Source: an uncultured Gammaproteobacteria bacterium
GTDB lineage: Bacteria > Pseudomonadota > Gammaproteobacteria > Nitrosococcales > Methylophagaceae
NCBI GenBank assembly: GCA_905479075.1
Contig: CAJQLA010000007.1
Span: forward strand, 1-64,000
Direction of reading: 5' to 3'
DNA length: 64,000 nt
Shown: piece by piece, positions 1-64,000 of the stretch
Numbering within the stretch: position 1 is the first letter of the stretch
Layout of the letters: the number at the start of each line of letters is the position of its first letter
Translations under genes and position numbers: made by a program
Notes under the pieces: generated by a model
Told to the model about the DNA's origin: nothing
What the model saw: the letters and a program-made list of their open reading frames with translations, nothing else
The model's database searches: none

Positions 1-201
1 GCTGATAAAATCAATATCAATACTGCTACTCAGGAAGAGTTGCAAATGATCAAGGGTATTGGGCCTTCAACAGCGATGAAGATTGTTGATTATCGTGAAA
101 AAGTTGGTATGTTTTCTAGCATTGACGAATTAACGCTAGTTAAAGGGATTGGTGATAAGAAGTTGGAGAAAGTCGCTGAACAGATCACTGTTTCAGAATA
201 A
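1..201 (+). CDS. ComEA-like helix-hairpin-helix DNA-binding protein (3' end only)
   Basis: The reading frame is open from the first base and ends in TAA at 199-201, giving the last 66 residues of a protein whose start lies outside the window. It begins ADKININTATQEEL and holds two helix-hairpin-helix turns, MIKGIGPSTAMKI and LVKGIGDKKLEKV. This is the arrangement of the ComEA C-terminal domain, which binds double-stranded DNA non-specifically in the periplasm during uptake. Many gammaproteobacteria carry short ComEA-like proteins made of a signal peptide plus this domain and are not known to be competent, so a role in transformation is only possible. A strong hairpin follows the stop codon. 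Confidence 0.85.
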   Translation, partial: ADKININTATQEELQMIKGIGPSTAMKIVDYREKVGMFSSIDELTLVKGIGDKKLEKVAEQITVSE

Positions 202-221
202 TTACTAATATTCACTTAATG

Positions 222-254
222 GCGTGGTCAACAGATGTTGGCTACGCTATTTTT
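222..254 (+). terminator. Rho-independent terminator after the ComEA-like gene
   Basis: Bases 222-247 form an 11-base-pair stem (two G-T pairs) around an AGAT loop, followed by TATTTTT. It sits between two convergent genes, 20 bases after the ComEA-like stop and just before the 3' end of glnD at 257. It may serve both strands, although the T tract is better placed for the plus strand. Confidence 0.8.
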
Positions 255-256
255 GT

Positions 257-2878
257 TTAGTGGCTTAAGCTAATAACAAGGGCATCGTGAAGTTGCTTTT
301 CTTGTTCTTCTTGTAGATGTTGCTGTTCAGCCGTACATATAAAAAATACATCTTCAACCTGATCACCTAAGGTAGTCAGTTTTGCATTAATAAGCTGCAC
401 ATTACATTGTAGAAATGTTTGGGCGAGAGCGGAGACTAGGCCAGGCCTATCGTGAGTGTGGACCTCTAAAATTGTATGATCTTGTTGCAAGTTGCTTTCA
501 AAACGAATCATGGGCTCCGTCTCAAATAATTTCATCTTACGAGGGGTATGAACTGGACAGTAGGCTTCTACTTCATTTAAGTTCTGCAATTGTGTCTCAA
601 TTGCATTAATGATATCCGATCGCGGGTGTGTTGATTCGTTGACAATAAATGTATTAAGCAACTCACCATTCTTAGCACTATTAATCTTTGCATCTAAAAT
701 ATTCAGCTGTAATTGCTCTAAAACAGAGCTTATAGCAGCAAAGACATTTGGCCTGTCTTTGGTGATAATCAGAATCTCTATGGTATCTTGCTGATCATAT
801 AAACGTGTTGCGACTAGTGTTGGTTTTGTCGGCTGTTGCAAGCGTTGCTCCGTTTGCCATACAAGATCTTCTACACTTTGGCGTAAAAAATAATCGTCAT
901 CATAGTGTTGCCAAATATCAATTATTTGTTGCTCAGGCCATGAACGATCTTGTAATTCATTTAAAGCAAATTGACGTTGTTGCTCACTTTTTTCTTGGGT
1001 GCTTTTGGCCAATTCCTCATGTTGTTCTAACCATTGTTCAGTTGAATAATAGAGTTGTTTGAGCAATGAGTCGCGCCAGCCATTCCATAAATTATCATTA
1101 GTCGCTCTAATGTCTGCCACTGTAAGTAAATATAGATATCGTAACCTATCCATTGTTTGTACAGTTTGAGCAAACTTTTTAACAACATCGGGATCGTGAA
1201 TATCATAACGCTGTGCTGTAGCAGACATGGATAAATGATGTCTTACAAGGAATGCCACAGTTTGAGTGTCGTCATCACTTAAACTATGCAATTTACAAAA
1301 TTCATTTGCATCAGCAACACCGAGTTTACTGTGATCACCACCTCTACCTTTAGCGATATCATGAAAAAGGCCAGCTATATAGAGCAGTTCTGGTTTAGGC
1401 AGTTGATAAAAAACCTTACTACATAATGAAAATTCATCTTTATATTCTTTACATGAAAAACGGCGTAAGTTTCGTACCAAAAACAGGGTGTGTTCATCGA
1501 CGGTATATGTATGGAAAAGGTCGTGCTGCATTTGACCAACAATTTGTCCAAAAGCAGGTAAATAAGCACCCAGTACCCCAAGCTGATTCATACGACGGAA
1601 TTCGTGCGTAATACCTTTGGGTTGACGTATGATTTCCATAAATAAACTACGATTTCTAATATCAGATCGGAAATGATGATTAATGAGATGTATATGTGCG
1701 TGCAATTGTCTGATGGTGTTAGCACGAACCCCTTTTATTTCGGGGTGCTGTTGCAAAATAAGGAACAGCTCTAACATTGCATATGGGTAAAAGGCGAAAA
1801 TACCGGGGTTGATGGTTTCTAAGTAGCCGTTATGTACTTGGAAGCGACTATTGATAGTGTCTATGGCTCGTGGCTCATCAGCTAGAATAATGTTTTCTAA
1901 AAATAGCTGTGCTAATAATTCATTCATTTGGCCTATAGACCGAGCACAAAGATAATAATCTTTCATAAAATATTCGACGGCTAGGCGCTTCTCATCATCT
2001 TGATAGCCAAGTTGCTGAGCCAGCTCACGTTGATAGCCGATCATGAGTTTTTCTTGTTTGCGCCCAGCCTGTGTGTGCAAGACAAAACGAACGCGCCATA
2101 AAAAGTGTTGTGCTTGTTCTAGCGCGGTATATTCATTATTTTCTAAAAAACCTTTTTGATACAGACCGTAAAGATCTGTCACTGCAAAATGCTGTAGGGC
2201 GATCCAGTTAATGACTTGCATATCTCTCAGTCCGCCTGGTGATTCTTTTATATTGGGTTCGAGATTATTTGCGGTATCATTAAATTTCAAATGGCGCTGC
2301 TTTTGCTCATCTAGTTTAGCTTGATAGAAGCGTTTTTCATCCCATGTTTTATTAGTCACAGTGAGTAACTGTAATGATGTGAAAAGGGAAGGTAGGCCAG
2401 CTAGTAGGCGAGTTTCAAGTAAATTTGTGGCAATGGTAATATCACTTTCAGCTTGTTCCCTACATTCACGTAAGGTACGCACGCTATGGCCTATTTCCAG
2501 GCCGACATCCCATAGTGTTGTTAAAAAATGTGATAGTTGTTCTGGAGGTTGGTCAGAGACTGACTCATCCAATAAGATAAGCAAATCAATATCCGAATAA
2601 GGATGTAATTCACCGCGGCCATAGCCACCGACTGCAAGCAAACTGATTGGGCAGTCGATATCAATATAATGATGCCAAAGGCATTGTAATACTTCATCTA
2701 CAAAATGTGACCTTAGATGGATAAGTTCGACTATATCCAGGCCGCTTTCAAACTGCTGTTGAATATAGTCCTGACCAACTTTGAGTGCATCTCGAAAAAT
2801 GCTGGGCTTGTTGTCGGTTTTGTCTAACTGTTGATTTTCAGCAACTTCCCAGAGTGAGCACGACCCTTTTGTTAGCAT
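257..2878 (-). CDS. glnD: Bifunctional [protein-PII] uridylyltransferase / UMP-removing enzyme
   Basis: GlnD senses glutamine and adds UMP to, or removes it from, PII signalling proteins, and so sets the nitrogen response. The 873 residues are close to the 890 of E. coli. The nucleotidyltransferase motif GGYGRGELHPYSDIDLL lies at residues 84-100. The HD phosphohydrolase motif AGLFHDIAKGRGGDHS lies near 502-517 with the HD pair at 506-507. Two C-terminal ACT domains follow (about 695-770 and 800-873). The start ATG is 6 bases after the map stop, so map-glnD is one transcript. In E. coli map and glnD are also neighbours but dapD follows; here the dap genes are about 35 kb away. No PII gene (glnB/glnK) is in the window. 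Confidence 0.97.
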   Translation of the reverse strand: MLTKGSCSLWEVAENQQLDKTDNKPSIFRDALKVGQDYIQQQFESGLDIVELIHLRSHFVDEVLQCLWHHYIDIDCPISLLAVGGYGRGELHPYSDIDLLILLDESVSDQPPEQLSHFLTTLWDVGLEIGHSVRTLRECREQAESDITIATNLLETRLLAGLPSLFTSLQLLTVTNKTWDEKRFYQAKLDEQKQRHLKFNDTANNLEPNIKESPGGLRDMQVINWIALQHFAVTDLYGLYQKGFLENNEYTALEQAQHFLWRVRFVLHTQAGRKQEKLMIGYQRELAQQLGYQDDEKRLAVEYFMKDYYLCARSIGQMNELLAQLFLENIILADEPRAIDTINSRFQVHNGYLETINPGIFAFYPYAMLELFLILQQHPEIKGVRANTIRQLHAHIHLINHHFRSDIRNRSLFMEIIRQPKGITHEFRRMNQLGVLGAYLPAFGQIVGQMQHDLFHTYTVDEHTLFLVRNLRRFSCKEYKDEFSLCSKVFYQLPKPELLYIAGLFHDIAKGRGGDHSKLGVADANEFCKLHSLSDDDTQTVAFLVRHHLSMSATAQRYDIHDPDVVKKFAQTVQTMDRLRYLYLLTVADIRATNDNLWNGWRDSLLKQLYYSTEQWLEQHEELAKSTQEKSEQQRQFALNELQDRSWPEQQIIDIWQHYDDDYFLRQSVEDLVWQTEQRLQQPTKPTLVATRLYDQQDTIEILIITKDRPNVFAAISSVLEQLQLNILDAKINSAKNGELLNTFIVNESTHPRSDIINAIETQLQNLNEVEAYCPVHTPRKMKLFETEPMIRFESNLQQDHTILEVHTHDRPGLVSALAQTFLQCNVQLINAKLTTLGDQVEDVFFICTAEQQHLQEEQEKQLHDALVISLSH

Positions 2879-2884
2879 TTGATG

Positions 2885-3652
2885 TTATATGACCTCGTCT
2901 TCACGACGTGTCAAGATCTCATGACCATTTTCGGTGACTAAAATAGTGTGTTCCCATTGAGCTGATAATGAGCGATCTTTTGTGACAACCGTCCAGCCAT
3001 CTGGTAGTTGTTTAATATGACGCTTACCTGCATTGACCATTGGCTCAATAGTAAATGTCATGCCAGCCTCTAATGTGAGTCCTGTATCAGGACTGCCATA
3101 ATGGAGTACTTGAGGATCTTCATGAAAAACACGACCGATGCCATGGCCACAGTATTCGCGAACAATTGAAAAACGCTGTTTTTCAGCATGTTGCTGAATG
3201 GCATGGCCAATATCACCCAGACGAATACCAGGTTTAACCATCGCTATTCCAACCAGCATTGCTTCACGTGCATTTTCGGTGAGTCTTTTAGCCATGATCG
3301 ATGTTTTGCCAATGTGAAACATTTTACTGGTGTCACCATGAAACTCATCTTTAATAACGGTGATGTCTATATTGATAATATCACCGTCTTTTAATGTCTT
3401 ACTACCGGGGATACCGTGACAGATAACGTGGTTAACTGATGTACAAATAGATTTCGGAAAACCATGGTAATTAAGTGGGGCAGGGATGGCATCTTGCTCG
3501 TTAACTATATAATTATGACAAATTTCATCTAGTTCATCGGTGGTGATACCAGCCTTAACATAAGGTTCAATCATCATTAGAACTTCAGCAGCTAGGCGAC
3601 CAGCAACACGCATTTTTTCTATTTCTTCGGGTGTCTTAATACTGACGGCCAT
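2885..3652 (-). CDS. map: Methionine aminopeptidase, type I
   Basis: This cytosolic metalloenzyme removes the initiator methionine from new proteins. At 255 residues it matches the short type Ia bacterial enzyme without N-terminal extension. Metal ligands typical of the family are visible: the Asp pair in the NIDITVIKDEFHGDTSKMF region, the His in REYCGHGIGRVFHEDP, and the two Glu in FTIEPMVNAG and QWEHTILVTENG. The gene is divergent from rpsB, the usual gammaproteobacterial arrangement, and is followed after 6 bases by glnD. AGGA lies upstream of the ATG. Confidence 0.97.
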   Translation of the reverse strand: MAVSIKTPEEIEKMRVAGRLAAEVLMMIEPYVKAGITTDELDEICHNYIVNEQDAIPAPLNYHGFPKSICTSVNHVICHGIPGSKTLKDGDIINIDITVIKDEFHGDTSKMFHIGKTSIMAKRLTENAREAMLVGIAMVKPGIRLGDIGHAIQQHAEKQRFSIVREYCGHGIGRVFHEDPQVLHYGSPDTGLTLEAGMTFTIEPMVNAGKRHIKQLPDGWTVVTKDRSLSAQWEHTILVTENGHEILTRREDEVI

Positions 3653-3724
3653 TGTCTGTCATTTCCTGCTTAGTTAATTAGATTTAGTGTGAGGATGTAT
3701 AGTTTGCCGTAAAATGGTTAAAAC

Positions 3725-3775
3725 AACCAGAAAATGATTTTTATAATCATTTTTAATAAAGCTTATTTTCTGGTT
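3725..3775. repeat. Long inverted repeat in the map/rpsB divergent region
   Basis: AACCAGAAAAT at 3725-3735 is matched exactly by ATTTTCTGGTT at 3765-3775. A second inverted pair, AATGATT/AATCATT, lies inside. A TTTTG run follows on the plus strand. It lies about 70 bases upstream of the map start and about 30 bases upstream of the rpsB -35 element, outside both genes. It could be a terminator-like hairpin in the map leader, an insulator between divergent promoters or a protein-binding palindrome. Confidence 0.6.
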
Positions 3776-3805
3776 TTGTATAAGACAGAGATAGTTTCTA
3801 TCTAA

Positions 3806-3834
3806 TTGTTTTTATCTCTTTTTTGTGGTATAAA
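3806..3834 (+). promoter_or_regulatory. Sigma-70 promoter for rpsB-tsf
   Basis: TTGTTT at 3806-3811 and TATAAA at 3829-3834 are separated by 17 bases, close to the sigma-70 consensus. A start of transcription near 3841 would give an untranslated leader of about 125 bases in front of rpsB, enough for the structured leader described next. Confidence 0.65.
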
Positions 3835-3860
3835 ATGTGCGCTTATTTAGGCAAAAATCA

Positions 3861-3945
3861 CACATGCACCGACACAAGTTTCGGGGTGCTAACTGCTCGT
3901 CAGTTTAGTCGATACTTGGGGTGTGTGGAGGTTTAACCCCAATTT
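3861..3945 (+). promoter_or_regulatory. Structured 5' leader of rpsB, probable S2 autoregulatory element
   Basis: Three hairpins can be drawn: GCACC(3866)...GGTGC(3889), AACTG/CAGTT around CTCGT near 3891-3905, and GGGGT(3918-3922)/ACCCC(3936-3940). The last is followed by AATTTTTATT, then by the ribosome binding region AAGG near 3953. In E. coli and relatives, free ribosomal protein S2 represses its own rpsB-tsf mRNA through a conserved leader. The position and structure here fit that, but I cannot check covariation, so the assignment is by context. Confidence 0.55.
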
Positions 3946-3966
3946 TTATTATAAGGTTTTATTAAA

Positions 3967-4716
3967 ATGGCAAAAACAACTATGCGCCAAATGCTAGAAG
4001 CAGGCGTACACTTTGGACACCAAACACGTTATTGGAACCCAAAAATGGCTCCATTTATTTTTGGTAAACGTAACAATATTCATATTATTAATCTTGAGCA
4101 AAGCCTTCCTATGTTCAACGATGCATTAAACTTCGTTGGCAAACTGGCATCTAAAAAAGGCCGTATTTTGTTTGTAGGAACAAAACGTGCAGCTCAAGAT
4201 GCGATTCGCGAAGATGCAGAAAGAGCAGCAATGCCTTATGTTAATCGTCGTTGGTTAGGCGGTATGTTGACTAATTATCAAACTGTTCGCCAATCAATCA
4301 AACGTCTAGATTCTATTCAGGAAATGATTGAGTCTGGTAAGTTAGAAGGTCTTAAAAAGAAAGAAATTCTTAACTTAACGCGCGAAAAAGAAAAATTAGA
4401 AAAAAGTATCGGTGGTATTAGAAAAATGGGTGGTCTACCAGACGCACTTTTCGTCATCGATGTTGATCATGAACGTATCGCGATTAAAGAGGCAAACAAC
4501 TTAGGTATTCCTGTCGTTGCTATTGTTGATAGTAATAGTAATCCTGATGGTGTTGACTATGTTATCCCAGGAAATGATGACTCAATGAGAGCGATTAAGC
4601 TTTATACATTGAGCATGGCGGAAGCAATTTTAGAAGGTCGTGCTTCTGTTGCTACAGGGGATGAAGAAGTTGTTGAGGTTGCAGCCGAAGAAAGTACTGA
4701 AGCGGCAGCTGAATAA
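3967..4716 (+). CDS. rpsB: 30S ribosomal protein S2
   Basis: S2 joins late to the head of the small ribosomal subunit. The N-terminus [20 protein letters not shown] and internal [19 protein letters not shown] are hallmarks of the family. The 249 residues match the usual length of about 240-250, and the C-terminus is the common acidic, alanine-rich tail. It is the first gene of the rpsB-tsf unit, followed by pyrH and frr as in most gammaproteobacteria. Confidence 0.99.
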
Positions 4717-4737
4717 ATAAATAATTAAGAAGTTATG

Positions 4738-4762
4738 CAGGCTCGCTAGTTTAGCGGGCCTG
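4738..4762 (+). terminator. Hairpin between rpsB and tsf, possible partial terminator
   Basis: CAGGCTCGCTA pairs with TAGCGGGCCTG (one mismatch or wobble) around a short loop. There is no long T tract behind it (TGTTGTATGT), so it is unlikely to stop most transcripts. It may lower tsf relative to rpsB mRNA or protect 3' ends. Confidence 0.45.
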
Positions 4763-4831
4763 TGTTGTATGTATAGTGCACTTATTTTAACTAAGAGACT
4801 TGCATAATTAAAGAATTTGAAGGGTAGAAAA

Positions 4832-5707
4832 ATGGCAATTACAGCTGCATTAGTAAAAGAACTTCGTGAGCGTACTGGTTCAGGAATGATGGAGTGCAAA
4901 AAAGCATTAGTTGAATCAAATGGTGATATTGATGCTGCAATTGAAGCTATGCGTAAATCAGGTTTAGCAAAAGCAGATAAAAAATCAGATCGTGTTGCTG
5001 CAGATGGCATTATTGCAATCGAAATAAGTGACGATGGTAAGCAAGCCGTTATGCTTGAAATCAATTCAGAGACAGACTTCGTTGCAAAAGCGGATGACTT
5101 TACTGGTTTTGTGGCTGACGTATCTAAAGCTGTTTTAGCAGCACAACCAGCCGATTTAGATGCATTATTAGCATTGCCATTAAATGGCGGTAGCATTGAT
5201 AGTGTTCGTCAAGAATTGATTGCTAAGATTGGTGAAAATATTCAAGTGCGTCGTTTTGAAATAATGTCAACAGATGGCGTGATTGGTTCATATCGTCATG
5301 GTGATCGCATCGGTACATTAGTCGAGTTAGATGGCGGTGATATAGCACTTGCAAAAGATTTAGCGATGCATGTTGCAGCGAGTCGCCCACAAGCTATTTC
5401 AGCGGCTGATTTACCAGCTGACCTATTAGAAAAAGAGCGTGATATCGTTGCGACACAAGCTAAAGACAGTGGTAAACCAGAAGCAATCATTGAAAAAATG
5501 GTTGAAGGCCGCATGAAAAAGTTTGTTAATGAAATAAGCTTATTAGGACAACCTTTTGTTAAAGACCCTGATGTCACAGTTGAAAAATTAGTTAGACAAG
5601 CAAATGCGACAGTGAAAGCTATCAGCTTCTTTGAAGTGGGTGAAGGTATCGAGAAGAAAGAAGATAACTTTGCTGAAGAAGTAATGGCACAAGCTAGAGG
5701 TAACTAG
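4832..5707 (+). CDS. tsf: Translation elongation factor Ts
   Basis: EF-Ts exchanges GDP for GTP on EF-Tu. I place the start at the ATG at 4832 ([16 protein letters not shown]), which aligns with other EF-Ts N-termini and has GAAGGG 7-8 bases upstream. An in-frame TTG at 4817 would add five residues and remove that binding site. The protein has 291 residues. The TDFVAK motif that contacts EF-Tu is present in [15 protein letters not shown], and the full dimerisation and C-terminal modules follow. The stop is one base before pyrH. Confidence 0.98.
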
Positions 5708-5708
5708 A

Positions 5709-6434
5709 ATGTCTCAAACGGGAAAACAGCCTGCATATAAGCGTGTACTACTTAAATTAAGTGGTGAGGCGCTAATGGGCGATGCTGAATATGGCATCCA
5801 GCCAGAGGTCATTTCTCGTTTTGCTAAAGAAATTGCCGAGCTCAGTGCTCAAGGTATTGAGCTCGGCATCGTTATTGGTGGCGGTAATATTTTCCGTGGT
5901 GCTGGACTGGCTGCGAAAGGAATGGATAGAGTCAGTGGTGATCACATGGGCATGCTTGCCACAGTGATGAATGCACTGGCTCTACAAGATGCGCTTGAAG
6001 CACATGGTACTTATTGTCGAGTAATGTCGGCGATCCGTATTAATGAAATTTGTGAAGAATATATACGCCGCCGAGCTGTTCGGCATTTAGAAAAAGGTCG
6101 TATTGTTATTTTCGCAGCAGGAACGGGTAGTCCTTTTTTTACCACTGATTCCGCTGCAAGCCTTCGTGCCGTTGAAGTTGATGCAGACTTGTTGTTAAAG
6201 GCGACACAGGTTGATGGTGTTTATAGTGCTGATCCAAAAACGGATCCAACAGCGACGCGTTATACCGAATTGACTTATGACGAAGTGATTAATAATCGCT
6301 TGGCTGTAATGGATACAACTGCGGTTGTAATGTGCCAAGAGCATAGTATGCCATTACGTGTGTTTGACGTTCATAAGACGGGCAATCTGACAAAAATTGT
6401 TTACGGCGAAGATATTGGTACTTTGGTTAAGTAA
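5709..6434 (+). CDS. pyrH: UMP kinase
   Basis: PyrH phosphorylates UMP to UDP with ATP in pyrimidine nucleotide synthesis and acts as a hexamer regulated by GTP and UTP. The 241 residues match the E. coli enzyme. The amino-acid kinase fold shows [14 protein letters not shown] near residue 12, the glycine-rich [12 protein letters not shown] and the [15 protein letters not shown] helix. The start ATG lies one base after the tsf stop, so translation is probably coupled. Confidence 0.98.
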
Positions 6435-6460
6435 AAAGTGCGAGATGTAGGAATAGATTT

Positions 6461-7018
6461 ATGATTGAAGATATAAAAAAAGACGCGGCAGATAGGATGC
6501 AAAAAAGTGTTGTTGCACTAACCAATTCGATGGCAAAAATTCGTGCGGGTCGTGCACATACTAGTCTTCTTGATCATGTTGTTGTGCCTTACTATGGCGC
6601 TGATGTTCCACTCAGCCAAGTGGCGAATGTTGGGATCGAAGATTCACGCACCTTAACAGTGACACCTTGGGAAAAGCCAATGTTGTCTGTCGTTGAGAAA
6701 GCAATAATGACATCAGATTTAGGTGTAAATCCAAATAGTGCTGGAATGACTATTCGAATTCCAATCCCGCCATTAACTGAAGAACGCCGTCGCGATTTAG
6801 TTAAAATTGCGCGTTCTGAGGCAGAAGGTGCTCGCGTAGCAATCCGTAATATTCGTCGTGATGCCAATAGCACCTTAAAAGAATTGTTAAAAGAAAAAGA
6901 AATTTCTGAAGATGAAGAACGCGGTGCAGAAGAAGCCGTTCAAAAGTTAACTGATGCGGGCATCAAACAAGTAGAACAAGTACTTTCAGAAAAAGAAGCG
7001 GACTTAATGGAAGTGTAA
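6461..7018 (+). CDS. frr: Ribosome recycling factor
   Basis: RRF splits post-termination ribosomes together with EF-G. Its 185 residues are exactly the family length. The conserved stretches [20 protein letters not shown] and [17 protein letters not shown] are visible, as is the C-terminal helix bundle. It lies 26 bases after pyrH and 29 bases before uppS, in the standard order. Confidence 0.99.
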
Positions 7019-7047
7019 CGATTGTTACATAACTACTTAAGGATATT

Positions 7048-7791
7048 ATGACTGAGGAGCGCCATCAAATCCCACAGCATATTGCGATAATTATGGATGG
7101 CAATGGTCGTTGGGCTAAGAAGAAACACCAACCGCGTTTTATGGGGCATCGTGCGGGTGTCCAAGCAGTAGAAACAATAGTCCGTCATTGTGTTGCTCGA
7201 GGCGTTTCAGTTCTCAGTTTATTTGCATTTAGTAGTGAAAACTGGCGGCGACCAAGCAAAGAAGTCAGTTTATTGATGGAGTTGTTTGCCCTAGTGCTTA
7301 AACAACAAGTTAAGCGATTAAATAACAACAATATTCGTTTAAGAATCATCGGCGATATCAGCCAGTTTAGTAATAGTTTGCAAAAGCAAATATTAGAAGC
7401 ACAAACAGTCACAGAAAATAATACAGGCTTAACAATCAATGTTGCAGCTAATTATGGTGGTCGCTGGGATATCACCGAATCTGTTAGACAGATAGCCAAT
7501 AAAGTAAAAGTGGGTTTAATTAACCCCGATGATATTAGTGAAGATGATATAACAGCAGGCTTAACAACAATGCCTTTGGCTGAACCTGATTTGTTTATTC
7601 GCACAGGTGGTGAGCAGCGGGTGAGTAATTTCTTATTGTGGCAAATGGCCTACACAGAATTCTATTTTACTGACACTTTATGGCCTGATTTCAATGAGCA
7701 GAGTTTGGATGATGCAATTTTCTCTTTTGGGCAACGCGAACGTCGTTTTGGCCGTACTTCAGAGCAATTAAAAGACGATACAAATGCTTAA
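7048..7791 (+). CDS. uppS: Undecaprenyl diphosphate synthase (cis-prenyltransferase)
   Basis: UppS extends farnesyl diphosphate with eight isopentenyl units in cis to form the C55 lipid carrier for peptidoglycan and O-antigen. The catalytic Asp is in AIIMDGNGRWAKK, followed by GHRAG, the SSENWRRP region and C-terminal RTGGEQRVSNFLLWQ, all family signatures. The length of 247 residues is typical. Its end overlaps the cdsA start by 8 bases. The substrate comes from IspA, encoded near 49 kb. Confidence 0.98.
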   Translation: MTEERHQIPQHIAIIMDGNGRWAKKKHQPRFMGHRAGVQAVETIVRHCVARGVSVLSLFAFSSENWRRPSKEVSLLMELFALVLKQQVKRLNNNNIRLRIIGDISQFSNSLQKQILEAQTVTENNTGLTINVAANYGGRWDITESVRQIANKVKVGLINPDDISEDDITAGLTTMPLAEPDLFIRTGGEQRVSNFLLWQMAYTEFYFTDTLWPDFNEQSLDDAIFSFGQRERRFGRTSEQLKDDTNA

Positions 7792-8608
7792 ACAACGTTT
7801 GATAACAGCGGCTGTCTTAATACCATTAGTTGTATTTGGTATCTTGACGCTTCCCACTGATAAACTTAACTGGTTTGTAGCACTCGTGTCAGCTTTAGCG
7901 GCTTGGGAATGGTTGACTATGGTCGGTGTGGATGATTTGAACAGACGCCTGTTATGGATCTTGGGTTTGTTTTTATTATCGACAATCGTAATGTCAAGTT
8001 TCTCTCTTAGCTTCATATTATCGATTGCCGCCATTGTTTGGCTACTAGCAGCGTTCTTTGTAGCTAAATATAGACATAAAGGTTTGCCAAGATCACTTTC
8101 TGCTTTATTTGCATCTAAATCATTTGGTATCGCTAGCTGTGTAGTACTACTGATGTTTTTTTGGGTTGCAGTAGTTACTTTGCATCAATCAAGTTTAGGT
8201 CCTCAACAATTACTGTATGTACTTGTTTCTGTTTGGTTAGCCGATACGGGTGGTTATTTTGCTGGTAAGAAGTGGGGAAGGACAGCCCTAGCAAAAGCAA
8301 TCAGTCCTAATAAAACTCGGGAAGGCGTTATGGGAGCGTTAGGCTTGACAGGGGTATGGGCTATCATTGCTTATGCCATGTCAATTAACGGTGAATTATC
8401 ACTTTTCAGTTGGTTGTTACTGACAATGATTACTGTTGCGATTTCAATCATTGGTGATTTGTTTGAGAGTTTGTTTAAGCGAAGTCATCAAATAAAAGAC
8501 AGTGGTAATTTATTACCTGGTCATGGTGGTATTTTGGATAGAATCGATAGTTTGATTTCCGCTGTGCCCATGTTTGTAGTTGGATCTATGATGTTGGGTG
8601 CTTTTTAA
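7784..8608 (+). CDS. cdsA: Phosphatidate cytidylyltransferase (CDP-diglyceride synthase)
   Basis: CdsA makes CDP-diacylglycerol, the precursor of all major phospholipids, in the inner membrane. About eight hydrophobic segments are visible. The C-terminal signature FKRSHQIKDSGNLLPGHGG with following DRIDS is the CDS family motif with the metal-binding aspartates. The 274 residues are normal. It overlaps uppS and is directly followed by dxr. Confidence 0.97.
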   Translation: MLKQRLITAAVLIPLVVFGILTLPTDKLNWFVALVSALAAWEWLTMVGVDDLNRRLLWILGLFLLSTIVMSSFSLSFILSIAAIVWLLAAFFVAKYRHKGLPRSLSALFASKSFGIASCVVLLMFFWVAVVTLHQSSLGPQQLLYVLVSVWLADTGGYFAGKKWGRTALAKAISPNKTREGVMGALGLTGVWAIIAYAMSINGELSLFSWLLLTMITVAISIIGDLFESLFKRSHQIKDSGNLLPGHGGILDRIDSLISAVPMFVVGSMMLGAF

Positions 8609-9784
8609 ATGCAAGTCGTTACTTTATTAGGCTCCACAGGATCGATTGGTGTGAGTACGCTTAATGTTTTAGCTCAACACCCTGATAAATATCGAATCTA
8701 TGCATTAGCTGCAAACAAGTCTGTTGATATTCTATTTGAGCAATGTAAACAATTTCAGCCAGAAGTTGCTGTGATGCTGGATCCTACTGCAGCAAATAGT
8801 TTGGCTGAAAAATTAAAACAAGCAAAAATTAGCACTGAAGTTCTGACAGGAGCACAAGCCTTAGATGATGTTGCCAGTGCAGGTATTGTAGATTATGTCG
8901 TGGCAGCTATTGTTGGTGCTGCTGGTTTATTGCCTACACTGGCAGCTGCAAAATCGGCTAAGCATATTCTATTAGCAAATAAAGAAGCCCTTGTGATGAG
9001 TGGTGAATTATTTATGCGTGAAGTTGAGAGCAATGGTGCAACGCTATTGCCAGTTGATAGTGAACATAATGCCATTTGGCAGTGTTTACCGGTAGTTGGG
9101 CAACAGCAATATCATTTTGATGATAAAGGTATCAGACGGATTATATTGACTGCCTCTGGTGGGCCATTTCGTGATTACCAAATTAATGAGCTCGAAAAAG
9201 TAACACCTGAGCAAGCAGTTGCGCATCCGAACTGGTCAATGGGACAGAAAATCTCGGTTGATTCTGCGACGATGATGAATAAAGGGTTAGAAGTCATTGA
9301 AGCACATTGGTTATTTGGATTGTCCAATGAGCAAATTGACGTTGTATTACATCGTCAAAGCATTATTCATTCTATGGTCGATTATGTGGATGGTTCAGTG
9401 TTAGCACAAATGGGTAATCCCGATATGCGTACGCCAATTGCCAATGCACTTGCATGGCCAAATCGTATTGACTCGGGTGTAAAACCTTTAGATTTAGTTG
9501 AGGTGGGTCGTTTAGATTTTTCAAAAGCGGATTATAGTCATTACCCTTGCTTAGCGTTAGCTTATCAAGCACTAGAAGCGGGTGGCACAAGTACCGCTAT
9601 TTTAAATGCGGCAAATGAGGTTGCAGTAGCTGCTTTTCTTCAGCGCCAAATTAAATTTACTGAAATAGCTGTAATCATTGAGCGTGTTCTATCAGCACAG
9701 TCAGCAAGTGTTGTTTCTGATCTTGAACAGGTGCTGGCAGATGATGCTACAGCACGGCAATTGGCTACATCATTTATAAATTAA
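8609..9784 (+). CDS. dxr: 1-deoxy-D-xylulose 5-phosphate reductoisomerase
   Basis: Dxr (IspC) converts DXP to 2-C-methyl-D-erythritol 4-phosphate with NADPH, the committed step of the MEP isoprenoid pathway. The N-terminal NADPH-binding motif [13 protein letters not shown] is clear. The metal- and substrate-binding region includes [15 protein letters not shown] and the flexible loop [19 protein letters not shown]. At 391 residues it has the full length. The start follows the cdsA stop without a gap. Dxs, the preceding enzyme, is encoded near 48 kb. Confidence 0.98.
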
Positions 9785-9785
9785 T

Positions 9786-11129
9786 ATGTCGTCTTTAATT
9801 TATTTTATTGTTGCACTGGCTATTTTGATTACGGTTCATGAGTTTGGCCATTTCTGGGTTGCTCGCCGTTGTGGCGTGAAAGTGCTGAAATTCTCCATTG
9901 GCTTTGGTAAACCTATTTGGCAAAGACGAGGCAAAGATGGTACTGACTATGTACTAGCACTTATTCCTTTGGGTGGCTATGTCAAAATGCTTGATGAGCG
10001 CGAAGGTAAAGTTGATGAGTCGGAGCTTGATAGTGCGTTTAATAGAAAAAGTCTTGCAGCACGTACTGCTGTTGTTGCAGCTGGACCGTTGGCGAACATT
10101 ATCTTTGCTATTGCAGCATATTGGTTAATTTTTGTTATTGGTGTTGCTGGTCTACGCTCTATTGTTGGAGACGTTAAAATGGACTCCCCTGCGGCATATG
10201 CTAACTTACAAGTTGGTGATGAGATTGCAGCAGTGAACGGTCATAAAACGCCGACTTGGACCAGTGTTCATAATGCCTTAATGACAATTGCACATGAGGG
10301 TGGAACAGCTAATATCAGGGTTGATACTGCAGGTGTTGAAACTGAACGTTCTATTGAGGTGCCTAAACTAGACTTAGGCGTAGAAAATCCACGGCCTATT
10401 TTAACGCTTCTGGGTATATCTCCAATTCGCATAGATTTAAAACCTGTGATTGGTAGAGTGGTACAAGACATGCCTGCTGATAAAGCAGGCTTAAAAACTG
10501 GTGATATCTTGCTTGAGCATGATGGCCGCGTCATCACCAACTGGACGGATTGGGTTGAGCTTATTCGTGCTAGTTCAGGGAAGTCATTGCCTATTTTACT
10601 GGAGCGAGATGGCAATCAGTTAGCGCTAACCCTTACACCGATAAAATCTGATGATAATTTTGGTCAGATAGGGGCTAGTGTTGATGCTAGTCATACTACT
10701 TTCCCCGAAGACTTAAAGGCTGAGCTTCGTTATGGCCCATTGGATGCTATAGGTCGGGCTGTGGCCACAACATGGCAATTTACAAGCTTAACGGTCAAGA
10801 GTATTGCTGGCATGTTGGCAGGAGATATTTCCAGTAAAAATATTGGTGGTCCTATCAGTATCGCCCAATTTGCAGGCGCATCTGGAGATAGAGGTTTCAT
10901 TTCTTTTCTCGGTTTTCTAGCAGTGATCAGTATTAGTTTAGGGATTTTAAATTTGTTGCCTATTCCAGTACTAGATGGTGGACATTTAGTGTTGTTTTTT
11001 ATCGAATGGGTAAAAGGATCTCCTGTGTCAGAACAAGCTCAAATTCAGGGACAGAAAATTGGGTTCCTATTGTTAATGAGCCTTATGTTTTTGGCCTTTT
11101 TCAATGACTTATCAAGACTGTTTGGATAA
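9786..11129 (+). CDS. rseP: Site-2 intramembrane zinc metalloprotease RseP
   Basis: RseP performs the second, intramembrane cut of anti-sigma-E factor RseA in the envelope stress response and clears remnant signal peptides. The zinc site HEFGH is at residues 18-22 in the first membrane helix, and the LDGGH ligand motif is near residue 396. Two periplasmic PDZ domains lie between (about 115-200 and 205-290). The length of 447 residues is typical. Its position upstream of bamA is canonical and suits its role in outer-membrane homeostasis. Confidence 0.97.
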   Translation: MSSLIYFIVALAILITVHEFGHFWVARRCGVKVLKFSIGFGKPIWQRRGKDGTDYVLALIPLGGYVKMLDEREGKVDESELDSAFNRKSLAARTAVVAAGPLANIIFAIAAYWLIFVIGVAGLRSIVGDVKMDSPAAYANLQVGDEIAAVNGHKTPTWTSVHNALMTIAHEGGTANIRVDTAGVETERSIEVPKLDLGVENPRPILTLLGISPIRIDLKPVIGRVVQDMPADKAGLKTGDILLEHDGRVITNWTDWVELIRASSGKSLPILLERDGNQLALTLTPIKSDDNFGQIGASVDASHTTFPEDLKAELRYGPLDAIGRAVATTWQFTSLTVKSIAGMLAGDISSKNIGGPISIAQFAGASGDRGFISFLGFLAVISISLGILNLLPIPVLDGGHLVLFFIEWVKGSPVSEQAQIQGQKIGFLLLMSLMFLAFFNDLSRLFG

Positions 11130-11193
11130 TGAACATAATAAAGGTACACTACTGCTTTCGTCCGGAACTTTATAGCATTGTAATCAACAGCAA

Positions 11194-13470
11194 ATGAATA
11201 AATTACTCAATATTATTTTTTTAATGCTCCTAACTGGAACGGCTATTGCCGAAAGCTTCGTGATAGAAGATATTCGAGTTGAGGGTTTGCAACGAATTTC
11301 AGAAGGCACAGTTTTTAATTTTTTACCCGTTAAAGCTGGCGATGAAATGACGGATAGCGGTGCTAAAAGCATTATTAGGGCACTATATAAGTCTAAATAC
11401 TTTAACGATGTTGGTGTTGAGCGAGAAGACAATGTTTTAGTTATCAAAGTCAGCGAACGCCCAGCAATTTCGCGTATTGAATTTACTGGAAATAAAGATT
11501 TAACCACTGAGGATCTATTGAAATCACTCAGACAAGTTGGTTTTGCCGAAGGGCAAGTATATGAGCAAGCCATGCTAGAACGTGTCGAGTTAGAATTAGA
11601 ACGTCAGTATTTCAGCCGCGGTAAGTATGGCGTCAATATCGAATCTGAAGTTACCCCCTTATCCCAAAACCGGGTAGCTATCAAAGTCTCTATGGAAGAA
11701 GGGCTAGTGGCGACAATCGGTGGGGTTAATATCGTCGGTAACGTACGCTTTGAAGAGTCTGAGTTGTTAGCTCAATTAGAGTCATCAGAAGGTAATTTAT
11801 TATCTATTATTTCGCGTGATAATCAATATTCACGGCAAAAGCTATCAGCGGATTTAGAAACTCTGCGATCATTTTATTTAGATAGAGGTTACGTCGACTT
11901 TACTGTTGAGTCGACACAAGTTTCGATTACTGATGATAAAAAGAAAATATTTATCACTATTAATATTTCGGAAGGTGATGTTTATCAGGTTAATGAGGTT
12001 CGTCTAGCGGGTGATTTAATCATTGACGAACAAGAGTTATTCAAATATATCACGATTAAACAAAATGCTACTTTTTCACGTAAACAAGTCACTAAAAGTA
12101 GTGAGTATCTAACTGACCGTCTAGGAAACGATGGTTATGCGTTTGCAAATGTGAATGCCGTTCCAGATATTGATCGTGATAATCGGGTCGTTACACTGAC
12201 ATTTTATGTGGATCCTGGACGTCGCGCTTATGTGCGTAGAATCAATATTGTAGGTAATAGTAAGTCACGTGATGAAGTACTAAGACGAGAACTGCGTCAA
12301 CAAGAAGCCTCATGGATTTCAACGGGTAATGTTGAATTATCAAAAGCCCGTATTGAGCGTTTAGGTTATTTCGAAGATGTCAACGTAGAAACTATTCCAG
12401 TGCCAGGCACAGCTGATCAAGTTGATCTTGATTTAAGTGTAACAGAAGTCTCTTCAGGTAGTCTTTCTGCGGGTGCTGGCTTTTCGGGATCTGATGGCCT
12501 TATCTTAAATGCTAATGTGGTGCAGAGTAATTTCTTAGGCAGTGGTAAAAGTGTTAGTTTCGGCTTCAATAATAGTGACGTAAATACAGTGTACAATTTT
12601 GGCTACACAGACCCTTACGCGACTGTTGATGGAATAAGCCAAGGTTTTTCCACTTATTTTAGACAAACAGACTCTGATGAAGCGAACATAGCGAGTTTCG
12701 ATACAGATGTTTGGGGTGGCTCAGTTAATTTCGGTATTCCAATTGCAGCTAATAATCGTATTAGTTTAGCTTTAGGATACGAAAACACACAGCTGGATAT
12801 TACAGAAGGTTTTACGGTTTCTCGTTATAGTGACTTTATCGCTAAAGAGGGTGATTCCTATGATACGTATAGTGTGACACTTGGCTGGTCGACTAATACC
12901 AGAAATAACCCAGTATTACCGACTAGAGGACGCTTACAGAGTCTTACAGCTTCAACATCATTGCCTTTTGGTTCGCTGCAATACTATAAATTAAGATACA
13001 AAGACCAGTGGTTTAAGCCTGTAACTGAAGATTTGACTTTGGCGTTGTCAGGCAATCTTGGTTATGGTGATTCGTATGGTGATACAGACGAGTTTCCTTT
13101 CTTCCAGAATTTTTATGCGGGCGGACAGAAAAGCGTTCGTGGGTTTAAGTCAAACACATTAGGGATTAAAGAAAATTCTGAAGCACTTGGTGGTAATCTA
13201 TTGGTTGCGGGTGGCGCGGAACTTCTTTTCCCATTACCCTTTGTTAAAAAACAAATTAAATCTTTTCGTTTAAGTGCTTTTACCGACTTTGGTAATGTCT
13301 ATGATCAGGATGAAGATTTTGATCTAAGCTTGTTACGTTATTCAGCAGGCTTGTCAGCAATTTGGGTTTCACCATTTGGGCCAGTATCGGTTAGTATTGC
13401 TCAACCATTTAATGAGCAAGATGATGATGAAACAGAAGTGTTCCAATTTGCGGTTGGTTCAACATTTTAA
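11194..13470 (+). CDS. bamA: Outer membrane protein assembly factor BamA
   Basis: BamA is the core of the BAM complex that folds beta-barrel proteins into the outer membrane. A signal peptide (MNKLLNIIFLMLLTGTAIA) is followed by ESFVIEDIRVEGLQRISEGT, the start of five POTRA domains up to about residue 420, then the 16-strand barrel. The insertion motif region VRGFKSN and the terminal phenylalanine (FQFAVGSTF) are present. The 758 residues are a little under E. coli (810). A partner lipoprotein, BamB, is encoded at 18.5 kb. Confidence 0.98.
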   Translation: MNKLLNIIFLMLLTGTAIAESFVIEDIRVEGLQRISEGTVFNFLPVKAGDEMTDSGAKSIIRALYKSKYFNDVGVEREDNVLVIKVSERPAISRIEFTGNKDLTTEDLLKSLRQVGFAEGQVYEQAMLERVELELERQYFSRGKYGVNIESEVTPLSQNRVAIKVSMEEGLVATIGGVNIVGNVRFEESELLAQLESSEGNLLSIISRDNQYSRQKLSADLETLRSFYLDRGYVDFTVESTQVSITDDKKKIFITINISEGDVYQVNEVRLAGDLIIDEQELFKYITIKQNATFSRKQVTKSSEYLTDRLGNDGYAFANVNAVPDIDRDNRVVTLTFYVDPGRRAYVRRINIVGNSKSRDEVLRRELRQQEASWISTGNVELSKARIERLGYFEDVNVETIPVPGTADQVDLDLSVTEVSSGSLSAGAGFSGSDGLILNANVVQSNFLGSGKSVSFGFNNSDVNTVYNFGYTDPYATVDGISQGFSTYFRQTDSDEANIASFDTDVWGGSVNFGIPIAANNRISLALGYENTQLDITEGFTVSRYSDFIAKEGDSYDTYSVTLGWSTNTRNNPVLPTRGRLQSLTASTSLPFGSLQYYKLRYKDQWFKPVTEDLTLALSGNLGYGDSYGDTDEFPFFQNFYAGGQKSVRGFKSNTLGIKENSEALGGNLLVAGGAELLFPLPFVKKQIKSFRLSAFTDFGNVYDQDEDFDLSLLRYSAGLSAIWVSPFGPVSVSIAQPFNEQDDDETEVFQFAVGSTF

Positions 13471-13492
13471 TTAAACAATTTCGGAGATTGTT

Positions 13493-14002
13493 GTGAAAAA
13501 AACGAAGTATATATGGCTAATTTTCTTGTTTAGTTTAGCTGGTTTACCAGCTCAAGCAGCTGATATTAAAGTGGGCGTTGTTAAAGCTGGTTTGTTGATG
13601 GAAAAATCACCTCAAAAAACTAAAGCTTTAGCCAGACTTGAAAGTGAATTTTCTTCACGTAGTAAGTCTATCGAACGTAAAGCAAAAGCGTTGCGTGCTA
13701 AACAAGAAAAATTAGCTAAAGACGGCGCTATTTTAGGTGCAGAAGAAAGAAAATCTAGGGAACGGACGATTGTCTCAGAGCAACGTGATATTAAACGCTT
13801 ACAAGATGAATATAGTGATGATTTTTCAATTCGTCGTAACGAAGAGCTAAGAAATTTAGAGAAAGAAATTGCTAACACGATCATTGAAGTTGCGAAGAAG
13901 GAATCTTATGATTTAATTGTTTATCAAGGTGTTATTTTTTCGAGCGATCGAATTGACATCACTGATAAAGTATTAAAAGTTCTAAAATCTAAAGCAAGGT
14001 AA
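13493..14002 (+). CDS. skp: Periplasmic chaperone Skp/OmpH
   Basis: Skp is a trimeric jellyfish-shaped chaperone that holds unfolded outer-membrane proteins for BamA. The protein starts at GTG 13493 with GGAG upstream, has a signal peptide ending near AQA (residue 22), then DIKVGVVKAGLLMEKSPQ, a long charged coiled coil (about 45-130) and the closing beta strand. The 169 residues are normal. It is directly downstream of bamA, as in E. coli. Confidence 0.95.
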   Translation: MKKTKYIWLIFLFSLAGLPAQAADIKVGVVKAGLLMEKSPQKTKALARLESEFSSRSKSIERKAKALRAKQEKLAKDGAILGAEERKSRERTIVSEQRDIKRLQDEYSDDFSIRRNEELRNLEKEIANTIIEVAKKESYDLIVYQGVIFSSDRIDITDKVLKVLKSKAR

Positions 14003-14013
14003 AGATCTAAGCC

Positions 14014-15030
14014 GTGTGGTCATTGGCAAAAATTGCTGCTCACATTAAAGGTGAGGTTATAGGTGATGCTAATTTTGAGGTCACTAGCTTTGCTACATTA
14101 CGATCGGCTCAAGAAGATCAAATTAGTTTTTTATCGAACACTAAATATAAAAAATATTTGTCAGATACTGACGCTGGCGCCGTTATTGTCAGCGAGGAAT
14201 TTGTCGATTTAGTGCCAAATAATGCAATTGTAGTAGATGACTCCTATGTGGCTTATGCAAAAGCTGCAACACTATTAAACCCTACTCATACAATCGAGTT
14301 GGGTGTAGACAACTCAGCGGTCGTGGCTGAGAATGTCAATATTCCAGATAGCGCATCAATAGGCCCACAAGTGGTTATTGAAAGTGATGTTGTTCTTGGT
14401 GAAAATGTTGTTATAGGGCCTGGCTGCATTATTCAGCGAGCTTGTCATATTGACGCCAATACACGCTTGATCGCAAATGTGACTTTATGTCATGACGTCG
14501 AAATTGGTCAGGATGTGATTATTCACCCTGGTGTTGTCATTGGTGCAGATGGTTTTGGAATTGCAAATAATAAAGGTCGTTGGATTAAAATTCCTCAGAT
14601 TGGCGGTGTAAAAATTGGTAATAACGTTGAAATAGGTTCCAATACCACCATTGATCGCGGTGCTTTAGAAGATACGATCATCGGCAATGGTGTTAAGTTA
14701 GATAATCAGATACAAGTTGGACACAACACAGTTATTGGAGAAAATACAGTAATAGCAGGTTGTGTTGGTATCGCAGGAAGTACCATAATAGGTAAAAATT
14801 GTGCGATTGGTGGTGGCGCAGGACTGGGCGGACATTTAGAATTAGTTGATGGTGTTCAGTTGACTGGAATGACGATGGTGACAAAATCAATTAGTGAACC
14901 TGGGGTTTATTCATCGGGTATTCCAGCAGAACCAACACAATTGTGGCATAAAAATGTTGTTCGCTATCGGCAGATGTCTAAATTGACTGATCGTGTAAAA
15001 GAATTGGAAAAATTGATTTCTAAAAAGTAA
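14014..15030 (+). CDS. lpxD: UDP-3-O-(3-hydroxyacyl)glucosamine N-acyltransferase
   Basis: LpxD adds the N-linked hydroxyacyl chain in the third step of lipid A synthesis. The sequence has the N-terminal uridine-binding domain (SLAKIAAHIKGEVIGDANFEV), then a left-handed beta helix of hexapeptide repeats (about residues 100-290) and a C-terminal helix. The catalytic His lies in QVGHNTVIGE. The 338 residues match the family. GTG at 14014 is the best start, because the first residues MWSLAKIA align with other LpxD proteins. Confidence 0.97.
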   Translation: MWSLAKIAAHIKGEVIGDANFEVTSFATLRSAQEDQISFLSNTKYKKYLSDTDAGAVIVSEEFVDLVPNNAIVVDDSYVAYAKAATLLNPTHTIELGVDNSAVVAENVNIPDSASIGPQVVIESDVVLGENVVIGPGCIIQRACHIDANTRLIANVTLCHDVEIGQDVIIHPGVVIGADGFGIANNKGRWIKIPQIGGVKIGNNVEIGSNTTIDRGALEDTIIGNGVKLDNQIQVGHNTVIGENTVIAGCVGIAGSTIIGKNCAIGGGAGLGGHLELVDGVQLTGMTMVTKSISEPGVYSSGIPAEPTQLWHKNVVRYRQMSKLTDRVKELEKLISKK

Positions 15031-15100
15031 GCTGTTGTTAGAATTAAGTTCAGTTTAAAATTATAGTTGGCAAAGTTGCTCTAGTAGTAAAAAGGAAAAA

Positions 15101-15553
15101 GTGTTGAATACTATCGATATACATGAAATTCAGAAATATTTGCCGCACAGGTATCCATTTTTGTTAATTGATCGTGTTATTGAATATACGCCTGGTGAGT
15201 ATCTTGTTGGCATTAAAAACATCACTTTTAATGAGCCCCAGTTTACTGGCCATTTCCCCCAACGGGTCATTATGCCTGGCGTGTTGATTCTTGAGGCATT
15301 AGCCCAAGCTACTGGTCTATTGGCTTTTAAAACTGCAGCTGAACTCAATTCTGATAAAGAGCTCTATTATCTGGCAGGTATTGATAATGCTCGATTTAAG
15401 CGACCTGTTGAACCAGGAGACCAGATAAGGTTAGAAGTTAAGCTAGTGAAACATAAACGTAATTTATGGAAGTTTTACGGCAAAGCTACTGTTGATGGTG
15501 ATGAAATTGTTAGCGCTGATATTATGTGTGTTAACCAAGAAATTCCAGAATGA
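15101..15553 (+). CDS. fabZ: (3R)-hydroxymyristoyl-ACP dehydratase
   Basis: FabZ dehydrates 3-hydroxyacyl-ACP in fatty acid elongation, competing with lipid A synthesis for hydroxymyristoyl-ACP. The catalytic His is in [13 protein letters not shown] and the catalytic Glu in [15 protein letters not shown]. Its length is 150 residues. GTG at 15101 follows AAGGAAAAA; an adjacent in-frame TTG at 15104 would also serve. The end overlaps the lpxA start by 4 bases. Confidence 0.97.
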
Positions 15554-16317
15554 TACATAGCACTGCGATTATTGATCCTTCAGCGATTATTGCAGAGGAT
15601 GTCACAATCGGTCCATATACGATTATAGGTCCTGAGGTCGAAATAGCCAGCGGCTGTGAAATTGCTTCTCATGTTGTGATTAAAGGCCCGAGCAAGATTG
15701 GCAAGAACAATAAAATCTTACAATTTGCTTCTGTTGGTGAAGACCCCCAAGATAAAAAGTATGCTGGTGAACCGACTTTGCTAGAGATTGGTGATAATAA
15801 TCTGATTCGAGAAAGTGTCACTATCAATCGAGGTACTGTACAAGGTGGCGGGATCACCAAGATCGGTGACAACAATTGGATTATGGCTTATGTCCATATT
15901 GCTCACGATTGTATTATTGGTAATGAAAATATTTTAGCTAACAATGTTACATTGGCAGGCCATGTCATCATTGATGATTACGTCATTCTAGGCGGCTTTA
16001 CTTTAATTAGTCAGTTTAATCAGTTGGGATCTCATTCATTTAGTGCGATGAGTAGCGTTATCTCGCGTAATGTCCCGCCTTACGTTCTCGTCTCTGGACA
16101 TATGGCTAAACCAATAGGAATCAACGTCGAAGGACTTAAACGACGTAACTTTAGCGAAAACCAAATAAAGAATATTCGTAAAGCCTATAAGCTTATTTAT
16201 CGTTCAGGGTTGAAAATTGAACAAGCACAACAACAAATAAGTGAAATGGAGGAAGACGGTGAGCTCTCATTATTCATTGATTTTTTGAATAGCCAAACGG
16301 GCGGTGTTATTAGATAA
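15550..16317 (+). CDS. lpxA: Acyl-ACP:UDP-N-acetylglucosamine O-acyltransferase
   Basis: LpxA catalyses the first step of lipid A synthesis. It is a left-handed beta helix of hexapeptide repeats followed by a C-terminal helical domain ([17 protein letters not shown]). The catalytic His is in [14 protein letters not shown]. The 255 residues are close to E. coli (262). In E. coli lpxB, rnhB and dnaE follow; here a terminator and a convergent amt gene follow, so lpxB must be elsewhere. Confidence 0.97.
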
Positions 16318-16340
16318 TTTATCTACCAAAGGTAATCATA

Positions 16341-16373
16341 AAAAAGGCCTGCTTCTAGCAGGCCTTTTTTATT
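16341..16373. terminator. Bidirectional terminator between lpxA and amt
   Basis: AAAAAAGGCCTGC and GCAGGCCTTTTTT form a perfect inverted repeat around TTCTA. The stem is GC-rich, with T runs on both strands. It closes the long rpsB-lpxA gene run from the left and amt from the right. Confidence 0.92.
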
Positions 16374-16389
16374 CAAACAGTCACAGCAT

Positions 16390-17574
16390 TTAATCATTCG
16401 GAGGTGTCGCACCTATTTTGTGGATACTTAAATCAGCACCATCGTATTCTTCTTCTTGGGTGAGTCTTAATCCAAGAATCATTTTTAAAATACCATAGAC
16501 AATGTAGCCACCGAAGAAGGCGATAGAGATCCCCAAGCCACTTCCAATAAACTGAGACATTAAACTCACGCCGCCTAGTCCACCCATACTTAACTGGCCA
16601 AATATACCCGCTGCAATACCTCCCCATAATCCACATAAACCATGTAGAGGCCAAACACCGAGGACGTCATCAATTTTCCATTTGTTTTGGGTTAGTGTGA
16701 AAGCATAGACGAATAAACCACCCGCAATACCACCTGTCACAAGCGCACCAAGAGGGTGCATGATGTCTGAACCTGCGCACACAGCCACTAAACCGGCTAA
16801 GGGTCCATTGTGAACAAAGCCAGGGTCATTACGTCCTACTAAGCAGGCTATTAATGTGCCGCCTACCATCGCCATCAGTGAATTGACGGCTACTAAACCG
16901 CTGATGCCGTCTATTTCCTGAGCAGACATGACATTGAAGCCGAACCAACCAACGGTTAAAATCCAAGCACCAAGTGCTAAGAAAGGGATATTAGAAGGTG
17001 GATGTGCATAGACTTCGCCTTTTTTACCGTAACGTCCATGGCGTGGACCTAATAGTAAGACAGCTGCTAATGCGATCCACCCCCCGACAGCATGAACAAC
17101 GATAGAACCGGCGAAATCATGAAAGCCAGCGCCGTAACTTGTTTCAAGCCATGCTTGGATGCCGTAAGCACCATTCCAGCTTATGCCTTCAAAGAACGGG
17201 TAGATAAAACCAGCCAAGAAAAAAGTAGCGATCAACTGTGGATTAAATTTTGCGCGTTCAGCTATCCCACCAGAAACGATAGCGGGGATTGCAGCAGCAA
17301 AAGTTAATAAGAAGAAAAACTTCACTAATGCATAGCCATTGCTATCAATCAATGATGGCCCGGCTTGTAAAAAATCTATCCCGTAAGCAATACCATAGCC
17401 AATAAAGAAATAGGCTATTGTTGAAACGGCAAAATCCATGATGATTTTAACGAGAGCGTTAACCTGATTCTTTTTACGAACAGTACCCACTTCTAGAAAT
17501 GCAAAGCCAGCATGCATCGCGAGCACCATAATGGCACCTAATAATATAAACAAAACATCGGTGGAGTTTTGCAT
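16390..17574 (-). CDS. amt: Ammonium transporter, Amt/MEP family
   Basis: The protein conducts ammonium across the inner membrane. About eleven membrane helices are visible in 394 residues. The twin-histidine pore is conserved: His161 in SIVVHAVGG and His311 in VWPLHGLCG. The sequence WFGFNVMSA also matches the family. It begins directly with a membrane segment, without a cleavable signal peptide. No glnK lies beside it, unlike the common glnK-amtB pair. The upstream region has a sigma-54 promoter 34-49 bases before the ATG, and AAGGAATGAG is a good ribosome binding site. Confidence 0.96.
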   Translation of the reverse strand: MQNSTDVLFILLGAIMVLAMHAGFAFLEVGTVRKKNQVNALVKIIMDFAVSTIAYFFIGYGIAYGIDFLQAGPSLIDSNGYALVKFFFLLTFAAAIPAIVSGGIAERAKFNPQLIATFFLAGFIYPFFEGISWNGAYGIQAWLETSYGAGFHDFAGSIVVHAVGGWIALAAVLLLGPRHGRYGKKGEVYAHPPSNIPFLALGAWILTVGWFGFNVMSAQEIDGISGLVAVNSLMAMVGGTLIACLVGRNDPGFVHNGPLAGLVAVCAGSDIMHPLGALVTGGIAGGLFVYAFTLTQNKWKIDDVLGVWPLHGLCGLWGGIAAGIFGQLSMGGLGGVSLMSQFIGSGLGISIAFFGGYIVYGILKMILGLRLTQEEEYDGADLSIHKIGATPPND

Positions 17575-17607
17575 TACTCATTCCTTAAATCAAAAGATAA
17601 AATAGTG

Positions 17608-17623
17608 AGCAATTTTTGCACCA
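17608..17623 (-). promoter_or_regulatory. Sigma-54 (RpoN) promoter of amt
   Basis: Read on the minus strand the bases are TGGTGCAAAAATTGCT, close to the -24/-12 consensus TGGCACG-N4-TTGCW with the invariant GG and GC at the correct spacing. Transcription would start near 17597, about 23 bases before the amt start codon and just upstream of its ribosome binding site. TGGTGC half-sites near 17697 and 17737 resemble halves of the NtrC enhancer site but lack a good second half. Confidence 0.75.
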
Positions 17624-17859
17624 TAATAGAACGAACAGATAAAACAATAAGTTAGAACACATTTCATAAATGACTTAGCAAATAACTGACCTTAAATGGT
17701 GCGGCTTGAGCAACTTGTGTTCTTTTTTGGTGCAATAGTATTTAGCGTGATGAGTTTTGGCAGAAGCACATGAATGGGTAAGATTAACGTATAATCCATG
17801 CTTTATTTATATTAGTGTTCCTATTGCCATAATGGTAATTCATTCAGGAGATTAGAAGC

Positions 17860-18492
17860 GTGGATTTATACGCATCAGATGAAGAAAAAGGCGAAGAGAT
17901 TAAGCAATGGTGGCGTGATAACGGCACCTCTGTTGTCATGGGCCTTGTATTTGCAGTTGCTGTCTTTATGGGAGGGCGTTATTGGCAGGCGAATCAACAG
18001 TCGCATTTAACGCTAGCAGCAAATCATTACCAACAACTAACCGTCTTCTTGGCGGATAATAAAATAGATGAGGCTACAAGTGTAGGAGATAGCTTATTTA
18101 GCGATTTTTCTGATTCACCTCATGCTGTCTTTGCCGCTTTTGAATTAGCAAAACAGAGTGTGTCACGGGACGACCTTACTGCTGCTAGATCATATTTGGA
18201 GTGGGTAATAGAGCATGCCGAATTATCAGCTCAAAAGGTAACCGCTAAACTGAGAGTAGCTCAAGTGATGATTCAACAAGGTGAGTTGTCGGCAGCGTAT
18301 AGGGTGGTTCAACAAACAGAAGCGGGTGCATTTTCATCACAGTTCAAAGAACTTGAAGGCGATATATTGATTGCCCAAGAGAAATACAGTGAAGCAGAAC
18401 AAGCGTATAGAACAGTGCTATCTAGCTTAGACAGTAACGATCCTCGCTATATGCTAGTCAAATTGAAACTTGATGACGTTAACGGGTCATAA
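17860..18492 (+). CDS. yfgM: YfgM-like TPR protein, ancillary SecYEG translocon subunit
   Basis: The protein has a short cytoplasmic N-terminus (MDLYASDEEKGEEIKQWWRD), one membrane helix at about residues 24-42, and a periplasmic TPR domain to residue 210. This is the architecture of YfgM, which with PpiD binds SecYEG and hands clients to periplasmic chaperones. The start is GTG at 17860 after CAGGAG. In E. coli the order is hisS-yfgM-bamB-der; here hisS is absent and a divergent amt takes its place. Confidence 0.9.
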   Translation: MDLYASDEEKGEEIKQWWRDNGTSVVMGLVFAVAVFMGGRYWQANQQSHLTLAANHYQQLTVFLADNKIDEATSVGDSLFSDFSDSPHAVFAAFELAKQSVSRDDLTAARSYLEWVIEHAELSAQKVTAKLRVAQVMIQQGELSAAYRVVQQTEAGAFSSQFKELEGDILIAQEKYSEAEQAYRTVLSSLDSNDPRYMLVKLKLDDVNGS

Positions 18493-18498
18493 AACATA

Positions 18499-19671
18499 AT
18501 GAATATTTTTAAAGTCTTTTTAGTCGCAGTATTTTCACTAAGCATTTCTGCCTGTAGTTCATTAGGCGAGGTGCCAGATTGGCTGGTTGATGATAAATAT
18601 AAATTACCGCCAGCAGAATTAATTGAATTTGAACCAGAGTTTGAACCTGAAGAACTTTGGTCAGAAAAGACAGGTAAAGGCGCTGAAAATAGCTACAGCA
18701 AACTTGAGCCATGGATACAGGGCAGCCAAATTATAACGATAGATTATCAAGGTGAAGTACATAGCTATAATTATGAGCAAGGTAGGCAAGCTTGGGAAAT
18801 TGAACTAGAAGTGCCTATTGTCACAGGTGTTGGCGGTGGTGATGGTTTAATTTTAGCAGGAACGCAAGACGGGGAAGTGTTGGCATTGAATGAGACCACG
18901 GGTGAGTTTATGTGGCGAACACGGCTAAGTAGTGAGGTGTTATCACCTCCAAAAGCAGGCTTAGGCGTCGTTGTTGCCAGAACTTTAGATGGACGCATTA
19001 CAGGACTTTCGACTACGGATGGTTCTGTATTGTGGAAATACCAACGCTCAGTACCGCTATTAAGTTTGCGTGGTTCAAGTGCCCCCATGTTAGTTGATGA
19101 CATCGTGATTGCCGGTTATGCCAATGGTAAATTAGTAGCGTTATCAATATACGATGGTAAGGTCATTTGGGAAAAAAGTGTCGCTGTTTCGCGAGGTCGA
19201 ACTGAAATTGATCGCTTAGTCGATATTGATTCTGATCCTGTCATTAAATATGGCCGCATCTATGTTGTTGCATTTCACGGTAAATTAGCCGCACTCGAAT
19301 TAGAGTCCGGCAGAGTATATTGGTCTCGGGACATGTCTTCAAAATCAGGACTGGATGTTGACCCAGATATTGCCATTTATGTGAGCGATGAGAAAAGCCA
19401 CGTCTGGGCAGTACAAGATGGATCTGGAGATGCCTTATGGCGACAAACGGACCTATTACGCAGGGACATTACTGCTCCAGCTATTGCCGGTCAATATGTT
19501 GTGGTGGGTGATTTAGAAGGCTATGTTCATTGGCTGTCGAAAGATGATGGACGTTTTGTTGCTAGAACGCGTATTTCAAAAGAGGCAATAAGAAGTAAAC
19601 CTATTGTAAAAGATGGTTTGTTATTTGTTTCGGCCACAGACGGTAAACTTGTTGCCTTTCGAGTTCAATAA
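18499..19671 (+). CDS. bamB: Outer membrane assembly lipoprotein BamB
   Basis: BamB is the beta-propeller lipoprotein of the BAM complex and binds the POTRA domains of BamA. The signal sequence ends in a lipobox (SISAC, Cys19). Repeated PQQ-type blades are visible, for example GLILAGTQDGEVLALNETTG, WKYQRSVPLL and LAALELESGRVYWSRD. The 390 residues match E. coli (392). It begins 6 bases after yfgM and ends 3 bases before der. Confidence 0.96.
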   Translation: MNIFKVFLVAVFSLSISACSSLGEVPDWLVDDKYKLPPAELIEFEPEFEPEELWSEKTGKGAENSYSKLEPWIQGSQIITIDYQGEVHSYNYEQGRQAWEIELEVPIVTGVGGGDGLILAGTQDGEVLALNETTGEFMWRTRLSSEVLSPPKAGLGVVVARTLDGRITGLSTTDGSVLWKYQRSVPLLSLRGSSAPMLVDDIVIAGYANGKLVALSIYDGKVIWEKSVAVSRGRTEIDRLVDIDSDPVIKYGRIYVVAFHGKLAALELESGRVYWSRDMSSKSGLDVDPDIAIYVSDEKSHVWAVQDGSGDALWRQTDLLRRDITAPAIAGQYVVVGDLEGYVHWLSKDDGRFVARTRISKEAIRSKPIVKDGLLFVSATDGKLVAFRVQ

Positions 19672-19674
19672 TTG

Positions 19675-21078
19675 ATGAAACCTATTATCGCGCTTGTCGG
19701 GCGTCCGAATGTTGGTAAGTCGACATTATTTAACAGGCTAACAAAAAGCCGAGACGCACTTGTTGCTGATCATTCAGGCTTAACCCGAGATCGTATCTAC
19801 GGTACTGTTGAGATGGAGGGTAGTCATTTCATCTTGATTGATACCGGTGGTTTGACTGAGCAATCTGACGATATGTCAGATTTAATGCGTAAGCAAGCGA
19901 AGATGGCAATTGAAGAATCGGACCTTATCTTTTTCTTGGTTGATGGGCGTGAAGGCTTAACTGCTGCGGATGAGGCTGTCGCTTCAGATCTCCGTAATGT
20001 GGGCAAGAAGGTCATACTAGTCGTTAATAAAGCGGAAGGTGAGCTGCGTGAAATGGTGGCAGCTGAATTTTATGCACTTGGACTTGGTGAACCACAAGTA
20101 ATTTCTGCGACACAAAATCGTGGTATCAGCCATTTACTGGCAGAATTGAAACAGACCATACCCGCCGCTGTGAAGTCAGAAATTGTAGATGATGACGAAG
20201 CGGAAGAACAATTCCAAAGTATACGACTGGCTATTATGGGTCGACCAAATGTTGGGAAATCGACATTAATCAATCGCATTATGGGTGAGGAAAGGGTTGT
20301 TGCCTTTGATGAGCCTGGTACGACTCGCGATAGTATTCATATTCCTTTTGAAAAAGATGATAAACAATATACTTTGATTGATACTGCAGGTATTCGCCGT
20401 CGGTCAAAAGTCTCTGAAATGCTAGAAAAATTTAGTATCGTTAAAACCTTACAAGCCTTAGAAGATGCCAATGTTGTTATTTTAGTACTTGATGCGCATC
20501 AAGGTATTGTTGAACAAGATCTACATTTGGCGGGTTTGATTATTCAGAGTGGTAGAGCGGTTGTTATCGCTGTTAATAAATGGGATGGTCTAGAAAAATC
20601 TGAAAGAGAGTGGGTGGCTACCAATATTGAAAGAAGATTACCTTTTTTAAATTTTGCAAAAACACATTTTATTTCGGCATTACATGGCAGTGGGGTTGGC
20701 TTATTATTTAAATCTGTCAACCAGGCTTACGATTCAGCAATGGCACAGTTGCCAACACCACGTTTAACACGCGTACTCGAAGATGCTGTTTCTGATCATC
20801 CTCCTCCTCTCGTTCATGGGCGACGTATTAAGTTCCGTTATGCACATCTCGGTGGTAAAAATCCACCTAGAATCATTATTCATGGTAATCAAACCGCTGC
20901 CACGCCACAGAGTTATCGACGTTATTTGGAAAATACATTCCGCGATGTTTTGAAATTGCATGGAACGCCAGTGATGATAGAATTTAAACAGGGTGGCAAC
21001 CCGTTTAAAGAATCGGGCAAGAAGGGGAGCGAAAGGCCTAGTTTAAAAGCGCAGCGAGCGCATAAGCGTTCAAAGTAA
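19675..21078 (+). CDS. der: Ribosome biogenesis GTPase Der (EngA)
   Basis: Der has two tandem GTPase domains and a KH-like domain and is needed for 50S maturation. The P-loop GRPNVGKST occurs twice (about residues 9-17 and 184-192). The G3 motifs are DTGG and DTAG, and the G4 motifs are NKAE and NKWD. The KH domain shows GRRIKFRYAHLGGKNPP. I use the ATG at 19675; a TTG directly before it at 19672 is less likely. The tail is basic (RPSLKAQRAHKRSK). Confidence 0.98.
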   Translation: MKPIIALVGRPNVGKSTLFNRLTKSRDALVADHSGLTRDRIYGTVEMEGSHFILIDTGGLTEQSDDMSDLMRKQAKMAIEESDLIFFLVDGREGLTAADEAVASDLRNVGKKVILVVNKAEGELREMVAAEFYALGLGEPQVISATQNRGISHLLAELKQTIPAAVKSEIVDDDEAEEQFQSIRLAIMGRPNVGKSTLINRIMGEERVVAFDEPGTTRDSIHIPFEKDDKQYTLIDTAGIRRRSKVSEMLEKFSIVKTLQALEDANVVILVLDAHQGIVEQDLHLAGLIIQSGRAVVIAVNKWDGLEKSEREWVATNIERRLPFLNFAKTHFISALHGSGVGLLFKSVNQAYDSAMAQLPTPRLTRVLEDAVSDHPPPLVHGRRIKFRYAHLGGKNPPRIIIHGNQTAATPQSYRRYLENTFRDVLKLHGTPVMIEFKQGGNPFKESGKKGSERPSLKAQRAHKRSK

Positions 21079-21082
21079 CTTT

Positions 21083-21421
21083 TTACAAAATACCTTCGTC
21101 GTCAGACATCAGATTATCCAAGTTGCTTAGGTGACCACGAATTTTTTCACGCGTTGACAATTTTTCTCTGGCAGCCAAAGGTAAATCAGTAAATAAAATC
21201 ACTTTTTTATCAATCAGTGTATTGATGAGATCTTCTAATACCCTAACAAGCGCGACGTCGGAAATAGAGAGCACTGCTTTAGCATCTTCAGTTTTAGCTG
21301 ATTGTACAATGAAAGCGGCTAACTCAGGCGAATCAAGTGTAATAAATTCATCGGCGTCGTCTTGAGCCGTTTCATAAACGGCAGTGATTTCACCATTTTC
21401 ATTTCTTCGAATATATGCCAT
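21083..21421 (-). CDS. Conserved small protein of unknown function
   Basis: 112 residues, acidic, with no signal peptide or membrane segment. It begins MAYIRRNENGEITAVYETAQ and has a helical C-terminal half (VALVRVLEDLINTLIDKKV, then LPLAAREKLSTREKIRGHL). I recall gammaproteobacterial proteins of this size and start that were misleadingly labelled tryptophan synthase beta-like; there is no sign of such an enzyme here. AGGA precedes the ATG. It converges with der and is divergent from the secretion locus. Confidence 0.75.
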   Translation of the reverse strand: MAYIRRNENGEITAVYETAQDDADEFITLDSPELAAFIVQSAKTEDAKAVLSISDVALVRVLEDLINTLIDKKVILFTDLPLAAREKLSTREKIRGHLSNLDNLMSDDEGIL

Positions 21422-21551
21422 GTATCAATCCTGACTTATTTTATGGCTGAACAATAACATAAATGATCTCGCTTAGGGTTTACATTAACAACAAAAACTG
21501 TGAAACTCAGCAGTTAAAATGATAAACCATTGAGAAAAAGGGAAATAAGAA

Positions 21552-23711
21552 GTGGCAGAACAACAAGCACAATGGGCAGCTGCTGATAGTCAAAATACAG
21601 TTGATGATCCTTTATTGGGATGTCTCACTGTATTAGCCAAAATTCTTAAAAAACCTCATAGTGCTGACTCTCTAATTGCTGGTTTACCGCTAGTAGATAA
21701 TAAACTAACACCTAAGTTGTTTTCTCGTGCGGCTGAACGAGCGGGCTTATCGGCCAAAGTCGTTGAGAGACGCTTACACAAAATATCTAATTTAATTCTG
21801 CCTGCTATTTTGTTGTTAGAAAATAGCACTTCGTGTGTCTTACTCGAAATGAATAAGACTACTGCTAAAGTTATTTTCCCTGAAACAGGCGAAGGTGAAG
21901 CAGAGATATCAGTTGAAGATTTAAAAGAACAATACACCGGTTTTGCAATATTTATCAAAGCAGTTCATCACTTTGATAATAGAGTCGAAGAAACAACGAT
22001 ACCAAGAACAGGTCATTGGTTTTGGGGAACCATTCTTCGTTTTTGGCCAATTTATGGCGAAGTGTTTTTAGCTTCTATTTTGGTCAATAGTTTTGCCTTG
22101 GCATCCCCTTTATTTATTATGAATGTCTATGACAGGGTGGTGCCAAACCATGCAATAGAAACATTATGGGTGTTAGCGATTGGTGTTGCTACTGTCTTCG
22201 TCTTTGATTTGTTACTTAGGACTTTACGGGGTTATTTTATTGATGTGGCGGGTAAAAAGGCAGATGTGATTTTATCATCCACTATTTTTGAAAAAGTGAT
22301 GGGCGTAAGAATGGAATCACGCTCGAATTCGGTCGGCTCTTTCGCTAATAATATGCACGAATTTGAAAGCTTCCGTGAGTTCTTTACTTCGGCTACTTTG
22401 ACGACAATTATCGATTTACCTTTTGCATTTCTATTTATTTTCGTTATTTGGACAATAGCTGGGAATCTTGCTTTTATACCGCTGGCACTGATTCCTTTAG
22501 GCATCATAGTGAGCCTTATCATTCAGATTCCTTTGGGGCGTACCATTCAGAACTTGTTCAAGCATTCTGGGCAAAAGAGTGCAACTTTAATCGAAACATT
22601 AACGGGTTTAGAGACGATTAAAAGTCTTGGTGCTGAATCGCCAGTACAAAGAAAATGGGAGCAGACGATAGGCTCCATTTCTAGGTACGGTCAGCGCGCT
22701 AGGATATTGTCATCTGCAGCAGTCAATTTTACGACTTTTCTACAGCAAATGGCTACTGTCAGCGTCGTTGTTTTTGGTGTTTATATGATATCGGAAGGTG
22801 ATATCACCATGGGTGCACTTATTGCCAGTACCATACTGACCGGGCGTGCATTAGCACCATTGGGACAGGTGGCTGGAATATTAACCCGTTATCATCAATC
22901 CAAAGCAGCTTTACAATCACTCAATACAATGATGGACTTACCTGTTGAACGTCCTTCTGGTAGAGAATTTTTACACAGACCTCAATTTAAAGGTGGAATT
23001 GAATTTAAAAAAGTCTCTTTCCGTTATCCTGAACAACCGATGGATGCGTTGTCCGAAATTTCATTTTCTATTAAACCAGGTGAAAAAGTCGCCTTTATTG
23101 GCAGAATAGGCTCTGGGAAAAGTTCGATAGAAAAACTCATATTAGGGTTATACGAACCTCAAGATGGCTCCATTTTATTAGATGGAACAGATATCAGACA
23201 AATTGACCCTGCCGATTTAAGACGTAATGTCGGTTATGCACCACAGGATGTTGTACTGTTTTTTGGCAGTATTCGAGACAATATTGCACTGGGAAAACCT
23301 TTTGCTGATGATATGGCAATATTAAAAGCAGCAGAAATTTCTGGTGTAACAGAGTTTGTGAATCGCCATCCTGCAGGTTTTGATATGCCTGTTGGTGAGC
23401 GAGGAGAGGGTTTGTCTGGTGGACAACGGCAAAGTGTCACTATAGCGAGAGCGCTGTTGCTCGACCCCCCCGTTCTAGTGCTTGATGAGCCTACGAATGC
23501 GATGGATAATAGTACTGAAGAACTATTTAAAGCCAAACTTGCTTCTGAATTGGCTGATAAAACCTTGTTGTTAGTGACACATAAAGCATCATTATTGAGT
23601 TTGGTGGATAGAATTATCGTATTAGACAATGCCCGTATTGTTGCTGATGGTCCTAGGGATCAAGTGTTGTCAGCGCTTAAGAAAGGCCATATTAAAGTGT
23701 CAAAAGGATAA
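21552..23711 (+). CDS. Type I secretion ABC exporter with peptidase-like domain (LapB/HlyB type)
   Basis: This inner-membrane exporter powers one-step secretion of a C-terminally tagged protein through a fusion protein and TolC. The order is a C39 peptidase-like domain (about 15-140), a membrane domain with six helices (about 160-450) and an ABC ATPase. Walker A GRIGSGKS is at 517-524, the signature LSGGQ at 621-625, Walker B VLVLDE at 641-646 and the switch His at 677. Cys24 sits in LLGCLTVLAK, but the DCG context of an active C39 peptidase is missing, so it is probably a substrate-docking pseudo-peptidase as in HlyB and LapB. GTG start. No substrate gene is nearby. Confidence 0.93.
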   Translation: MAEQQAQWAAADSQNTVDDPLLGCLTVLAKILKKPHSADSLIAGLPLVDNKLTPKLFSRAAERAGLSAKVVERRLHKISNLILPAILLLENSTSCVLLEMNKTTAKVIFPETGEGEAEISVEDLKEQYTGFAIFIKAVHHFDNRVEETTIPRTGHWFWGTILRFWPIYGEVFLASILVNSFALASPLFIMNVYDRVVPNHAIETLWVLAIGVATVFVFDLLLRTLRGYFIDVAGKKADVILSSTIFEKVMGVRMESRSNSVGSFANNMHEFESFREFFTSATLTTIIDLPFAFLFIFVIWTIAGNLAFIPLALIPLGIIVSLIIQIPLGRTIQNLFKHSGQKSATLIETLTGLETIKSLGAESPVQRKWEQTIGSISRYGQRARILSSAAVNFTTFLQQMATVSVVVFGVYMISEGDITMGALIASTILTGRALAPLGQVAGILTRYHQSKAALQSLNTMMDLPVERPSGREFLHRPQFKGGIEFKKVSFRYPEQPMDALSEISFSIKPGEKVAFIGRIGSGKSSIEKLILGLYEPQDGSILLDGTDIRQIDPADLRRNVGYAPQDVVLFFGSIRDNIALGKPFADDMAILKAAEISGVTEFVNRHPAGFDMPVGERGEGLSGGQRQSVTIARALLLDPPVLVLDEPTNAMDNSTEELFKAKLASELADKTLLLVTHKASLLSLVDRIIVLDNARIVADGPRDQVLSALKKGHIKVSKG

Positions 23712-23716
23712 TCATC

Positions 23717-25048
23717 ATGTTTTGGTCTAGAAAAACACATGTTGATGACGCAGATTATATGTCTGAAATCAGTGCGGCAACGATGGAGTCAGCACATTTT
23801 GGTGGTCATTCATTACTTTTTTTGACAGTGGTATTTTTTATAGTCGCTGGCTGGTGGGCAAATGTCACTAGCTTAGATGAGGTTACTCGTGGCGATGGTA
23901 AAATTGTACCCTCGAGTAAAGTTCAAGTTATCCAGAATCTAGAAGGCGGTATTTTGGCTGATGTCATGATTGCTGAGGGGCAAATTGTTGAAAAAGATCA
24001 GGTGTTACTAAAAATAGACGATACTCGTTTTTCTTCTTCGTTCAGGGAAACAAAACTTAAATATTATGAGTTGTTAGCTCGAAGTGCACGTCTGGAAGCT
24101 GAAAGTGAAGGTGTTGACTTTGTTATTCCTGATGAAGTTATAGAGCATCAGCCAATACTTGCTGTTGATGAAAAAGCATTATATGAATCACGCCAACGGG
24201 AATTGGAATCTACTATTCGAGTATTAAAGCAACAACTTGAACAGAAAAAGCAAGAGCTAGTAGAAAGTAGGGCACGTCAATCGCAGTTGTATCGTAGCTA
24301 TGAACTAAGTAATGAAGAGTTAAAAATGTCAGAGCCTTTAGTTGTTCAAGGTGTTATGTCAAAGGTTGAACTACTGAGATTAAAACGAACCGTGAATGAC
24401 TTGCGTGGTGAAATGAATTCTAATCGTTTGGCTATTCCAAGAATTCAATCTTCTATAGAAGAAGTAACGCAAAAAATAGATGAATTAACAGTTCGTTTTA
24501 AAACAGAGGCAGCGAATCAGTCCTCAGAAGTAAAAGCAGAACTGGCCCGAACGAAAGAGATTGTATTTTCATTGAAAGACCGTGTGACAAGAACACAAGT
24601 ACGTTCCCCGGTGAAAGGAACGATTAAAGTACTCAAAATTAACACTGTCGGTGGTATCATTCAGCCAGGAATGGATTTAGTGGAAATTGTTCCAATAGAG
24701 GACAATTTATTAGTTGAAGCTAAAATAAGGCCTGCGGACATCGCATTTCTAAGGCCAGGACAAGAGGCTATGATCAAGTTAACAGCCTATGACTTTTCAA
24801 TTTACGGTGGTTTACCGGCTAAACTTGAGAGAATCAGTGCAGATACGATAGTGGATGAAAAGGATGAAAGTTTTTACTTAATCTATCTTAGAACGAACAA
24901 AAACTTTATTGAAAGCAGTAAAGGTAGGTTAGAAATTATTCCAGGCATGACGGCAACAGTGGATATTTTGACAGGTAAGAAAACAGTGTTAGATTATTTG
25001 CTTAAACCTATATTAAAAGCAAAGAATGAAGCATTACGTGAACGTTAA
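23717..25048 (+). CDS. Type I secretion membrane fusion protein (HlyD/LapC family)
   Basis: The adaptor links the ABC exporter to the outer-membrane channel. A single membrane helix (about residues 35-52, LLFLTVVFFIVAGWW) is followed by a lipoyl half-motif (VQVIQNLEGGILADVMIAEG), a long periplasmic coiled coil (about 130-290), the second lipoyl half (VRSPVKGTIKVLKINTVGGI) and a beta-barrel domain. At 443 residues it is typical. It starts 5 bases after the exporter stop, so the two are one operon. Confidence 0.95.
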   Translation: MFWSRKTHVDDADYMSEISAATMESAHFGGHSLLFLTVVFFIVAGWWANVTSLDEVTRGDGKIVPSSKVQVIQNLEGGILADVMIAEGQIVEKDQVLLKIDDTRFSSSFRETKLKYYELLARSARLEAESEGVDFVIPDEVIEHQPILAVDEKALYESRQRELESTIRVLKQQLEQKKQELVESRARQSQLYRSYELSNEELKMSEPLVVQGVMSKVELLRLKRTVNDLRGEMNSNRLAIPRIQSSIEEVTQKIDELTVRFKTEAANQSSEVKAELARTKEIVFSLKDRVTRTQVRSPVKGTIKVLKINTVGGIIQPGMDLVEIVPIEDNLLVEAKIRPADIAFLRPGQEAMIKLTAYDFSIYGGLPAKLERISADTIVDEKDESFYLIYLRTNKNFIESSKGRLEIIPGMTATVDILTGKKTVLDYLLKPILKAKNEALRER

Positions 25049-25075
25049 TAATGATAATGGAAAAATGAAACATTC

Positions 25076-25711
25076 ATGACTAAACCGACTATCTATGCAG
25101 TCATTCCTGAACCAGCCTTGCGTGTTTCCGTAGGAACAGGTTTGTCTGACAAGTATGTGATCGAATTTAGTGACAATCTAGATGTTTTGTTCGAACAGCT
25201 TGAAGATAATCAGCCAGATTTGATTTTATGTCATCAAATGTTACTTGAAGAGGATCAATCACTTGTCTTAAGTAGGTTGAAGATTACGAATACAAAAGCG
25301 CAAATTTTAGTTATTGGACCAAGACAGCCTTTAGAAACTCAGATTAAGGCGCTTAAATATGGAGCAAGAGGTTATTTTGACAGTGCCCTCCCCGTCACTA
25401 AGTTAATGAATGCAATAGATGATGTATTACATGGTGAAGTGTGGATAGAAAGGCATGTCATATCAGGCTTGATTGATGAACTTGTTCATGTTCCTGAATT
25501 GACTGAGAAGCAAAGGCTAGGACTCGATTCACTATCGCCAAAAGAACTGGAAGTAGCTAAGTTAGTAAGCCATGGTGCAACTAATAAAATGATAGCGAAT
25601 AAATTAGCCATAGCAGAAAGAACAGTCAAAGCACATTTAACAGCAATATTTCAAAAAATGGCTATTAGTGATCGTTTATCTTTGGCTATATTTTTCCGTG
25701 ATTTAAGGTGA
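25076..25711 (+). CDS. LuxR-type regulator with degenerate receiver domain
   Basis: The C-terminus (about 150-211) is a LuxR/NarL helix-turn-helix: LSPKELEVAKLVSHGATNKM followed by LAIAERTVKAHLTAIFQKM. The N-terminal 120 residues keep the receiver fold (PDLILCHQMLLEED, ALKYGARGYF) but not its chemistry. The phosphoacceptor Asp position is His53, the acidic pair after the first strand is Ile10-Pro11, and the conserved Lys is replaced by Ser103. It is therefore probably not phosphorylated and may respond to a ligand or partner. Its place between the fusion protein and the TolC gene suggests that it regulates this locus or its substrate. Confidence 0.88.
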   Translation: MTKPTIYAVIPEPALRVSVGTGLSDKYVIEFSDNLDVLFEQLEDNQPDLILCHQMLLEEDQSLVLSRLKITNTKAQILVIGPRQPLETQIKALKYGARGYFDSALPVTKLMNAIDDVLHGEVWIERHVISGLIDELVHVPELTEKQRLGLDSLSPKELEVAKLVSHGATNKMIANKLAIAERTVKAHLTAIFQKMAISDRLSLAIFFRDLR

Positions 25712-25839
25712 TGTAGTATTTTAAAAATAACTGTGATATTCTTTTAATACAATCGTTTATAGTGTGTTTTACAGATGGAATATGACTTACTGAAGTTTAA
25801 GAGTTTAGTAGTTAAAAAATAATATAGGATTTGGATAAG

Positions 25840-27183
25840 ATGAAACTTAAACCATTAGCGATCATCATCGCTCTGACTACGGGCTTTTCTACAACGCTCT
25901 CAGCAACAACGCTTCAGGAAGCTGTTGATGCAACTATCAAGACAAATCCAGACGTTCTTGCTGCTAGTAGTGAACGTAGCGCTGTAGCGGAAGAAGTTAA
26001 ACAAGCACGAGCTGGTTATTACCCAACAGTGGACCTTGCCCTCGGCATAGGTTGGGAAGAGTCGGATAACCCAACTACAAGGCCGAATGATACGCCCGCT
26101 AATGATCATAATCACGAAGACTTAGAGCGTGGTGAGGCAAGTTTACAATTACGTCAAATGTTATTTGATGGTATGGCGACAAAAAATGAAGTGACTCGCC
26201 AAAAAGCGAGAACTGACGCACGTTCATACGGTGTATTTAGTTCAGCAGAAAATACAGCTTTAGAAGCAACAAATGCCTATCTCAATGTACTGCGTCGACA
26301 AAAGCTAGTTGATTTGGCCATGACAAACTATGAAGCGCATGAAAGAACGCATGATCAAATCAAACTGCGAAGTGAACGTGGTGTGGGCCGCAGAGCAGAT
26401 AATGACCAAAGTTTAGGTCGCTTGTCGCTTGCTAGATCAAATCTAATTGCAGAGCAAAGCAATCTACGCGATGCTGAAACAGCTTATATAAGAATCGTTG
26501 GCATGGTTCCAGAGGGCTTACAAGACCCAATGTCACCAAGTAGTGTCATTCCTGAAAGTCTTGATGAAGCTATTAGTATCGCTTTAGAAAATCATCCGAC
26601 GCTTAATTCAGCTAAAGCTGATTTAGAATCAGCTCATGCACAACATGAAACAGCATCATCGCCATTTTATCCGCGTGTAGATTTTGAATTGGGTACGACA
26701 GCTGATAATAATATTGATGGCGTAAGAGGTCATAATAAAGATATTACGGCGATGTTCCGATTGAGGTATAACTTACTGAATGGTGGAAGAGACTCAGCCC
26801 GTAAGCAAGAAACGGCTTATTTGATTAATCAAGCTGCTGAAATTCGCAATAACACACACCGTCAAGTAGAAGAAAGTGTCCGTCTTTCATGGAATGCATT
26901 GAAAACGGTTAATAGTCAGATGGATTATTTCAGACAACATGTTGCTTCTAGTGAAAGTTCACGTGATGCATATCAACAGCAATTTGGTTTGGGACAACGT
27001 ACACTTTTAGACTTATTAGATTCTGAAAATGAAGTGTTTTCTTCACGGCAGTCACTCGTAAATGCTGAATATGATCAATTATTTGCGATGTACCGCATCG
27101 TAAATAGTATGGGCTCATTATTGCAAACTATTGATGTTGTTCCACCTGAAACTGCAACAATCATGTCTGCAGAATCAGAATAA
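25840..27183 (+). CDS. TolC-family outer membrane channel of the type I secretion system
   Basis: The protein forms the trimeric outer-membrane and periplasmic tunnel for the exporter. The signal peptide is MKLKPLAIIIALTTGFSTTL with cleavage near LSA, followed by TTLQEAVDATIKTNPDVLAA, the usual TolC start. Two internally similar halves with outer-membrane efflux repeats follow (second half from VIPESLDEAISIALENHPTL). I use ATG 25840, with GGAT upstream, rather than TTG 25831, giving 447 residues. It resembles LapE/AggA-type channels linked to adhesin export. A terminator follows. Confidence 0.93.
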   Translation: MKLKPLAIIIALTTGFSTTLSATTLQEAVDATIKTNPDVLAASSERSAVAEEVKQARAGYYPTVDLALGIGWEESDNPTTRPNDTPANDHNHEDLERGEASLQLRQMLFDGMATKNEVTRQKARTDARSYGVFSSAENTALEATNAYLNVLRRQKLVDLAMTNYEAHERTHDQIKLRSERGVGRRADNDQSLGRLSLARSNLIAEQSNLRDAETAYIRIVGMVPEGLQDPMSPSSVIPESLDEAISIALENHPTLNSAKADLESAHAQHETASSPFYPRVDFELGTTADNNIDGVRGHNKDITAMFRLRYNLLNGGRDSARKQETAYLINQAAEIRNNTHRQVEESVRLSWNALKTVNSQMDYFRQHVASSESSRDAYQQQFGLGQRTLLDLLDSENEVFSSRQSLVNAEYDQLFAMYRIVNSMGSLLQTIDVVPPETATIMSAESE

Positions 27184-27204
27184 ATAAATTTATAAAAGTA
27201 TGCT

Positions 27205-27240
27205 AGCCACGATAATAATTTATTGTCGTGGCTTTTTTTT
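27205..27240 (+). terminator. Rho-independent terminator after the type I secretion operon
   Basis: AGCCACGATAA pairs with TTGTCGTGGCT around a short AT loop, followed by eight T residues. It ends the secretion operon before fabA. Confidence 0.92.
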
Positions 27241-27340
27241 GCCAATAAGACATGATTTATATAAGGATTTTTTCTTGTTTAATCGTGGTCGTGATATCAT
27301 TATCCTCTGCCAACTAAACTAGGTGATAAAAGAGAATTTC

Positions 27341-27856
27341 ATGAGTAAAGAGTCGTCATTTACATACGAACAATTATTAGAGTGTGGTCATGGCCATATG
27401 TTTGGTCCCGGCAATGCGCAATTACCAACGCCAAATATGTTAATGATGGATCGCGTCACTCGTATTGCTAATACGGGAGGGAAGTATGGTAAAGGTGAAA
27501 TTATCGCTGAGCTAGATATTAACCCTGACTTATGGTTCTTTGATTGTCATTTCCCTGGTGACCCGGTTATGCCCGGTTGTCTTGGTCTTGATGCCATGTG
27601 GCAGTTAGTTGGGTTCTTCTTAGCTTGGGATGGTAATCCTGGACGTGGTAGAGCCTTAGGTGCGGGTGAAGTAAAGTTCACTGGGCAGGTTTTACCAACT
27701 GCTAAAAAAGTGACTTATAAACTAGACCTAAAACGGGTTATAGCAAGAAAACTTGTTTTGGCGATTGCTGATGGATCGGTCACTGTCGATGGACGCGAGA
27801 TTTATACAGCTAAAGACCTTCGAGTAGGTCTATTTACTTCTACAGATGATTTTTAG
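27341..27856 (+). CDS. fabA: 3-hydroxydecanoyl-ACP dehydratase/isomerase
   Basis: FabA dehydrates 3-hydroxydecanoyl-ACP and isomerises the product to the cis-3 form, the entry to anaerobic unsaturated fatty acid synthesis. With the ATG at 27341 ([16 protein letters not shown]) the catalytic residues are His70 in [14 protein letters not shown] and Asp84 in LGLDAMWQL, the same numbers as in E. coli, which supports this start over GTG 27323. The protein has 171 residues. fabB follows after 9 bases, the classic fabAB operon. Confidence 0.98.
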
Positions 27857-27865
27857 GACGCAGCG

Positions 27866-29083
27866 ATGAAACGTGTTGTTGTTACAGGTTTAGGAATTAC
27901 ATCATGTCTGGGGCTTGATGCAGATTCAGTTACAGAATCGTTGCGTCATGGTCGTTCTGGCATAAAATTTAAACAAGAATATGCTGACATGGGTTTCCGT
28001 AGTCATATCGCTGGTTCTGTGGATATCGATTTTAAAGAACACATTGATCGTAAAATATTACGTTTTATGGGTGATGCAGCCGCCTATGCGTATATTTCAA
28101 TGAAACAAGCGATCGATGATGCTGGTTTAACAGAGGATCAGGTATCCAATCCAAGAACGGGATTAGTTATGGGTTCTGGTGGTGCATCATCATCAAATCA
28201 AGTTGAAGCAGCTGACATTCTACGTGAAAAGGGGTTACGTCGCGTTGGGCCATATAGAGTCACACAAGTCATGGGAAGCACGACATCAGCTTGTTTAGCG
28301 ACACCATTTAAAATCAAAGGTGTGAATTACTCGATGTCTTCAGCTTGTGCAACCAGTGCTCATTGTATTGGTAATGCGATGGAGCAGATCCAACTTGGTA
28401 AACAAGATATTGTTTTTGCTGGTGGTGCTGAAGAAGAGCATTGGACGATGAGCTCTTTGTTTGATGCTATGGGTGCATTGTCGACTAAATATAATGATAC
28501 GCCTGATAAAGCTTCACGTGCTTATGATGCTGACCGTGATGGTTTTGTTATTGCTGGTGGCGGTGGCGTACTTGTCTTGGAAGAATATGAACATGCTAAG
28601 GCTCGTGGTGCCAAAATTTATGCAGAATTAACAGGTTATGGTGCTACATCAGATGGCTATGACATGGTTGCACCATCCGGAGAAGGCGCAATACGCTGCA
28701 TGAAACAAGCTATCTCGACAGTCAATGCACCAATTGATTATATTAATGCTCATGGTACGAGTACGCCTGTAGGTGATTTGGCTGAACTAGGTGCTGTTAA
28801 GAAAGCTTTCAGTGATACGATTCCTGTTGTAGGTTCAACTAAGTCATTATCTGGACATTCTCTTGGTGCAGCGGGCGTACAAGAAGCGATTTATTGTTTG
28901 TTAATGATGGAAAACGATTTTATAGCCGCTTCGGCCAATATAGATAACTTAGATCCTGAGGCTGCAGGTATACCTATCATTAGAGAACGCAAAGACAATG
29001 CGGGTTTAACAACCGTAATGTCTAATAGCTTCGGCTTTGGTGGAACCAATGCCTGTCTTGTGTTTGAAAAATTAAAAGATTAA
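27866..29083 (+). CDS. fabB: 3-oxoacyl-ACP synthase I
   Basis: FabB elongates unsaturated acyl-ACP made by FabA. The Cys-His-His triad is Cys161 ([10 protein letters not shown]), His296 ([11 protein letters not shown]) and His331 (SGHSLGAAG). The C-terminal [15 protein letters not shown] is the condensing-enzyme signature. The 405 residues match E. coli (406). Confidence 0.98.
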
Positions 29084-29107
29084 TTAATAACTCTTATATT
29101 TGAAGAA

Positions 29108-29133
29108 AGCCATCAAAGTCTGATGGCTTTTTT
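29108..29133 (+). terminator. Rho-independent terminator after fabB
   Basis: AGCCATCA pairs with TGATGGCT around AAGTC, followed by a run of T. It lies 25 bases after the fabB stop and just before the 3' end of the small convergent gene. Confidence 0.88.
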
Positions 29134-29135
29134 GT

Positions 29136-29309
29136 TTATACCAGATCTTCGTTTGTAATTGGGCCGCGTTCACCAGCAAGAGCTTGTTGAATTAGGCTGA
29201 TGAGAAGAGCTTTTTTTTCAGGGTCATCAAAATGCTTTGAGTCAAAAGTAATACCGTATTTTCCAGCATATTGTTGTACTAAAGTAATTAGAATAGTTTC
29301 ATCTTCCAC
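29136..29309 (-). CDS. Small acidic protein of unknown function
   Basis: The frame encodes 57 residues from GTG 29309, which has GGAGAA 6 bases upstream, or 68 residues from ATG 29342, which lacks a visible binding site; I prefer the GTG. It contains ILITLVQQYAGKYGI, then DSKHFDDPEKKALLISLIQQ and ends GERGPITNEDLV. It is mostly helical, with no signal peptide or membrane segment. I do not recognise a family. It fills the gap between the fabB terminator and the divergent hydrolase gene, which supports it as a real gene. Confidence 0.55.
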   Translation of the reverse strand: MEDETILITLVQQYAGKYGITFDSKHFDDPEKKALLISLIQQALAGERGPITNEDLV

Positions 29310-29371
29310 ATATTTCTCCAAAGCGAATAAAATGGAAGCCATTATAAACTGTAAAAATTAAATAAACGTCA

Positions 29372-30136
29372 ATGAAATTACATTATAAGATTACGGGTTC
29401 AGGCCAACCACTGATTATTTTGCATGGTTTATTAGGATCATTAAGTAACTGGCGCGCTGTCGCTGATGTGCTGTCTGACTATGCTCAAGTTATAACAGTT
29501 GACTTGCGTAATCATGGACAATCCCCTCATAGTACAGAACAAACTTATTCATTAATGGTCGATGATTTAGCCGAACTGATGGCAGATCTTTCACTACAAT
29601 CAGTGGATATGATAGGGCACTCTATTGGTGGAAAAGTGGCAATGGCTTTTGTTGAAACCTTTCCGCAAAAAGTAAGAAAATTAATGGTAGTCGACATTGC
29701 CCCAAGACAATACCAATCAAGTCATTGTCAGATTTTTAATGCTTTATTAGGACTAGACCTATCTAGTTTTACAACGCGTAAGGAAGTTGATTCTGCATTA
29801 GCTGTAAAGCTGCCTGACAAGGCTGTAAGGCAGTTTCTATTAATGAATCTAGCCGTTTCTGGTCAGCAGTTAACCTGGCAAATAAACTTGCAAGCGCTTG
29901 CCGATAATTATGTGCATTTATTGGAAGCTGTTTGTCAAAAAGATAAAGTATCGTTACCAAGTTATTTTATTAAAGGTGGTCGATCAGATTATATTCAGAA
30001 AAATGATGAAGATGAGATTAGGACTATTTTTAGCAATGTGGTTATCGATACTATAGACAGTGCTGGACACTGGGTTCATGCTGAGTCACCCCAAGAGTTT
30101 ATGACCAAGGCGATACATTTTTTTAACTATGATTAA
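29372..30136 (+). CDS. Alpha/beta hydrolase, YbfF-like esterase
   Basis: A 254-residue cytosolic hydrolase. The oxyanion region is LHGLLGSLSNWR, followed by VDLRNHGQSPHS, the nucleophile elbow GHSIGGKVAM (Ser at about 90) and the C-terminal His in SAGHWVHAESP. This matches the YbfF acyl-CoA/ester hydrolase group, though the natural substrate is unknown. Its end overlaps the next gene by 8 bases, so the two are co-translated. Confidence 0.88.
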   Translation: MKLHYKITGSGQPLIILHGLLGSLSNWRAVADVLSDYAQVITVDLRNHGQSPHSTEQTYSLMVDDLAELMADLSLQSVDMIGHSIGGKVAMAFVETFPQKVRKLMVVDIAPRQYQSSHCQIFNALLGLDLSSFTTRKEVDSALAVKLPDKAVRQFLLMNLAVSGQQLTWQINLQALADNYVHLLEAVCQKDKVSLPSYFIKGGRSDYIQKNDEDEIRTIFSNVVIDTIDSAGHWVHAESPQEFMTKAIHFFNYD

Positions 30137-30476
30137 ATCACAACTACTTGAAGAGTTAATAGCTTTTCGTCAACAACGCGACTGGGAGCAATTCCACTCA
30201 CCAAAAAACCTGGCCGTTTCAATATCAATCGAAGCCGCAGAATTATTAGAATGGTTTCAATGGAAAAATGACGAGCAAATTGCACAGCATTTAACATCAA
30301 ATAAAAAAGAGCAACTAGAAGATGAAATTGCAGACGTTGCTATTTATTTGAGTTATTTATGTCGTGATCTTGATATAGATATTAACCAGATCGTTGCTAC
30401 AAAAATTAAGAAAAATGCGATCAAATACCCAATAACCAAAGTAAAAGGTCGCTCAGATAAGTATGATCAGTATTAA
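30129..30476 (+). CDS. MazG-like nucleotide pyrophosphohydrolase
   Basis: 115 residues with the MazG/dCTPase helical fold. The metal-binding motif is EAAELLEWFQW followed by EDEIADVAIYLSYL, that is the EXXE and EXXD pairs. Relatives of this length hydrolyse non-canonical or excess (d)NTPs to monophosphates (house-cleaning enzymes such as RS21-C6). It overlaps the upstream hydrolase gene by 8 bases, so it is probably made with it. Confidence 0.88.
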   Translation: MIKSQLLEELIAFRQQRDWEQFHSPKNLAVSISIEAAELLEWFQWKNDEQIAQHLTSNKKEQLEDEIADVAIYLSYLCRDLDIDINQIVATKIKKNAIKYPITKVKGRSDKYDQY

Positions 30477-30580
30477 TTATGGCGATGCTAACTTGATTGT
30501 TTTTAGTTTTTGTTAAAAGCGTTAAGTATAATGGCCAAGTCGCAGTAAAATTAGTTGATTTTTAAAGGTAGTGAGATGTT

Positions 30581-31438
30581 ATGAAAGCCATCGTTTTTCT
30601 TATCCAATGCTCTGATCAAAAGGGGCTGTTAGCGGGGATTACTGGCTTCTTTTCTGACCGAAAATACAATATCCTTCATTGCCAGCAGTACACTGATGTT
30701 CTTGACGGCCAATATTTCATGCGTGTGAAATTGGAAGACGATGATCAGTTTGAGAGAATGTTACTTGAACAACAATTTTCTGATTATGCAGAAAAATTGA
30801 ATTTAAACTGGTCTGTCCGCTATTCAGATGAGCCTTATCGTGTTGCCTTACTCGTTACCAAAGCGTCGCATTGTCCTTATGATCTATTGCTTCGTGAATT
30901 GGAAGGTGAATTGACTTGTAATATTCCGTTGATTATTGGTAATCATAATGATCTAGAAACAATGGCTAAGCAATTCAACAAACCGTTTTACCATTTACCT
31001 ATTACCAAAGAGACCAAACCGCAACAAGAAGCACAAATTAAGGCTTTACTGGCTGAATATGATATTGATTTGGTGGTCATGGCGCGTTATATGCAGATTC
31101 TGTCAGAACAATTTGTACAAGAGTTTGCAGGCCGTGTGATTAATATTCACCATGGTTTTTTGCCGGCTTTCCAAGGGGCTAAACCTTATCACCAAGCCTA
31201 TGATCGTGGAGTTAAGATCATTGGTGCGACCTCACATTATGCGACGGCTGATTTGGATGAAGGTCCTATTATCGAACAAGATGTTGAACGTGTTAAACAT
31301 GATAATAATCCTGAAGATCTTGTCATGATAGGTAAAGACATTGAACGCTTGGTATTAGCTCGTGCTGTGAAAGCCCATATAGAACATCGCATTATTATTA
31401 CGGGGCGTCGCACTATCGTGTTTTCTGAAGGTGCTTAA
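30581..31438 (+). CDS. purU: Formyltetrahydrofolate deformylase
   Basis: PurU hydrolyses 10-formyl-tetrahydrofolate to formate and tetrahydrofolate, balancing one-carbon pools and feeding formate to PurT. An N-terminal ACT domain (about 1-80, IQCSDQKGLLAGITGFF) is followed by a formyltransferase-like catalytic domain with NIHHGFLPAFQGAKPYHQA and the conserved Asp in the LDEGPII region. The length of 285 residues is typical. In a one-carbon-using organism it may have extra importance, but that is inference. Confidence 0.96.
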   Translation: MKAIVFLIQCSDQKGLLAGITGFFSDRKYNILHCQQYTDVLDGQYFMRVKLEDDDQFERMLLEQQFSDYAEKLNLNWSVRYSDEPYRVALLVTKASHCPYDLLLRELEGELTCNIPLIIGNHNDLETMAKQFNKPFYHLPITKETKPQQEAQIKALLAEYDIDLVVMARYMQILSEQFVQEFAGRVINIHHGFLPAFQGAKPYHQAYDRGVKIIGATSHYATADLDEGPIIEQDVERVKHDNNPEDLVMIGKDIERLVLARAVKAHIEHRIIITGRRTIVFSEGA

Positions 31439-31468
31439 ATCTAGATTGATAAGACTAATGTTTAGTAA

Positions 31469-32245
31469 TTATCGACTTAATTCGTTGCGTAACTCTCCTA
31501 GTGTTGAAGCTTTAGAATCAAACAATTGGGCACCATAATCAAAGCTTGTTCTCTCACCTTGTTGAGTATTCATCGGTCCTAATTGATAAATTTGCCAACC
31601 ATCTAATCCCATCGTGTCATCTAAAGTTTGAGTCGCTTTTTGATGTAACTCCCCATTCATTTTTAAAGTGTAGTTAATGCCTTCGTAAACGGAAGTAGCA
31701 AAGCTAAATTCGTATTTAATAGTATCAATGGCGGATCGAGAAAATAGACCATTGACTGCCCATGGCGCATTAAAGTGTGCGGAGGCACTTTTTGTAGAAA
31801 TATGGATAGGTGTGCTGATTTCAGAATGTTTTATTTTTTGGCTTCTAGTAATTGATGCCGGTCCTGAGGGTAAGGTTTTATTAAGTATGTCGAATAATAG
31901 CTGCATCATAATAATTGGCGTATCAAGAGCATCTATTTCATAGCCTCTTCCCAAAACTAATCCCTTTGATAACATCGTTTTTCCTGCAAGGACAATAAGG
32001 GTCCCCTTCAAATTCTGATTGTGAAAATAGTCATTTTTCTCAATTGAAATAGTATTCTTTTCTTTATCGATAGTGATTAACCAATTAGCCCTCCAGCTGT
32101 TCTGATTATCTTCGACAGATAGCTTTATTATATTAAAGTCTTGCCATGTGGCTTTATGAGGTATTTCTGCAGAGTTCGTTGCAGCAATAATTAATTGTGA
32201 AGAGATAAGAAAGAAAGCTGCTAGGATGACACTTTTAGCATTCAT
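31469..32245 (-). CDS. Exported protein of unknown function
   Basis: 258 residues with a signal peptide (AKSVILAAFFLISSQLIIAA, cleavage near residue 22). The rest is beta-rich with no cysteine, no clear repeats and no motif that I recognise; it contains SWRANWLITIDKEKNTIS and ends with DGWQIYQLGPMNTQQGE and TLGELRNELSR. The size and strand pattern loosely resemble periplasmic DUF3108-type proteins, which also occur beside formyltransferase genes, but the match is too weak to assign. It stands alone between purU (convergent) and the TonB receptor terminator. Confidence 0.7.
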   Translation of the reverse strand: MNAKSVILAAFFLISSQLIIAATNSAEIPHKATWQDFNIIKLSVEDNQNSWRANWLITIDKEKNTISIEKNDYFHNQNLKGTLIVLAGKTMLSKGLVLGRGYEIDALDTPIIMMQLLFDILNKTLPSGPASITRSQKIKHSEISTPIHISTKSASAHFNAPWAVNGLFSRSAIDTIKYEFSFATSVYEGINYTLKMNGELHQKATQTLDDTMGLDGWQIYQLGPMNTQQGERTSFDYGAQLFDSKASTLGELRNELSR

Positions 32246-32467
32246 GATAAGTTGTCGCTCGATACAATTAATAGATGCTAATGTTAACCCATATTCAATG
32301 ATTAAGGTCTTGAAATGGATGGTCGCTTATTGGGACGTAAGCAATAATGTCTCGAAGCTCTGCTAGTGAATTGAGTAGACAAGCCAAATAAACTAATTAT
32401 AGGTTGGTTTAATATTCGAGCTACTTACATTAATTGAAAAATATAAAATTTGTAATACATGCCAAGA

Positions 32468-32501
32468 AAGCTCGCCAGCTAACTATTTAGCTGGCGAGCT
32501 T
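32468..32501. terminator. Perfect 14-base-pair hairpin after the TonB receptor gene
   Basis: AAGCTCGCCAGCTA (32468-32481) is matched exactly by TAGCTGGCGAGCTT (32488-32501) around six bases. It lies 20 bases beyond the receptor stop codon. T runs on either side are short, but the stem is very stable, so termination or 3' end protection of the receptor mRNA is likely. Confidence 0.7.
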
Positions 32502-32520
32502 ATTCTTCAATGACATTTTG

Positions 32521-34695
32521 TTAAATGCTGAAATCGAAATTAACGCCAGCCAAGATTGCCCGACCGGTGATTGTTGTTTCTTCTTTTAAGAAACTAGTAT
32601 GACGACGTCCATCTTCATCTAATAAATTTCGACCTTTAACAAAGAAACCTAGTCCTTTTAGTGAGGATGGTTGCCAGTTGGCATTAAAAGACAATAGGTT
32701 ATAGCCATCAGTACTGCTTTCTAGCTCAGCTGTTTTGCTTTGATTAAAGACACGCTGATAATCCATACTGAATGCCAAGTCACCATGCCCTGTATCAAAT
32801 CCTAAACCAGCACGTGCAGGTGAGATACGTGGCAAATCACCACCATCATCTAATTTTGCTCTAACATAATCAGCCGAGAAGCGAAGTGTGAAAGGCGTTT
32901 GTCCCTTACTGATTTGCCATGCAGAAGTGAACTCAGCACCGTAGAATTTCGCATCTTCCTGTACATTATTAAGAAAGTTGTTTCCCTCATCACTTAATAC
33001 TGGAACACCGCCAATTGTAAGCGTTTCTAAATAAATATAGTCACTGACTTGATTATAAAACGCCGTGATATTGTAGGTAAAGTCACCAAGATGTCTATCC
33101 AAACCAATTTCTAAATTAGTATAAGCCTCTTCATCTAGGTCAGGATCACCAATTTCAACTGTTTCTGACGCATGATGTTCACCGAAGGAATAAAGCTGTT
33201 CTGCTGACGGTGCCCGCTCAGAGCGGCTTAATGATACTCTCACATGATGGCTATTATCGATATCAACAATCGCACCTGCTGACACGCTGAAAGGGGTAAA
33301 GCTACGGTCGCTGAGTTTAGCAGCTTGCATTAATTCACCCTCGACAGGAGCGACAAAGTCAATATCACGCTCTTCATCTAAAGTAGCAGGTTTGGAATCA
33401 ACATAATCAATTCGTGCAGCCAATTCAACATGACCAAAAGAAGTTTCGGTGTTTTCTAAGACAAATAATCCAAACGAACGGGCTTCGTTATCGCGGACAT
33501 AAAAGTCGCCGTGGCCATGTCCTTCTTCCTCCTCGTCATGATGTTCCTCTTCCTCTTCCTCACCTTCTTCAGGTGCACCAGTCTGGAAATCAGTATCATT
33601 GATTTGTAATCCAATGACACCTTCCCAAGTACCAATGGGATTATGGAGTAATTCGATACGTACCTCAGTTTCTTCTTTATCAAACTCACCTTCAATGCCA
33701 GACTCTTCTAGCACGCCATCATCGAACTCAGCGGCAACTTCACCCTGATAGAATTCGGTATAGGCAACTTTAAAGCGAGCAGTATGGATACCAGCGAAGG
33801 GGTCGTCGATTTCGCTACGAAAATCCACACGATCATAATCCGCTCTGATATGTGCTTGCTCTTCTTCACCAACGCCTGTAATGACGGTCGGTAGACCGTA
33901 GCTGGTTTTCCAGCGACTATACCCCAGTGCTGCGAATCCCCAGTCTTGAGAGTAAAGGCCCGTCACAGAAAAGCTATTAGTATCGATACCACTGTTTTCT
34001 AAAGACCCTTTATCGCCTGCTGTTTGATCGATGCCTTGGAAGCCATCGATATCAAAGTCATCACTGCGTTGACCAGCATAATCAGTTCGAATCACAAAAG
34101 TGTCTGATAAAGGTAATGAAAGACCAATATCCCCAAGACGTTGATTACCGTTACCACTGTAGCCAAATTGGCCACGAACGTTAATGTCATCGCTAAAACT
34201 AGGGTTGAAATGTTCACTAATGACATTGATAACACCACCAGAAGCATTACCACCATACAATAAAGTTGCAGGACCACGTAAAATCTCAATCTGGGAGGCA
34301 TTAGCGGTATTTATGGCGACATTATGATCGGCACCTTCGCCAGCAACGTCAACGACTCGTAGGCCATTATTAAGAATCTGGACTCGAGAACCAGTTAAAC
34401 CACGGACAACGGGCCGACCGACGCCTGGCCCAAAGTCTGAATTATTGACGCCAGGTAAACCATCTAAGGTTTCACCGAGTGTCATGGATTGGCGACGGGC
34501 TAATTCTTCATCAGTAATGACCGTCACGGAGTTGATTAAATCATCAGCAACGCGGTCTCCAAATGGATCAGAAGTAACAATTAATTTTCCCATTTCAACA
34601 GGTGTATCAGCATAGGCTAGCTGACTCGCTGCCAATGCAGATAAGGCGCCACCAATTAAGAGGGCCAGCCTTTTTTTATGTAACATATTTTTCAT
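32521..34695 (-). CDS. TonB-dependent outer membrane receptor, ZnuD-like
   Basis: A 724-residue receptor with a signal peptide (cleaved near LAYA, residue 29), a TonB box region (GKLIVTS), a plug domain (about 45-165, including RPVVRGLTGSRVQIL and EILRGPATLLYGG) and a 22-strand barrel. Residues about 373-399 form a loop very rich in Glu and His (GEEEEEEHHDEEEEGHGHG). Such loops occur in ZnuD-type zinc receptors, so zinc, or another divalent metal, is the likely cargo. The gene follows a small His-rich membrane protein and dapE. I saw no convincing Zur box in the 180 bases upstream. Confidence 0.88.
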   Translation of the reverse strand: MKNMLHKKRLALLIGGALSALAASQLAYADTPVEMGKLIVTSDPFGDRVADDLINSVTVITDEELARRQSMTLGETLDGLPGVNNSDFGPGVGRPVVRGLTGSRVQILNNGLRVVDVAGEGADHNVAINTANASQIEILRGPATLLYGGNASGGVINVISEHFNPSFSDDINVRGQFGYSGNGNQRLGDIGLSLPLSDTFVIRTDYAGQRSDDFDIDGFQGIDQTAGDKGSLENSGIDTNSFSVTGLYSQDWGFAALGYSRWKTSYGLPTVITGVGEEEQAHIRADYDRVDFRSEIDDPFAGIHTARFKVAYTEFYQGEVAAEFDDGVLEESGIEGEFDKEETEVRIELLHNPIGTWEGVIGLQINDTDFQTGAPEEGEEEEEEHHDEEEEGHGHGDFYVRDNEARSFGLFVLENTETSFGHVELAARIDYVDSKPATLDEERDIDFVAPVEGELMQAAKLSDRSFTPFSVSAGAIVDIDNSHHVRVSLSRSERAPSAEQLYSFGEHHASETVEIGDPDLDEEAYTNLEIGLDRHLGDFTYNITAFYNQVSDYIYLETLTIGGVPVLSDEGNNFLNNVQEDAKFYGAEFTSAWQISKGQTPFTLRFSADYVRAKLDDGGDLPRISPARAGLGFDTGHGDLAFSMDYQRVFNQSKTAELESSTDGYNLLSFNANWQPSSLKGLGFFVKGRNLLDEDGRRHTSFLKEETTITGRAILAGVNFDFSI

Positions 34696-34877
34696 TTGTA
34701 TTCTCCGACATAGGCAGCCAAGCGAGTAATATCACTATTTGATGAAAGTGATGTCACAGCAGCATTGACAAACAAAAAGATAGAACTATTGTTTATGCTG
34801 ACCTATGAATAAATAAGATTATGACGCCGAATTCAGCCTATAAACTTAAAGACTGACTGAGACGTTTTGATTGTATT

Positions 34878-35174
34878 TTAGGAGATCAAATATGGAGGGG
34901 CACGGATGGCATAGATATCCCGCTGTTTATTAAGAATAAGCGGGATAAAAGGTGAGCGGATACGCTCTGAAACATCAGCAGACGTGATGACAGAAAGTGA
35001 ATCGACTTTGTCCAGTACAGGATTATGAGCAAAAGCTTCAAAGCGTTCGCATTGGACATCATGGCTGTGAAAAGGGTGTTCGACATCATGCCACAACGCG
35101 AGCGACTGCATTAACAGCAAAAGTGCTGTAATGAAATACAGGAGTCGCGTTTGTTTAGATTGACTAAGTGTCAT
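34878..35174 (-). CDS. Small His-rich membrane-anchored protein
   Basis: 98 residues. One hydrophobic segment (about 10-26, LLYFITALLLLMQSLAL) is followed at once by HDVEHPFHSHDVQCERFEAFAH, which holds five of its histidines and one Cys, and the C-terminus ends IRAPPYLIS. Small proteins with this layout (DUF2946/DUF2607-like) occur beside metal receptors and transporters, and a periplasmic metal-handling role is plausible but unproven. It starts 6 bases after dapE and lies upstream of the ZnuD-like receptor, so it may join the two. Confidence 0.75.
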   Translation of the reverse strand: MTLSQSKQTRLLYFITALLLLMQSLALWHDVEHPFHSHDVQCERFEAFAHNPVLDKVDSLSVITSADVSERIRSPFIPLILNKQRDIYAIRAPPYLIS

Positions 35175-35180
35175 GTGTTT

Positions 35181-36654
<1,474 letters not shown>

Positions 36655-36656
36655 GA

Positions 36657-37478
36657 TTAGATATCGCGAAGTAACTCATTAATGCCTACTTTACCTAAAG
36701 TTTTAGCATCAACTTGTTTCACAATCACAGCACAATAAAGGCTGTAAGTACCATCTTTAGAAGGCAGGTTACCAGAAACAACTACTGAGCCAGCAGGGAT
36801 GCGGCCATAAGTGACTTCACCTGTCATACGATTGAATATTTTAGTGCTTTGACCAATGTAAACACCCATTGAGATCACCGCGCCTTCTTCAACGATGACG
36901 CCTTCGACCACTTCTGAACGGGCACCGATAAAGCAGTTATCTTCAATAATTGTTGGGCCAGCTTGTAGCGGTTCTAATACACCACCGATACCAACACCAC
37001 CTGACAAGTGAACATTTTTACCAATTTGGGCACATGAACCTACAGTTGCCCATGTATCGACCATGGTGCCAGAATCGACATAAGCACCAATATTGACATA
37101 AGAAGGCATTAACACTGTGCCTGGCGCAATATAAGAACCACGTCTTGCAGCAGCAGGCGGAACAACGCGGACACCGGCAGTATCAAAGTCCGCTTCACTG
37201 AAGCTAGCAAACTTTGGGTCAACCTTATCGTAGTAGTTAGTTTCTCCGCCGGGCATGATTTTATTGTCATTCAAACGGAATGATAATAAAACAGCTTTCT
37301 TTAACCATTGGTTAACAACCCAATCACCATTTTGTTTTTCGGCAACGCGGGCGGAACCGTTGTCGAGCATTCCTAAGGCATCATTGACTGCATTACGAAC
37401 AGTCACATCAGCATTTGCAGGTGTTATGTCAGCACGGCGCTCGAACGCCTCTTCGATAATTTGTTGGATATCACTCAT
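36657..37478 (-). CDS. dapD: Tetrahydrodipicolinate N-succinyltransferase
   Basis: DapD transfers succinyl from succinyl-CoA to tetrahydrodipicolinate, opening the succinylase branch of lysine and diaminopimelate synthesis. A helical N-terminus ([18 protein letters not shown]) precedes a left-handed beta helix with hexapeptide repeats ([38 protein letters not shown]). The 273 residues are the same size as E. coli (274). It lies 31 bases after dapC. Confidence 0.98.
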
Positions 37479-37509
37479 TTACTCTATTCCCCAAGTCGAT
37501 AATTTCTAG

Positions 37510-38703
37510 TTATAAGCTTTCAATAAGTTGGCGTATTCTATGAGCGGCTTCGACACATTCCTCCATGGAAGCAACCAATGCCATACGAATACGGTTTTTG
37601 CCGGGATTACCTTGTTCTGTCTCTCTCGCTAAATAGCTACCAGGTAATACCGTTACATTTTGTTCATTAAATAATTTGCGTGCGAATTTAGTGTCTGAAA
37701 TAGGGGTTTCAGCCCACAAGTAAAAGCTGGCTTTAGGGTGAAATACCGTCATAACAGGTGCTAGTATTTCAAGTACAGCAGCAAATTTTTCTTTGTAATA
37801 GCTACGGTTGTAAATAACATGCTCTTCATCTTGCCAAGCGACGATTGAAGCTGATTGGGTGGCAGGAGGCATCGCGCAACCATTATAAGTTCGGTAGCGT
37901 AAAAAGTCTTTTAGTATTTGTGCATCTCCCGCAACAAAACCGGATCGTAACCCTGGTGCATTCGAACGTTTAGAAAGGCTATGAAAAACAACGCAGCGTG
38001 AGAAATCTTGATAGTCAGCTATCATCGCAGCTTCTAGCAATCCGGTAGGTGGGTTTTCTTCGTCAAAATAAATTTCTGAGTAACATTCGTCCGATGCAAT
38101 GATGAAGTCATGCTGATGTGCGAGCTCTATCAACTGGCACAGGGCATCTTGTCCAATAATGGCTCCGGTAGGGTTGCTAGGGCTACATAAATATAATAAT
38201 TGGCAACGATCCCAGACATCAGGGCTAATAGCGCTAAAATCGGGAATGAAACCATTTTCACTATTACAGTTTATGAAATAAGGTTCTGCACCTGCTAAGA
38301 AGGCGGCGCCTTCGTAAATCTGATAAAACGGATTAGGCATGACCACGAGCGGGTTTTGTTTTTCATCAATAACAGCTTGAGCAAATGAAAATAATGCTTC
38401 CCGGGTGCCATTGACGGGCAACACATGCTCGGAAGCATTGATATGGCCATTAAGCTTAAAACGGTTATTTAGCCAGTTTGCAATGGCTTGGCGTAGCTTG
38501 ATGCTGCCAATCGTCGTTGGGTAGTGTGATAAACCGGACAGGTTTTCAATGACTGCTTGTGTAATAAAGCCCGGAGTTGGGTGCTTAGGCTCACCGATAG
38601 AAAGTGCGATGTGAGCCAACTCAGCTGGCGGTGTTGTGCCTGCTTTTAATTCTGCAAGTTTTTCAAATGGGTAAGAGTGCAGTTTGTTTAAGTCGGGGTT
38701 CAT
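37510..38703 (-). CDS. dapC: Succinyldiaminopimelate transaminase
   Basis: A PLP-dependent class I/II aminotransferase of 397 residues. The PLP Lys lies in HSLSKRSNAPGLRSGF, the substrate Arg in NRIRMALVAS, and the Asp that holds the PLP nitrogen in IIASDECYSEIYF. Its position before dapD and dapE identifies it as DapC, which converts N-succinyl-2-amino-6-oxopimelate to succinyl-LL-diaminopimelate. It is the first gene of the dapC-dapD-yffB-dapE run. A TATAAT lies upstream in the divergent gap, but no good -35 is visible. Confidence 0.95.
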   Translation of the reverse strand: MNPDLNKLHSYPFEKLAELKAGTTPPAELAHIALSIGEPKHPTPGFITQAVIENLSGLSHYPTTIGSIKLRQAIANWLNNRFKLNGHINASEHVLPVNGTREALFSFAQAVIDEKQNPLVVMPNPFYQIYEGAAFLAGAEPYFINCNSENGFIPDFSAISPDVWDRCQLLYLCSPSNPTGAIIGQDALCQLIELAHQHDFIIASDECYSEIYFDEENPPTGLLEAAMIADYQDFSRCVVFHSLSKRSNAPGLRSGFVAGDAQILKDFLRYRTYNGCAMPPATQSASIVAWQDEEHVIYNRSYYKEKFAAVLEILAPVMTVFHPKASFYLWAETPISDTKFARKLFNEQNVTVLPGSYLARETEQGNPGKNRIRMALVASMEECVEAAHRIRQLIESL

Positions 38704-38774
38704 TTTATGATTGTTATTGTATAAAGCAGGCTATTATAACGGGTAATAGACAACTCGTGGTATAAGCTTACAGC

Positions 38775-39659
38775 ATGATAATAAGAACGCTTCCTGAAAA
38801 CACTTTGGCCATCGTCTGTGTTTTATTTTCTGCTAGTGTATGGGGGATTATTTGGTATCCACTGCGTTTATTAGATGATGCAGGCATGTCGGGTATATGG
38901 AGTTCACTCGTCATGTATCTAGCAGCGGCAGTGCTCTCTATTCCTATACTAATCAAACAGCATCAACTTGTTTTTCGGTTGAATTTCAATTTATTGGCGC
39001 TTGCCCTTGCAGCAGGTATTACCAATGTTGCCTTCGTTGTAGCTTTAATTGAAGGTGAAGTGATGCGAGTGATGTTGCTATTTTACCTGTCACCAATATG
39101 GACCGTTTTACTTGGCCGATGGTGGTTGAAAGAAACATTGTCAGCAAGTGCAATTGCTATGTTTGTGGTTGCTATGTTTGGCTCCGCTATTATGTTGTGG
39201 AATCCTGAAATGGGCTTACCGTGGCCATCAAGTCCTGCAGATTGGCTAGCACTAGTGGCAGGCATCGCCTTTTCCGTCAATAATGTGTTAACCAGAAAAT
39301 TAGCCTCATTACCAATGACGATAAAAACGACTTTCGTGTGGTGGGGGGTTGTTGCGGTGTCATTGCTAGCAATATCTTGGCAACAAGTCCCTGTGCCTAT
39401 TGTCTCTGCAACAGTCTGGCTAAATGCATGGCTATTAGGATGGTTGGCTATAGTGGTTGTAACTATTTCAGTGCTTTATGGGGTTGCTAAAATGCCGGTG
39501 TATCGTTCAGCGGTTATTATGTTATTTGAACTAGTTGTCGCTGCACTATCATCATGGGCATTAACTGAAGAAATAATGTCACTACAAGAATGGATTGGTG
39601 GAATATTGATCTTACTTGCTGCTTATGGTGTTGCTAGAATAACGCTCAATGACGTATAA
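38775..39659 (+). CDS. DMT superfamily transporter (EamA)
   Basis: 294 residues with about ten membrane helices arranged as two EamA repeats (about 15-140 and 155-290). FSASVWGIIWYPLRLLDDAG opens the first and AGIAFSVNNVLTRKLASLPM the second. Members export amino acids or other metabolites, but the substrate cannot be read from the sequence. It is divergent from dapC with 71 bases between. Confidence 0.9.
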   Translation: MIIRTLPENTLAIVCVLFSASVWGIIWYPLRLLDDAGMSGIWSSLVMYLAAAVLSIPILIKQHQLVFRLNFNLLALALAAGITNVAFVVALIEGEVMRVMLLFYLSPIWTVLLGRWWLKETLSASAIAMFVVAMFGSAIMLWNPEMGLPWPSSPADWLALVAGIAFSVNNVLTRKLASLPMTIKTTFVWWGVVAVSLLAISWQQVPVPIVSATVWLNAWLLGWLAIVVVTISVLYGVAKMPVYRSAVIMLFELVVAALSSWALTEEIMSLQEWIGGILILLAAYGVARITLNDV

Positions 39660-39689
39660 AAAACAATTAAGAGATTAGGAGAGTAGTGA

Positions 39690-40079
39690 ATGATTAAATC
39701 AATAGCCCATGCCAGTTTTTTGGTCAGTGACTTAGAACAATCACTGGCGTTTTATTGTGATGTTTTACAAATGTCACAGAATATGACGAGGCCAAATTTT
39801 GCTTTTGAAGGGGCTTGGATAGATATTGATAGTAGTGGTCAACAAATTCATTTAATGAAACTACCTAATCCTGATTCACAAGATGGTCGCCCTGATCATG
39901 GTGGACGGGATAAGCATATCGCTCTGGTGGTAGAAGATATTGCTAAATTAGAACAGCGCTTTATTGAGGCTGATGTTAAATTCACACGCAGCAAATCAGG
40001 CCGAGCTGCATTTTTCTGTCGAGATCCTGATGGTAATGCTTTGGAATTTGCTGAAGATTTCACACCAAAATTATCTTGA
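39690..40079 (+). CDS. VOC (glyoxalase/bleomycin resistance) superfamily protein
   Basis: 129 residues forming two beta-alpha-beta-beta-beta modules. The start HASFLVSDLEQSLAFYCDVL and the end RDPDGNALEFAEDF are typical. Potential metal ligands are His8, His54 in IHLMKLP, His76 in KHIALVV and Glu near the C-terminus in LEFAED. It is too short and diverged for certain glyoxalase I assignment; a dioxygenase- or resistance-like role is possible. GGAG precedes the start. Confidence 0.88.
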   Translation: MIKSIAHASFLVSDLEQSLAFYCDVLQMSQNMTRPNFAFEGAWIDIDSSGQQIHLMKLPNPDSQDGRPDHGGRDKHIALVVEDIAKLEQRFIEADVKFTRSKSGRAAFFCRDPDGNALEFAEDFTPKLS

Positions 40080-40582
40080 GTTTTAGAGGCCTAACAGAAG
40101 CGATCAAACACTTATACACTTACTCACATTTTCTGTGGATAAGTCTGTGGTTAATTCTTAATAATCAAGCTAAGTCATTATTCTATAACATAGCCTGCTA
40201 AGTTGGTTAAAAAATGACCACCTTAATAATCAATATGAAAATCAATGACTTAAAGTATAATTTAATGCTATCAACAACTTACACAACATAGCTGTTACAA
40301 AAGTGTGATAGTAGCGCTAAATGTTGAATAACTTCGTTTAGGTATTTTATTAGGTGTGTTTAAAAGAGCACGTATTGTAGCTAGTTCTAACTGGTAGTGA
40401 CTCATTACAATAATGAAAATAATAATTGCCATCTCCGCGATATAGGAACATTTGGCCTTTAAATCTTTCTTAAGTTAAAAGAAGGTTATTAAAGGGCATA
40501 AAATCAATGCCGATAACCTTAAATAGAACGTATAGATTGATAGATTAAAGCTTTTACCTATTTAGTTAAGAGGTGCATTGTC
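40080..40582. other. 503-base AT-rich non-coding region with DnaA-box and IHF-like sites
   Basis: No open frame with a credible start is present. Four DnaA-box-like nonamers lie within 43 bases: TTATACACT (40112-40120), TTACTCACA (40120-40128), and on the other strand TTATCCACA, the perfect consensus (40134-40142), and TTAACCACA (40146-40154). Two perfect matches to the IHF consensus WATCAANNNNTTR follow at 40240-40252 and 40269-40281, in an AT-rich stretch. A nested hairpin is at 40482-40520. The layout recalls an origin or a DnaA-titrating locus such as datA; only one GATC site was noticed, beside the first box. Confidence 0.6.
40482..40520 (+). repeat. Nested perfect hairpin upstream of the DUF551-like gene
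   Basis: AAGGTTAT (40482-40489) pairs with ATAACCTT (40513-40520), and inside it GGCAT (40495-40499) pairs with ATGCC (40507-40511). There is no T tract, so it is not a normal terminator. It ends about 60 bases before the start codon at 40583 and could be a leader RNA element or a protein-binding site. Confidence 0.45.
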
Positions 40583-40861
40583 ATGAATACAAGCTCACCA
40601 AGATGGATGTCAACACAGGAAAAAATGCCCGTTATTGGACAGAAGATAATGGCATTTTTGTGGATGGATAAAGCGGTATGTCAAGCATGGTGGAACGGCG
40701 AGCGTTATGTGGTGGTCGCTGCGGATGAGCAAGGTAAAGTCGTTATTTATGAGGTGTTACCCACCGCTATCAGTCATTGGCAAATAATGCCTGAAATCCC
40801 TGATATATCTTCTTCTAGACAAGAAGAAGGGCAAACTAAATTAAATGGAACGATGCATTAA
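40583..40861 (+). CDS. Small DUF551-like protein
   Basis: 92 residues. The pattern WMSTQEKMPVIGQKIMAF, a central tryptophan-rich strand (AWWNGERYVVV) and ISHWQIMPEIPD matches the DUF551 layout (W-S...MP..G....W.....HW..LP..P), a short domain common in phages and bacteria and of unknown function. AGAGGTG lies upstream of the ATG. The gene stands alone after the 503-base non-coding region and converges with ttcA. The likeness is by eye and not proven. Confidence 0.7.
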   Translation: MNTSSPRWMSTQEKMPVIGQKIMAFLWMDKAVCQAWWNGERYVVVAADEQGKVVIYEVLPTAISHWQIMPEIPDISSSRQEEGQTKLNGTMH

Positions 40862-40918
40862 TTGCTCAGCATTAGACTATGAGTTAACGGGTCTAGGATT
40901 TTGATGAAGGCGATTTTT

Positions 40919-41782
40919 TTATTGTTTGCTCAAAATATCAACAGATACATCATCTTCGCGGCCACTCGGTGCTTCCCGATGTTGTTCTAGATCTTTGAAG
41001 TTAAATAATTCATTATCGGCTAGCTGTGATGGCGCGATATTTTGTAAGCTTCTAAAGATATTATCTAAACGTCCGGGGTGCTGTTTTTCCCAGCCTTGAA
41101 GCATGTCTTTAATCACTTGGCGTTGCATATTATCTTGAGAACCACAGAGGTTGCATGGAATGATTGGAAATTGTTGCCAATCAGCATAACGGGCGATATC
41201 TGATTCTTTACTGTATGCCAGAGGCCGAATTAGGATATTCGTTTTATCATCGCTGAGTAGCTTAGGCGGCATCGCTTTCACCTTGCTAGCATAAAACATA
41301 TTAAGGAAAGCGGTTTCTATAATGTCATCACGATGATGACCAAGCGCTATTTTAGTGATGCCATTTTGGCGTGCCCAACCATACAAAGAACCACGGCGAA
41401 GTCTAGAACAAATACCACAAGTGGTTTTTCCTTCAGGTACGACTTCTTTTACTATGCTATAGGTGTCTTTTTCAATGATATGAAATGGCACGTCGATTGA
41501 GCTGAGATAATTGGGCAATACATGTTCTGGAAAACCGGGTTGTTTTTGATCAAGGTTGACAGCAACTAGTTCGAAATTAATCGGTGCATGTTTCTGTAAA
41601 TTCATCAGAATATCGAGCAGTGTGTAGCTATCTTTGCCACCCGATAGACACACCATGATTTTGTCACCATCTTGAATCATATTGTAGTCGGCAATGGCTT
41701 GACCGACCTGTCGACGTAGCCGTTTTCGAAGCTTATTAAACTCTTTGGTTTCTTTACCTGTAGAGGATGATGTATCTAACAT
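40919..41782 (-). CDS. ttcA: tRNA 2-thiocytidine(32) synthetase
   Basis: TtcA thiolates cytidine 32 of certain tRNAs with ATP and an iron-sulfur cluster. The PP-loop SGGKDS is at residues 47-52. The cluster cysteines are Cys122 and Cys125 (CGIC), with Cys210 and Cys213 (CNLC) further on. The 287 residues are normal. Its ATG directly follows the moeA stop, so it is the last gene of mobAB-moeA-ttcA. Confidence 0.97.
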
Positions 41783-43042
41783 TCAAATAAGGCCTGAAAA
41801 GGGTTGAACGTTAACTTGACTATTGGCGGGTAAGCCATCGCATTGTTCATCTAATAAAATGAAGCAGTTGGCATTACTCATTGAGCTTAATATACCGGAG
41901 CCTTGGCCACCTGTAGTTTTAACTTTAGTTTGGCCATTTTGATCGATATATAAGATACCGCGTTGGTATTCAAAGCGTCCAGGTCTTTTACGGATAGTGT
42001 CAGTACACGTGACCTGTATGGTGGTAGCTTCAGGTTGGGCTTCTCCCATTAGTTGCCGCAAAGCTGGGGTGACAAATTGGTAGAACGTAACCATCACTGA
42101 TACTGGGTTACCAGGTAGGCCGAAGAATAGTGCATTATCAATTTGACCAAAAGCTAATGGACGTCCTGGACGCATGGCAATTTTCCAGAAATCGACTTGA
42201 CCAAGTTCAGCGAGCATTTCTTTGACATAATCAGCATCACCTACTGACACGCCACCAGAAGTGATAATAACATCTGCTTGCTGTGAAGCATCAAGTAAAG
42301 CTTGGCGAAGTGGCGCTTTTTGATCGGGTATAACGCCCATATCCAGTACGTCAACATCAAGGCGTTTTAACATACCAAATAGGGTGTAGCGATTACTATC
42401 GTAAATTTGGCCCGCTTGTAGCGATTCACCAATAGATTTAAGCTCATCACCCGTCGAGAAAAAGGCAACACGTAGCCGACGCGACACATTCACTTCTGCG
42501 ATCCCAAGAGAAGCGATAAGACCGAGATCAGAAGGAACAATTCGACGACCTGAAGAAAGTACTATTTCACCTTGTTTTAAATCTTCACCAATATATCGAA
42601 CATGCTCACCTTTCGGTGGCTGACTGTGGATAGTGATATTGTCGTCGTTCACCTCTACCTGTTCCTGCATGATAATGGTGTCGCATTGTTTAGGTACAAC
42701 CGCGCCAGTCATGATTCGAATACATTCACCAGAATCAACTTCACCTTGAAAAGGTTGGCCAGCAAAAGCGATACCGACTTGTTTTAGACTAAAAGGTTCT
42801 GCAGTGATATCACTGCTTTGAATGGCATAACCGTCCATTGCTGAGTTGTTATGAGCTGGGACATTGAGTGGCGAGATAATATCTTCAGCCAATACACGAT
42901 CGAGGGCATCACGAATAGGACAACGCTGCCAGCCAGCAAGTGGCGTTATTAAATCAGCGATACGTTGTCTGGCAGCTGCTATATTAAGTCTATTTTTATC
43001 TTCTGGATCAGCACAGCTTGGTTGTGGGATAAAATCTGACAT
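41783..43042 (-). CDS. moeA: Molybdopterin molybdenumtransferase
   Basis: MoeA inserts molybdate into adenylylated molybdopterin to form the molybdenum cofactor. The domains are an N-terminal region (RDALDRVLAEDIISPLNVPA), the lobe with GEDLKQGEIVLSSGRRI, the MoCF-type domain with STGDELKS and TSGGVSVGDADYV, and a C-terminal barrel. ATG 43042 gives 419 residues and lies just after the mobAB stop; an upstream TTG at 43066 would overlap mobAB and is less likely. Confidence 0.95.
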   Translation of the reverse strand: MSDFIPQPSCADPEDKNRLNIAAARQRIADLITPLAGWQRCPIRDALDRVLAEDIISPLNVPAHNNSAMDGYAIQSSDITAEPFSLKQVGIAFAGQPFQGEVDSGECIRIMTGAVVPKQCDTIIMQEQVEVNDDNITIHSQPPKGEHVRYIGEDLKQGEIVLSSGRRIVPSDLGLIASLGIAEVNVSRRLRVAFFSTGDELKSIGESLQAGQIYDSNRYTLFGMLKRLDVDVLDMGVIPDQKAPLRQALLDASQQADVIITSGGVSVGDADYVKEMLAELGQVDFWKIAMRPGRPLAFGQIDNALFFGLPGNPVSVMVTFYQFVTPALRQLMGEAQPEATTIQVTCTDTIRKRPGRFEYQRGILYIDQNGQTKVKTTGGQGSGILSSMSNANCFILLDEQCDGLPANSQVNVQPFSGLI

Positions 43043-43046
43043 GGCG

Positions 43047-44156
43047 TTAAGGTGTCCAGTTTTCAATAAAGAGTTCTAAATAATCTGCTATGGCAGTAAT
43101 ATCATTAATATCAAGTTGTTCAATCTTTCGTTCTAGTTCTAGTGGTAAGTCACTAGCGATAGCAATGATCGTGTCATCTTTAGTATAGAGTAAAGGCTTG
43201 CCTAGATTCGGTCTATGCAATTCAATTTTAGCAAACTGTTCTTGTTTAAAGCCTTCAACAAGAATGAGATCAACAGTTTCACTATTAATTCTTGGAATTA
43301 ACTCGGCTAATTTGGGATCTTGTTTCATTGTTTGCATAAGTGCTAATAATCGGCTTGAAGCAACTAATGTTTGCTGAGAACCTGCTTGGCGGATTCTATA
43401 GCTATCTTTACCTGGTACATCGACCTCAAATTGATGGTGGGCATGTTTGATAACAGCCACTTCAATACCCTTAGCACTTAATGCCGGGATAAGTTGCGTT
43501 AATAAAGTGGTTTTTCCTGTGCCACTAAAGGCTGAAAAACCGATAAGCGGTATCTTTGACTTAACGGGTTGAGAACTCTCAACTATATCTTGTGGAGAGT
43601 TAAAATTATTAAAGCTATTAACTTGATCAGAAAAATCGACTACGGCTAATTTATGTCGTTTAAACCATAAATCTATTTTTCTATCGCCTTGCTGTAAATA
43701 ATCTTTAAGATCATTTTGTAGCCGACATGGAATTAAACTAAACACGGGTTGCAATCGTTTGCCATCATGGGCAACCGCGATATCTGCCTGTTCCTTAAGT
43801 AGCACTTCCATCATTCTCTGGCGCAATTGGTTTGATACAGTTGGTGAATCACACGGCGCTGTTAGGATATAGTCAGTATCAGAGGCCTGCATGGCACTAT
43901 ACATCCCTGCTAGTGGCCCGCAAAATCCAGATAAACTATCTTCTATGACAGGATGTCCAAATGATTGGTAGCGTTCAATATTACGATTAGCATTGATCAT
44001 CAATTTATCCACTTGCTTGGATAATGATGTAATGACATGCTTGATTAAGGGTTGATGCTGGTAATCAATTAAACCTTTATCTAAGCCGCCCATGCGCTGC
44101 CCTTGGCCACCAGCCAAGATGATGCCGGTAACCGAATATGTCTGTGATATATTCAT
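43047..44156 (-). CDS. MobA-MobB fusion: molybdenum cofactor guanylyltransferase and GTP-binding protein
   Basis: 369 residues joining two enzymes that are separate in E. coli. Residues 1-190 are MobA, which attaches GMP to Mo-molybdopterin: GIILAGGQGQRMGGLDKGL at 11-29 and the Asp in LTAPCDSP. Residues 200-369 are MobB, with P-loop FSGTGKTT at 210-217 and VIKHAHHQFEVDVPGKDSYR. No stop or frameshift separates them, so the fusion is real. It serves bis-MGD enzymes such as formate dehydrogenase or nitrate reductase, none of which lies in the window. Confidence 0.93.
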   Translation of the reverse strand: MNISQTYSVTGIILAGGQGQRMGGLDKGLIDYQHQPLIKHVITSLSKQVDKLMINANRNIERYQSFGHPVIEDSLSGFCGPLAGMYSAMQASDTDYILTAPCDSPTVSNQLRQRMMEVLLKEQADIAVAHDGKRLQPVFSLIPCRLQNDLKDYLQQGDRKIDLWFKRHKLAVVDFSDQVNSFNNFNSPQDIVESSQPVKSKIPLIGFSAFSGTGKTTLLTQLIPALSAKGIEVAVIKHAHHQFEVDVPGKDSYRIRQAGSQQTLVASSRLLALMQTMKQDPKLAELIPRINSETVDLILVEGFKQEQFAKIELHRPNLGKPLLYTKDDTIIAIASDLPLELERKIEQLDINDITAIADYLELFIENWTP

Positions 44157-44207
44157 ACTAATTTATAGTTATTCTTTTGATGGAACTCGTAGTTTGGAGA
44201 ATCGAAT

Positions 44208-44852
44208 ATGTTAAAAGCATGGATTGCGGGGCTTATTATACTGCTAAATGTACCGTTTGCATGGTCGGATGAACTTAAAGTTGTCGTAGTAGGTTTATTT
44301 AATGGTCAAGCAGTGGTTGAAATTGATCAAAGGCAGCGTATTCTCAAGGTTGGGAAGACTACCCCTGAAGGTGTGAAACTTATTTCAGCTAATAGTCGAG
44401 AAGCTGTATTAGAAGTGAAAGGGAAACGTCAGCAATATTTACTCGGTGACCATATCGGTAGTCATTACACGCCACCTGTAGAACAACCTGTGGTGAGTTT
44501 GTGGCCAAATAATGGTATGTACTTGGCTGCCGGAAGCATTAATGGCTTTAGTGTTGATTTTCTGGTTGATACTGGTGCTTCAGCGATCGCATTGAATGCG
44601 GCCACAGCAAAACGATTAGGATTAGATTATTTACGTGGTCAACGGATTGGCGTCAGAACCGCATCAGGTAGTGAAATAGCCTATCAAGTTACATTAGATC
44701 TGGTCCAAGTAGGTGAAATTAAGTTGTATAACGTTGGTGCAATAGTGATAGACGGTATTGAGCCTCAAAGATCGCTATTAGGTATGACATTTTTAAACCA
44801 GTTGCAAATTCAGCATGATGGTGAGCGCATGGATTTGAAACAGAAATTTTAG
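44208..44852 (+). CDS. Retropepsin-like aspartic protease, exported
   Basis: 214 residues with an N-terminal signal or anchor segment (about 3-20), a small N-terminal domain and a clan AA protease domain from about residue 100. The catalytic motif is VDTGAS with Asp121, followed by SEIAYQVTLDLVQVGEI and SLLGMTFLNQL, the flap and hydrophobic-hydrophobic-Gly pattern. This is the TIGR02281-type bacterial retropepsin; its substrate is unknown. It is divergent from mobAB. Confidence 0.9.
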   Translation: MLKAWIAGLIILLNVPFAWSDELKVVVVGLFNGQAVVEIDQRQRILKVGKTTPEGVKLISANSREAVLEVKGKRQQYLLGDHIGSHYTPPVEQPVVSLWPNNGMYLAAGSINGFSVDFLVDTGASAIALNAATAKRLGLDYLRGQRIGVRTASGSEIAYQVTLDLVQVGEIKLYNVGAIVIDGIEPQRSLLGMTFLNQLQIQHDGERMDLKQKF

Positions 44853-44878
44853 TTTTACTGTTAAGTCGATAAATAAAA

Positions 44879-44906
44879 AATAAGGCCCAAAAATATGGGC
44901 CTTATT
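44879..44906. terminator. Bidirectional terminator
   Basis: AATAAGGCCCA and TGGGCCTTATT form a perfect 11-base-pair stem with flanking A and T runs. It lies between the convergent protease gene and the exported protein gene at 44936. Confidence 0.88.
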
Positions 44907-44935
44907 TGTGTGTGGACTAGAGAAAGTAAATATGT

Positions 44936-45475
44936 TTATTTATTTTCCATTGGGAACATAATATGGGCATAAGGTGTATCTCCCCACATCACATATGGGC
45001 CACCATTATGAGGATCATGCGAAACACCTTTAAGTAATTCTTTTGGCACGATGACCATAACATGTGGACCTTCTTCTACCCAGGCATCACCATTATTTGG
45101 ATCGGTAGCAGCCGGATCAGAATTACTAACATGAGCATCGCCTTGTAGCATATAACCTAAGCCGATACGATCAGTTGAAAAATCTTCACCTTTAGCAATA
45201 GCACGCATCCATTTCATCCAGACTGCATCATTACACATTGGATGCTTATCCCCAGGAATCAAATGAATATTAGGCATACAGTGCCAACCGTTGGTACCTT
45301 CCCTTAAAACTGTATGGCCATCCATATCATAAATAGTGGCGTTTTTGCTGACATGAGAGGGTGCAGCCGATTCAGCCCTAGCAATAATATCAGCGGTTGT
45401 TTCGTGGCTTTGGGCGATGGGTGCAACAAGTAAGAGTGTGGCTAATGGCGCTACAAATTTCATAAATAGTTTCAT
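44936..45475 (-). CDS. Exported protein of unknown function with two conserved-looking cysteines
   Basis: 179 residues with a cleavable signal peptide (to about QSHE, residue 24), then SAAPSHVSKNATIYDMDGH, GWHCMPN, HPMCNDAVWMKWM, VEEGPHVMVIVPKELLKG and GGPYVMWGDTPYAHIMFP. It is rich in His, Met and Trp, with Cys in WHCMPN and MCNDA that could form a disulfide or bind metal or heme. I recall unnamed proteobacterial proteins like this but no function. AAGGAG precedes the ATG, so expression may be high. Monocistronic, by the flanking gaps. Confidence 0.85.
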   Translation of the reverse strand: MKLFMKFVAPLATLLLVAPIAQSHETTADIIARAESAAPSHVSKNATIYDMDGHTVLREGTNGWHCMPNIHLIPGDKHPMCNDAVWMKWMRAIAKGEDFSTDRIGLGYMLQGDAHVSNSDPAATDPNNGDAWVEEGPHVMVIVPKELLKGVSHDPHNGGPYVMWGDTPYAHIMFPMENK

Positions 45476-45832
45476 GATTAATTCTCCTTAATGCATATTA
45501 TTGTTGAATGACGTTTCTATTGAACAGATCTATTATTTTAGATTTGTACGAACTTGAACGCTTAGTCTAATAATAACCCTTTGGAATTAATTTACAAGTG
45601 ATGTCTACATAAAGATTATTCTAATTAAATATTTGATCACTATAGCAATAATGACTTTGCAATATTTTATTTTCAGATGGGCTAAACAGAAATAAACTGA
45701 TTTTATATCAGTTTATGTGAATGATTACTAAGGGAGGATTACAGCTTATTGAAAAGGATTTCTTCTCTAACAGAACTAGATTATTCTAATCCTATTAGAG
45801 AAGGTATTCATATTACTCATGTGTACTTGATT
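45476..45832. other. 357-base AT-rich intergenic region
   Basis: It lies between the 5' end of the exported-protein gene and the 3' end of folE2. It should carry the promoter of the former, but no clear -35/-10 pair stood out. CTTCTCTAA (45762-45770) and TTAGAGAAG (45795-45803) are a perfect inverted pair with a 24-base gap and might form a weak folE2 terminator. I see no RNA gene. Confidence 0.5.
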
Positions 45833-46642
45833 TTAATCAAAGCCTTTTGAAATAAGCGCATAAGCAGAATGGTTATGGATTGATTCAAAATTTTCTGATT
45901 CAACAGTATAGGCGTTTATACGGTCATCATTATTCAAACGAGCAGCGATATCCCGAACAATATCTTCAACAAACTTTGGATTGTCGTAAGCACGTTCAGT
46001 AACAAATTTTTCGTCTGGTCGTTTTAATAAACCAAAGATTTCACATGATGCTTCTTCTTCAACAAGATCAATTAAATCCTCTATCCAGATAAAGCTATCA
46101 ACGCGAACAGTTAGTGTGACATGGGAGCGTTGGTTATGGGCGCCATAGTCAGAAATATTTTTTGAGCATGGACATAAACTAGTGACGGGTACAATAACTT
46201 TAACGGTGATAGTCGTCTTATCACCTGTGATTTCTCCGATAAAGCTTGCCTGATAATTCATCAAACTTTTTACTTTGCTAATAGGTGCTTCTTTATTAAC
46301 GAAATAGGGGAAATCCATTTCGATATAGCCTGATTCAGCTTGCAGGCGTTCGGTCATTTCACCTAACATATTGCGAAATGATTTAACCGTAATTTCACGT
46401 TCATGTTGATTTAATATTTCAACGAAACGCGACATATGCGTGCCCTTGAAGTGGTGAGGCAAATTAACATACATATTAAAGTTAGCAATTGTATGTTGTT
46501 CCCCCGTTGTACGGTCACTTACCTTGATAGGGTGCTCGATATCTTTGATACCCACTTTATCGATTGCGATATGGCGTTTATCGACGATGTTTTGCACATC
46601 TTCAATTTCGTCGCAGCAATCTGGCTTGATGTCGGTCGTCAT
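45833..46642 (-). CDS. folE2: GTP cyclohydrolase I type 2 (FolE2)
   Basis: FolE2 converts GTP to 7,8-dihydroneopterin triphosphate for folate and queuosine without the strict zinc need of FolE. The 269 residues show the active-site Cys in VTSLCPCSK (Cys157 and Cys159), followed by [17 protein letters not shown] and [19 protein letters not shown]. In many bacteria folE2 is a zinc-sparing paralogue under Zur, but here it lies 6 bases after queD, which uses its product, so queuosine supply may be the main role. Confidence 0.96.
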
Positions 46643-46648
46643 ATTATT

Positions 46649-47029
46649 TTAGTCCTCACTGTAACGTACGCAAGCTCGATCCGTTTCCCAGAGGGTGACG
46701 CCTGAAACACGTGCTATGTCGTTATTTAATGTGTTACTTAAGTTTTGATAAAAATATTGGGCAATATTTTCTGCTGTAGGGTTCCTTACATCAAACGGCG
46801 GAATATCATTTAGGTAACGATGATCCAATGTTTTAGCTAATTCACGTGTTGCTGTTTTAATGGTTTTAAAGTCCATACCCATTTCGTGTTCATTGAGTGC
46901 GCTTGCACTTACTTCAACTTCAACTTTCCAGTTGTGACCATGCATGCGGCTACAATCACCAGGATAGTTTCTCAAGGTGTGTGCAGAAGCAAAATCAGCT
47001 AAGATTTTTAATGTATACGTTGCGCTCAT
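46649..47029 (-). CDS. queD: 6-carboxy-5,6,7,8-tetrahydropterin synthase (QueD)
   Basis: QueD turns dihydroneopterin triphosphate into 6-carboxytetrahydropterin, the second step to queuosine. The 126 residues have the zinc histidines in ASAHTLR and HGHNW, the catalytic Cys in GDCSRMHGHN, and the His-containing LDHRYLNDIPP. Placement directly before folE2 and the presence of the Cys favour QueD over the eukaryotic-type PTPS. The start is 42 bases after the dxs stop, so it may be read from the xseB promoter. Confidence 0.93.
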   Translation of the reverse strand: MSATYTLKILADFASAHTLRNYPGDCSRMHGHNWKVEVEVSASALNEHEMGMDFKTIKTATRELAKTLDHRYLNDIPPFDVRNPTAENIAQYFYQNLSNTLNNDIARVSGVTLWETDRACVRYSED

Positions 47030-47071
47030 AGTTGACTATTATACTCGGGAATTATTGAGGCTAACAGACCA

Positions 47072-48895
47072 TTATGCCGGAAAATGCTGTTTTACGGTAT
47101 CCACTATACCTTTAGCAGTAAGACCACAGTTAGCCAACATCTGTGTTTGACTATCATGATCTAGGAATTGATCAGGCAATCCCATCATTTTAATTTGGGT
47201 TTTGCTACCTATAGAGACTAGGTGTTCAGCAACTGCACTCCCAGCGCCCCCCATTAGACTATTCTCTTCGATTGTAATGAGTAAATCATGGTTGTCAGCG
47301 GCGGCTTCTATAGCCGAGTAATCAAGCGGTTTAATAAAGCGCATATTAATAACAGTGGCATCGATGTCATCAGCTGCTTCAATGGCAATGTTGACCATAC
47401 TGCCAAACGCAAGAATAGCTACTTTAGTACCCATTCTGCGAGTTTCTGCTTTACCGATTTCTAAGCTAACTAATTCGGGCTTTACTTCACTGCCGGGACC
47501 TGTACCACGTGGATAACGTACTGCAGCTGGCCCTTCATAGTGATAGCCAGTGCTCAACATTTGACGACATTCATTTTCGTCAGCAGGTGCCATTAACAAC
47601 ATATTAGGAATACAACGTATGTAACTTAAATCGAAACTACCAGCATGTGTTGCGCCATCTGCTCCAACCAAACCGCCACGGTCGATGGCAAATAATACAT
47701 CTAAATTTTGTAAAGCAACATCGTGGATGAGTTGATCATAAGCACGTTGTAAAAAGGTTGAATAAATAGCGACAACCGGTTTTTTACCTTCACATGCCAT
47801 ACCTGCTGCAAGCGTAACAGAGTGCTGTTCTGCGATACCGACATCAAAATAACGTTCAGGGAATTGTTCTGAAAATTTATTAAGACCTGAGCCATCACAC
47901 ATAGCAGGAGTAATACCGATTAAGTCTGGCGATTGTGCTGCCATATCGCAAATCCATTGACCAAATATTTCTGTGTAACTAGTGCCTACTGCTTGACTAT
48001 TCGCAGGGCTAACACCATGGTATTTATTAGGTTGTTGTTCTGCAGGATGATAGCCTTTGCCTTTTTTGGTGACAATATGTAAGAACTGAGGCCCTTTACG
48101 TTCACGTAAATTACCCAGTGTGGTAACAAGGGTATCTAAATCATGACCATCAATGGGGCCAATATAGTTAAAGCCCATCTCTTCGAATAAGGTACCGGGA
48201 ACGACCATACCTTTCATATGCTCTTCAGCTCTGCGGGCAAACTCCCATGCCGTAGGTAGCTTTTCTAATACCTTCTTACTGCCCTCGCGAGCCGAAGTAT
48301 AAAAGTTACCAGATAGCATTCTGGCTAGGTAATTAGACATGCCGCCCACATTTTTTGAAATTGACATTTCATTGTCATTGAGCACAACAAGTAAATTTGC
48401 ACTTAAATCACCAGCATGGGCTAAAGCCTCATATGCTTGACCTGCTGTTAATGCACCGTCACCAATGATGGCAACATTATGTCGTTCGTCATTATTGGCC
48501 TGGGCAGCAAGGGCCATACCTAAGGCAGCACTGATTGAGGTGCTGGAATGACCAACGCCGAAGGCATCGTATGGGCTTTCGCTTCGTTTAGGAAAACCTG
48601 ATAAGCCGCCACCTTGGCGCATGGTGTGCATTTGATCTCGCCGACCAGTAATAATCTTATGGGCATAGCTTTGGTGACCGACATCCCAGACAAAGCGATC
48701 ACTGGGTGTATTAAAGACATAGTGCAATGCTAAGGTCAGTTCAACGACACCTAGATTAGATGAAATATGGCCACCTGTTTGTTGAACACTATCGACGATA
48801 AGGGCACGGATCTCAGTTGCGACTTGAGGCAATTGACTCTTGTCTAATTGACGTAAGTCTTTTGGACTGTCGATTTGGTTAAGTAAACTGGTCAT
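47072..48895 (-). CDS. dxs: 1-deoxy-D-xylulose-5-phosphate synthase
   Basis: Dxs joins pyruvate and glyceraldehyde 3-phosphate with thiamine diphosphate, the first step of the MEP pathway. Visible motifs are [14 protein letters not shown], the TPP site [19 protein letters not shown] with LNDNEMSIS, and the transketolase domain with [19 protein letters not shown] 48895 ([17 protein letters not shown]) gives 607 residues and falls 13 bases after the ispA stop; TTG 48931 would overlap ispA. A good ribosome binding site is not obvious, so coupling to ispA is possible. Confidence 0.96.
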
Positions 48896-48908
48896 GGCTA
48901 TCGTTATA

Positions 48909-49811
48909 TCAGTGGGTGCGTTGCACAACAAATTGCGCTAATGTAGAAAGTGCTCGGGTATCGTAGGGTAAATCATCTAAAATAGCTACGGCTTTATCAA
49001 TTAAATCAATGGCTTTTTGTCTAGCTGCTTCGAGCCCTAACAAAGAAGGATAGGTCGGTTTATTTAACGCAATATCAGCCCCTTGTGCTTTTCCAAGAGT
49101 GTCAGTATCGCTAATGACGTCAAGAACATCATCGTGAACTTGAAAAGCTAGGCCAATACAAAGAGCAAATTGATCTAACTTTTCAATGGTCTCATCCTGA
49201 ATTTGCGCTGAAGTAAGTGCGCCGAGCTTAATACTCGCTTGTATCAAAGCCCCTGTTTTTAGTTCGTGCATGGCTTGTAATTGCGACAAATTCAATTGTT
49301 TTCCTACGGATTCTAAATCTATGGCCTGCCCACCCGCCATACCCCAAGCGCCCGCACTAGTGGCTAATGTTTGAATCATTGTAACTTGTTGCTGAGGTTG
49401 TATAGTCTGTCTAGTAATAATTTCAAAGGCTAAGCTTTGTAGTGCATCGCCAACGAGTAGGGCTGTGGCCTCACCATAAGCTTTGTGGCAAGTAGGCTGA
49501 CCACGTCGGAGATCATCATTGTCCATGGCAGGCATATCATCGTGAACAAGCGAATAAGCATGAATTAATTCAACGGCACTGGCGGGCGCATCAAGATTTG
49601 AAAGCGAGCAACCTAAAGCTTCACCTGTTGCATAAACTAATAAAGCTCGTAATCGTTTGCCACCATTCAGTGTTGAGTAACGCATGGCTTCCAAAAGTGA
49701 CTCGGAACTCAGTGTTGTACCTTGGGTTTTGGGTATAGCATCAGACAGTGCCTGCTCTATACGGGCTTGTCGTTGTTGCATCCATTCAGTAAGGGTAAAA
49801 CTAGCGGTCAC
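48909..49811 (-). CDS. ispA: (2E,6E)-farnesyl diphosphate synthase
   Basis: IspA condenses isopentenyl and allyl diphosphates to farnesyl diphosphate. The first Asp-rich motif is [14 protein letters not shown] and the second DDVLDVISD; both carry the metal-binding Asp residues. The 300 residues are the usual length. GTG 49811 overlaps the xseB stop in GTGA, a classic coupled start. Its product feeds UppS (7 kb) and quinone synthesis. Confidence 0.97.
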
Positions 49812-50050
49812 GAGTCAGTATTATTAGGATCAAAATCCACCAAGTTAGTTTGACCAGACTGTTGAAGCAGCATTTGCACTTTTTGCTCGGCGTTTTGTAG
49901 GGCTTCTTGACAGTCACGCGTGAGTAACACGCCACTTTCATATAGTTTGAGCGATTCTTCTAGGCTGATATCGCCTTGTTCGAGACGTTCTACTAAAGAT
50001 TCTAGTTCTGCAACGGCAGCTTCATAGTCGAGTTTTTTTCTTTTTGCCAC
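49808..50050 (-). CDS. xseB: Exodeoxyribonuclease VII small subunit
   Basis: XseB pairs with XseA to degrade single-stranded DNA. About 80 residues with the family core YEAAVAELESLVERLEQGD and SLEESLKLYESGVLLTRDCQ. I use GTG 50050 (MAKRKKLDY), with GAGG about 9 bases upstream, rather than TTG 50065. It is the first gene of the xseB-ispA-dxs operon, possibly extending to queD and folE2. Confidence 0.94.
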   Translation of the reverse strand: MAKRKKLDYEAAVAELESLVERLEQGDISLEESLKLYESGVLLTRDCQEALQNAEQKVQMLLQQSGQTNLVDFDPNNTDS

Positions 50051-50179
50051 GTTGATAGGCCTCAAAACAAAAAGGTAGGTTTTCCATTATAAGTTAATCC
50101 ACTTATTCTTGCCTGCTGGATTGTTGATATTAATGTTAGTCTATTACGATTATTTTTTAGTTACTCGTTAAAGCAAGTC

Positions 50180-51127
50180 ATGCAAAAAATCATTCGCGGT
50201 TTTCATAATTTACCGTCTAACCCAATAGGGTGCGTCGCTACAATTGGTAATTTTGATGGTGTTCACTTAGGTCATCAGGCCGTGTTAAGCCAGTTAGCCC
50301 TAAAGGGCGATCTGTTGGGCTTACCCGCCATTGTGATTACATTTGAACCGCAGCCAAATGAATTCTTTGCGCCCGATAAAGCCCCTGCTAGATTAAGCCG
50401 TTTTCGGGAAAAAGTAGAAGCCCTAAGAAGTTATTCAATCCATCAATTATGTGTATTACGCTTTAATAAAAAACTGGCGGAAATGGCCGCATCAGATTTT
50501 ATTGATCAACTCTTAGTCACAGGGCTTAATGTGCGTTATCTGGTTGTTGGCGATGACTTTAAGTTTGGCCGCAACCGACAAGGTGACTTTGCATTACTGC
50601 AAAAAGTGGGTAAAGAGAAAGGTTTCCAAGTCGTGAAGATGCACACTTTTGCGGTGGATAGAATCCGTGTAAGTAGCACTCGTGTTAGACAGGCATTAGA
50701 AGGTGGTGACTTAATGCAGGCTGAAAAATTGTTAGGTCATTCTTATCGAATGAGTGGTCGAGTCGCACATGGTGATAAGCGTGGTCGGACGATTGGTTTT
50801 CCTACAGCTAATATTCACCTTCACCGACATAAAGTACCCTTGAGTGGTGTTTACGCAGTGCAATTATTTGGTGTTGAAGGCGAACCGATAGAAGGTGTTG
50901 CTAATGTCGGTATAAGGCCGACAGTTGGGGGTAGTCAAGCCTTACTAGAAATTCATTTATTTGATTTTGATCGTGATATTTATGGTGAACATGTACAGAT
51001 CTTTTTCTTATCCAAAATACGTAAAGAACAGAAGTTTAATGAACTTAGCGAATTACAAGCGCAAATTGCGCGAGACTGTGTTGTAGCAAAAGCTTATTTT
51101 AATCAGACGACTGGAGAAGAAGATTAA
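50180..51127 (+). CDS. ribF: Bifunctional riboflavin kinase / FAD synthetase
   Basis: RibF phosphorylates riboflavin to FMN and adenylylates it to FAD. The N-terminal FAD synthetase has GNFDGVHLGHQAVL and SSTRVRQALEGGD. The C-terminal kinase has GDKRGRTIGFPTANIHL and GVANVGIRPTVGG. The 315 residues match. It diverges from xseB with about 130 bases between. In many gammaproteobacteria ribF precedes ileS and lspA; those are not here. Confidence 0.96.
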   Translation: MQKIIRGFHNLPSNPIGCVATIGNFDGVHLGHQAVLSQLALKGDLLGLPAIVITFEPQPNEFFAPDKAPARLSRFREKVEALRSYSIHQLCVLRFNKKLAEMAASDFIDQLLVTGLNVRYLVVGDDFKFGRNRQGDFALLQKVGKEKGFQVVKMHTFAVDRIRVSSTRVRQALEGGDLMQAEKLLGHSYRMSGRVAHGDKRGRTIGFPTANIHLHRHKVPLSGVYAVQLFGVEGEPIEGVANVGIRPTVGGSQALLEIHLFDFDRDIYGEHVQIFFLSKIRKEQKFNELSELQAQIARDCVVAKAYFNQTTGEED

Positions 51128-51132
51128 GACTG

Positions 51133-51435
51133 CTACTCTTGTTTTTGATAAGGGACTAAATACAGTTGCTTATTACCCCGATATACAATCAAACCTAAAA
51201 TGATGTAGCTGATAATGGCTTGAATTAGCCACTCATTACCTTCAAAATAAAGCAACAGCGTAAAAATTAAGGATACGAGGGCAACAACGAGGCTGAATAC
51301 CTGACGGTATTTTGTATCTTTATCAATGGTGAAAAGTTCTTGGCAAGATGGGCAAACGCGATAGTTTGCAAACAAACTGGGGTGCGGGAGCTCATTAAGT
51401 ACAATACTATGAGCACAATGTGGGCATTTCAGCAT
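51133..51435 (-). CDS. Zinc-ribbon membrane protein of unknown function
   Basis: 100 residues. The N-terminus carries two CXXC pairs (CPHC at 4-7 and CPSC at 28-31) that would bind one zinc, followed by two membrane helices (about 46-64 and 70-85). It resembles small bacterial zinc-ribbon membrane proteins without known function. It converges with ribF (5-base gap) and lies 32 bases after the next gene, so the two may be co-transcribed. Confidence 0.75.
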   Translation of the reverse strand: MLKCPHCAHSIVLNELPHPSLFANYRVCPSCQELFTIDKDTKYRQVFSLVVALVSLIFTLLLYFEGNEWLIQAIISYIILGLIVYRGNKQLYLVPYQKQE

Positions 51436-51467
51436 TTTCAGCCCTTGAAAAACTTCCCTATACCACT

Positions 51468-51785
51468 CTAGTTAATAAAAAACCCTGATAGCTTTTGACC
51501 ACGAATTTGCCGACAACGCCAGCGATAAAAGGGGTAGCCGACAACAGCAAAGAAGACACTAAAAAATAATCCCATCAATGGGAAGGTCAGTAAATTAACG
51601 ACATAGCTATTAAATTTGACCAATTCTATCAAGCCAATCATATCTAAAAATGAGGTTATAAGTGCCCATGCAAGACCACCACAAAAACCGCTTAGACCTG
51701 TTAATAATACCAATGAAAGTAGGTTAAGTTGAACAGCGCTCCGGTGTTGAGGGTTAGGCTGGGTATCCGTATTTTGTACTGACAT
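51468..51785 (-). CDS. Small two-helix membrane protein of unknown function
   Basis: 105 residues with a polar N-terminus (about 1-20), two or three hydrophobic segments (LLSLVLLTGLSGFCGGLAWA, then YVVNLLTFPLMGLFFSVFFA) and a basic C-terminus (YRWRCRQIRGQ). I recognise no family. It lies upstream of the zinc-ribbon membrane protein gene and may share its transcript. Confidence 0.7.
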   Translation of the reverse strand: MSVQNTDTQPNPQHRSAVQLNLLSLVLLTGLSGFCGGLAWALITSFLDMIGLIELVKFNSYVVNLLTFPLMGLFFSVFFAVVGYPFYRWRCRQIRGQKLSGFFIN

Positions 51786-51934
51786 AATGACCTTTTAAAC
51801 CAAGTTAATCGAGTAAACAAGTGTATTTGGCATTTTTCCAAACGTTAAGTTTCTAGCGTTTGTTATTGGAAAACGTGTCTATTTAGTGCTAGTTATAAAT
51901 AATTCTATCATAGTCTTTTAACCGAAAAGGTATG

Positions 51935-52450
51935 TCAGCTTTGTCTTAATCTAAATGTCACTACTTCATTAGCATCAACAAGATGATGATGTTGTAACCA
52001 ATGTTTAGCATCTTCGGCATCCTGTTCAAACCAAGCTTCAGCACTGCCAAGCCTAAACGTATAACCCCAACTATCCATATCTGTCATCATACGTTGCTGA
52101 CCAAAGCCATTCAGCTGATCTGCGAGCAATATTTGTAGATAACAAACAGCATTTTCTTCATCGTAATCACCTTCCGCATCAGTATCAATTTTGGCACGTC
52201 TATTAGGGCACATACAGATATAGTGGCATGCTTCGTGGAGGGCCGAATGGAGTGGTGTATCGTATCGAAGGTAAAGAGTATTCGAAATCAAGCCTGCTTC
52301 TCTTTCGCCAAAAAAACTACCTGGAATAGGGGTGTCCATACTCACTGCTTTAATAATCAGGCCATATGGTTGGAGAAGCTTTGCTAGCTCTTGATGTCGT
52401 TGTTGATCACAATTAACAACATTAGTTGGATCATCAGACACGGCGGGCAT
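51935..52450 (-). CDS. Putative zinc metallopeptidase-like protein (HEXXH)
   Basis: 171 residues without a signal peptide. The motif LHEACHYICM (His72, Glu73, His76) is a zincin-type HEXXH, and YDEENAVCYLQ about 25 residues later could give the third ligand. The arrangement is reminiscent of the EpmC-like family, which also has a short HEXXH motif, but overall identity is low by eye. I cannot assign a reaction. It overlaps the tcdA end by 17 bases (ATG 52450 preferred over TTG 52456), so it is translated with tcdA. Confidence 0.75.
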   Translation of the reverse strand: MPAVSDDPTNVVNCDQQRHQELAKLLQPYGLIIKAVSMDTPIPGSFFGEREAGLISNTLYLRYDTPLHSALHEACHYICMCPNRRAKIDTDAEGDYDEENAVCYLQILLADQLNGFGQQRMMTDMDSWGYTFRLGSAEAWFEQDAEDAKHWLQHHHLVDANEVVTFRLRQS

Positions 52451-53171
52451 CACCAATGATGTGGTTGGCTACCATGCCAGCAAGTGTCAGTCCGAAAAGT
52501 GAAGGCATATAACTGACTGTGCCATTCACAGCCCTCGCTCGACCACGTTCGACTGCTTCAGGTGGTAAAGGCGGTATGGATAATTCTGTTGAATAGACTG
52601 TTTGGATACCGCGACCAACACCTCGTTTCCTCAAGTGACCTCGTAGCTGCTTCGCTAATTTGCAAATAGAGGTGTCCATTAAATCAGCTGTTTGAATTTG
52701 AGTTGGATCCAGTTTGCCACCAGCCCCCATGCTTGAAAATAAAGTCATATCTTTACGCCAAGCTGCTTCAATCAGCGCTGTTTTACTACTCATACTGTCT
52801 ATGGCATCAACGATACAATCAAAATTATTTTTTAGGAGGTCAGGGATGGAATCTGGCGTTAAAAACTCACTGATAATATGAACTTTACACTCAGGATTAA
52901 TATCCTTAATACGATTTGCCATAACCTGTGTTTTTAATTGCCCAAGGGTCGATTCTAATGCCACCAGTTGTCGGTTTAGGTTAGAAGCTGAGACAGTGTC
53001 ATGATCAATCAGCGTTAATTGACCAACACCCAGTCGAGCCAAGGCTTCGGCTACATATGAACCTACACCGCCGATACCAGCAATTAAAATATGACTGTTT
53101 TGTAGACGCTCTATGCCATGGTCACCAATCAGGATGTGACTACGTTCGAATAAGGCTAGATCTGTGGACAT
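52434..53171 (-). CDS. tcdA: tRNA threonylcarbamoyladenosine dehydratase
   Basis: TcdA (CsdL) uses ATP to cyclise t6A37 of tRNAs into the hydantoin form. It is an E1-like enzyme with GIGGVGSYVAEALARLGVGQ at about 31-50, LIDHDTVSASNLNRQ and the GAGGKLDPTQIQ segment. The 245 residues are a little shorter than E. coli (268). The downstream HEXXH gene overlaps its 3' end. Confidence 0.94.
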   Translation of the reverse strand: MSTDLALFERSHILIGDHGIERLQNSHILIAGIGGVGSYVAEALARLGVGQLTLIDHDTVSASNLNRQLVALESTLGQLKTQVMANRIKDINPECKVHIISEFLTPDSIPDLLKNNFDCIVDAIDSMSSKTALIEAAWRKDMTLFSSMGAGGKLDPTQIQTADLMDTSICKLAKQLRGHLRKRGVGRGIQTVYSTELSIPPLPPEAVERGRARAVNGTVSYMPSLFGLTLAGMVANHIIGDARRV

Positions 53172-53210
53172 TTAAATAAGCATCGCGTGTAAAGAATTGG
53201 TTATTTTAAC

Positions 53211-53555
53211 TTATTCCTGTTTGGATGCGCAGGGCACACAAAGTGTTGTAGCGGGATCAATTTCTAAGCGTCTAATATCTATCATTTGATCGCAATGCTC
53301 ACAATAACCATAGTCACCCGATTCAATCAGTGCCAATGCAGTACTTATTTTGCGTAACTGTTGTTGCCTTAGTCGAGTGCCTTCAAGCGCCATAGACTGG
53401 GACTGCATGGCATCAATACGTGAGACTCTACCTACGCTGCTTTGATCTAGTTCAACAATATCTGTTGAGCCTTGTGCTAATTGTTGTGCAGACATCAGTG
53501 AATCACGTTGTTGTTGTAATAAGTGTTTAAACTTTTCTATTGTTGGCTTATCCAT
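53211..53555 (-). CDS. TraR/DksA-type C4 zinc finger protein
   Basis: 114 residues: a coiled-coil N-terminal half (about 1-80) and a C-terminal zinc finger, CEHCDQMIDIRRLEIDPATT followed by CVPC. DksA itself is about 150 residues; this is a shorter relative of the kind that binds the RNA polymerase secondary channel, though function cannot be assumed. The start directly follows the TgpA stop, so it is the last gene of the MoxR-DUF58-TgpA unit. Confidence 0.88.
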   Translation of the reverse strand: MDKPTIEKFKHLLQQQRDSLMSAQQLAQGSTDIVELDQSSVGRVSRIDAMQSQSMALEGTRLRQQQLRKISTALALIESGDYGYCEHCDQMIDIRRLEIDPATTLCVPCASKQE

Positions 53556-55550
53556 TTATTTCATGGTCTTTTTAGGTTTGAATTGTTTTACAGCTTGTTT
53601 TAAGTCATTCAAGGAGCTTTGTTGCCGGCCATAACGCAGATCAATGTATAACTGAGTGATGGTTTCAATATTAGCCTGATAGTGAGGAAGCAAGGTTTTG
53701 GTTTTATTAGCAAATGACAGCGGGCCTTCATGATTGTCACGTTTTATGTCAAAGCGCGCGAGTTTTTTGCAAAATTGTTGATAGGTCGCAACGATAGGAT
53801 CATTATTTTTTTTGTTATACAACATAAAAGCAACAATGATTAGCAATACAAGATTAAACAGCACAACAAGATAAATGGTCATTTTTTGCCAGTCGGGCGA
53901 AGTCATACCCAAACTACTCAAAAACAGCTTTTGTAGTTCTGGGCCATACGCAAGGATTGAGCGATTCCAGGCATTATTGATGGCATCCCAATTATTTCTA
54001 ATGCTCTGCCAAGCATCGATTAATTGAGAACTAGAAGCAAAAAACAAAGGTGCTCTCATGGCACTTGGCATGATGTTGTCCATACCCAACTCAATCCGAT
54101 CTTGTGCAACAGCTGCGGTTGGGTCAACACGAATCCAACCTTGACCTGCTAACCAGACTTCCGTCCATGCATGCGCGTCTTGTTGGCGGACAATAAGATA
54201 ATCGTCGACCGGATTTATATCGCCGCCTTGATAGCCAGTTACTATGCGAGTGGGGATACCTGCAGCTCTCATTAAGACAGTGAAGCTGGCTGCATAATGC
54301 TCACAAAAACCTCGGCGGCTTTCGAATAAGAAATTATCGATGGTATCGCCGGTTAGTACAGACGGACTGAGGGTATAGAAGAAGTTTTGTTGATTAAAAT
54401 GTTGTAAGGCACGTTGAATAAGTTGTTGTGGGTCTGAAGATATTTGTAACCATTGTTGGGCAAGTTGTTTAGTGCGCGCGTGTTGACCTTCTGGTAGTTG
54501 CAGCGCCCTGTCAAGATGAGTGTCGTTATTGGCATTAAATTCAAATTGAGTGTGAGATATGAGTTTATATTGCACCCGCTGATTAATTGGTTTGATACTT
54601 TGCAATTTGCCATCATGTGTTTGAATCGTTTTTTGAACTTTGGCTAGATTAGTGGGAAAGTCTAGTGCAAATATCCAATGCTTATCATGAGGCTCTAATG
54701 TGATTGTATATGGGTACGCCTGGCCAGAGCTTGTTATGGTCGGTTTTTTGTTTTTCGAGTTAAATTGTAATTCTGTCCATGTTGTACCATCGGTTTCCCA
54801 AAGTACGGGGCCACGCCAATACCGCTCAGCAGAGGGTGGTATTTCATTATCAAATTTAACTCGAAAAGCAACTGCATCGGACTGGATTAATTGGCTGATT
54901 CTACCCAAGGTCATTTTATTATCGATGCCTGTCTTTGCAGTGTGGGCATCTTGTGGCAGACCCCAAAGTGGTCCGGCGATACGGGGAAAGAAAACGAATA
55001 AAACTAGCATTAATGGAATAGACTGTAATAGGAGCTTGCTAGCCATTTTTAGCTGCTTTTGTTTACTTAATACTTGATTGTTGTCATTGACACTAATTAA
55101 GCAATTAGTCATTAAAATGACGACAATAAACATCAAGCTAGCTGTAGCAATACTTTGTGAATATAAAAAGTTGGTGGCGACAAGGAAGTAGCCAAGAAAG
55201 CAACTTAAATAGTAGTCACGTTCATTACGTATCTCTATCACTTTTAAGCCCAACATAACGACGAGTAGTGCCGTACCTGCATCACGGCCAATTAAATTGC
55301 CATAACTATTAAACAGTAAAAAACCAGTAGCAAGTGCGATAAGGATTTGTAGCGCAATGAGTGACTTATATTGCCTACTTGGTAATGGCCAATGATATTT
55401 AATTGCCATAACACGCCATCCGATCATGGCTAAAAAGATAATGCTTACCCAGAGTGGTTGATAACTAAAGTGGGGAAGAGTAGCGAGGGTTAAGCTAATC
55501 ATTAGCCAAATAAGAGAAGCATTACTGAGTTGATTGGCCTTAATGTTCAT
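53556..55550 (-). CDS. tgpA: TgpA-like membrane transglutaminase (DUF3488/transglutaminase domain)
   Basis: 664 residues. Membrane helices in the first 190 residues form the DUF3488 region, followed by a periplasmic transglutaminase-like domain with triad Cys416 (RRGFCEHYAASF), His460 (QDAHAWTEVW) and Asp476 (RVDPTAA), one further membrane helix near 560 and a cytoplasmic tail. The Pseudomonas homologue TgpA is essential; its substrate is unknown. It overlaps the DUF58 gene by 11 bases. The context with MoxR and DUF58 is conserved. Confidence 0.93.
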   Translation of the reverse strand: MNIKANQLSNASLIWLMISLTLATLPHFSYQPLWVSIIFLAMIGWRVMAIKYHWPLPSRQYKSLIALQILIALATGFLLFNSYGNLIGRDAGTALLVVMLGLKVIEIRNERDYYLSCFLGYFLVATNFLYSQSIATASLMFIVVILMTNCLISVNDNNQVLSKQKQLKMASKLLLQSIPLMLVLFVFFPRIAGPLWGLPQDAHTAKTGIDNKMTLGRISQLIQSDAVAFRVKFDNEIPPSAERYWRGPVLWETDGTTWTELQFNSKNKKPTITSSGQAYPYTITLEPHDKHWIFALDFPTNLAKVQKTIQTHDGKLQSIKPINQRVQYKLISHTQFEFNANNDTHLDRALQLPEGQHARTKQLAQQWLQISSDPQQLIQRALQHFNQQNFFYTLSPSVLTGDTIDNFLFESRRGFCEHYAASFTVLMRAAGIPTRIVTGYQGGDINPVDDYLIVRQQDAHAWTEVWLAGQGWIRVDPTAAVAQDRIELGMDNIMPSAMRAPLFFASSSQLIDAWQSIRNNWDAINNAWNRSILAYGPELQKLFLSSLGMTSPDWQKMTIYLVVLFNLVLLIIVAFMLYNKKNNDPIVATYQQFCKKLARFDIKRDNHEGPLSFANKTKTLLPHYQANIETITQLYIDLRYGRQQSSLNDLKQAVKQFKPKKTMK

Positions 55551-56514
55551 ATAAGGCCAATGCGGTTAAACAATGTTGCTGATGACTATGACCATGACTA
55601 TAGTCTATAAGCTCTGTCGGTAAAGCGAGGGCATAATTCAGACCAGCGGTTTCACATTCGATAATCCAAAGACAAAGTTGGGATAACCTGTCCTCAATAT
55701 CCTTGAGTTGGGCGGTATCTTGCCAAGATAAGTGGATGTTGCCTGATACAGCACTACTAAATTGCTTTGTGCGTAGCACGTCATCACGGGCTGCGGCTTT
55801 CCACGCAATGGCGTGAATGGGGTCACCTGAACGATAGGGGTTAAAACCCGAAAAATCATCAAGTCCCTTAGTTTTTGCGCCGACAATGTATTGCCCTTGT
55901 TCATTTGATATGGGTAAAGGCAGATCACCTACAGCTTGAGGGTAAACGATAGCTTTATCATTACTCGTAAAATAGGTCCATGTATCGAATAAGCCGAAAG
56001 GGAAACGACTAGCAATTCTGATTTGTTCTAGAGCTTGCTTGCCACGTTTTTTACTGCTGATTGCAATAGTATGTCGTTGCTGTTGCTGTGCACTGAGTTG
56101 CTCAATCAGATGATGACTTTGATAATTAAAACCAGTGATGTTTTTAAAAGGGTTCCATGACTTAAGCGTATTCTGTTTAGTTGCAACATCAATTAAATAG
56201 CAGTCATTATTGCTTTGGTTGTCAAAAAGTAGTTTAAATTGGATGTCCTGGCCACAAAAAACAGGATCAGCATGGGCTGATAAAAACTCTATTTTAGCTA
56301 GATTGTTATACGTGTAATGCATTGCTAACACGCCCATGCTAGCTAATAAAAAACATAGGATGTGTCCTAGACTATTACTGTAATTGATTGCAGCCAATAA
56401 AATTAAAAAAAGAAAGGCAGCGTATAAAATGCCGAAACGAGTGGGTAAAATAAAGACACGTCGTCCACGTAGTTGATTAAATTTCTTAAATAGTTGGCTG
56501 AGTGTGGCGGTCAT
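55540..56514 (-). CDS. DUF58 domain protein
   Basis: 324 residues. Two membrane helices near the N-terminus (about 24-65) are followed by a soluble region with the DUF58 signature GLDDFSGFNPYRSGDPIHAI and AWKAAARDD. DUF58 proteins work with MoxR AAA ATPases, probably as assembly or delivery partners, but their reaction is unknown. The gene sits between moxR (10 bases away) and tgpA. Confidence 0.9.
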   Translation of the reverse strand: MTATLSQLFKKFNQLRGRRVFILPTRFGILYAAFLFLILLAAINYSNSLGHILCFLLASMGVLAMHYTYNNLAKIEFLSAHADPVFCGQDIQFKLLFDNQSNNDCYLIDVATKQNTLKSWNPFKNITGFNYQSHHLIEQLSAQQQQRHTIAISSKKRGKQALEQIRIASRFPFGLFDTWTYFTSNDKAIVYPQAVGDLPLPISNEQGQYIVGAKTKGLDDFSGFNPYRSGDPIHAIAWKAAARDDVLRTKQFSSAVSGNIHLSWQDTAQLKDIEDRLSQLCLWIIECETAGLNYALALPTELIDYSHGHSHQQHCLTALALYEH

Positions 56515-56524
56515 GGCTATGACG

Positions 56525-57436
56525 TTATGGAATCGGAACTTGAGATAAAATATCCGTGGCGAGTTGTTCAGCTGATTGACCCTCGCGACTTATCAAACGA
56601 TGTCCAACCACACTGCCAAATACAGCTTGAATATCTTCGGGTAGTACCTGTTCACGTTGTTCAATTAATGCCCAAGCTTGTGCCGCATGCACTAAGCCAA
56701 GTCCGGCACGCGGTGATAAGCCATAATGATAGCGTTCTGAGACGCGGCTATAGTCTAAAAGCTTTTGAACATAGTCAATCAAAGCACTGGAGACATGAAT
56801 ATCAGTAACGGCATTTTGTATTTGTAGCAGTTGCTCACTGTTTATAACTGCTTCTTGTTTTTGTAAAAGGCTGTTACGGTCTACTCCTGTCAATAAACTT
56901 CTTTCAGCTTCAGCATTCGGATAGCCAAGTTCTAGGCGCATCAAAAAACGATCGAGTTGAGATTCTGGTAAAGGAAATGTACCAATTTGATTTGATGGGT
57001 TTTGGGTCGCAATGACAAAAAAGGGTTCGGGTAGGACGTAAGTTTGACCTTCTATGCTGACTTGACGTTCTTCCATTGATTCTAATAAGGCACTTTGTGT
57101 ACGCGGTGTGGCTCTGTTTACCTCATCGGATAATATTAATTGGCTGAAAATAGGCCCTTTGTGGAAGTTAAATTGGTTGCTATCACGTTCAAACACTGAG
57201 ACACCGACGATATCGGCAGGCAACATGTCGCTGGTAAATTGAATACGTTGGAAGTCCAGCCCCAATATTTTTGCCAGACTATGGGCTAGAGTGGTTTTAC
57301 CGACCCCAGGTAAATCTTCAATTAGTAAATGACCTTTGGCAAGTAAGCAGGTGAGAGCCAATTTGGTCACTGCAGCTTTACCAAGAATAATGGTATTAAG
57401 GCTAGTTAAAACAGCATCGATATCATGGGCGCGCAT
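56525..57436 (-). CDS. MoxR-family AAA ATPase
   Basis: 303 residues. Walker A is GVGKTTLA at about 41-48, Walker B lies in LILSDEVNRATPR, and the sensor segment FFVIATQNPSNQIGTFPLPE is present. MoxR ATPases act as chaperones that load cofactors or assemble complexes such as methanol dehydrogenase. This copy belongs to the widespread moxR-DUF58-tgpA set, for which a cell-envelope role is suspected. It heads the operon that runs to the DksA-like gene. Confidence 0.93.
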   Translation of the reverse strand: MRAHDIDAVLTSLNTIILGKAAVTKLALTCLLAKGHLLIEDLPGVGKTTLAHSLAKILGLDFQRIQFTSDMLPADIVGVSVFERDSNQFNFHKGPIFSQLILSDEVNRATPRTQSALLESMEERQVSIEGQTYVLPEPFFVIATQNPSNQIGTFPLPESQLDRFLMRLELGYPNAEAERSLLTGVDRNSLLQKQEAVINSEQLLQIQNAVTDIHVSSALIDYVQKLLDYSRVSERYHYGLSPRAGLGLVHAAQAWALIEQREQVLPEDIQAVFGSVVGHRLISREGQSAEQLATDILSQVPIP

Positions 57437-57520
57437 GCAGTGTCCTTTAGCTTATAAGAATTTGTCAGTATTGTGGCATATTATTGCATTATCAAATGTG
57501 ACTTAGTCTGTACTGTTGTT

Positions 57521-58291
57521 TTAACTATCGATTGCCAAGAGTTGTTGAACATTTTGAGTGGTGGCATTGGCAATTTGTTCCCCAGTTTCTCCACGTAGCT
57601 GGCATAGTTGAGATAAAATATCAGCAATCTTGTCTGGGCTGTTTCTCTGATCGCGAGACATGCCATGTAATGGCATGTCGGGTGCATCAGTTTCAAGCGC
57701 CAAATTTGATAAGGGTAATTCAGCATATAAACGACGAACACGATGGGCATTTGGATATGTTATGACGCCGCCGACCCCTAATAAAAACCCTTGTTTAATA
57801 TATTGATGAGCCTGCTCAAGGCTGCCACTAAAGGCATGGACAATACCTTTGTTTATAGTATGTTTTTTTAATAAAGCGATTGTGTGCTCGTGTGCTTTTC
57901 GGACATGCAAAATAACGGGTAGCTGCATTTCTGATGCAATATTAAGTTGTTGTTCAAATAAGTTAATTTGATTGTTTTTATTATGGTCTTTTAAGTAAAA
58001 ATCTAGGCCAATTTCACCAATGGCAACAGGATTGTATCTATTGACATAATCTCTGAGTCTAGCGATATCATTTTCAGAATGATCCTGCATAAACATGGGA
58101 TGAAGCCCAAGTGCATAGTGGAGCATATCAGGCTGTTGGCATATTTTTATCATCATATCCCATGAAGCAGAGCGTACACCTGGAATAATAATGTGATTGA
58201 TATCCAAAGCACGACAGCGCGCTAATACTTCATCACGATCGTGATCAAATTGTGCAAAATCTAGGTGGCAGTGACTATCTATTAATTGCAT
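57521..58291 (-). CDS. TatD-family metal-dependent hydrolase
   Basis: 256 residues, a TIM-barrel amidohydrolase-type enzyme. Metal ligands are visible in DSHCHLDF, AIGEIGLDFY, ILHVRKAHEHT, GIVHAFSGS and LETDAPDMPL. Family members (TatD, YcfH, YjjV) are 3'-5' exonucleases or deoxyribonucleases; YjjV- or YcfH-like is most probable at this length. It lies alone, about 85 bases before moxR. Confidence 0.92.
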   Translation of the reverse strand: MQLIDSHCHLDFAQFDHDRDEVLARCRALDINHIIIPGVRSASWDMMIKICQQPDMLHYALGLHPMFMQDHSENDIARLRDYVNRYNPVAIGEIGLDFYLKDHNKNNQINLFEQQLNIASEMQLPVILHVRKAHEHTIALLKKHTINKGIVHAFSGSLEQAHQYIKQGFLLGVGGVITYPNAHRVRRLYAELPLSNLALETDAPDMPLHGMSRDQRNSPDKIADILSQLCQLRGETGEQIANATTQNVQQLLAIDS

Positions 58292-58361
58292 GACAACTCA
58301 ACAAAGTAACAATAATATGGAAAATAGCAGTTTTTTCGAGTTACGGACAATTCGCAGTAAT

Positions 58362-60038
58362 TTAACGCTTGATGTTTTGAATGGTGGCTAAACCTTCACC
58401 TCTCGGATCGCTGGCGGCGTCTAATTGTCGCGTGCGCTTATCATAGATAATAATCTGCATATTGCCATATTGACGATCAAGCACTTTGATTGAGTGGCCA
58501 AAGTGCCTAAAGGCCATTTTTTCTTGCTCACTGAAGCCAGTAGATTCTAGTTGCACTTCATTGGGTAAATATTGATGATGGAAACGGGGCGATGAAACAA
58601 TTTCTTGTGCATTTTTGCCTTCTATAAAATCTAGGATTGCCAACAGAACCATAGTGATAATTCGGCTGCCTCCCGGCGTACCAATGATCATGAGGTGATC
58701 TTCATTTTCAATAAAGGTCGGTGTCATACTCGATAAAGGGCGTTTATTGGCTGCTATTGCATTGGCTTCATTACCGATCAGGCCATAGACATTAGCTGCG
58801 CCAATTTGAGCAGAAAAATCATCCATTTCATCGTTTAGAAGAACGCCAGTTCCAGGCACAACAAAAGCCGAACCGAACGGATAATTAATACTCAAAGTTG
58901 CTGATACTCGATTGCCATATTGATCTAAAACTGAGAAGTGAGTTGTATCTTCACCTTTGCTGGTTGAGGTATGTAAAGTTTCGTTACTTGTTGCTTTTAT
59001 TTTATCTATTGTTGAGGCTAAAGTCTTTGCATACGATTTAGCCGTTAAATGTTCAGGTACAGTAATAAAATCACTGTCACCTAAATAACGGCTTCTATCA
59101 AAATAGGCGCGGCGCATTGTTTCAGTGATGAGATGCCTTTGTTGGTTGATGTCATAATCCGATAAATCAAACAGCTCAAGCTGATTTAATATTGTGCCTA
59201 AAACAATTCCACCCGATGAGGGTAGAGCGGCTGACGTGATTTGATAATCTTGATAGTGTGTTTTTACGGTGTTTCTTTCTTTGATTTGGTAGTTAGCTAG
59301 ATCTTCAAGCGTCCAGATTCCACCAGCCTCTCCCGCGCCATCCACTAGTAGTTGAGCGACGGTTCCTTGATAAAATCCAGTAGCACCTTTTGCTGCTATT
59401 TTTTCCAACGTTAGAGCTAAGTCAGCTTGTTTTATTAAGGTATCAGTTTGGGGGGGGGTTCCATCTTGTAAAAAAATACGTTTAGCTGCTGGTGAGTTGT
59501 TTAAAGCCTGTAATCTAAATGACACTAACTTTTGGTAATGTGGTGTGACTTTAAAACCTTGCTTTGCATAAGCAATCGCGGGCGAAAGTGCCTGTTTAAG
59601 CGTGAGATGGCCGTAGTGTTGACTGATATGATCAAGTGCAGCAGGGACGCCAGGGATGCCTGCTGCTAAAGGGCCGTCTAGGGAAGCTTTTTTATTATGC
59701 TGACCATGCTGATCAAGATACATATCGCGGTGAGCTGCACTAGGTGCTGTTTCACGGCCATCGATCATGATTTGTTTCTGATCACTGGCGCGATGGAGCA
59801 ACCAGAAACCTCCACCACCTAAACCTGAGCCAGCAGGTTCAACAACAGCGAGAGCTGCTGTTATGGCGACTGCTGCATCAAAGGCGTTGCCACCTTGTTC
59901 TAAAATATTGAAACCAGCTTGTGTCGCTAGTGGATGTGCAGTCGCTATTGCAGCCTGATGTGGCTTTTTTTCTACAAAGCTTTGTGAACAGCTTATTAAG
60001 CAGAGTAAAACGAAAATAGAGACTATAAAACGTGGCAT
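58362..60038 (-). CDS. ggt: Gamma-glutamyltranspeptidase
   Basis: Ggt cleaves glutathione and other gamma-glutamyl compounds in the periplasm. The 558 residues begin with a signal sequence containing a lipobox-like LISC (Cys17), so it may be a lipoprotein. The nucleophile is Thr365 in EDTTHFSV, where autoprocessing yields two subunits, followed by RVSATLSINYPFGS and PLSSMTPTF. A run of nine G (nine C on the coding strand) at 59450-59458 encodes Pro195-Pro196 and may slip during replication. The frame is intact here. Confidence 0.95.
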   Translation of the reverse strand: MPRFIVSIFVLLCLISCSQSFVEKKPHQAAIATAHPLATQAGFNILEQGGNAFDAAVAITAALAVVEPAGSGLGGGGFWLLHRASDQKQIMIDGRETAPSAAHRDMYLDQHGQHNKKASLDGPLAAGIPGVPAALDHISQHYGHLTLKQALSPAIAYAKQGFKVTPHYQKLVSFRLQALNNSPAAKRIFLQDGTPPQTDTLIKQADLALTLEKIAAKGATGFYQGTVAQLLVDGAGEAGGIWTLEDLANYQIKERNTVKTHYQDYQITSAALPSSGGIVLGTILNQLELFDLSDYDINQQRHLITETMRRAYFDRSRYLGDSDFITVPEHLTAKSYAKTLASTIDKIKATSNETLHTSTSKGEDTTHFSVLDQYGNRVSATLSINYPFGSAFVVPGTGVLLNDEMDDFSAQIGAANVYGLIGNEANAIAANKRPLSSMTPTFIENEDHLMIIGTPGGSRIITMVLLAILDFIEGKNAQEIVSSPRFHHQYLPNEVQLESTGFSEQEKMAFRHFGHSIKVLDRQYGNMQIIIYDKRTRQLDAASDPRGEGLATIQNIKR

Positions 60039-60044
60039 AGACGC

Positions 60045-61043
60045 CTAACGGTGTGCTTTTTTTAAAGAAACATGGCGTTGATTATCTTTAAGCTGTTGTT
60101 TCTCAGCACGGTGTGCGGCGATGATTTTTGCAGTATCACTACCAATATGAACTTCGCCACGTTGCTCAGCTAATTTTATTTGTTTCTCGCGTTCTGCATA
60201 GCGAGATTTTTGCTGTTCAGTCGTTTTATCAAAACAGTGCGGGCAACTTACGCCATGTTGATAGTGTTCACTTAATTTATCTTGTTCTGTTATCGGCATA
60301 CGACAGGCATTGCACTGATCGTAAGCCCCCTTTTCTAACTGATGATTTACGGTGACACGTTCATCAAAAACAAAACATTCACCTTCCCAGAGCGATTCCT
60401 CAGCAGGTACTTCTTCCAAGTACTTTAATATGCCACCTTGTAAATGATAAACGTCATTAAAACCTTGTTCTTTAAGAAAAGCAGTTGATTTCTCGCAACG
60501 AATACCACCAGTACAAAACATCGCTACTTTAGTGTGCTTTTGCGGGTTTAGTTGTTGTTTCACATAGTCTGGAAATTCTCTAAAACTGTCAGTTTCAGGG
60601 TTTAATGCATTTTTAAATGTACCCACTTGCACTTCATAATCGTTACGAGTATCGACTAATAGTACTTCGGGATCACTAATCAGCTCATTCCAATCTGTTG
60701 GTTTAACGTAAGTGCCAACGACGCGTTTAGGATCTATACCTTGAACACCCATTGTGACAATTTCTTTTTTGAGTTTGACTCGGCTACGTAAGAAAGGCGT
60801 TTTGTCAGTGAAAGATTCTTTATAACTTAACTCAGCAAGACGTGGATCGCTTTTCAAAAATGCTAATAAAGTATCAATCGCCTTGCGTGATCCTGCCACA
60901 GTGCCATTAATTCCTTCTTGTGCCAATAATAATGTGCCCTTGATAGTATTATCAGTCATCACATTGAGAAGAGGCTGACGAATTTCTTGGTAGTTATCTA
61001 AGGTAACGAATTTATATAGTGCACATACAACAATTTGAGACAT
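60045..61043 (-). CDS. trhO: tRNA uridine(34) hydroxylase (TrhO, YceA)
   Basis: TrhO hydroxylates wobble U34 of tRNAs with oxygen, the first step to 5-methoxyuridine derivatives. The N-terminal domain has [14 protein letters not shown], and the rhodanese domain (about 120-210) carries the active Cys177 in [12 protein letters not shown]. The C-terminal part includes a cysteine-rich zinc-like section (CNACRMP and CPHCF). The 332 residues are typical. It lies 6 bases upstream of ggt on the same strand. Confidence 0.95.
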
Positions 61044-61218
61044 AAAGCTTTATCCAGCATGAAATCAGTAAAAAATAACCCTTATTTTACTGGGTTTTAT
61101 TGCGTTTGTGTTATTGCTATATATTTCTCTCGCGATGAACTTAAATTGAGTTTACTATGTTAGTAAGACTTTAAACGATAAGTTAGATTGCTAAGTTCAT
61201 AAACAAGCAGGTGTCGCT

Positions 61219-61614
61219 ATGGATGACTTAAAAAAAATAAGGGAACAAAGTCAACATTGGCATAAACAACATGCGCAATGGGTTGATGATGTACATAGGT
61301 GGCAGCGAGAAACTAAGTATGCAACTGCATTACTTTTTCAGCTAGAACGAGCCTTACCTGATCATACTAGACGTCTATCTGAACATCTTAAGTTAATTGA
61401 TAAGCATGAAAACATTGTAAAAAGTTATGAGTGTCTAACTGAACACCCTGATTTTAAAACGGAGAAGGGCCAAGAAGAAACGCGCTTACAGTTTTGTCAG
61501 TTGCACAGGGATGTAGAACAAGAACACGAGAAGCTAGAGCAACAATATTCACAAGGACTCGAAAGTTTCCGAGCCTTGGCTAAACGGTTGGTAGATGAAG
61601 GCTATGTCGACTAA
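61219..61614 (+). CDS. Soluble coiled-coil protein of unknown function
   Basis: 131 residues, hydrophilic, almost entirely helical and rich in Glu, Gln, His and Lys, with no signal peptide. It starts MDDLKKIREQSQHWHKQHAQ and ends LAKRLVDEGYVD. Heptad-like spacing is seen through most of the chain. I do not recognise the family. Bare plus-strand gene between trhO (divergent) and a convergent peptidase gene, with GCAGG near the start. Confidence 0.75.
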   Translation: MDDLKKIREQSQHWHKQHAQWVDDVHRWQRETKYATALLFQLERALPDHTRRLSEHLKLIDKHENIVKSYECLTEHPDFKTEKGQEETRLQFCQLHRDVEQEHEKLEQQYSQGLESFRALAKRLVDEGYVD

Positions 61615-61620
61615 CTATAT

Positions 61621-62214
61621 TTAGCTCCAGTTACGGACGTGTCCAGTATCAACGTGGATAAAATCAGACTTAGGATAATATCCAACACCACCCGCTTTGA
61701 GTTTCAACGCGGTCTTGTGTAGTTGTGATAATTGACGCCCTGGTAAGCGAACATCTATCGCTTTACCTTGCATGTGGAAACTTTTTTTAGCTACGCCACT
61801 ACTATTTTTCTGTAATTGGGCGTTAGTGTGTGGAGAGCGATAGCCTGAGATGACGTGAAAGGGTTGTTTACCATTCATTTCATGGTGCAAGAGGTTTAAT
61901 AAGTTGACTAGGTTTGGATCGATATCAACCACTTCACCAGTGCGGTGATCACGCAGAATACGATTAATAGCACTTAATTCACTAGCTTGGTAACTGCCTT
62001 CAGACCAATAAGTTGCATTAACGCTCTCACCTGTATGCAGGTTTAATAGAGATAGCTTGCGCTCATGTTGCTTGCTGATGCTTGCCATGGCATTTGGCAT
62101 TGCAAATGTAGCAGCGGCAGCAATACCAAACTTTAAAAAGTGGCGTCTGGCGAGTGTCGCGTCTTGTTCTTTAATTTGTCGTTGGCGTTGATTTTGACTC
62201 AAGTTATATACCAT
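61621..62214 (-). CDS. YcbK/DUF882-like murein peptidase (M15 family) with Tat signal
   Basis: 197 residues from ATG 62214 (TTG 62232 would add six). A twin-arginine signal ARRHFLKFGIAAAATFAMPN precedes the mature part. The M15 domain shows HVISGYRSPHTNAQL, KKSFHMQGKAIDVRLPG and FIHVDTGHVRNW, that is the zinc His-Asp-His ligands of DUF882 (YcbK/MepK group). MepK of E. coli cuts 3-3 cross-links, which suits the adjacent L,D-transpeptidase that makes them. Confidence 0.92.
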   Translation of the reverse strand: MVYNLSQNQRQRQIKEQDATLARRHFLKFGIAAAATFAMPNAMASISKQHERKLSLLNLHTGESVNATYWSEGSYQASELSAINRILRDHRTGEVVDIDPNLVNLLNLLHHEMNGKQPFHVISGYRSPHTNAQLQKNSSGVAKKSFHMQGKAIDVRLPGRQLSQLHKTALKLKAGGVGYYPKSDFIHVDTGHVRNWS

Positions 62215-62277
62215 AAAGTAATGTCTGACCAAGTACTTTTTTCAAAAATACCGTGGATTATATATAAAATATTGTAA

Positions 62278-63858
62278 TTAATACAGTAGTTTAATCATCC
62301 GTTGGTCACGTTGATAAATATCTTGAGAGAATACTACTTGATTATCTTCAGGTGAAACTGTGAAGTAAGCCACAAAAATATTAACAGACTGTTGTAGTTT
62401 AAGACCGCGATTTTGTTCACTATCGATGTTTTGTTGAATGATATGTTGTTGACTAGGCTTGTTGAGTGTGAAAGAGGCAAGGCTAATCGGATCTTCTACT
62501 CGAATACAACCAGAGCTAAATGCGCGATTCTCATCTTCAAATAATGATCTGTGAGGTGTGTCATGAAGAAAAATACTCCAAGGGTTTTGGAATAGAAACT
62601 TAATCTGCCCTAGCGCATTGTGATGACCGGGTTCTTGTCTGAGTGTATAAGGCAGGTTCTTGTTTTTACTATATGATTGCCAGTCGATAGTACTCGGATC
62701 TTGTTCAATTTTTTGACCGCTTTCAACACTAAAAACTTTGATATTATTTTCGATGAAATAGTTGGGATTCTGTTGTTGTATTGGTAGTAAGTCTAGACGT
62801 GCTAATTTTCTGGGAACGGTCCAATAGGGATTAAACACCATATGTTGTAGCTGACTAAAAAAACTAGGGGTTTGCCTACTTTGTCTACCGACAATTACCT
62901 TCATTTCTAATTTTTCTTGCCCACTTTCAACTGCCTTCAATTTGAAGCTGGGTAAATTAATATAGATATAACGCTCTCCAAAATCAGCAGGTAACCATCT
63001 ATATCGTTCTAGGTTTACTTTGATTTGATTAACCCTTTGTTTTGCGGTTACATTCATTGCTTCACGTGTTTTCGGGCCAATGATGCCATCGATTTTTAAG
63101 CCATGACGAGCTTGAAAACGTTTAACGGCCTGTTCCATCAAAGGGTCATAAAAATCAGATTGAACGGTATGGCTAAGTGCAATAATTTTATCTTCTGCAG
63201 CTAAGCGAGATTGAATAATTGCAATTGCAGGATGACTATCACCTGGGCGAATCAAAGGAGTGGCGGGAATGTGTGACCAGTTATCCTGCTTAGCAAAAAG
63301 GCGAAAGGTTTTTAGTGCTTCGGTCAGTTGTTTGTACTCGCTATTTCGTGGCGAAATATATTGAAGGTGAGAGCCTAAGTTCTTAGATTCAAGTGCATGA
63401 ATAAGAAATTTTTGTGCATCAAAGTCATCTTTTGGGATATGCCAATCAGGATCAGCAAAAGCGGGATCATAGCGACCTTTTTTTAGATCATGAATGAACA
63501 AGGCTAAATGGACACTGAGTAGGCGATAAAATTTTGGTTTATCAGGGATATCAGCTGAAGCTGCTAATAACTTCTTCAGGGTTGAAAGTTGGTAGTCTTT
63601 TGGATCCAGTCCGTGATGGACAGCTGTTGCAATAAAGTTGATGGCTTCAGTAATCGTTTTTTTATCGAAATAATGAGATAGCCAATCATTATCGGATAAG
63701 GGACTTGTTTCGGCAGGGAAATGTAATGCTGTTCTATCTTCTGATGAAAATGCATGCTCGTCAGCGTCAGGTAATGTGGCCGCATGTCCTAAACACGATG
63801 CAATAAACAGAATAAAGCCAAGAAGATATATAGAACCTTTTATTTTAGTCACTTCCAC
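62278..63858 (-). CDS. ldtD: L,D-transpeptidase (LdtD/YcbB type)
   Basis: The enzyme forms 3-3 cross-links in peptidoglycan. 526 residues: a signal peptide or anchor (about 1-27), a helical N-terminal domain, a peptidoglycan-binding repeat (KRFQARHGLKIDGIIGPKTR, about 246-265) and the YkuD catalytic domain with His432 (LHDTP) and Cys451 (FSSGCIRVEDP). The start is GTG 63858. It pairs with the M15 peptidase gene 45 bases downstream, as ycbB-ycbK do in E. coli. Confidence 0.95.
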   Translation of the reverse strand: MEVTKIKGSIYLLGFILFIASCLGHAATLPDADEHAFSSEDRTALHFPAETSPLSDNDWLSHYFDKKTITEAINFIATAVHHGLDPKDYQLSTLKKLLAASADIPDKPKFYRLLSVHLALFIHDLKKGRYDPAFADPDWHIPKDDFDAQKFLIHALESKNLGSHLQYISPRNSEYKQLTEALKTFRLFAKQDNWSHIPATPLIRPGDSHPAIAIIQSRLAAEDKIIALSHTVQSDFYDPLMEQAVKRFQARHGLKIDGIIGPKTREAMNVTAKQRVNQIKVNLERYRWLPADFGERYIYINLPSFKLKAVESGQEKLEMKVIVGRQSRQTPSFFSQLQHMVFNPYWTVPRKLARLDLLPIQQQNPNYFIENNIKVFSVESGQKIEQDPSTIDWQSYSKNKNLPYTLRQEPGHHNALGQIKFLFQNPWSIFLHDTPHRSLFEDENRAFSSGCIRVEDPISLASFTLNKPSQQHIIQQNIDSEQNRGLKLQQSVNIFVAYFTVSPEDNQVVFSQDIYQRDQRMIKLLY

Positions 63859-63917
63859 TATTTGCCAGCAAATCTATTAATATCTAGGCCTATCTTCACA
63901 TTTTGTCTTTATATCGG

Positions 63918-64000
63918 TCAAGCATTGGCTGTTGTGCGTGAGCGAATTAATAAGAATAAGAAAAATGGCCCACCCAATAATGTCGTAATGATACCAACAG
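63918..64000 (-). CDS. FecCD/BtuC-family ABC importer permease (3' end only)
   Basis: The minus strand from the window edge to TGA at 63918-63920 encodes 26 residues beginning VGIITTLLGGPFFLFLLIRS. The pattern G-G/A-P-F-F-hydrophobic-R at the C-terminus is characteristic of permeases for iron siderophores, heme and vitamin B12. The rest lies beyond the window, so substrate is unknown; it is read toward the L,D-transpeptidase gene. Confidence 0.8.
   Translation of the reverse strand, partial: VGIITTLLGGPFFLFLLIRSRTTANA

Follow-up and report, generated by a model that had tools for sequence, protein, structure and literature searches.

If the receiver domain of a response regulator has lost its phosphorylation site, one may ask what the protein still responds to and what it controls. 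The question is raised by an open reading frame for 211 residues at positions 25076-25711 (+) of a 64,000-nucleotide stretch of DNA (the window) from an uncultured gammaproteobacterium of the Methylophagaceae. The initial annotation had described a LuxR-type regulator with a dead receiver (His53, Ile10-Pro11, Ser103), encoded between the genes for a fusion protein and TolC, and had proposed a dedicated, kinase-independent regulator of secretion or adhesion that senses by other means. The coordinates, frame and residue numbers first given hold.

The product is an atypical NarL/FixJ-type regulator, made of a pseudo-receiver (residues 1-119, approximately), a W-x-E-R helix (120-138) and a LuxR-type HTH (approximately 150-206). 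The HTH is intact (GerE, 60.8 bits, E 9.6e-17, cut-off 23.5), and Response_reg scores 25.5 bits, below the Pfam cut-off of 30.2 (HMMER). All five residues of the phosphorylation pocket are replaced: in a phmmer alignment with NarL, its acidic pair corresponds to I10-P11, its phospho-Asp to H53, its Lys to S103 and its Thr/Ser to G81, which is absent from the initial annotation. An AlphaFold model that used 32 orthologs has a mean pLDDT of 87.6 and strands at residues 5-9, 49-53, 76-81 and 97-102; in this model the five replaced residues fall at the ends of beta1, beta3, beta4 and beta5, where a receiver has its active site. The N-terminal fold is that of NarL/FixJ-type receivers, and alignment of this part with solved receivers (VIA-align) gave a best Z of 19.8 (rmsd 1.4 over 118 residues). 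The window protein has no Asp at the phosphorylation site. NarL is the best PDB match of the family profile (E 7e-24) and has the same domain order, but it has a complete pocket and no W-x-x-R, the reverse of what is seen here. The protein has none of the acidic pair, Asp, Thr/Ser and Lys that mark a phosphorylatable receiver; pseudo-receivers are defined, in the part of PMC12632262 available, by the lack of any one of these five residues, and here all five are missing. From these substitutions, the receiver is predicted to be no longer open to phosphorylation.

Pocket positions were then read in a joint alignment of 34 Methylophagaceae orthologs, 22 secretion-linked relatives and 18 canonical controls (16 from the Methylophagaceae, the FixJ-like one encoded in the window's genome and one from a further gammaproteobacterium). 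The acidic pair, Thr/Ser81 and Lys103 were missing in 34/34 orthologs. At position 53, 28 orthologs have H, three Q, two D and one E, so that 32/34 are aspartate-less. In the controls, D53, K103, the full acidic pair and T/S81 were each present in 18/18. Since the pocket is missing from all orthologs (the Asp from 32/34) and intact in all controls, its loss appears, on this alignment, to go beyond chance. The comparison bears out the dead receiver of the initial annotation, as do the NarL alignment and the model. Among the secretion-linked relatives, the complete acidic pair was missing in 22/22 and the Asp kept in 10, which suggests that loss of the Asp came later than that of the other pocket residues. 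The two orthologs with Asp53 (L003 and L006) are without the rest of the pocket; they are nested inside the family tree, and their Asp looks secondary.

The gene setting was confirmed as well. Upstream, on the same strand, lie genes for an LssB-type ABC transporter (LapB-like; 21552-23711; TIGR03375, 1016 bits, cut-off 693) and an HlyD-type adaptor (LapC-like; 23717-25048; TIGR01843, 396 bits, cut-off 209), and downstream a gene for a TolC-type outer membrane channel (LapE-like; 25831-27183, with an alternative start ATG at 25840; TIGR01844, 330 bits, cut-off 225). All three exceed their NCBIfam cut-offs, as a Lap-type secretion system should. The window's genome (1.92 Mb) also encodes LapD (LapD_MoxY_N, GGDEF, EAL) adjoining LapG (Peptidase_C93) on contig C1; close to the end of contig C8 it has a LapA-type retention module. 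For this reason the operon is most likely lapB-lapC-regulator-lapE. The adhesin was found via its retention module; T1SS_VCA0849 (TIGR03661) has no match in this genome. Exporter, adaptor, channel, LapD, LapG and retention module of the known LapB-LapC-LapE and LapD-LapG system are thus all matched, and the difference is the regulator gene inside the exporter operon. In the parts available of the literature searched, which was largely without subscription journals, no LuxR-type regulator encoded within a Lap or LssB operon is described. Against that literature, the new point would be the tie of an atypical NarL-type regulator to Lap-type secretion; atypical NarL-type regulators as such, VpsT among them, are known. 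A second Peptidase_C93 (LapG-like) protein of 228 residues is encoded on contig C10 (L115:935-1621), apart from the lapD-lapG pair.

Within the Methylophagaceae the gene keeps its place. One scan of genome contigs gave 33 regulator loci, those with a named genus being Methylophaga; the laboratory strain M. aminisulfidivorans MP carries an ortholog (L022); HlyD is encoded upstream in 32/33 and TolC downstream in 30/33, the four exceptions lying at contig ends. An ortholog is present in 48 of 57 genomes (as is HlyD, 48/57), and in 47 of these 48 it directly follows hlyD on the same strand; the adjacency is missing where the regulator stands at a contig start (G032) or HlyD at a contig end (G045). 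LapG was found in 42/48 genomes with the regulator and 1/9 without (Fisher p 1.5e-5, kinship ignored), and the retention module in 40/48 versus 3/9 (p 0.0045, kinship ignored). Some of these absences fall in incomplete genomes. For the 36 fuller genomes, the proportions were 29/31 versus 1/5 for LapG (p 0.0012) and 28/31 versus 1/5 for the retention module (p 0.0027), kinship again being ignored.

To look outside the family, the 32-ortholog profile was run on 369 Gammaproteobacteria; at E <= 1e-24 it matched 27, of which two belong to the Methylophagaceae. In 29 stretches around the other matches, the regulator was part of an LssB-HlyD cluster in 17 (directly after hlyD in 15) and lay elsewhere in 12. 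A survey of LssB in 228 genomes gave 41 loci above the cut-off, or 39 once two Methylophagaceae loci were dropped; 14/39 contain a related pseudo-receiver and 25/39 are without one, the contig ending before hlyD in two of the 39 (L129 and L142). Neighbour genes were listed for 7 of the 17 clusters. In six, the regulator or its small neighbour is followed by a large open reading frame, each with a LapA retention module; the seventh (L089) has no large retention-module gene beside the regulator. LapD and/or LapG is encoded nearby in L086, L087, L088 and L093. Because these six distant clusters have a retention-module adhesin gene beside the regulator, we conclude that it lies between lapC and lapA in distant lineages. 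The synteny on which the initial annotation depended is therefore present, almost throughout the family and again in 14 of the 39 outside LssB loci. Its proposal of a dedicated secretion or adhesion regulator is partly supported: there is good support for a link to adhesin secretion from the Lap genes of the same genome, the co-occurrence with lapG and the adhesin genes of the six distant loci, whereas control of the operon and sensing by other means stay at the level of proposals. The direction was right and the mechanism is unproven.

If the receiver no longer takes part in phosphotransfer, the parts of the protein that are still constrained may indicate what it does. Compared pairwise, 32 orthologs are on average 27.5% identical over residues 1-75, 56% over 76-119, 80% over 120-138 and 81% over the HTH; the helix is conserved as strongly as the DNA-binding domain. 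In most orthologs the stretch 120-138 contains GEVW[VI]ER. The family profile finds VpsT at E 1e-16 and places its WLTR on this motif, encoded in the window by the codons of W123-I-E-R126 (25442-25453, + strand). W123 and R126, invariant in the 32 aligned orthologs, fall on VpsT W131 and R134, and I133 on I141. In the joint alignment, R126 is found in 34/34 orthologs, position 133 is I in 31 and V in 3, and W123 occurs in 66/67 pseudo-receivers and 0/18 controls. The third motif residue is E in 30 orthologs and K in 4, where VpsT has T; 20 more relatives keep W-x-x-R with P, G, D, Q, K, E or R at this position. The available part of PMC6237807 gives W[FLM][TS]R for the VpsT type; W-[VI]-[EK]-R agrees with it at positions 1 and 4 and not at 2 and 3.

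VpsT of Vibrio cholerae (PDB 3kln, 3klo) resembles the regulator in being an atypical NarL-type protein with a broken pocket, an extra W-x-x-R helix and a hydrophobic dimer residue in register. It differs in keeping the Asp and a T at the third motif position, where the regulator has H and E, and in binding c-di-GMP; the two share about 20% identity and are not firmly placed as one clade. A whole-model Foldseek TM-score of 0.49 for VpsT probably reflects domain orientation and was given no weight. According to the portion available of PMC3359988, VpsT requires R134 to bind c-di-GMP and I141 to form the dimer that c-di-GMP stabilises. In the available text of PMC6237807, QstR of V. cholerae, whose motif is WLPR, dimerises and works at low c-di-GMP, and becomes c-di-GMP-dependent when the T is restored; BrpT of V. 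vulnificus, also WLPR, is likewise c-di-GMP-independent, and both act without phosphorylation. BrpT and the VpsT-type BrpS directly regulate cabABC, the genes for a matrix protein and for its type I secretion, BrpT being an activator (PMC6978666, part available), and in V. cholerae VpsR, VpsT and FlrA have an effect on the large adhesins (PMC6890996, part available). QstR and BrpT share with the regulator a variant third motif residue, P in their case and E here; as far as these sources describe them, their genes lie outside the secretion operon, whereas the present one lies inside. Since the third residue is Glu, or Lys in a few orthologs, and not Thr/Ser, we expect by analogy with WLPR that the regulator does not need c-di-GMP and is set mainly by its amount.

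Taken together, these observations favour, with a probability of roughly 0.55, a phosphorylation-independent pseudo-receiver regulator of the NarL/FixJ type that serves the Lap adhesin system. What remains of the receiver would probably hold the dimer through its beta4-alpha5 part and the W-x-x-R helix that follows, as in VpsT, QstR and BrpT; the intact HTH of the dimer would then bind DNA and adjust how strongly the export operon and/or the adhesin is expressed, without need of c-di-GMP. By analogy with BrpT, BrpS, QstR and VpsT, activity may be set mainly by the amount of protein made, or by some ligand. The computations themselves show the loss of the pocket, the fold, the intact HTH, the place in the operon, the Lap context and the conserved helix; it is the dimer mode, the target genes, the sign of control and the independence from c-di-GMP that we infer. 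Points that count against this reading are the searches below, which revealed no binding site or regulon, the 25 outside exporters that work without the gene, the 12 stretches where the regulator is away from secretion genes, the absence of a firm tree join to VpsT, and the imperfect tie of retention module and LapG to the regulator. Given a dead receiver and the same place among adhesin-export genes in nearly all relatives, the regulator probably controls surface attachment by a route other than phosphorylation; this points to control of adhesins through transcription, in addition to the known control by LapD-LapG. Pseudo-receivers and aspartate-less receivers likewise have a receiver fold without a phospho-Asp or working pocket (PMC12632262, PMC4395418); regulators of the present type, for which the gene neighbourhood is fixed, are not described in the parts of these sources covered. 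How bacterial pseudo-receivers switch remains a mystery according to the available part of a 2025 review (PMC12632262). A group with a fixed neighbourhood, a Lap adhesion context, graded pocket loss and a constrained helix makes the question testable in marine methylotrophs, which are harmless.

A true c-di-GMP receptor of the VpsT kind is an unlikely alternative: c-di-GMP bound at W-x-E-R would bring about the dimer and raise adhesin export, in step with the control of LapG by LapD. The register of W123, R126 and I133 with the VpsT residues speaks for it, as does a LapD with GGDEF and EAL domains in the same genome. The E or K at the third motif position, against T in VpsT, argues the other way, together with the action of QstR and BrpT, which have P there, without c-di-GMP in the text available (PMC6237807). 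The W-x-x-R pair may moreover be structural, since it is kept in the 20 further relatives whatever the third residue.

Somewhat further down in probability, a protein partner (the exporter, unsecreted adhesin or a small receiver-like protein) could control dimerisation or DNA binding, so that expression would be coupled to secretion. This would suit the fixed place in the exporter operon and the constraint on residues 76-138, outside the dead pocket. In some outside loci a small protein of 141-162 residues, which could be such a partner, is encoded beside the regulator (L076:9216-9674, L082:2376-2801, L085:8701-9189). The one in L082 is a receiver-only protein (Response_reg, 49.8 bits); those in L076 and L085 have no Pfam match, and the L076 protein has a W-x-x-R stretch and no HTH. 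Against a partner of this last kind, no small neighbour was seen in the window.

Equally doubtful is the broader reading in which the secretion-linked clade forms a separate family of Lap-locus regulators, with a receiver rebuilt to sense, for example, the state of the exporter or unsecreted adhesin, and neither phosphate nor c-di-GMP; were it true, adhesion would be under secretion-coupled control. A maximum-likelihood tree of 84 rows was made, M_L019, M_L027 and C_L162 having been dropped because of X (alignment A1 is without L019 and L027). The 32 family rows form one clade (support 100/99). One side of a further branch holds 63 of the 84 rows, namely the family, all 22 secretion-linked relatives and 9 of 11 other relatives, with a support of 93/94 that is just below the strong mark; on the opposite side are the canonical regulators, NarL, VpsT and two other relatives. 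VpsT falls outside the secretion-linked group at this same support; because its branch is long, its placement is unsure, and it is not firmly joined to the regulator.

A general regulator of other genes, linked to secretion by gene order or a shared transcript only, is improbable. It would agree with the 12 of 29 stretches in which relatives lie away from secretion genes, and operon-specific binding is itself a prediction; but the near-invariant adjacency to hlyD, the recurrence in LssB loci and the adhesin neighbours of six distant loci are hard to explain in this way. Continued control of the receiver by phosphorylation, at His53 or elsewhere, can practically be set aside, as can decay into a pseudogene, in spite of the Asp53 of two orthologs and 10/22 secretion-linked relatives, as no ortholog of 34 has the complete acidic pair or Lys103, the frames are open and full-length in the 33 loci examined, and the HTH is 81% identical.

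Sequence elements were also sought around the operon. A candidate promoter/operator, TTTACA-N12-ACTGTGA[AC]ACT, lies at 21479-21507 (+), starting 73 bases upstream of the listed ABC gene start; TTTACA followed by CTGTG at about the same spacing precedes the ABC gene in 20/26 loci. Judging by this conservation, the element is probably the promoter of the ABC gene and perhaps an operator. The full block occurs exactly once per genome, at the operon, in 9/9 genomes; with about 17 specified positions no further chance copy is expected, so its single copy means conservation at the operon, not a regulon. A weight matrix gave no second copy at lapA, lapD and RTX loci (best score <=5.4 versus 44.9 at the operon), and a search allowing up to 3 mismatches in 4 genomes returned match counts like those of a reversed-pattern control, with no excess; for these two reasons no regulon was drawn. 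A promoter scan of 21079-27900 (21 sites, 19.2 expected) was uninformative as to whether the regulator or tolC has an internal promoter of its own, and neither it nor the two preceding searches revealed a binding site or regulon of the regulator. In some relatives (L013, for instance) the element, at 21479-21520 in the window, runs into TGTGA-N6-TCACA, which we take to resemble the consensus of a CRP-type site; the second half of the window copy is poor.

The operon probably ends downstream of the TolC gene at a terminator-like hairpin of 13 pairs followed by seven T (27205-27233, +), short of the FabA-family and ketoacyl-synthase-family genes that come next; overall, the scan gave 3 such structures, no more than the 4.6 due to chance. 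The gap between regulator and tolC harbours, in L001, L003, L004, L006-L012 and L024, a hairpin of variable stem with a conserved loop close to TGAGGGG[AC][TC]GCCG[AC]AA; this hairpin may be an RNA element of the tolC leader. It is absent from the window's own gap (25712-25830), and the gap had no Rfam match in the 5 loci searched. The exact loop pattern was found in 8/57 genomes, once in each and always in this gap. Elsewhere in the window, a t44 RNA (RF00127, 75.9 bits) at 3842-3937 is the sole Rfam match at the gathering threshold.
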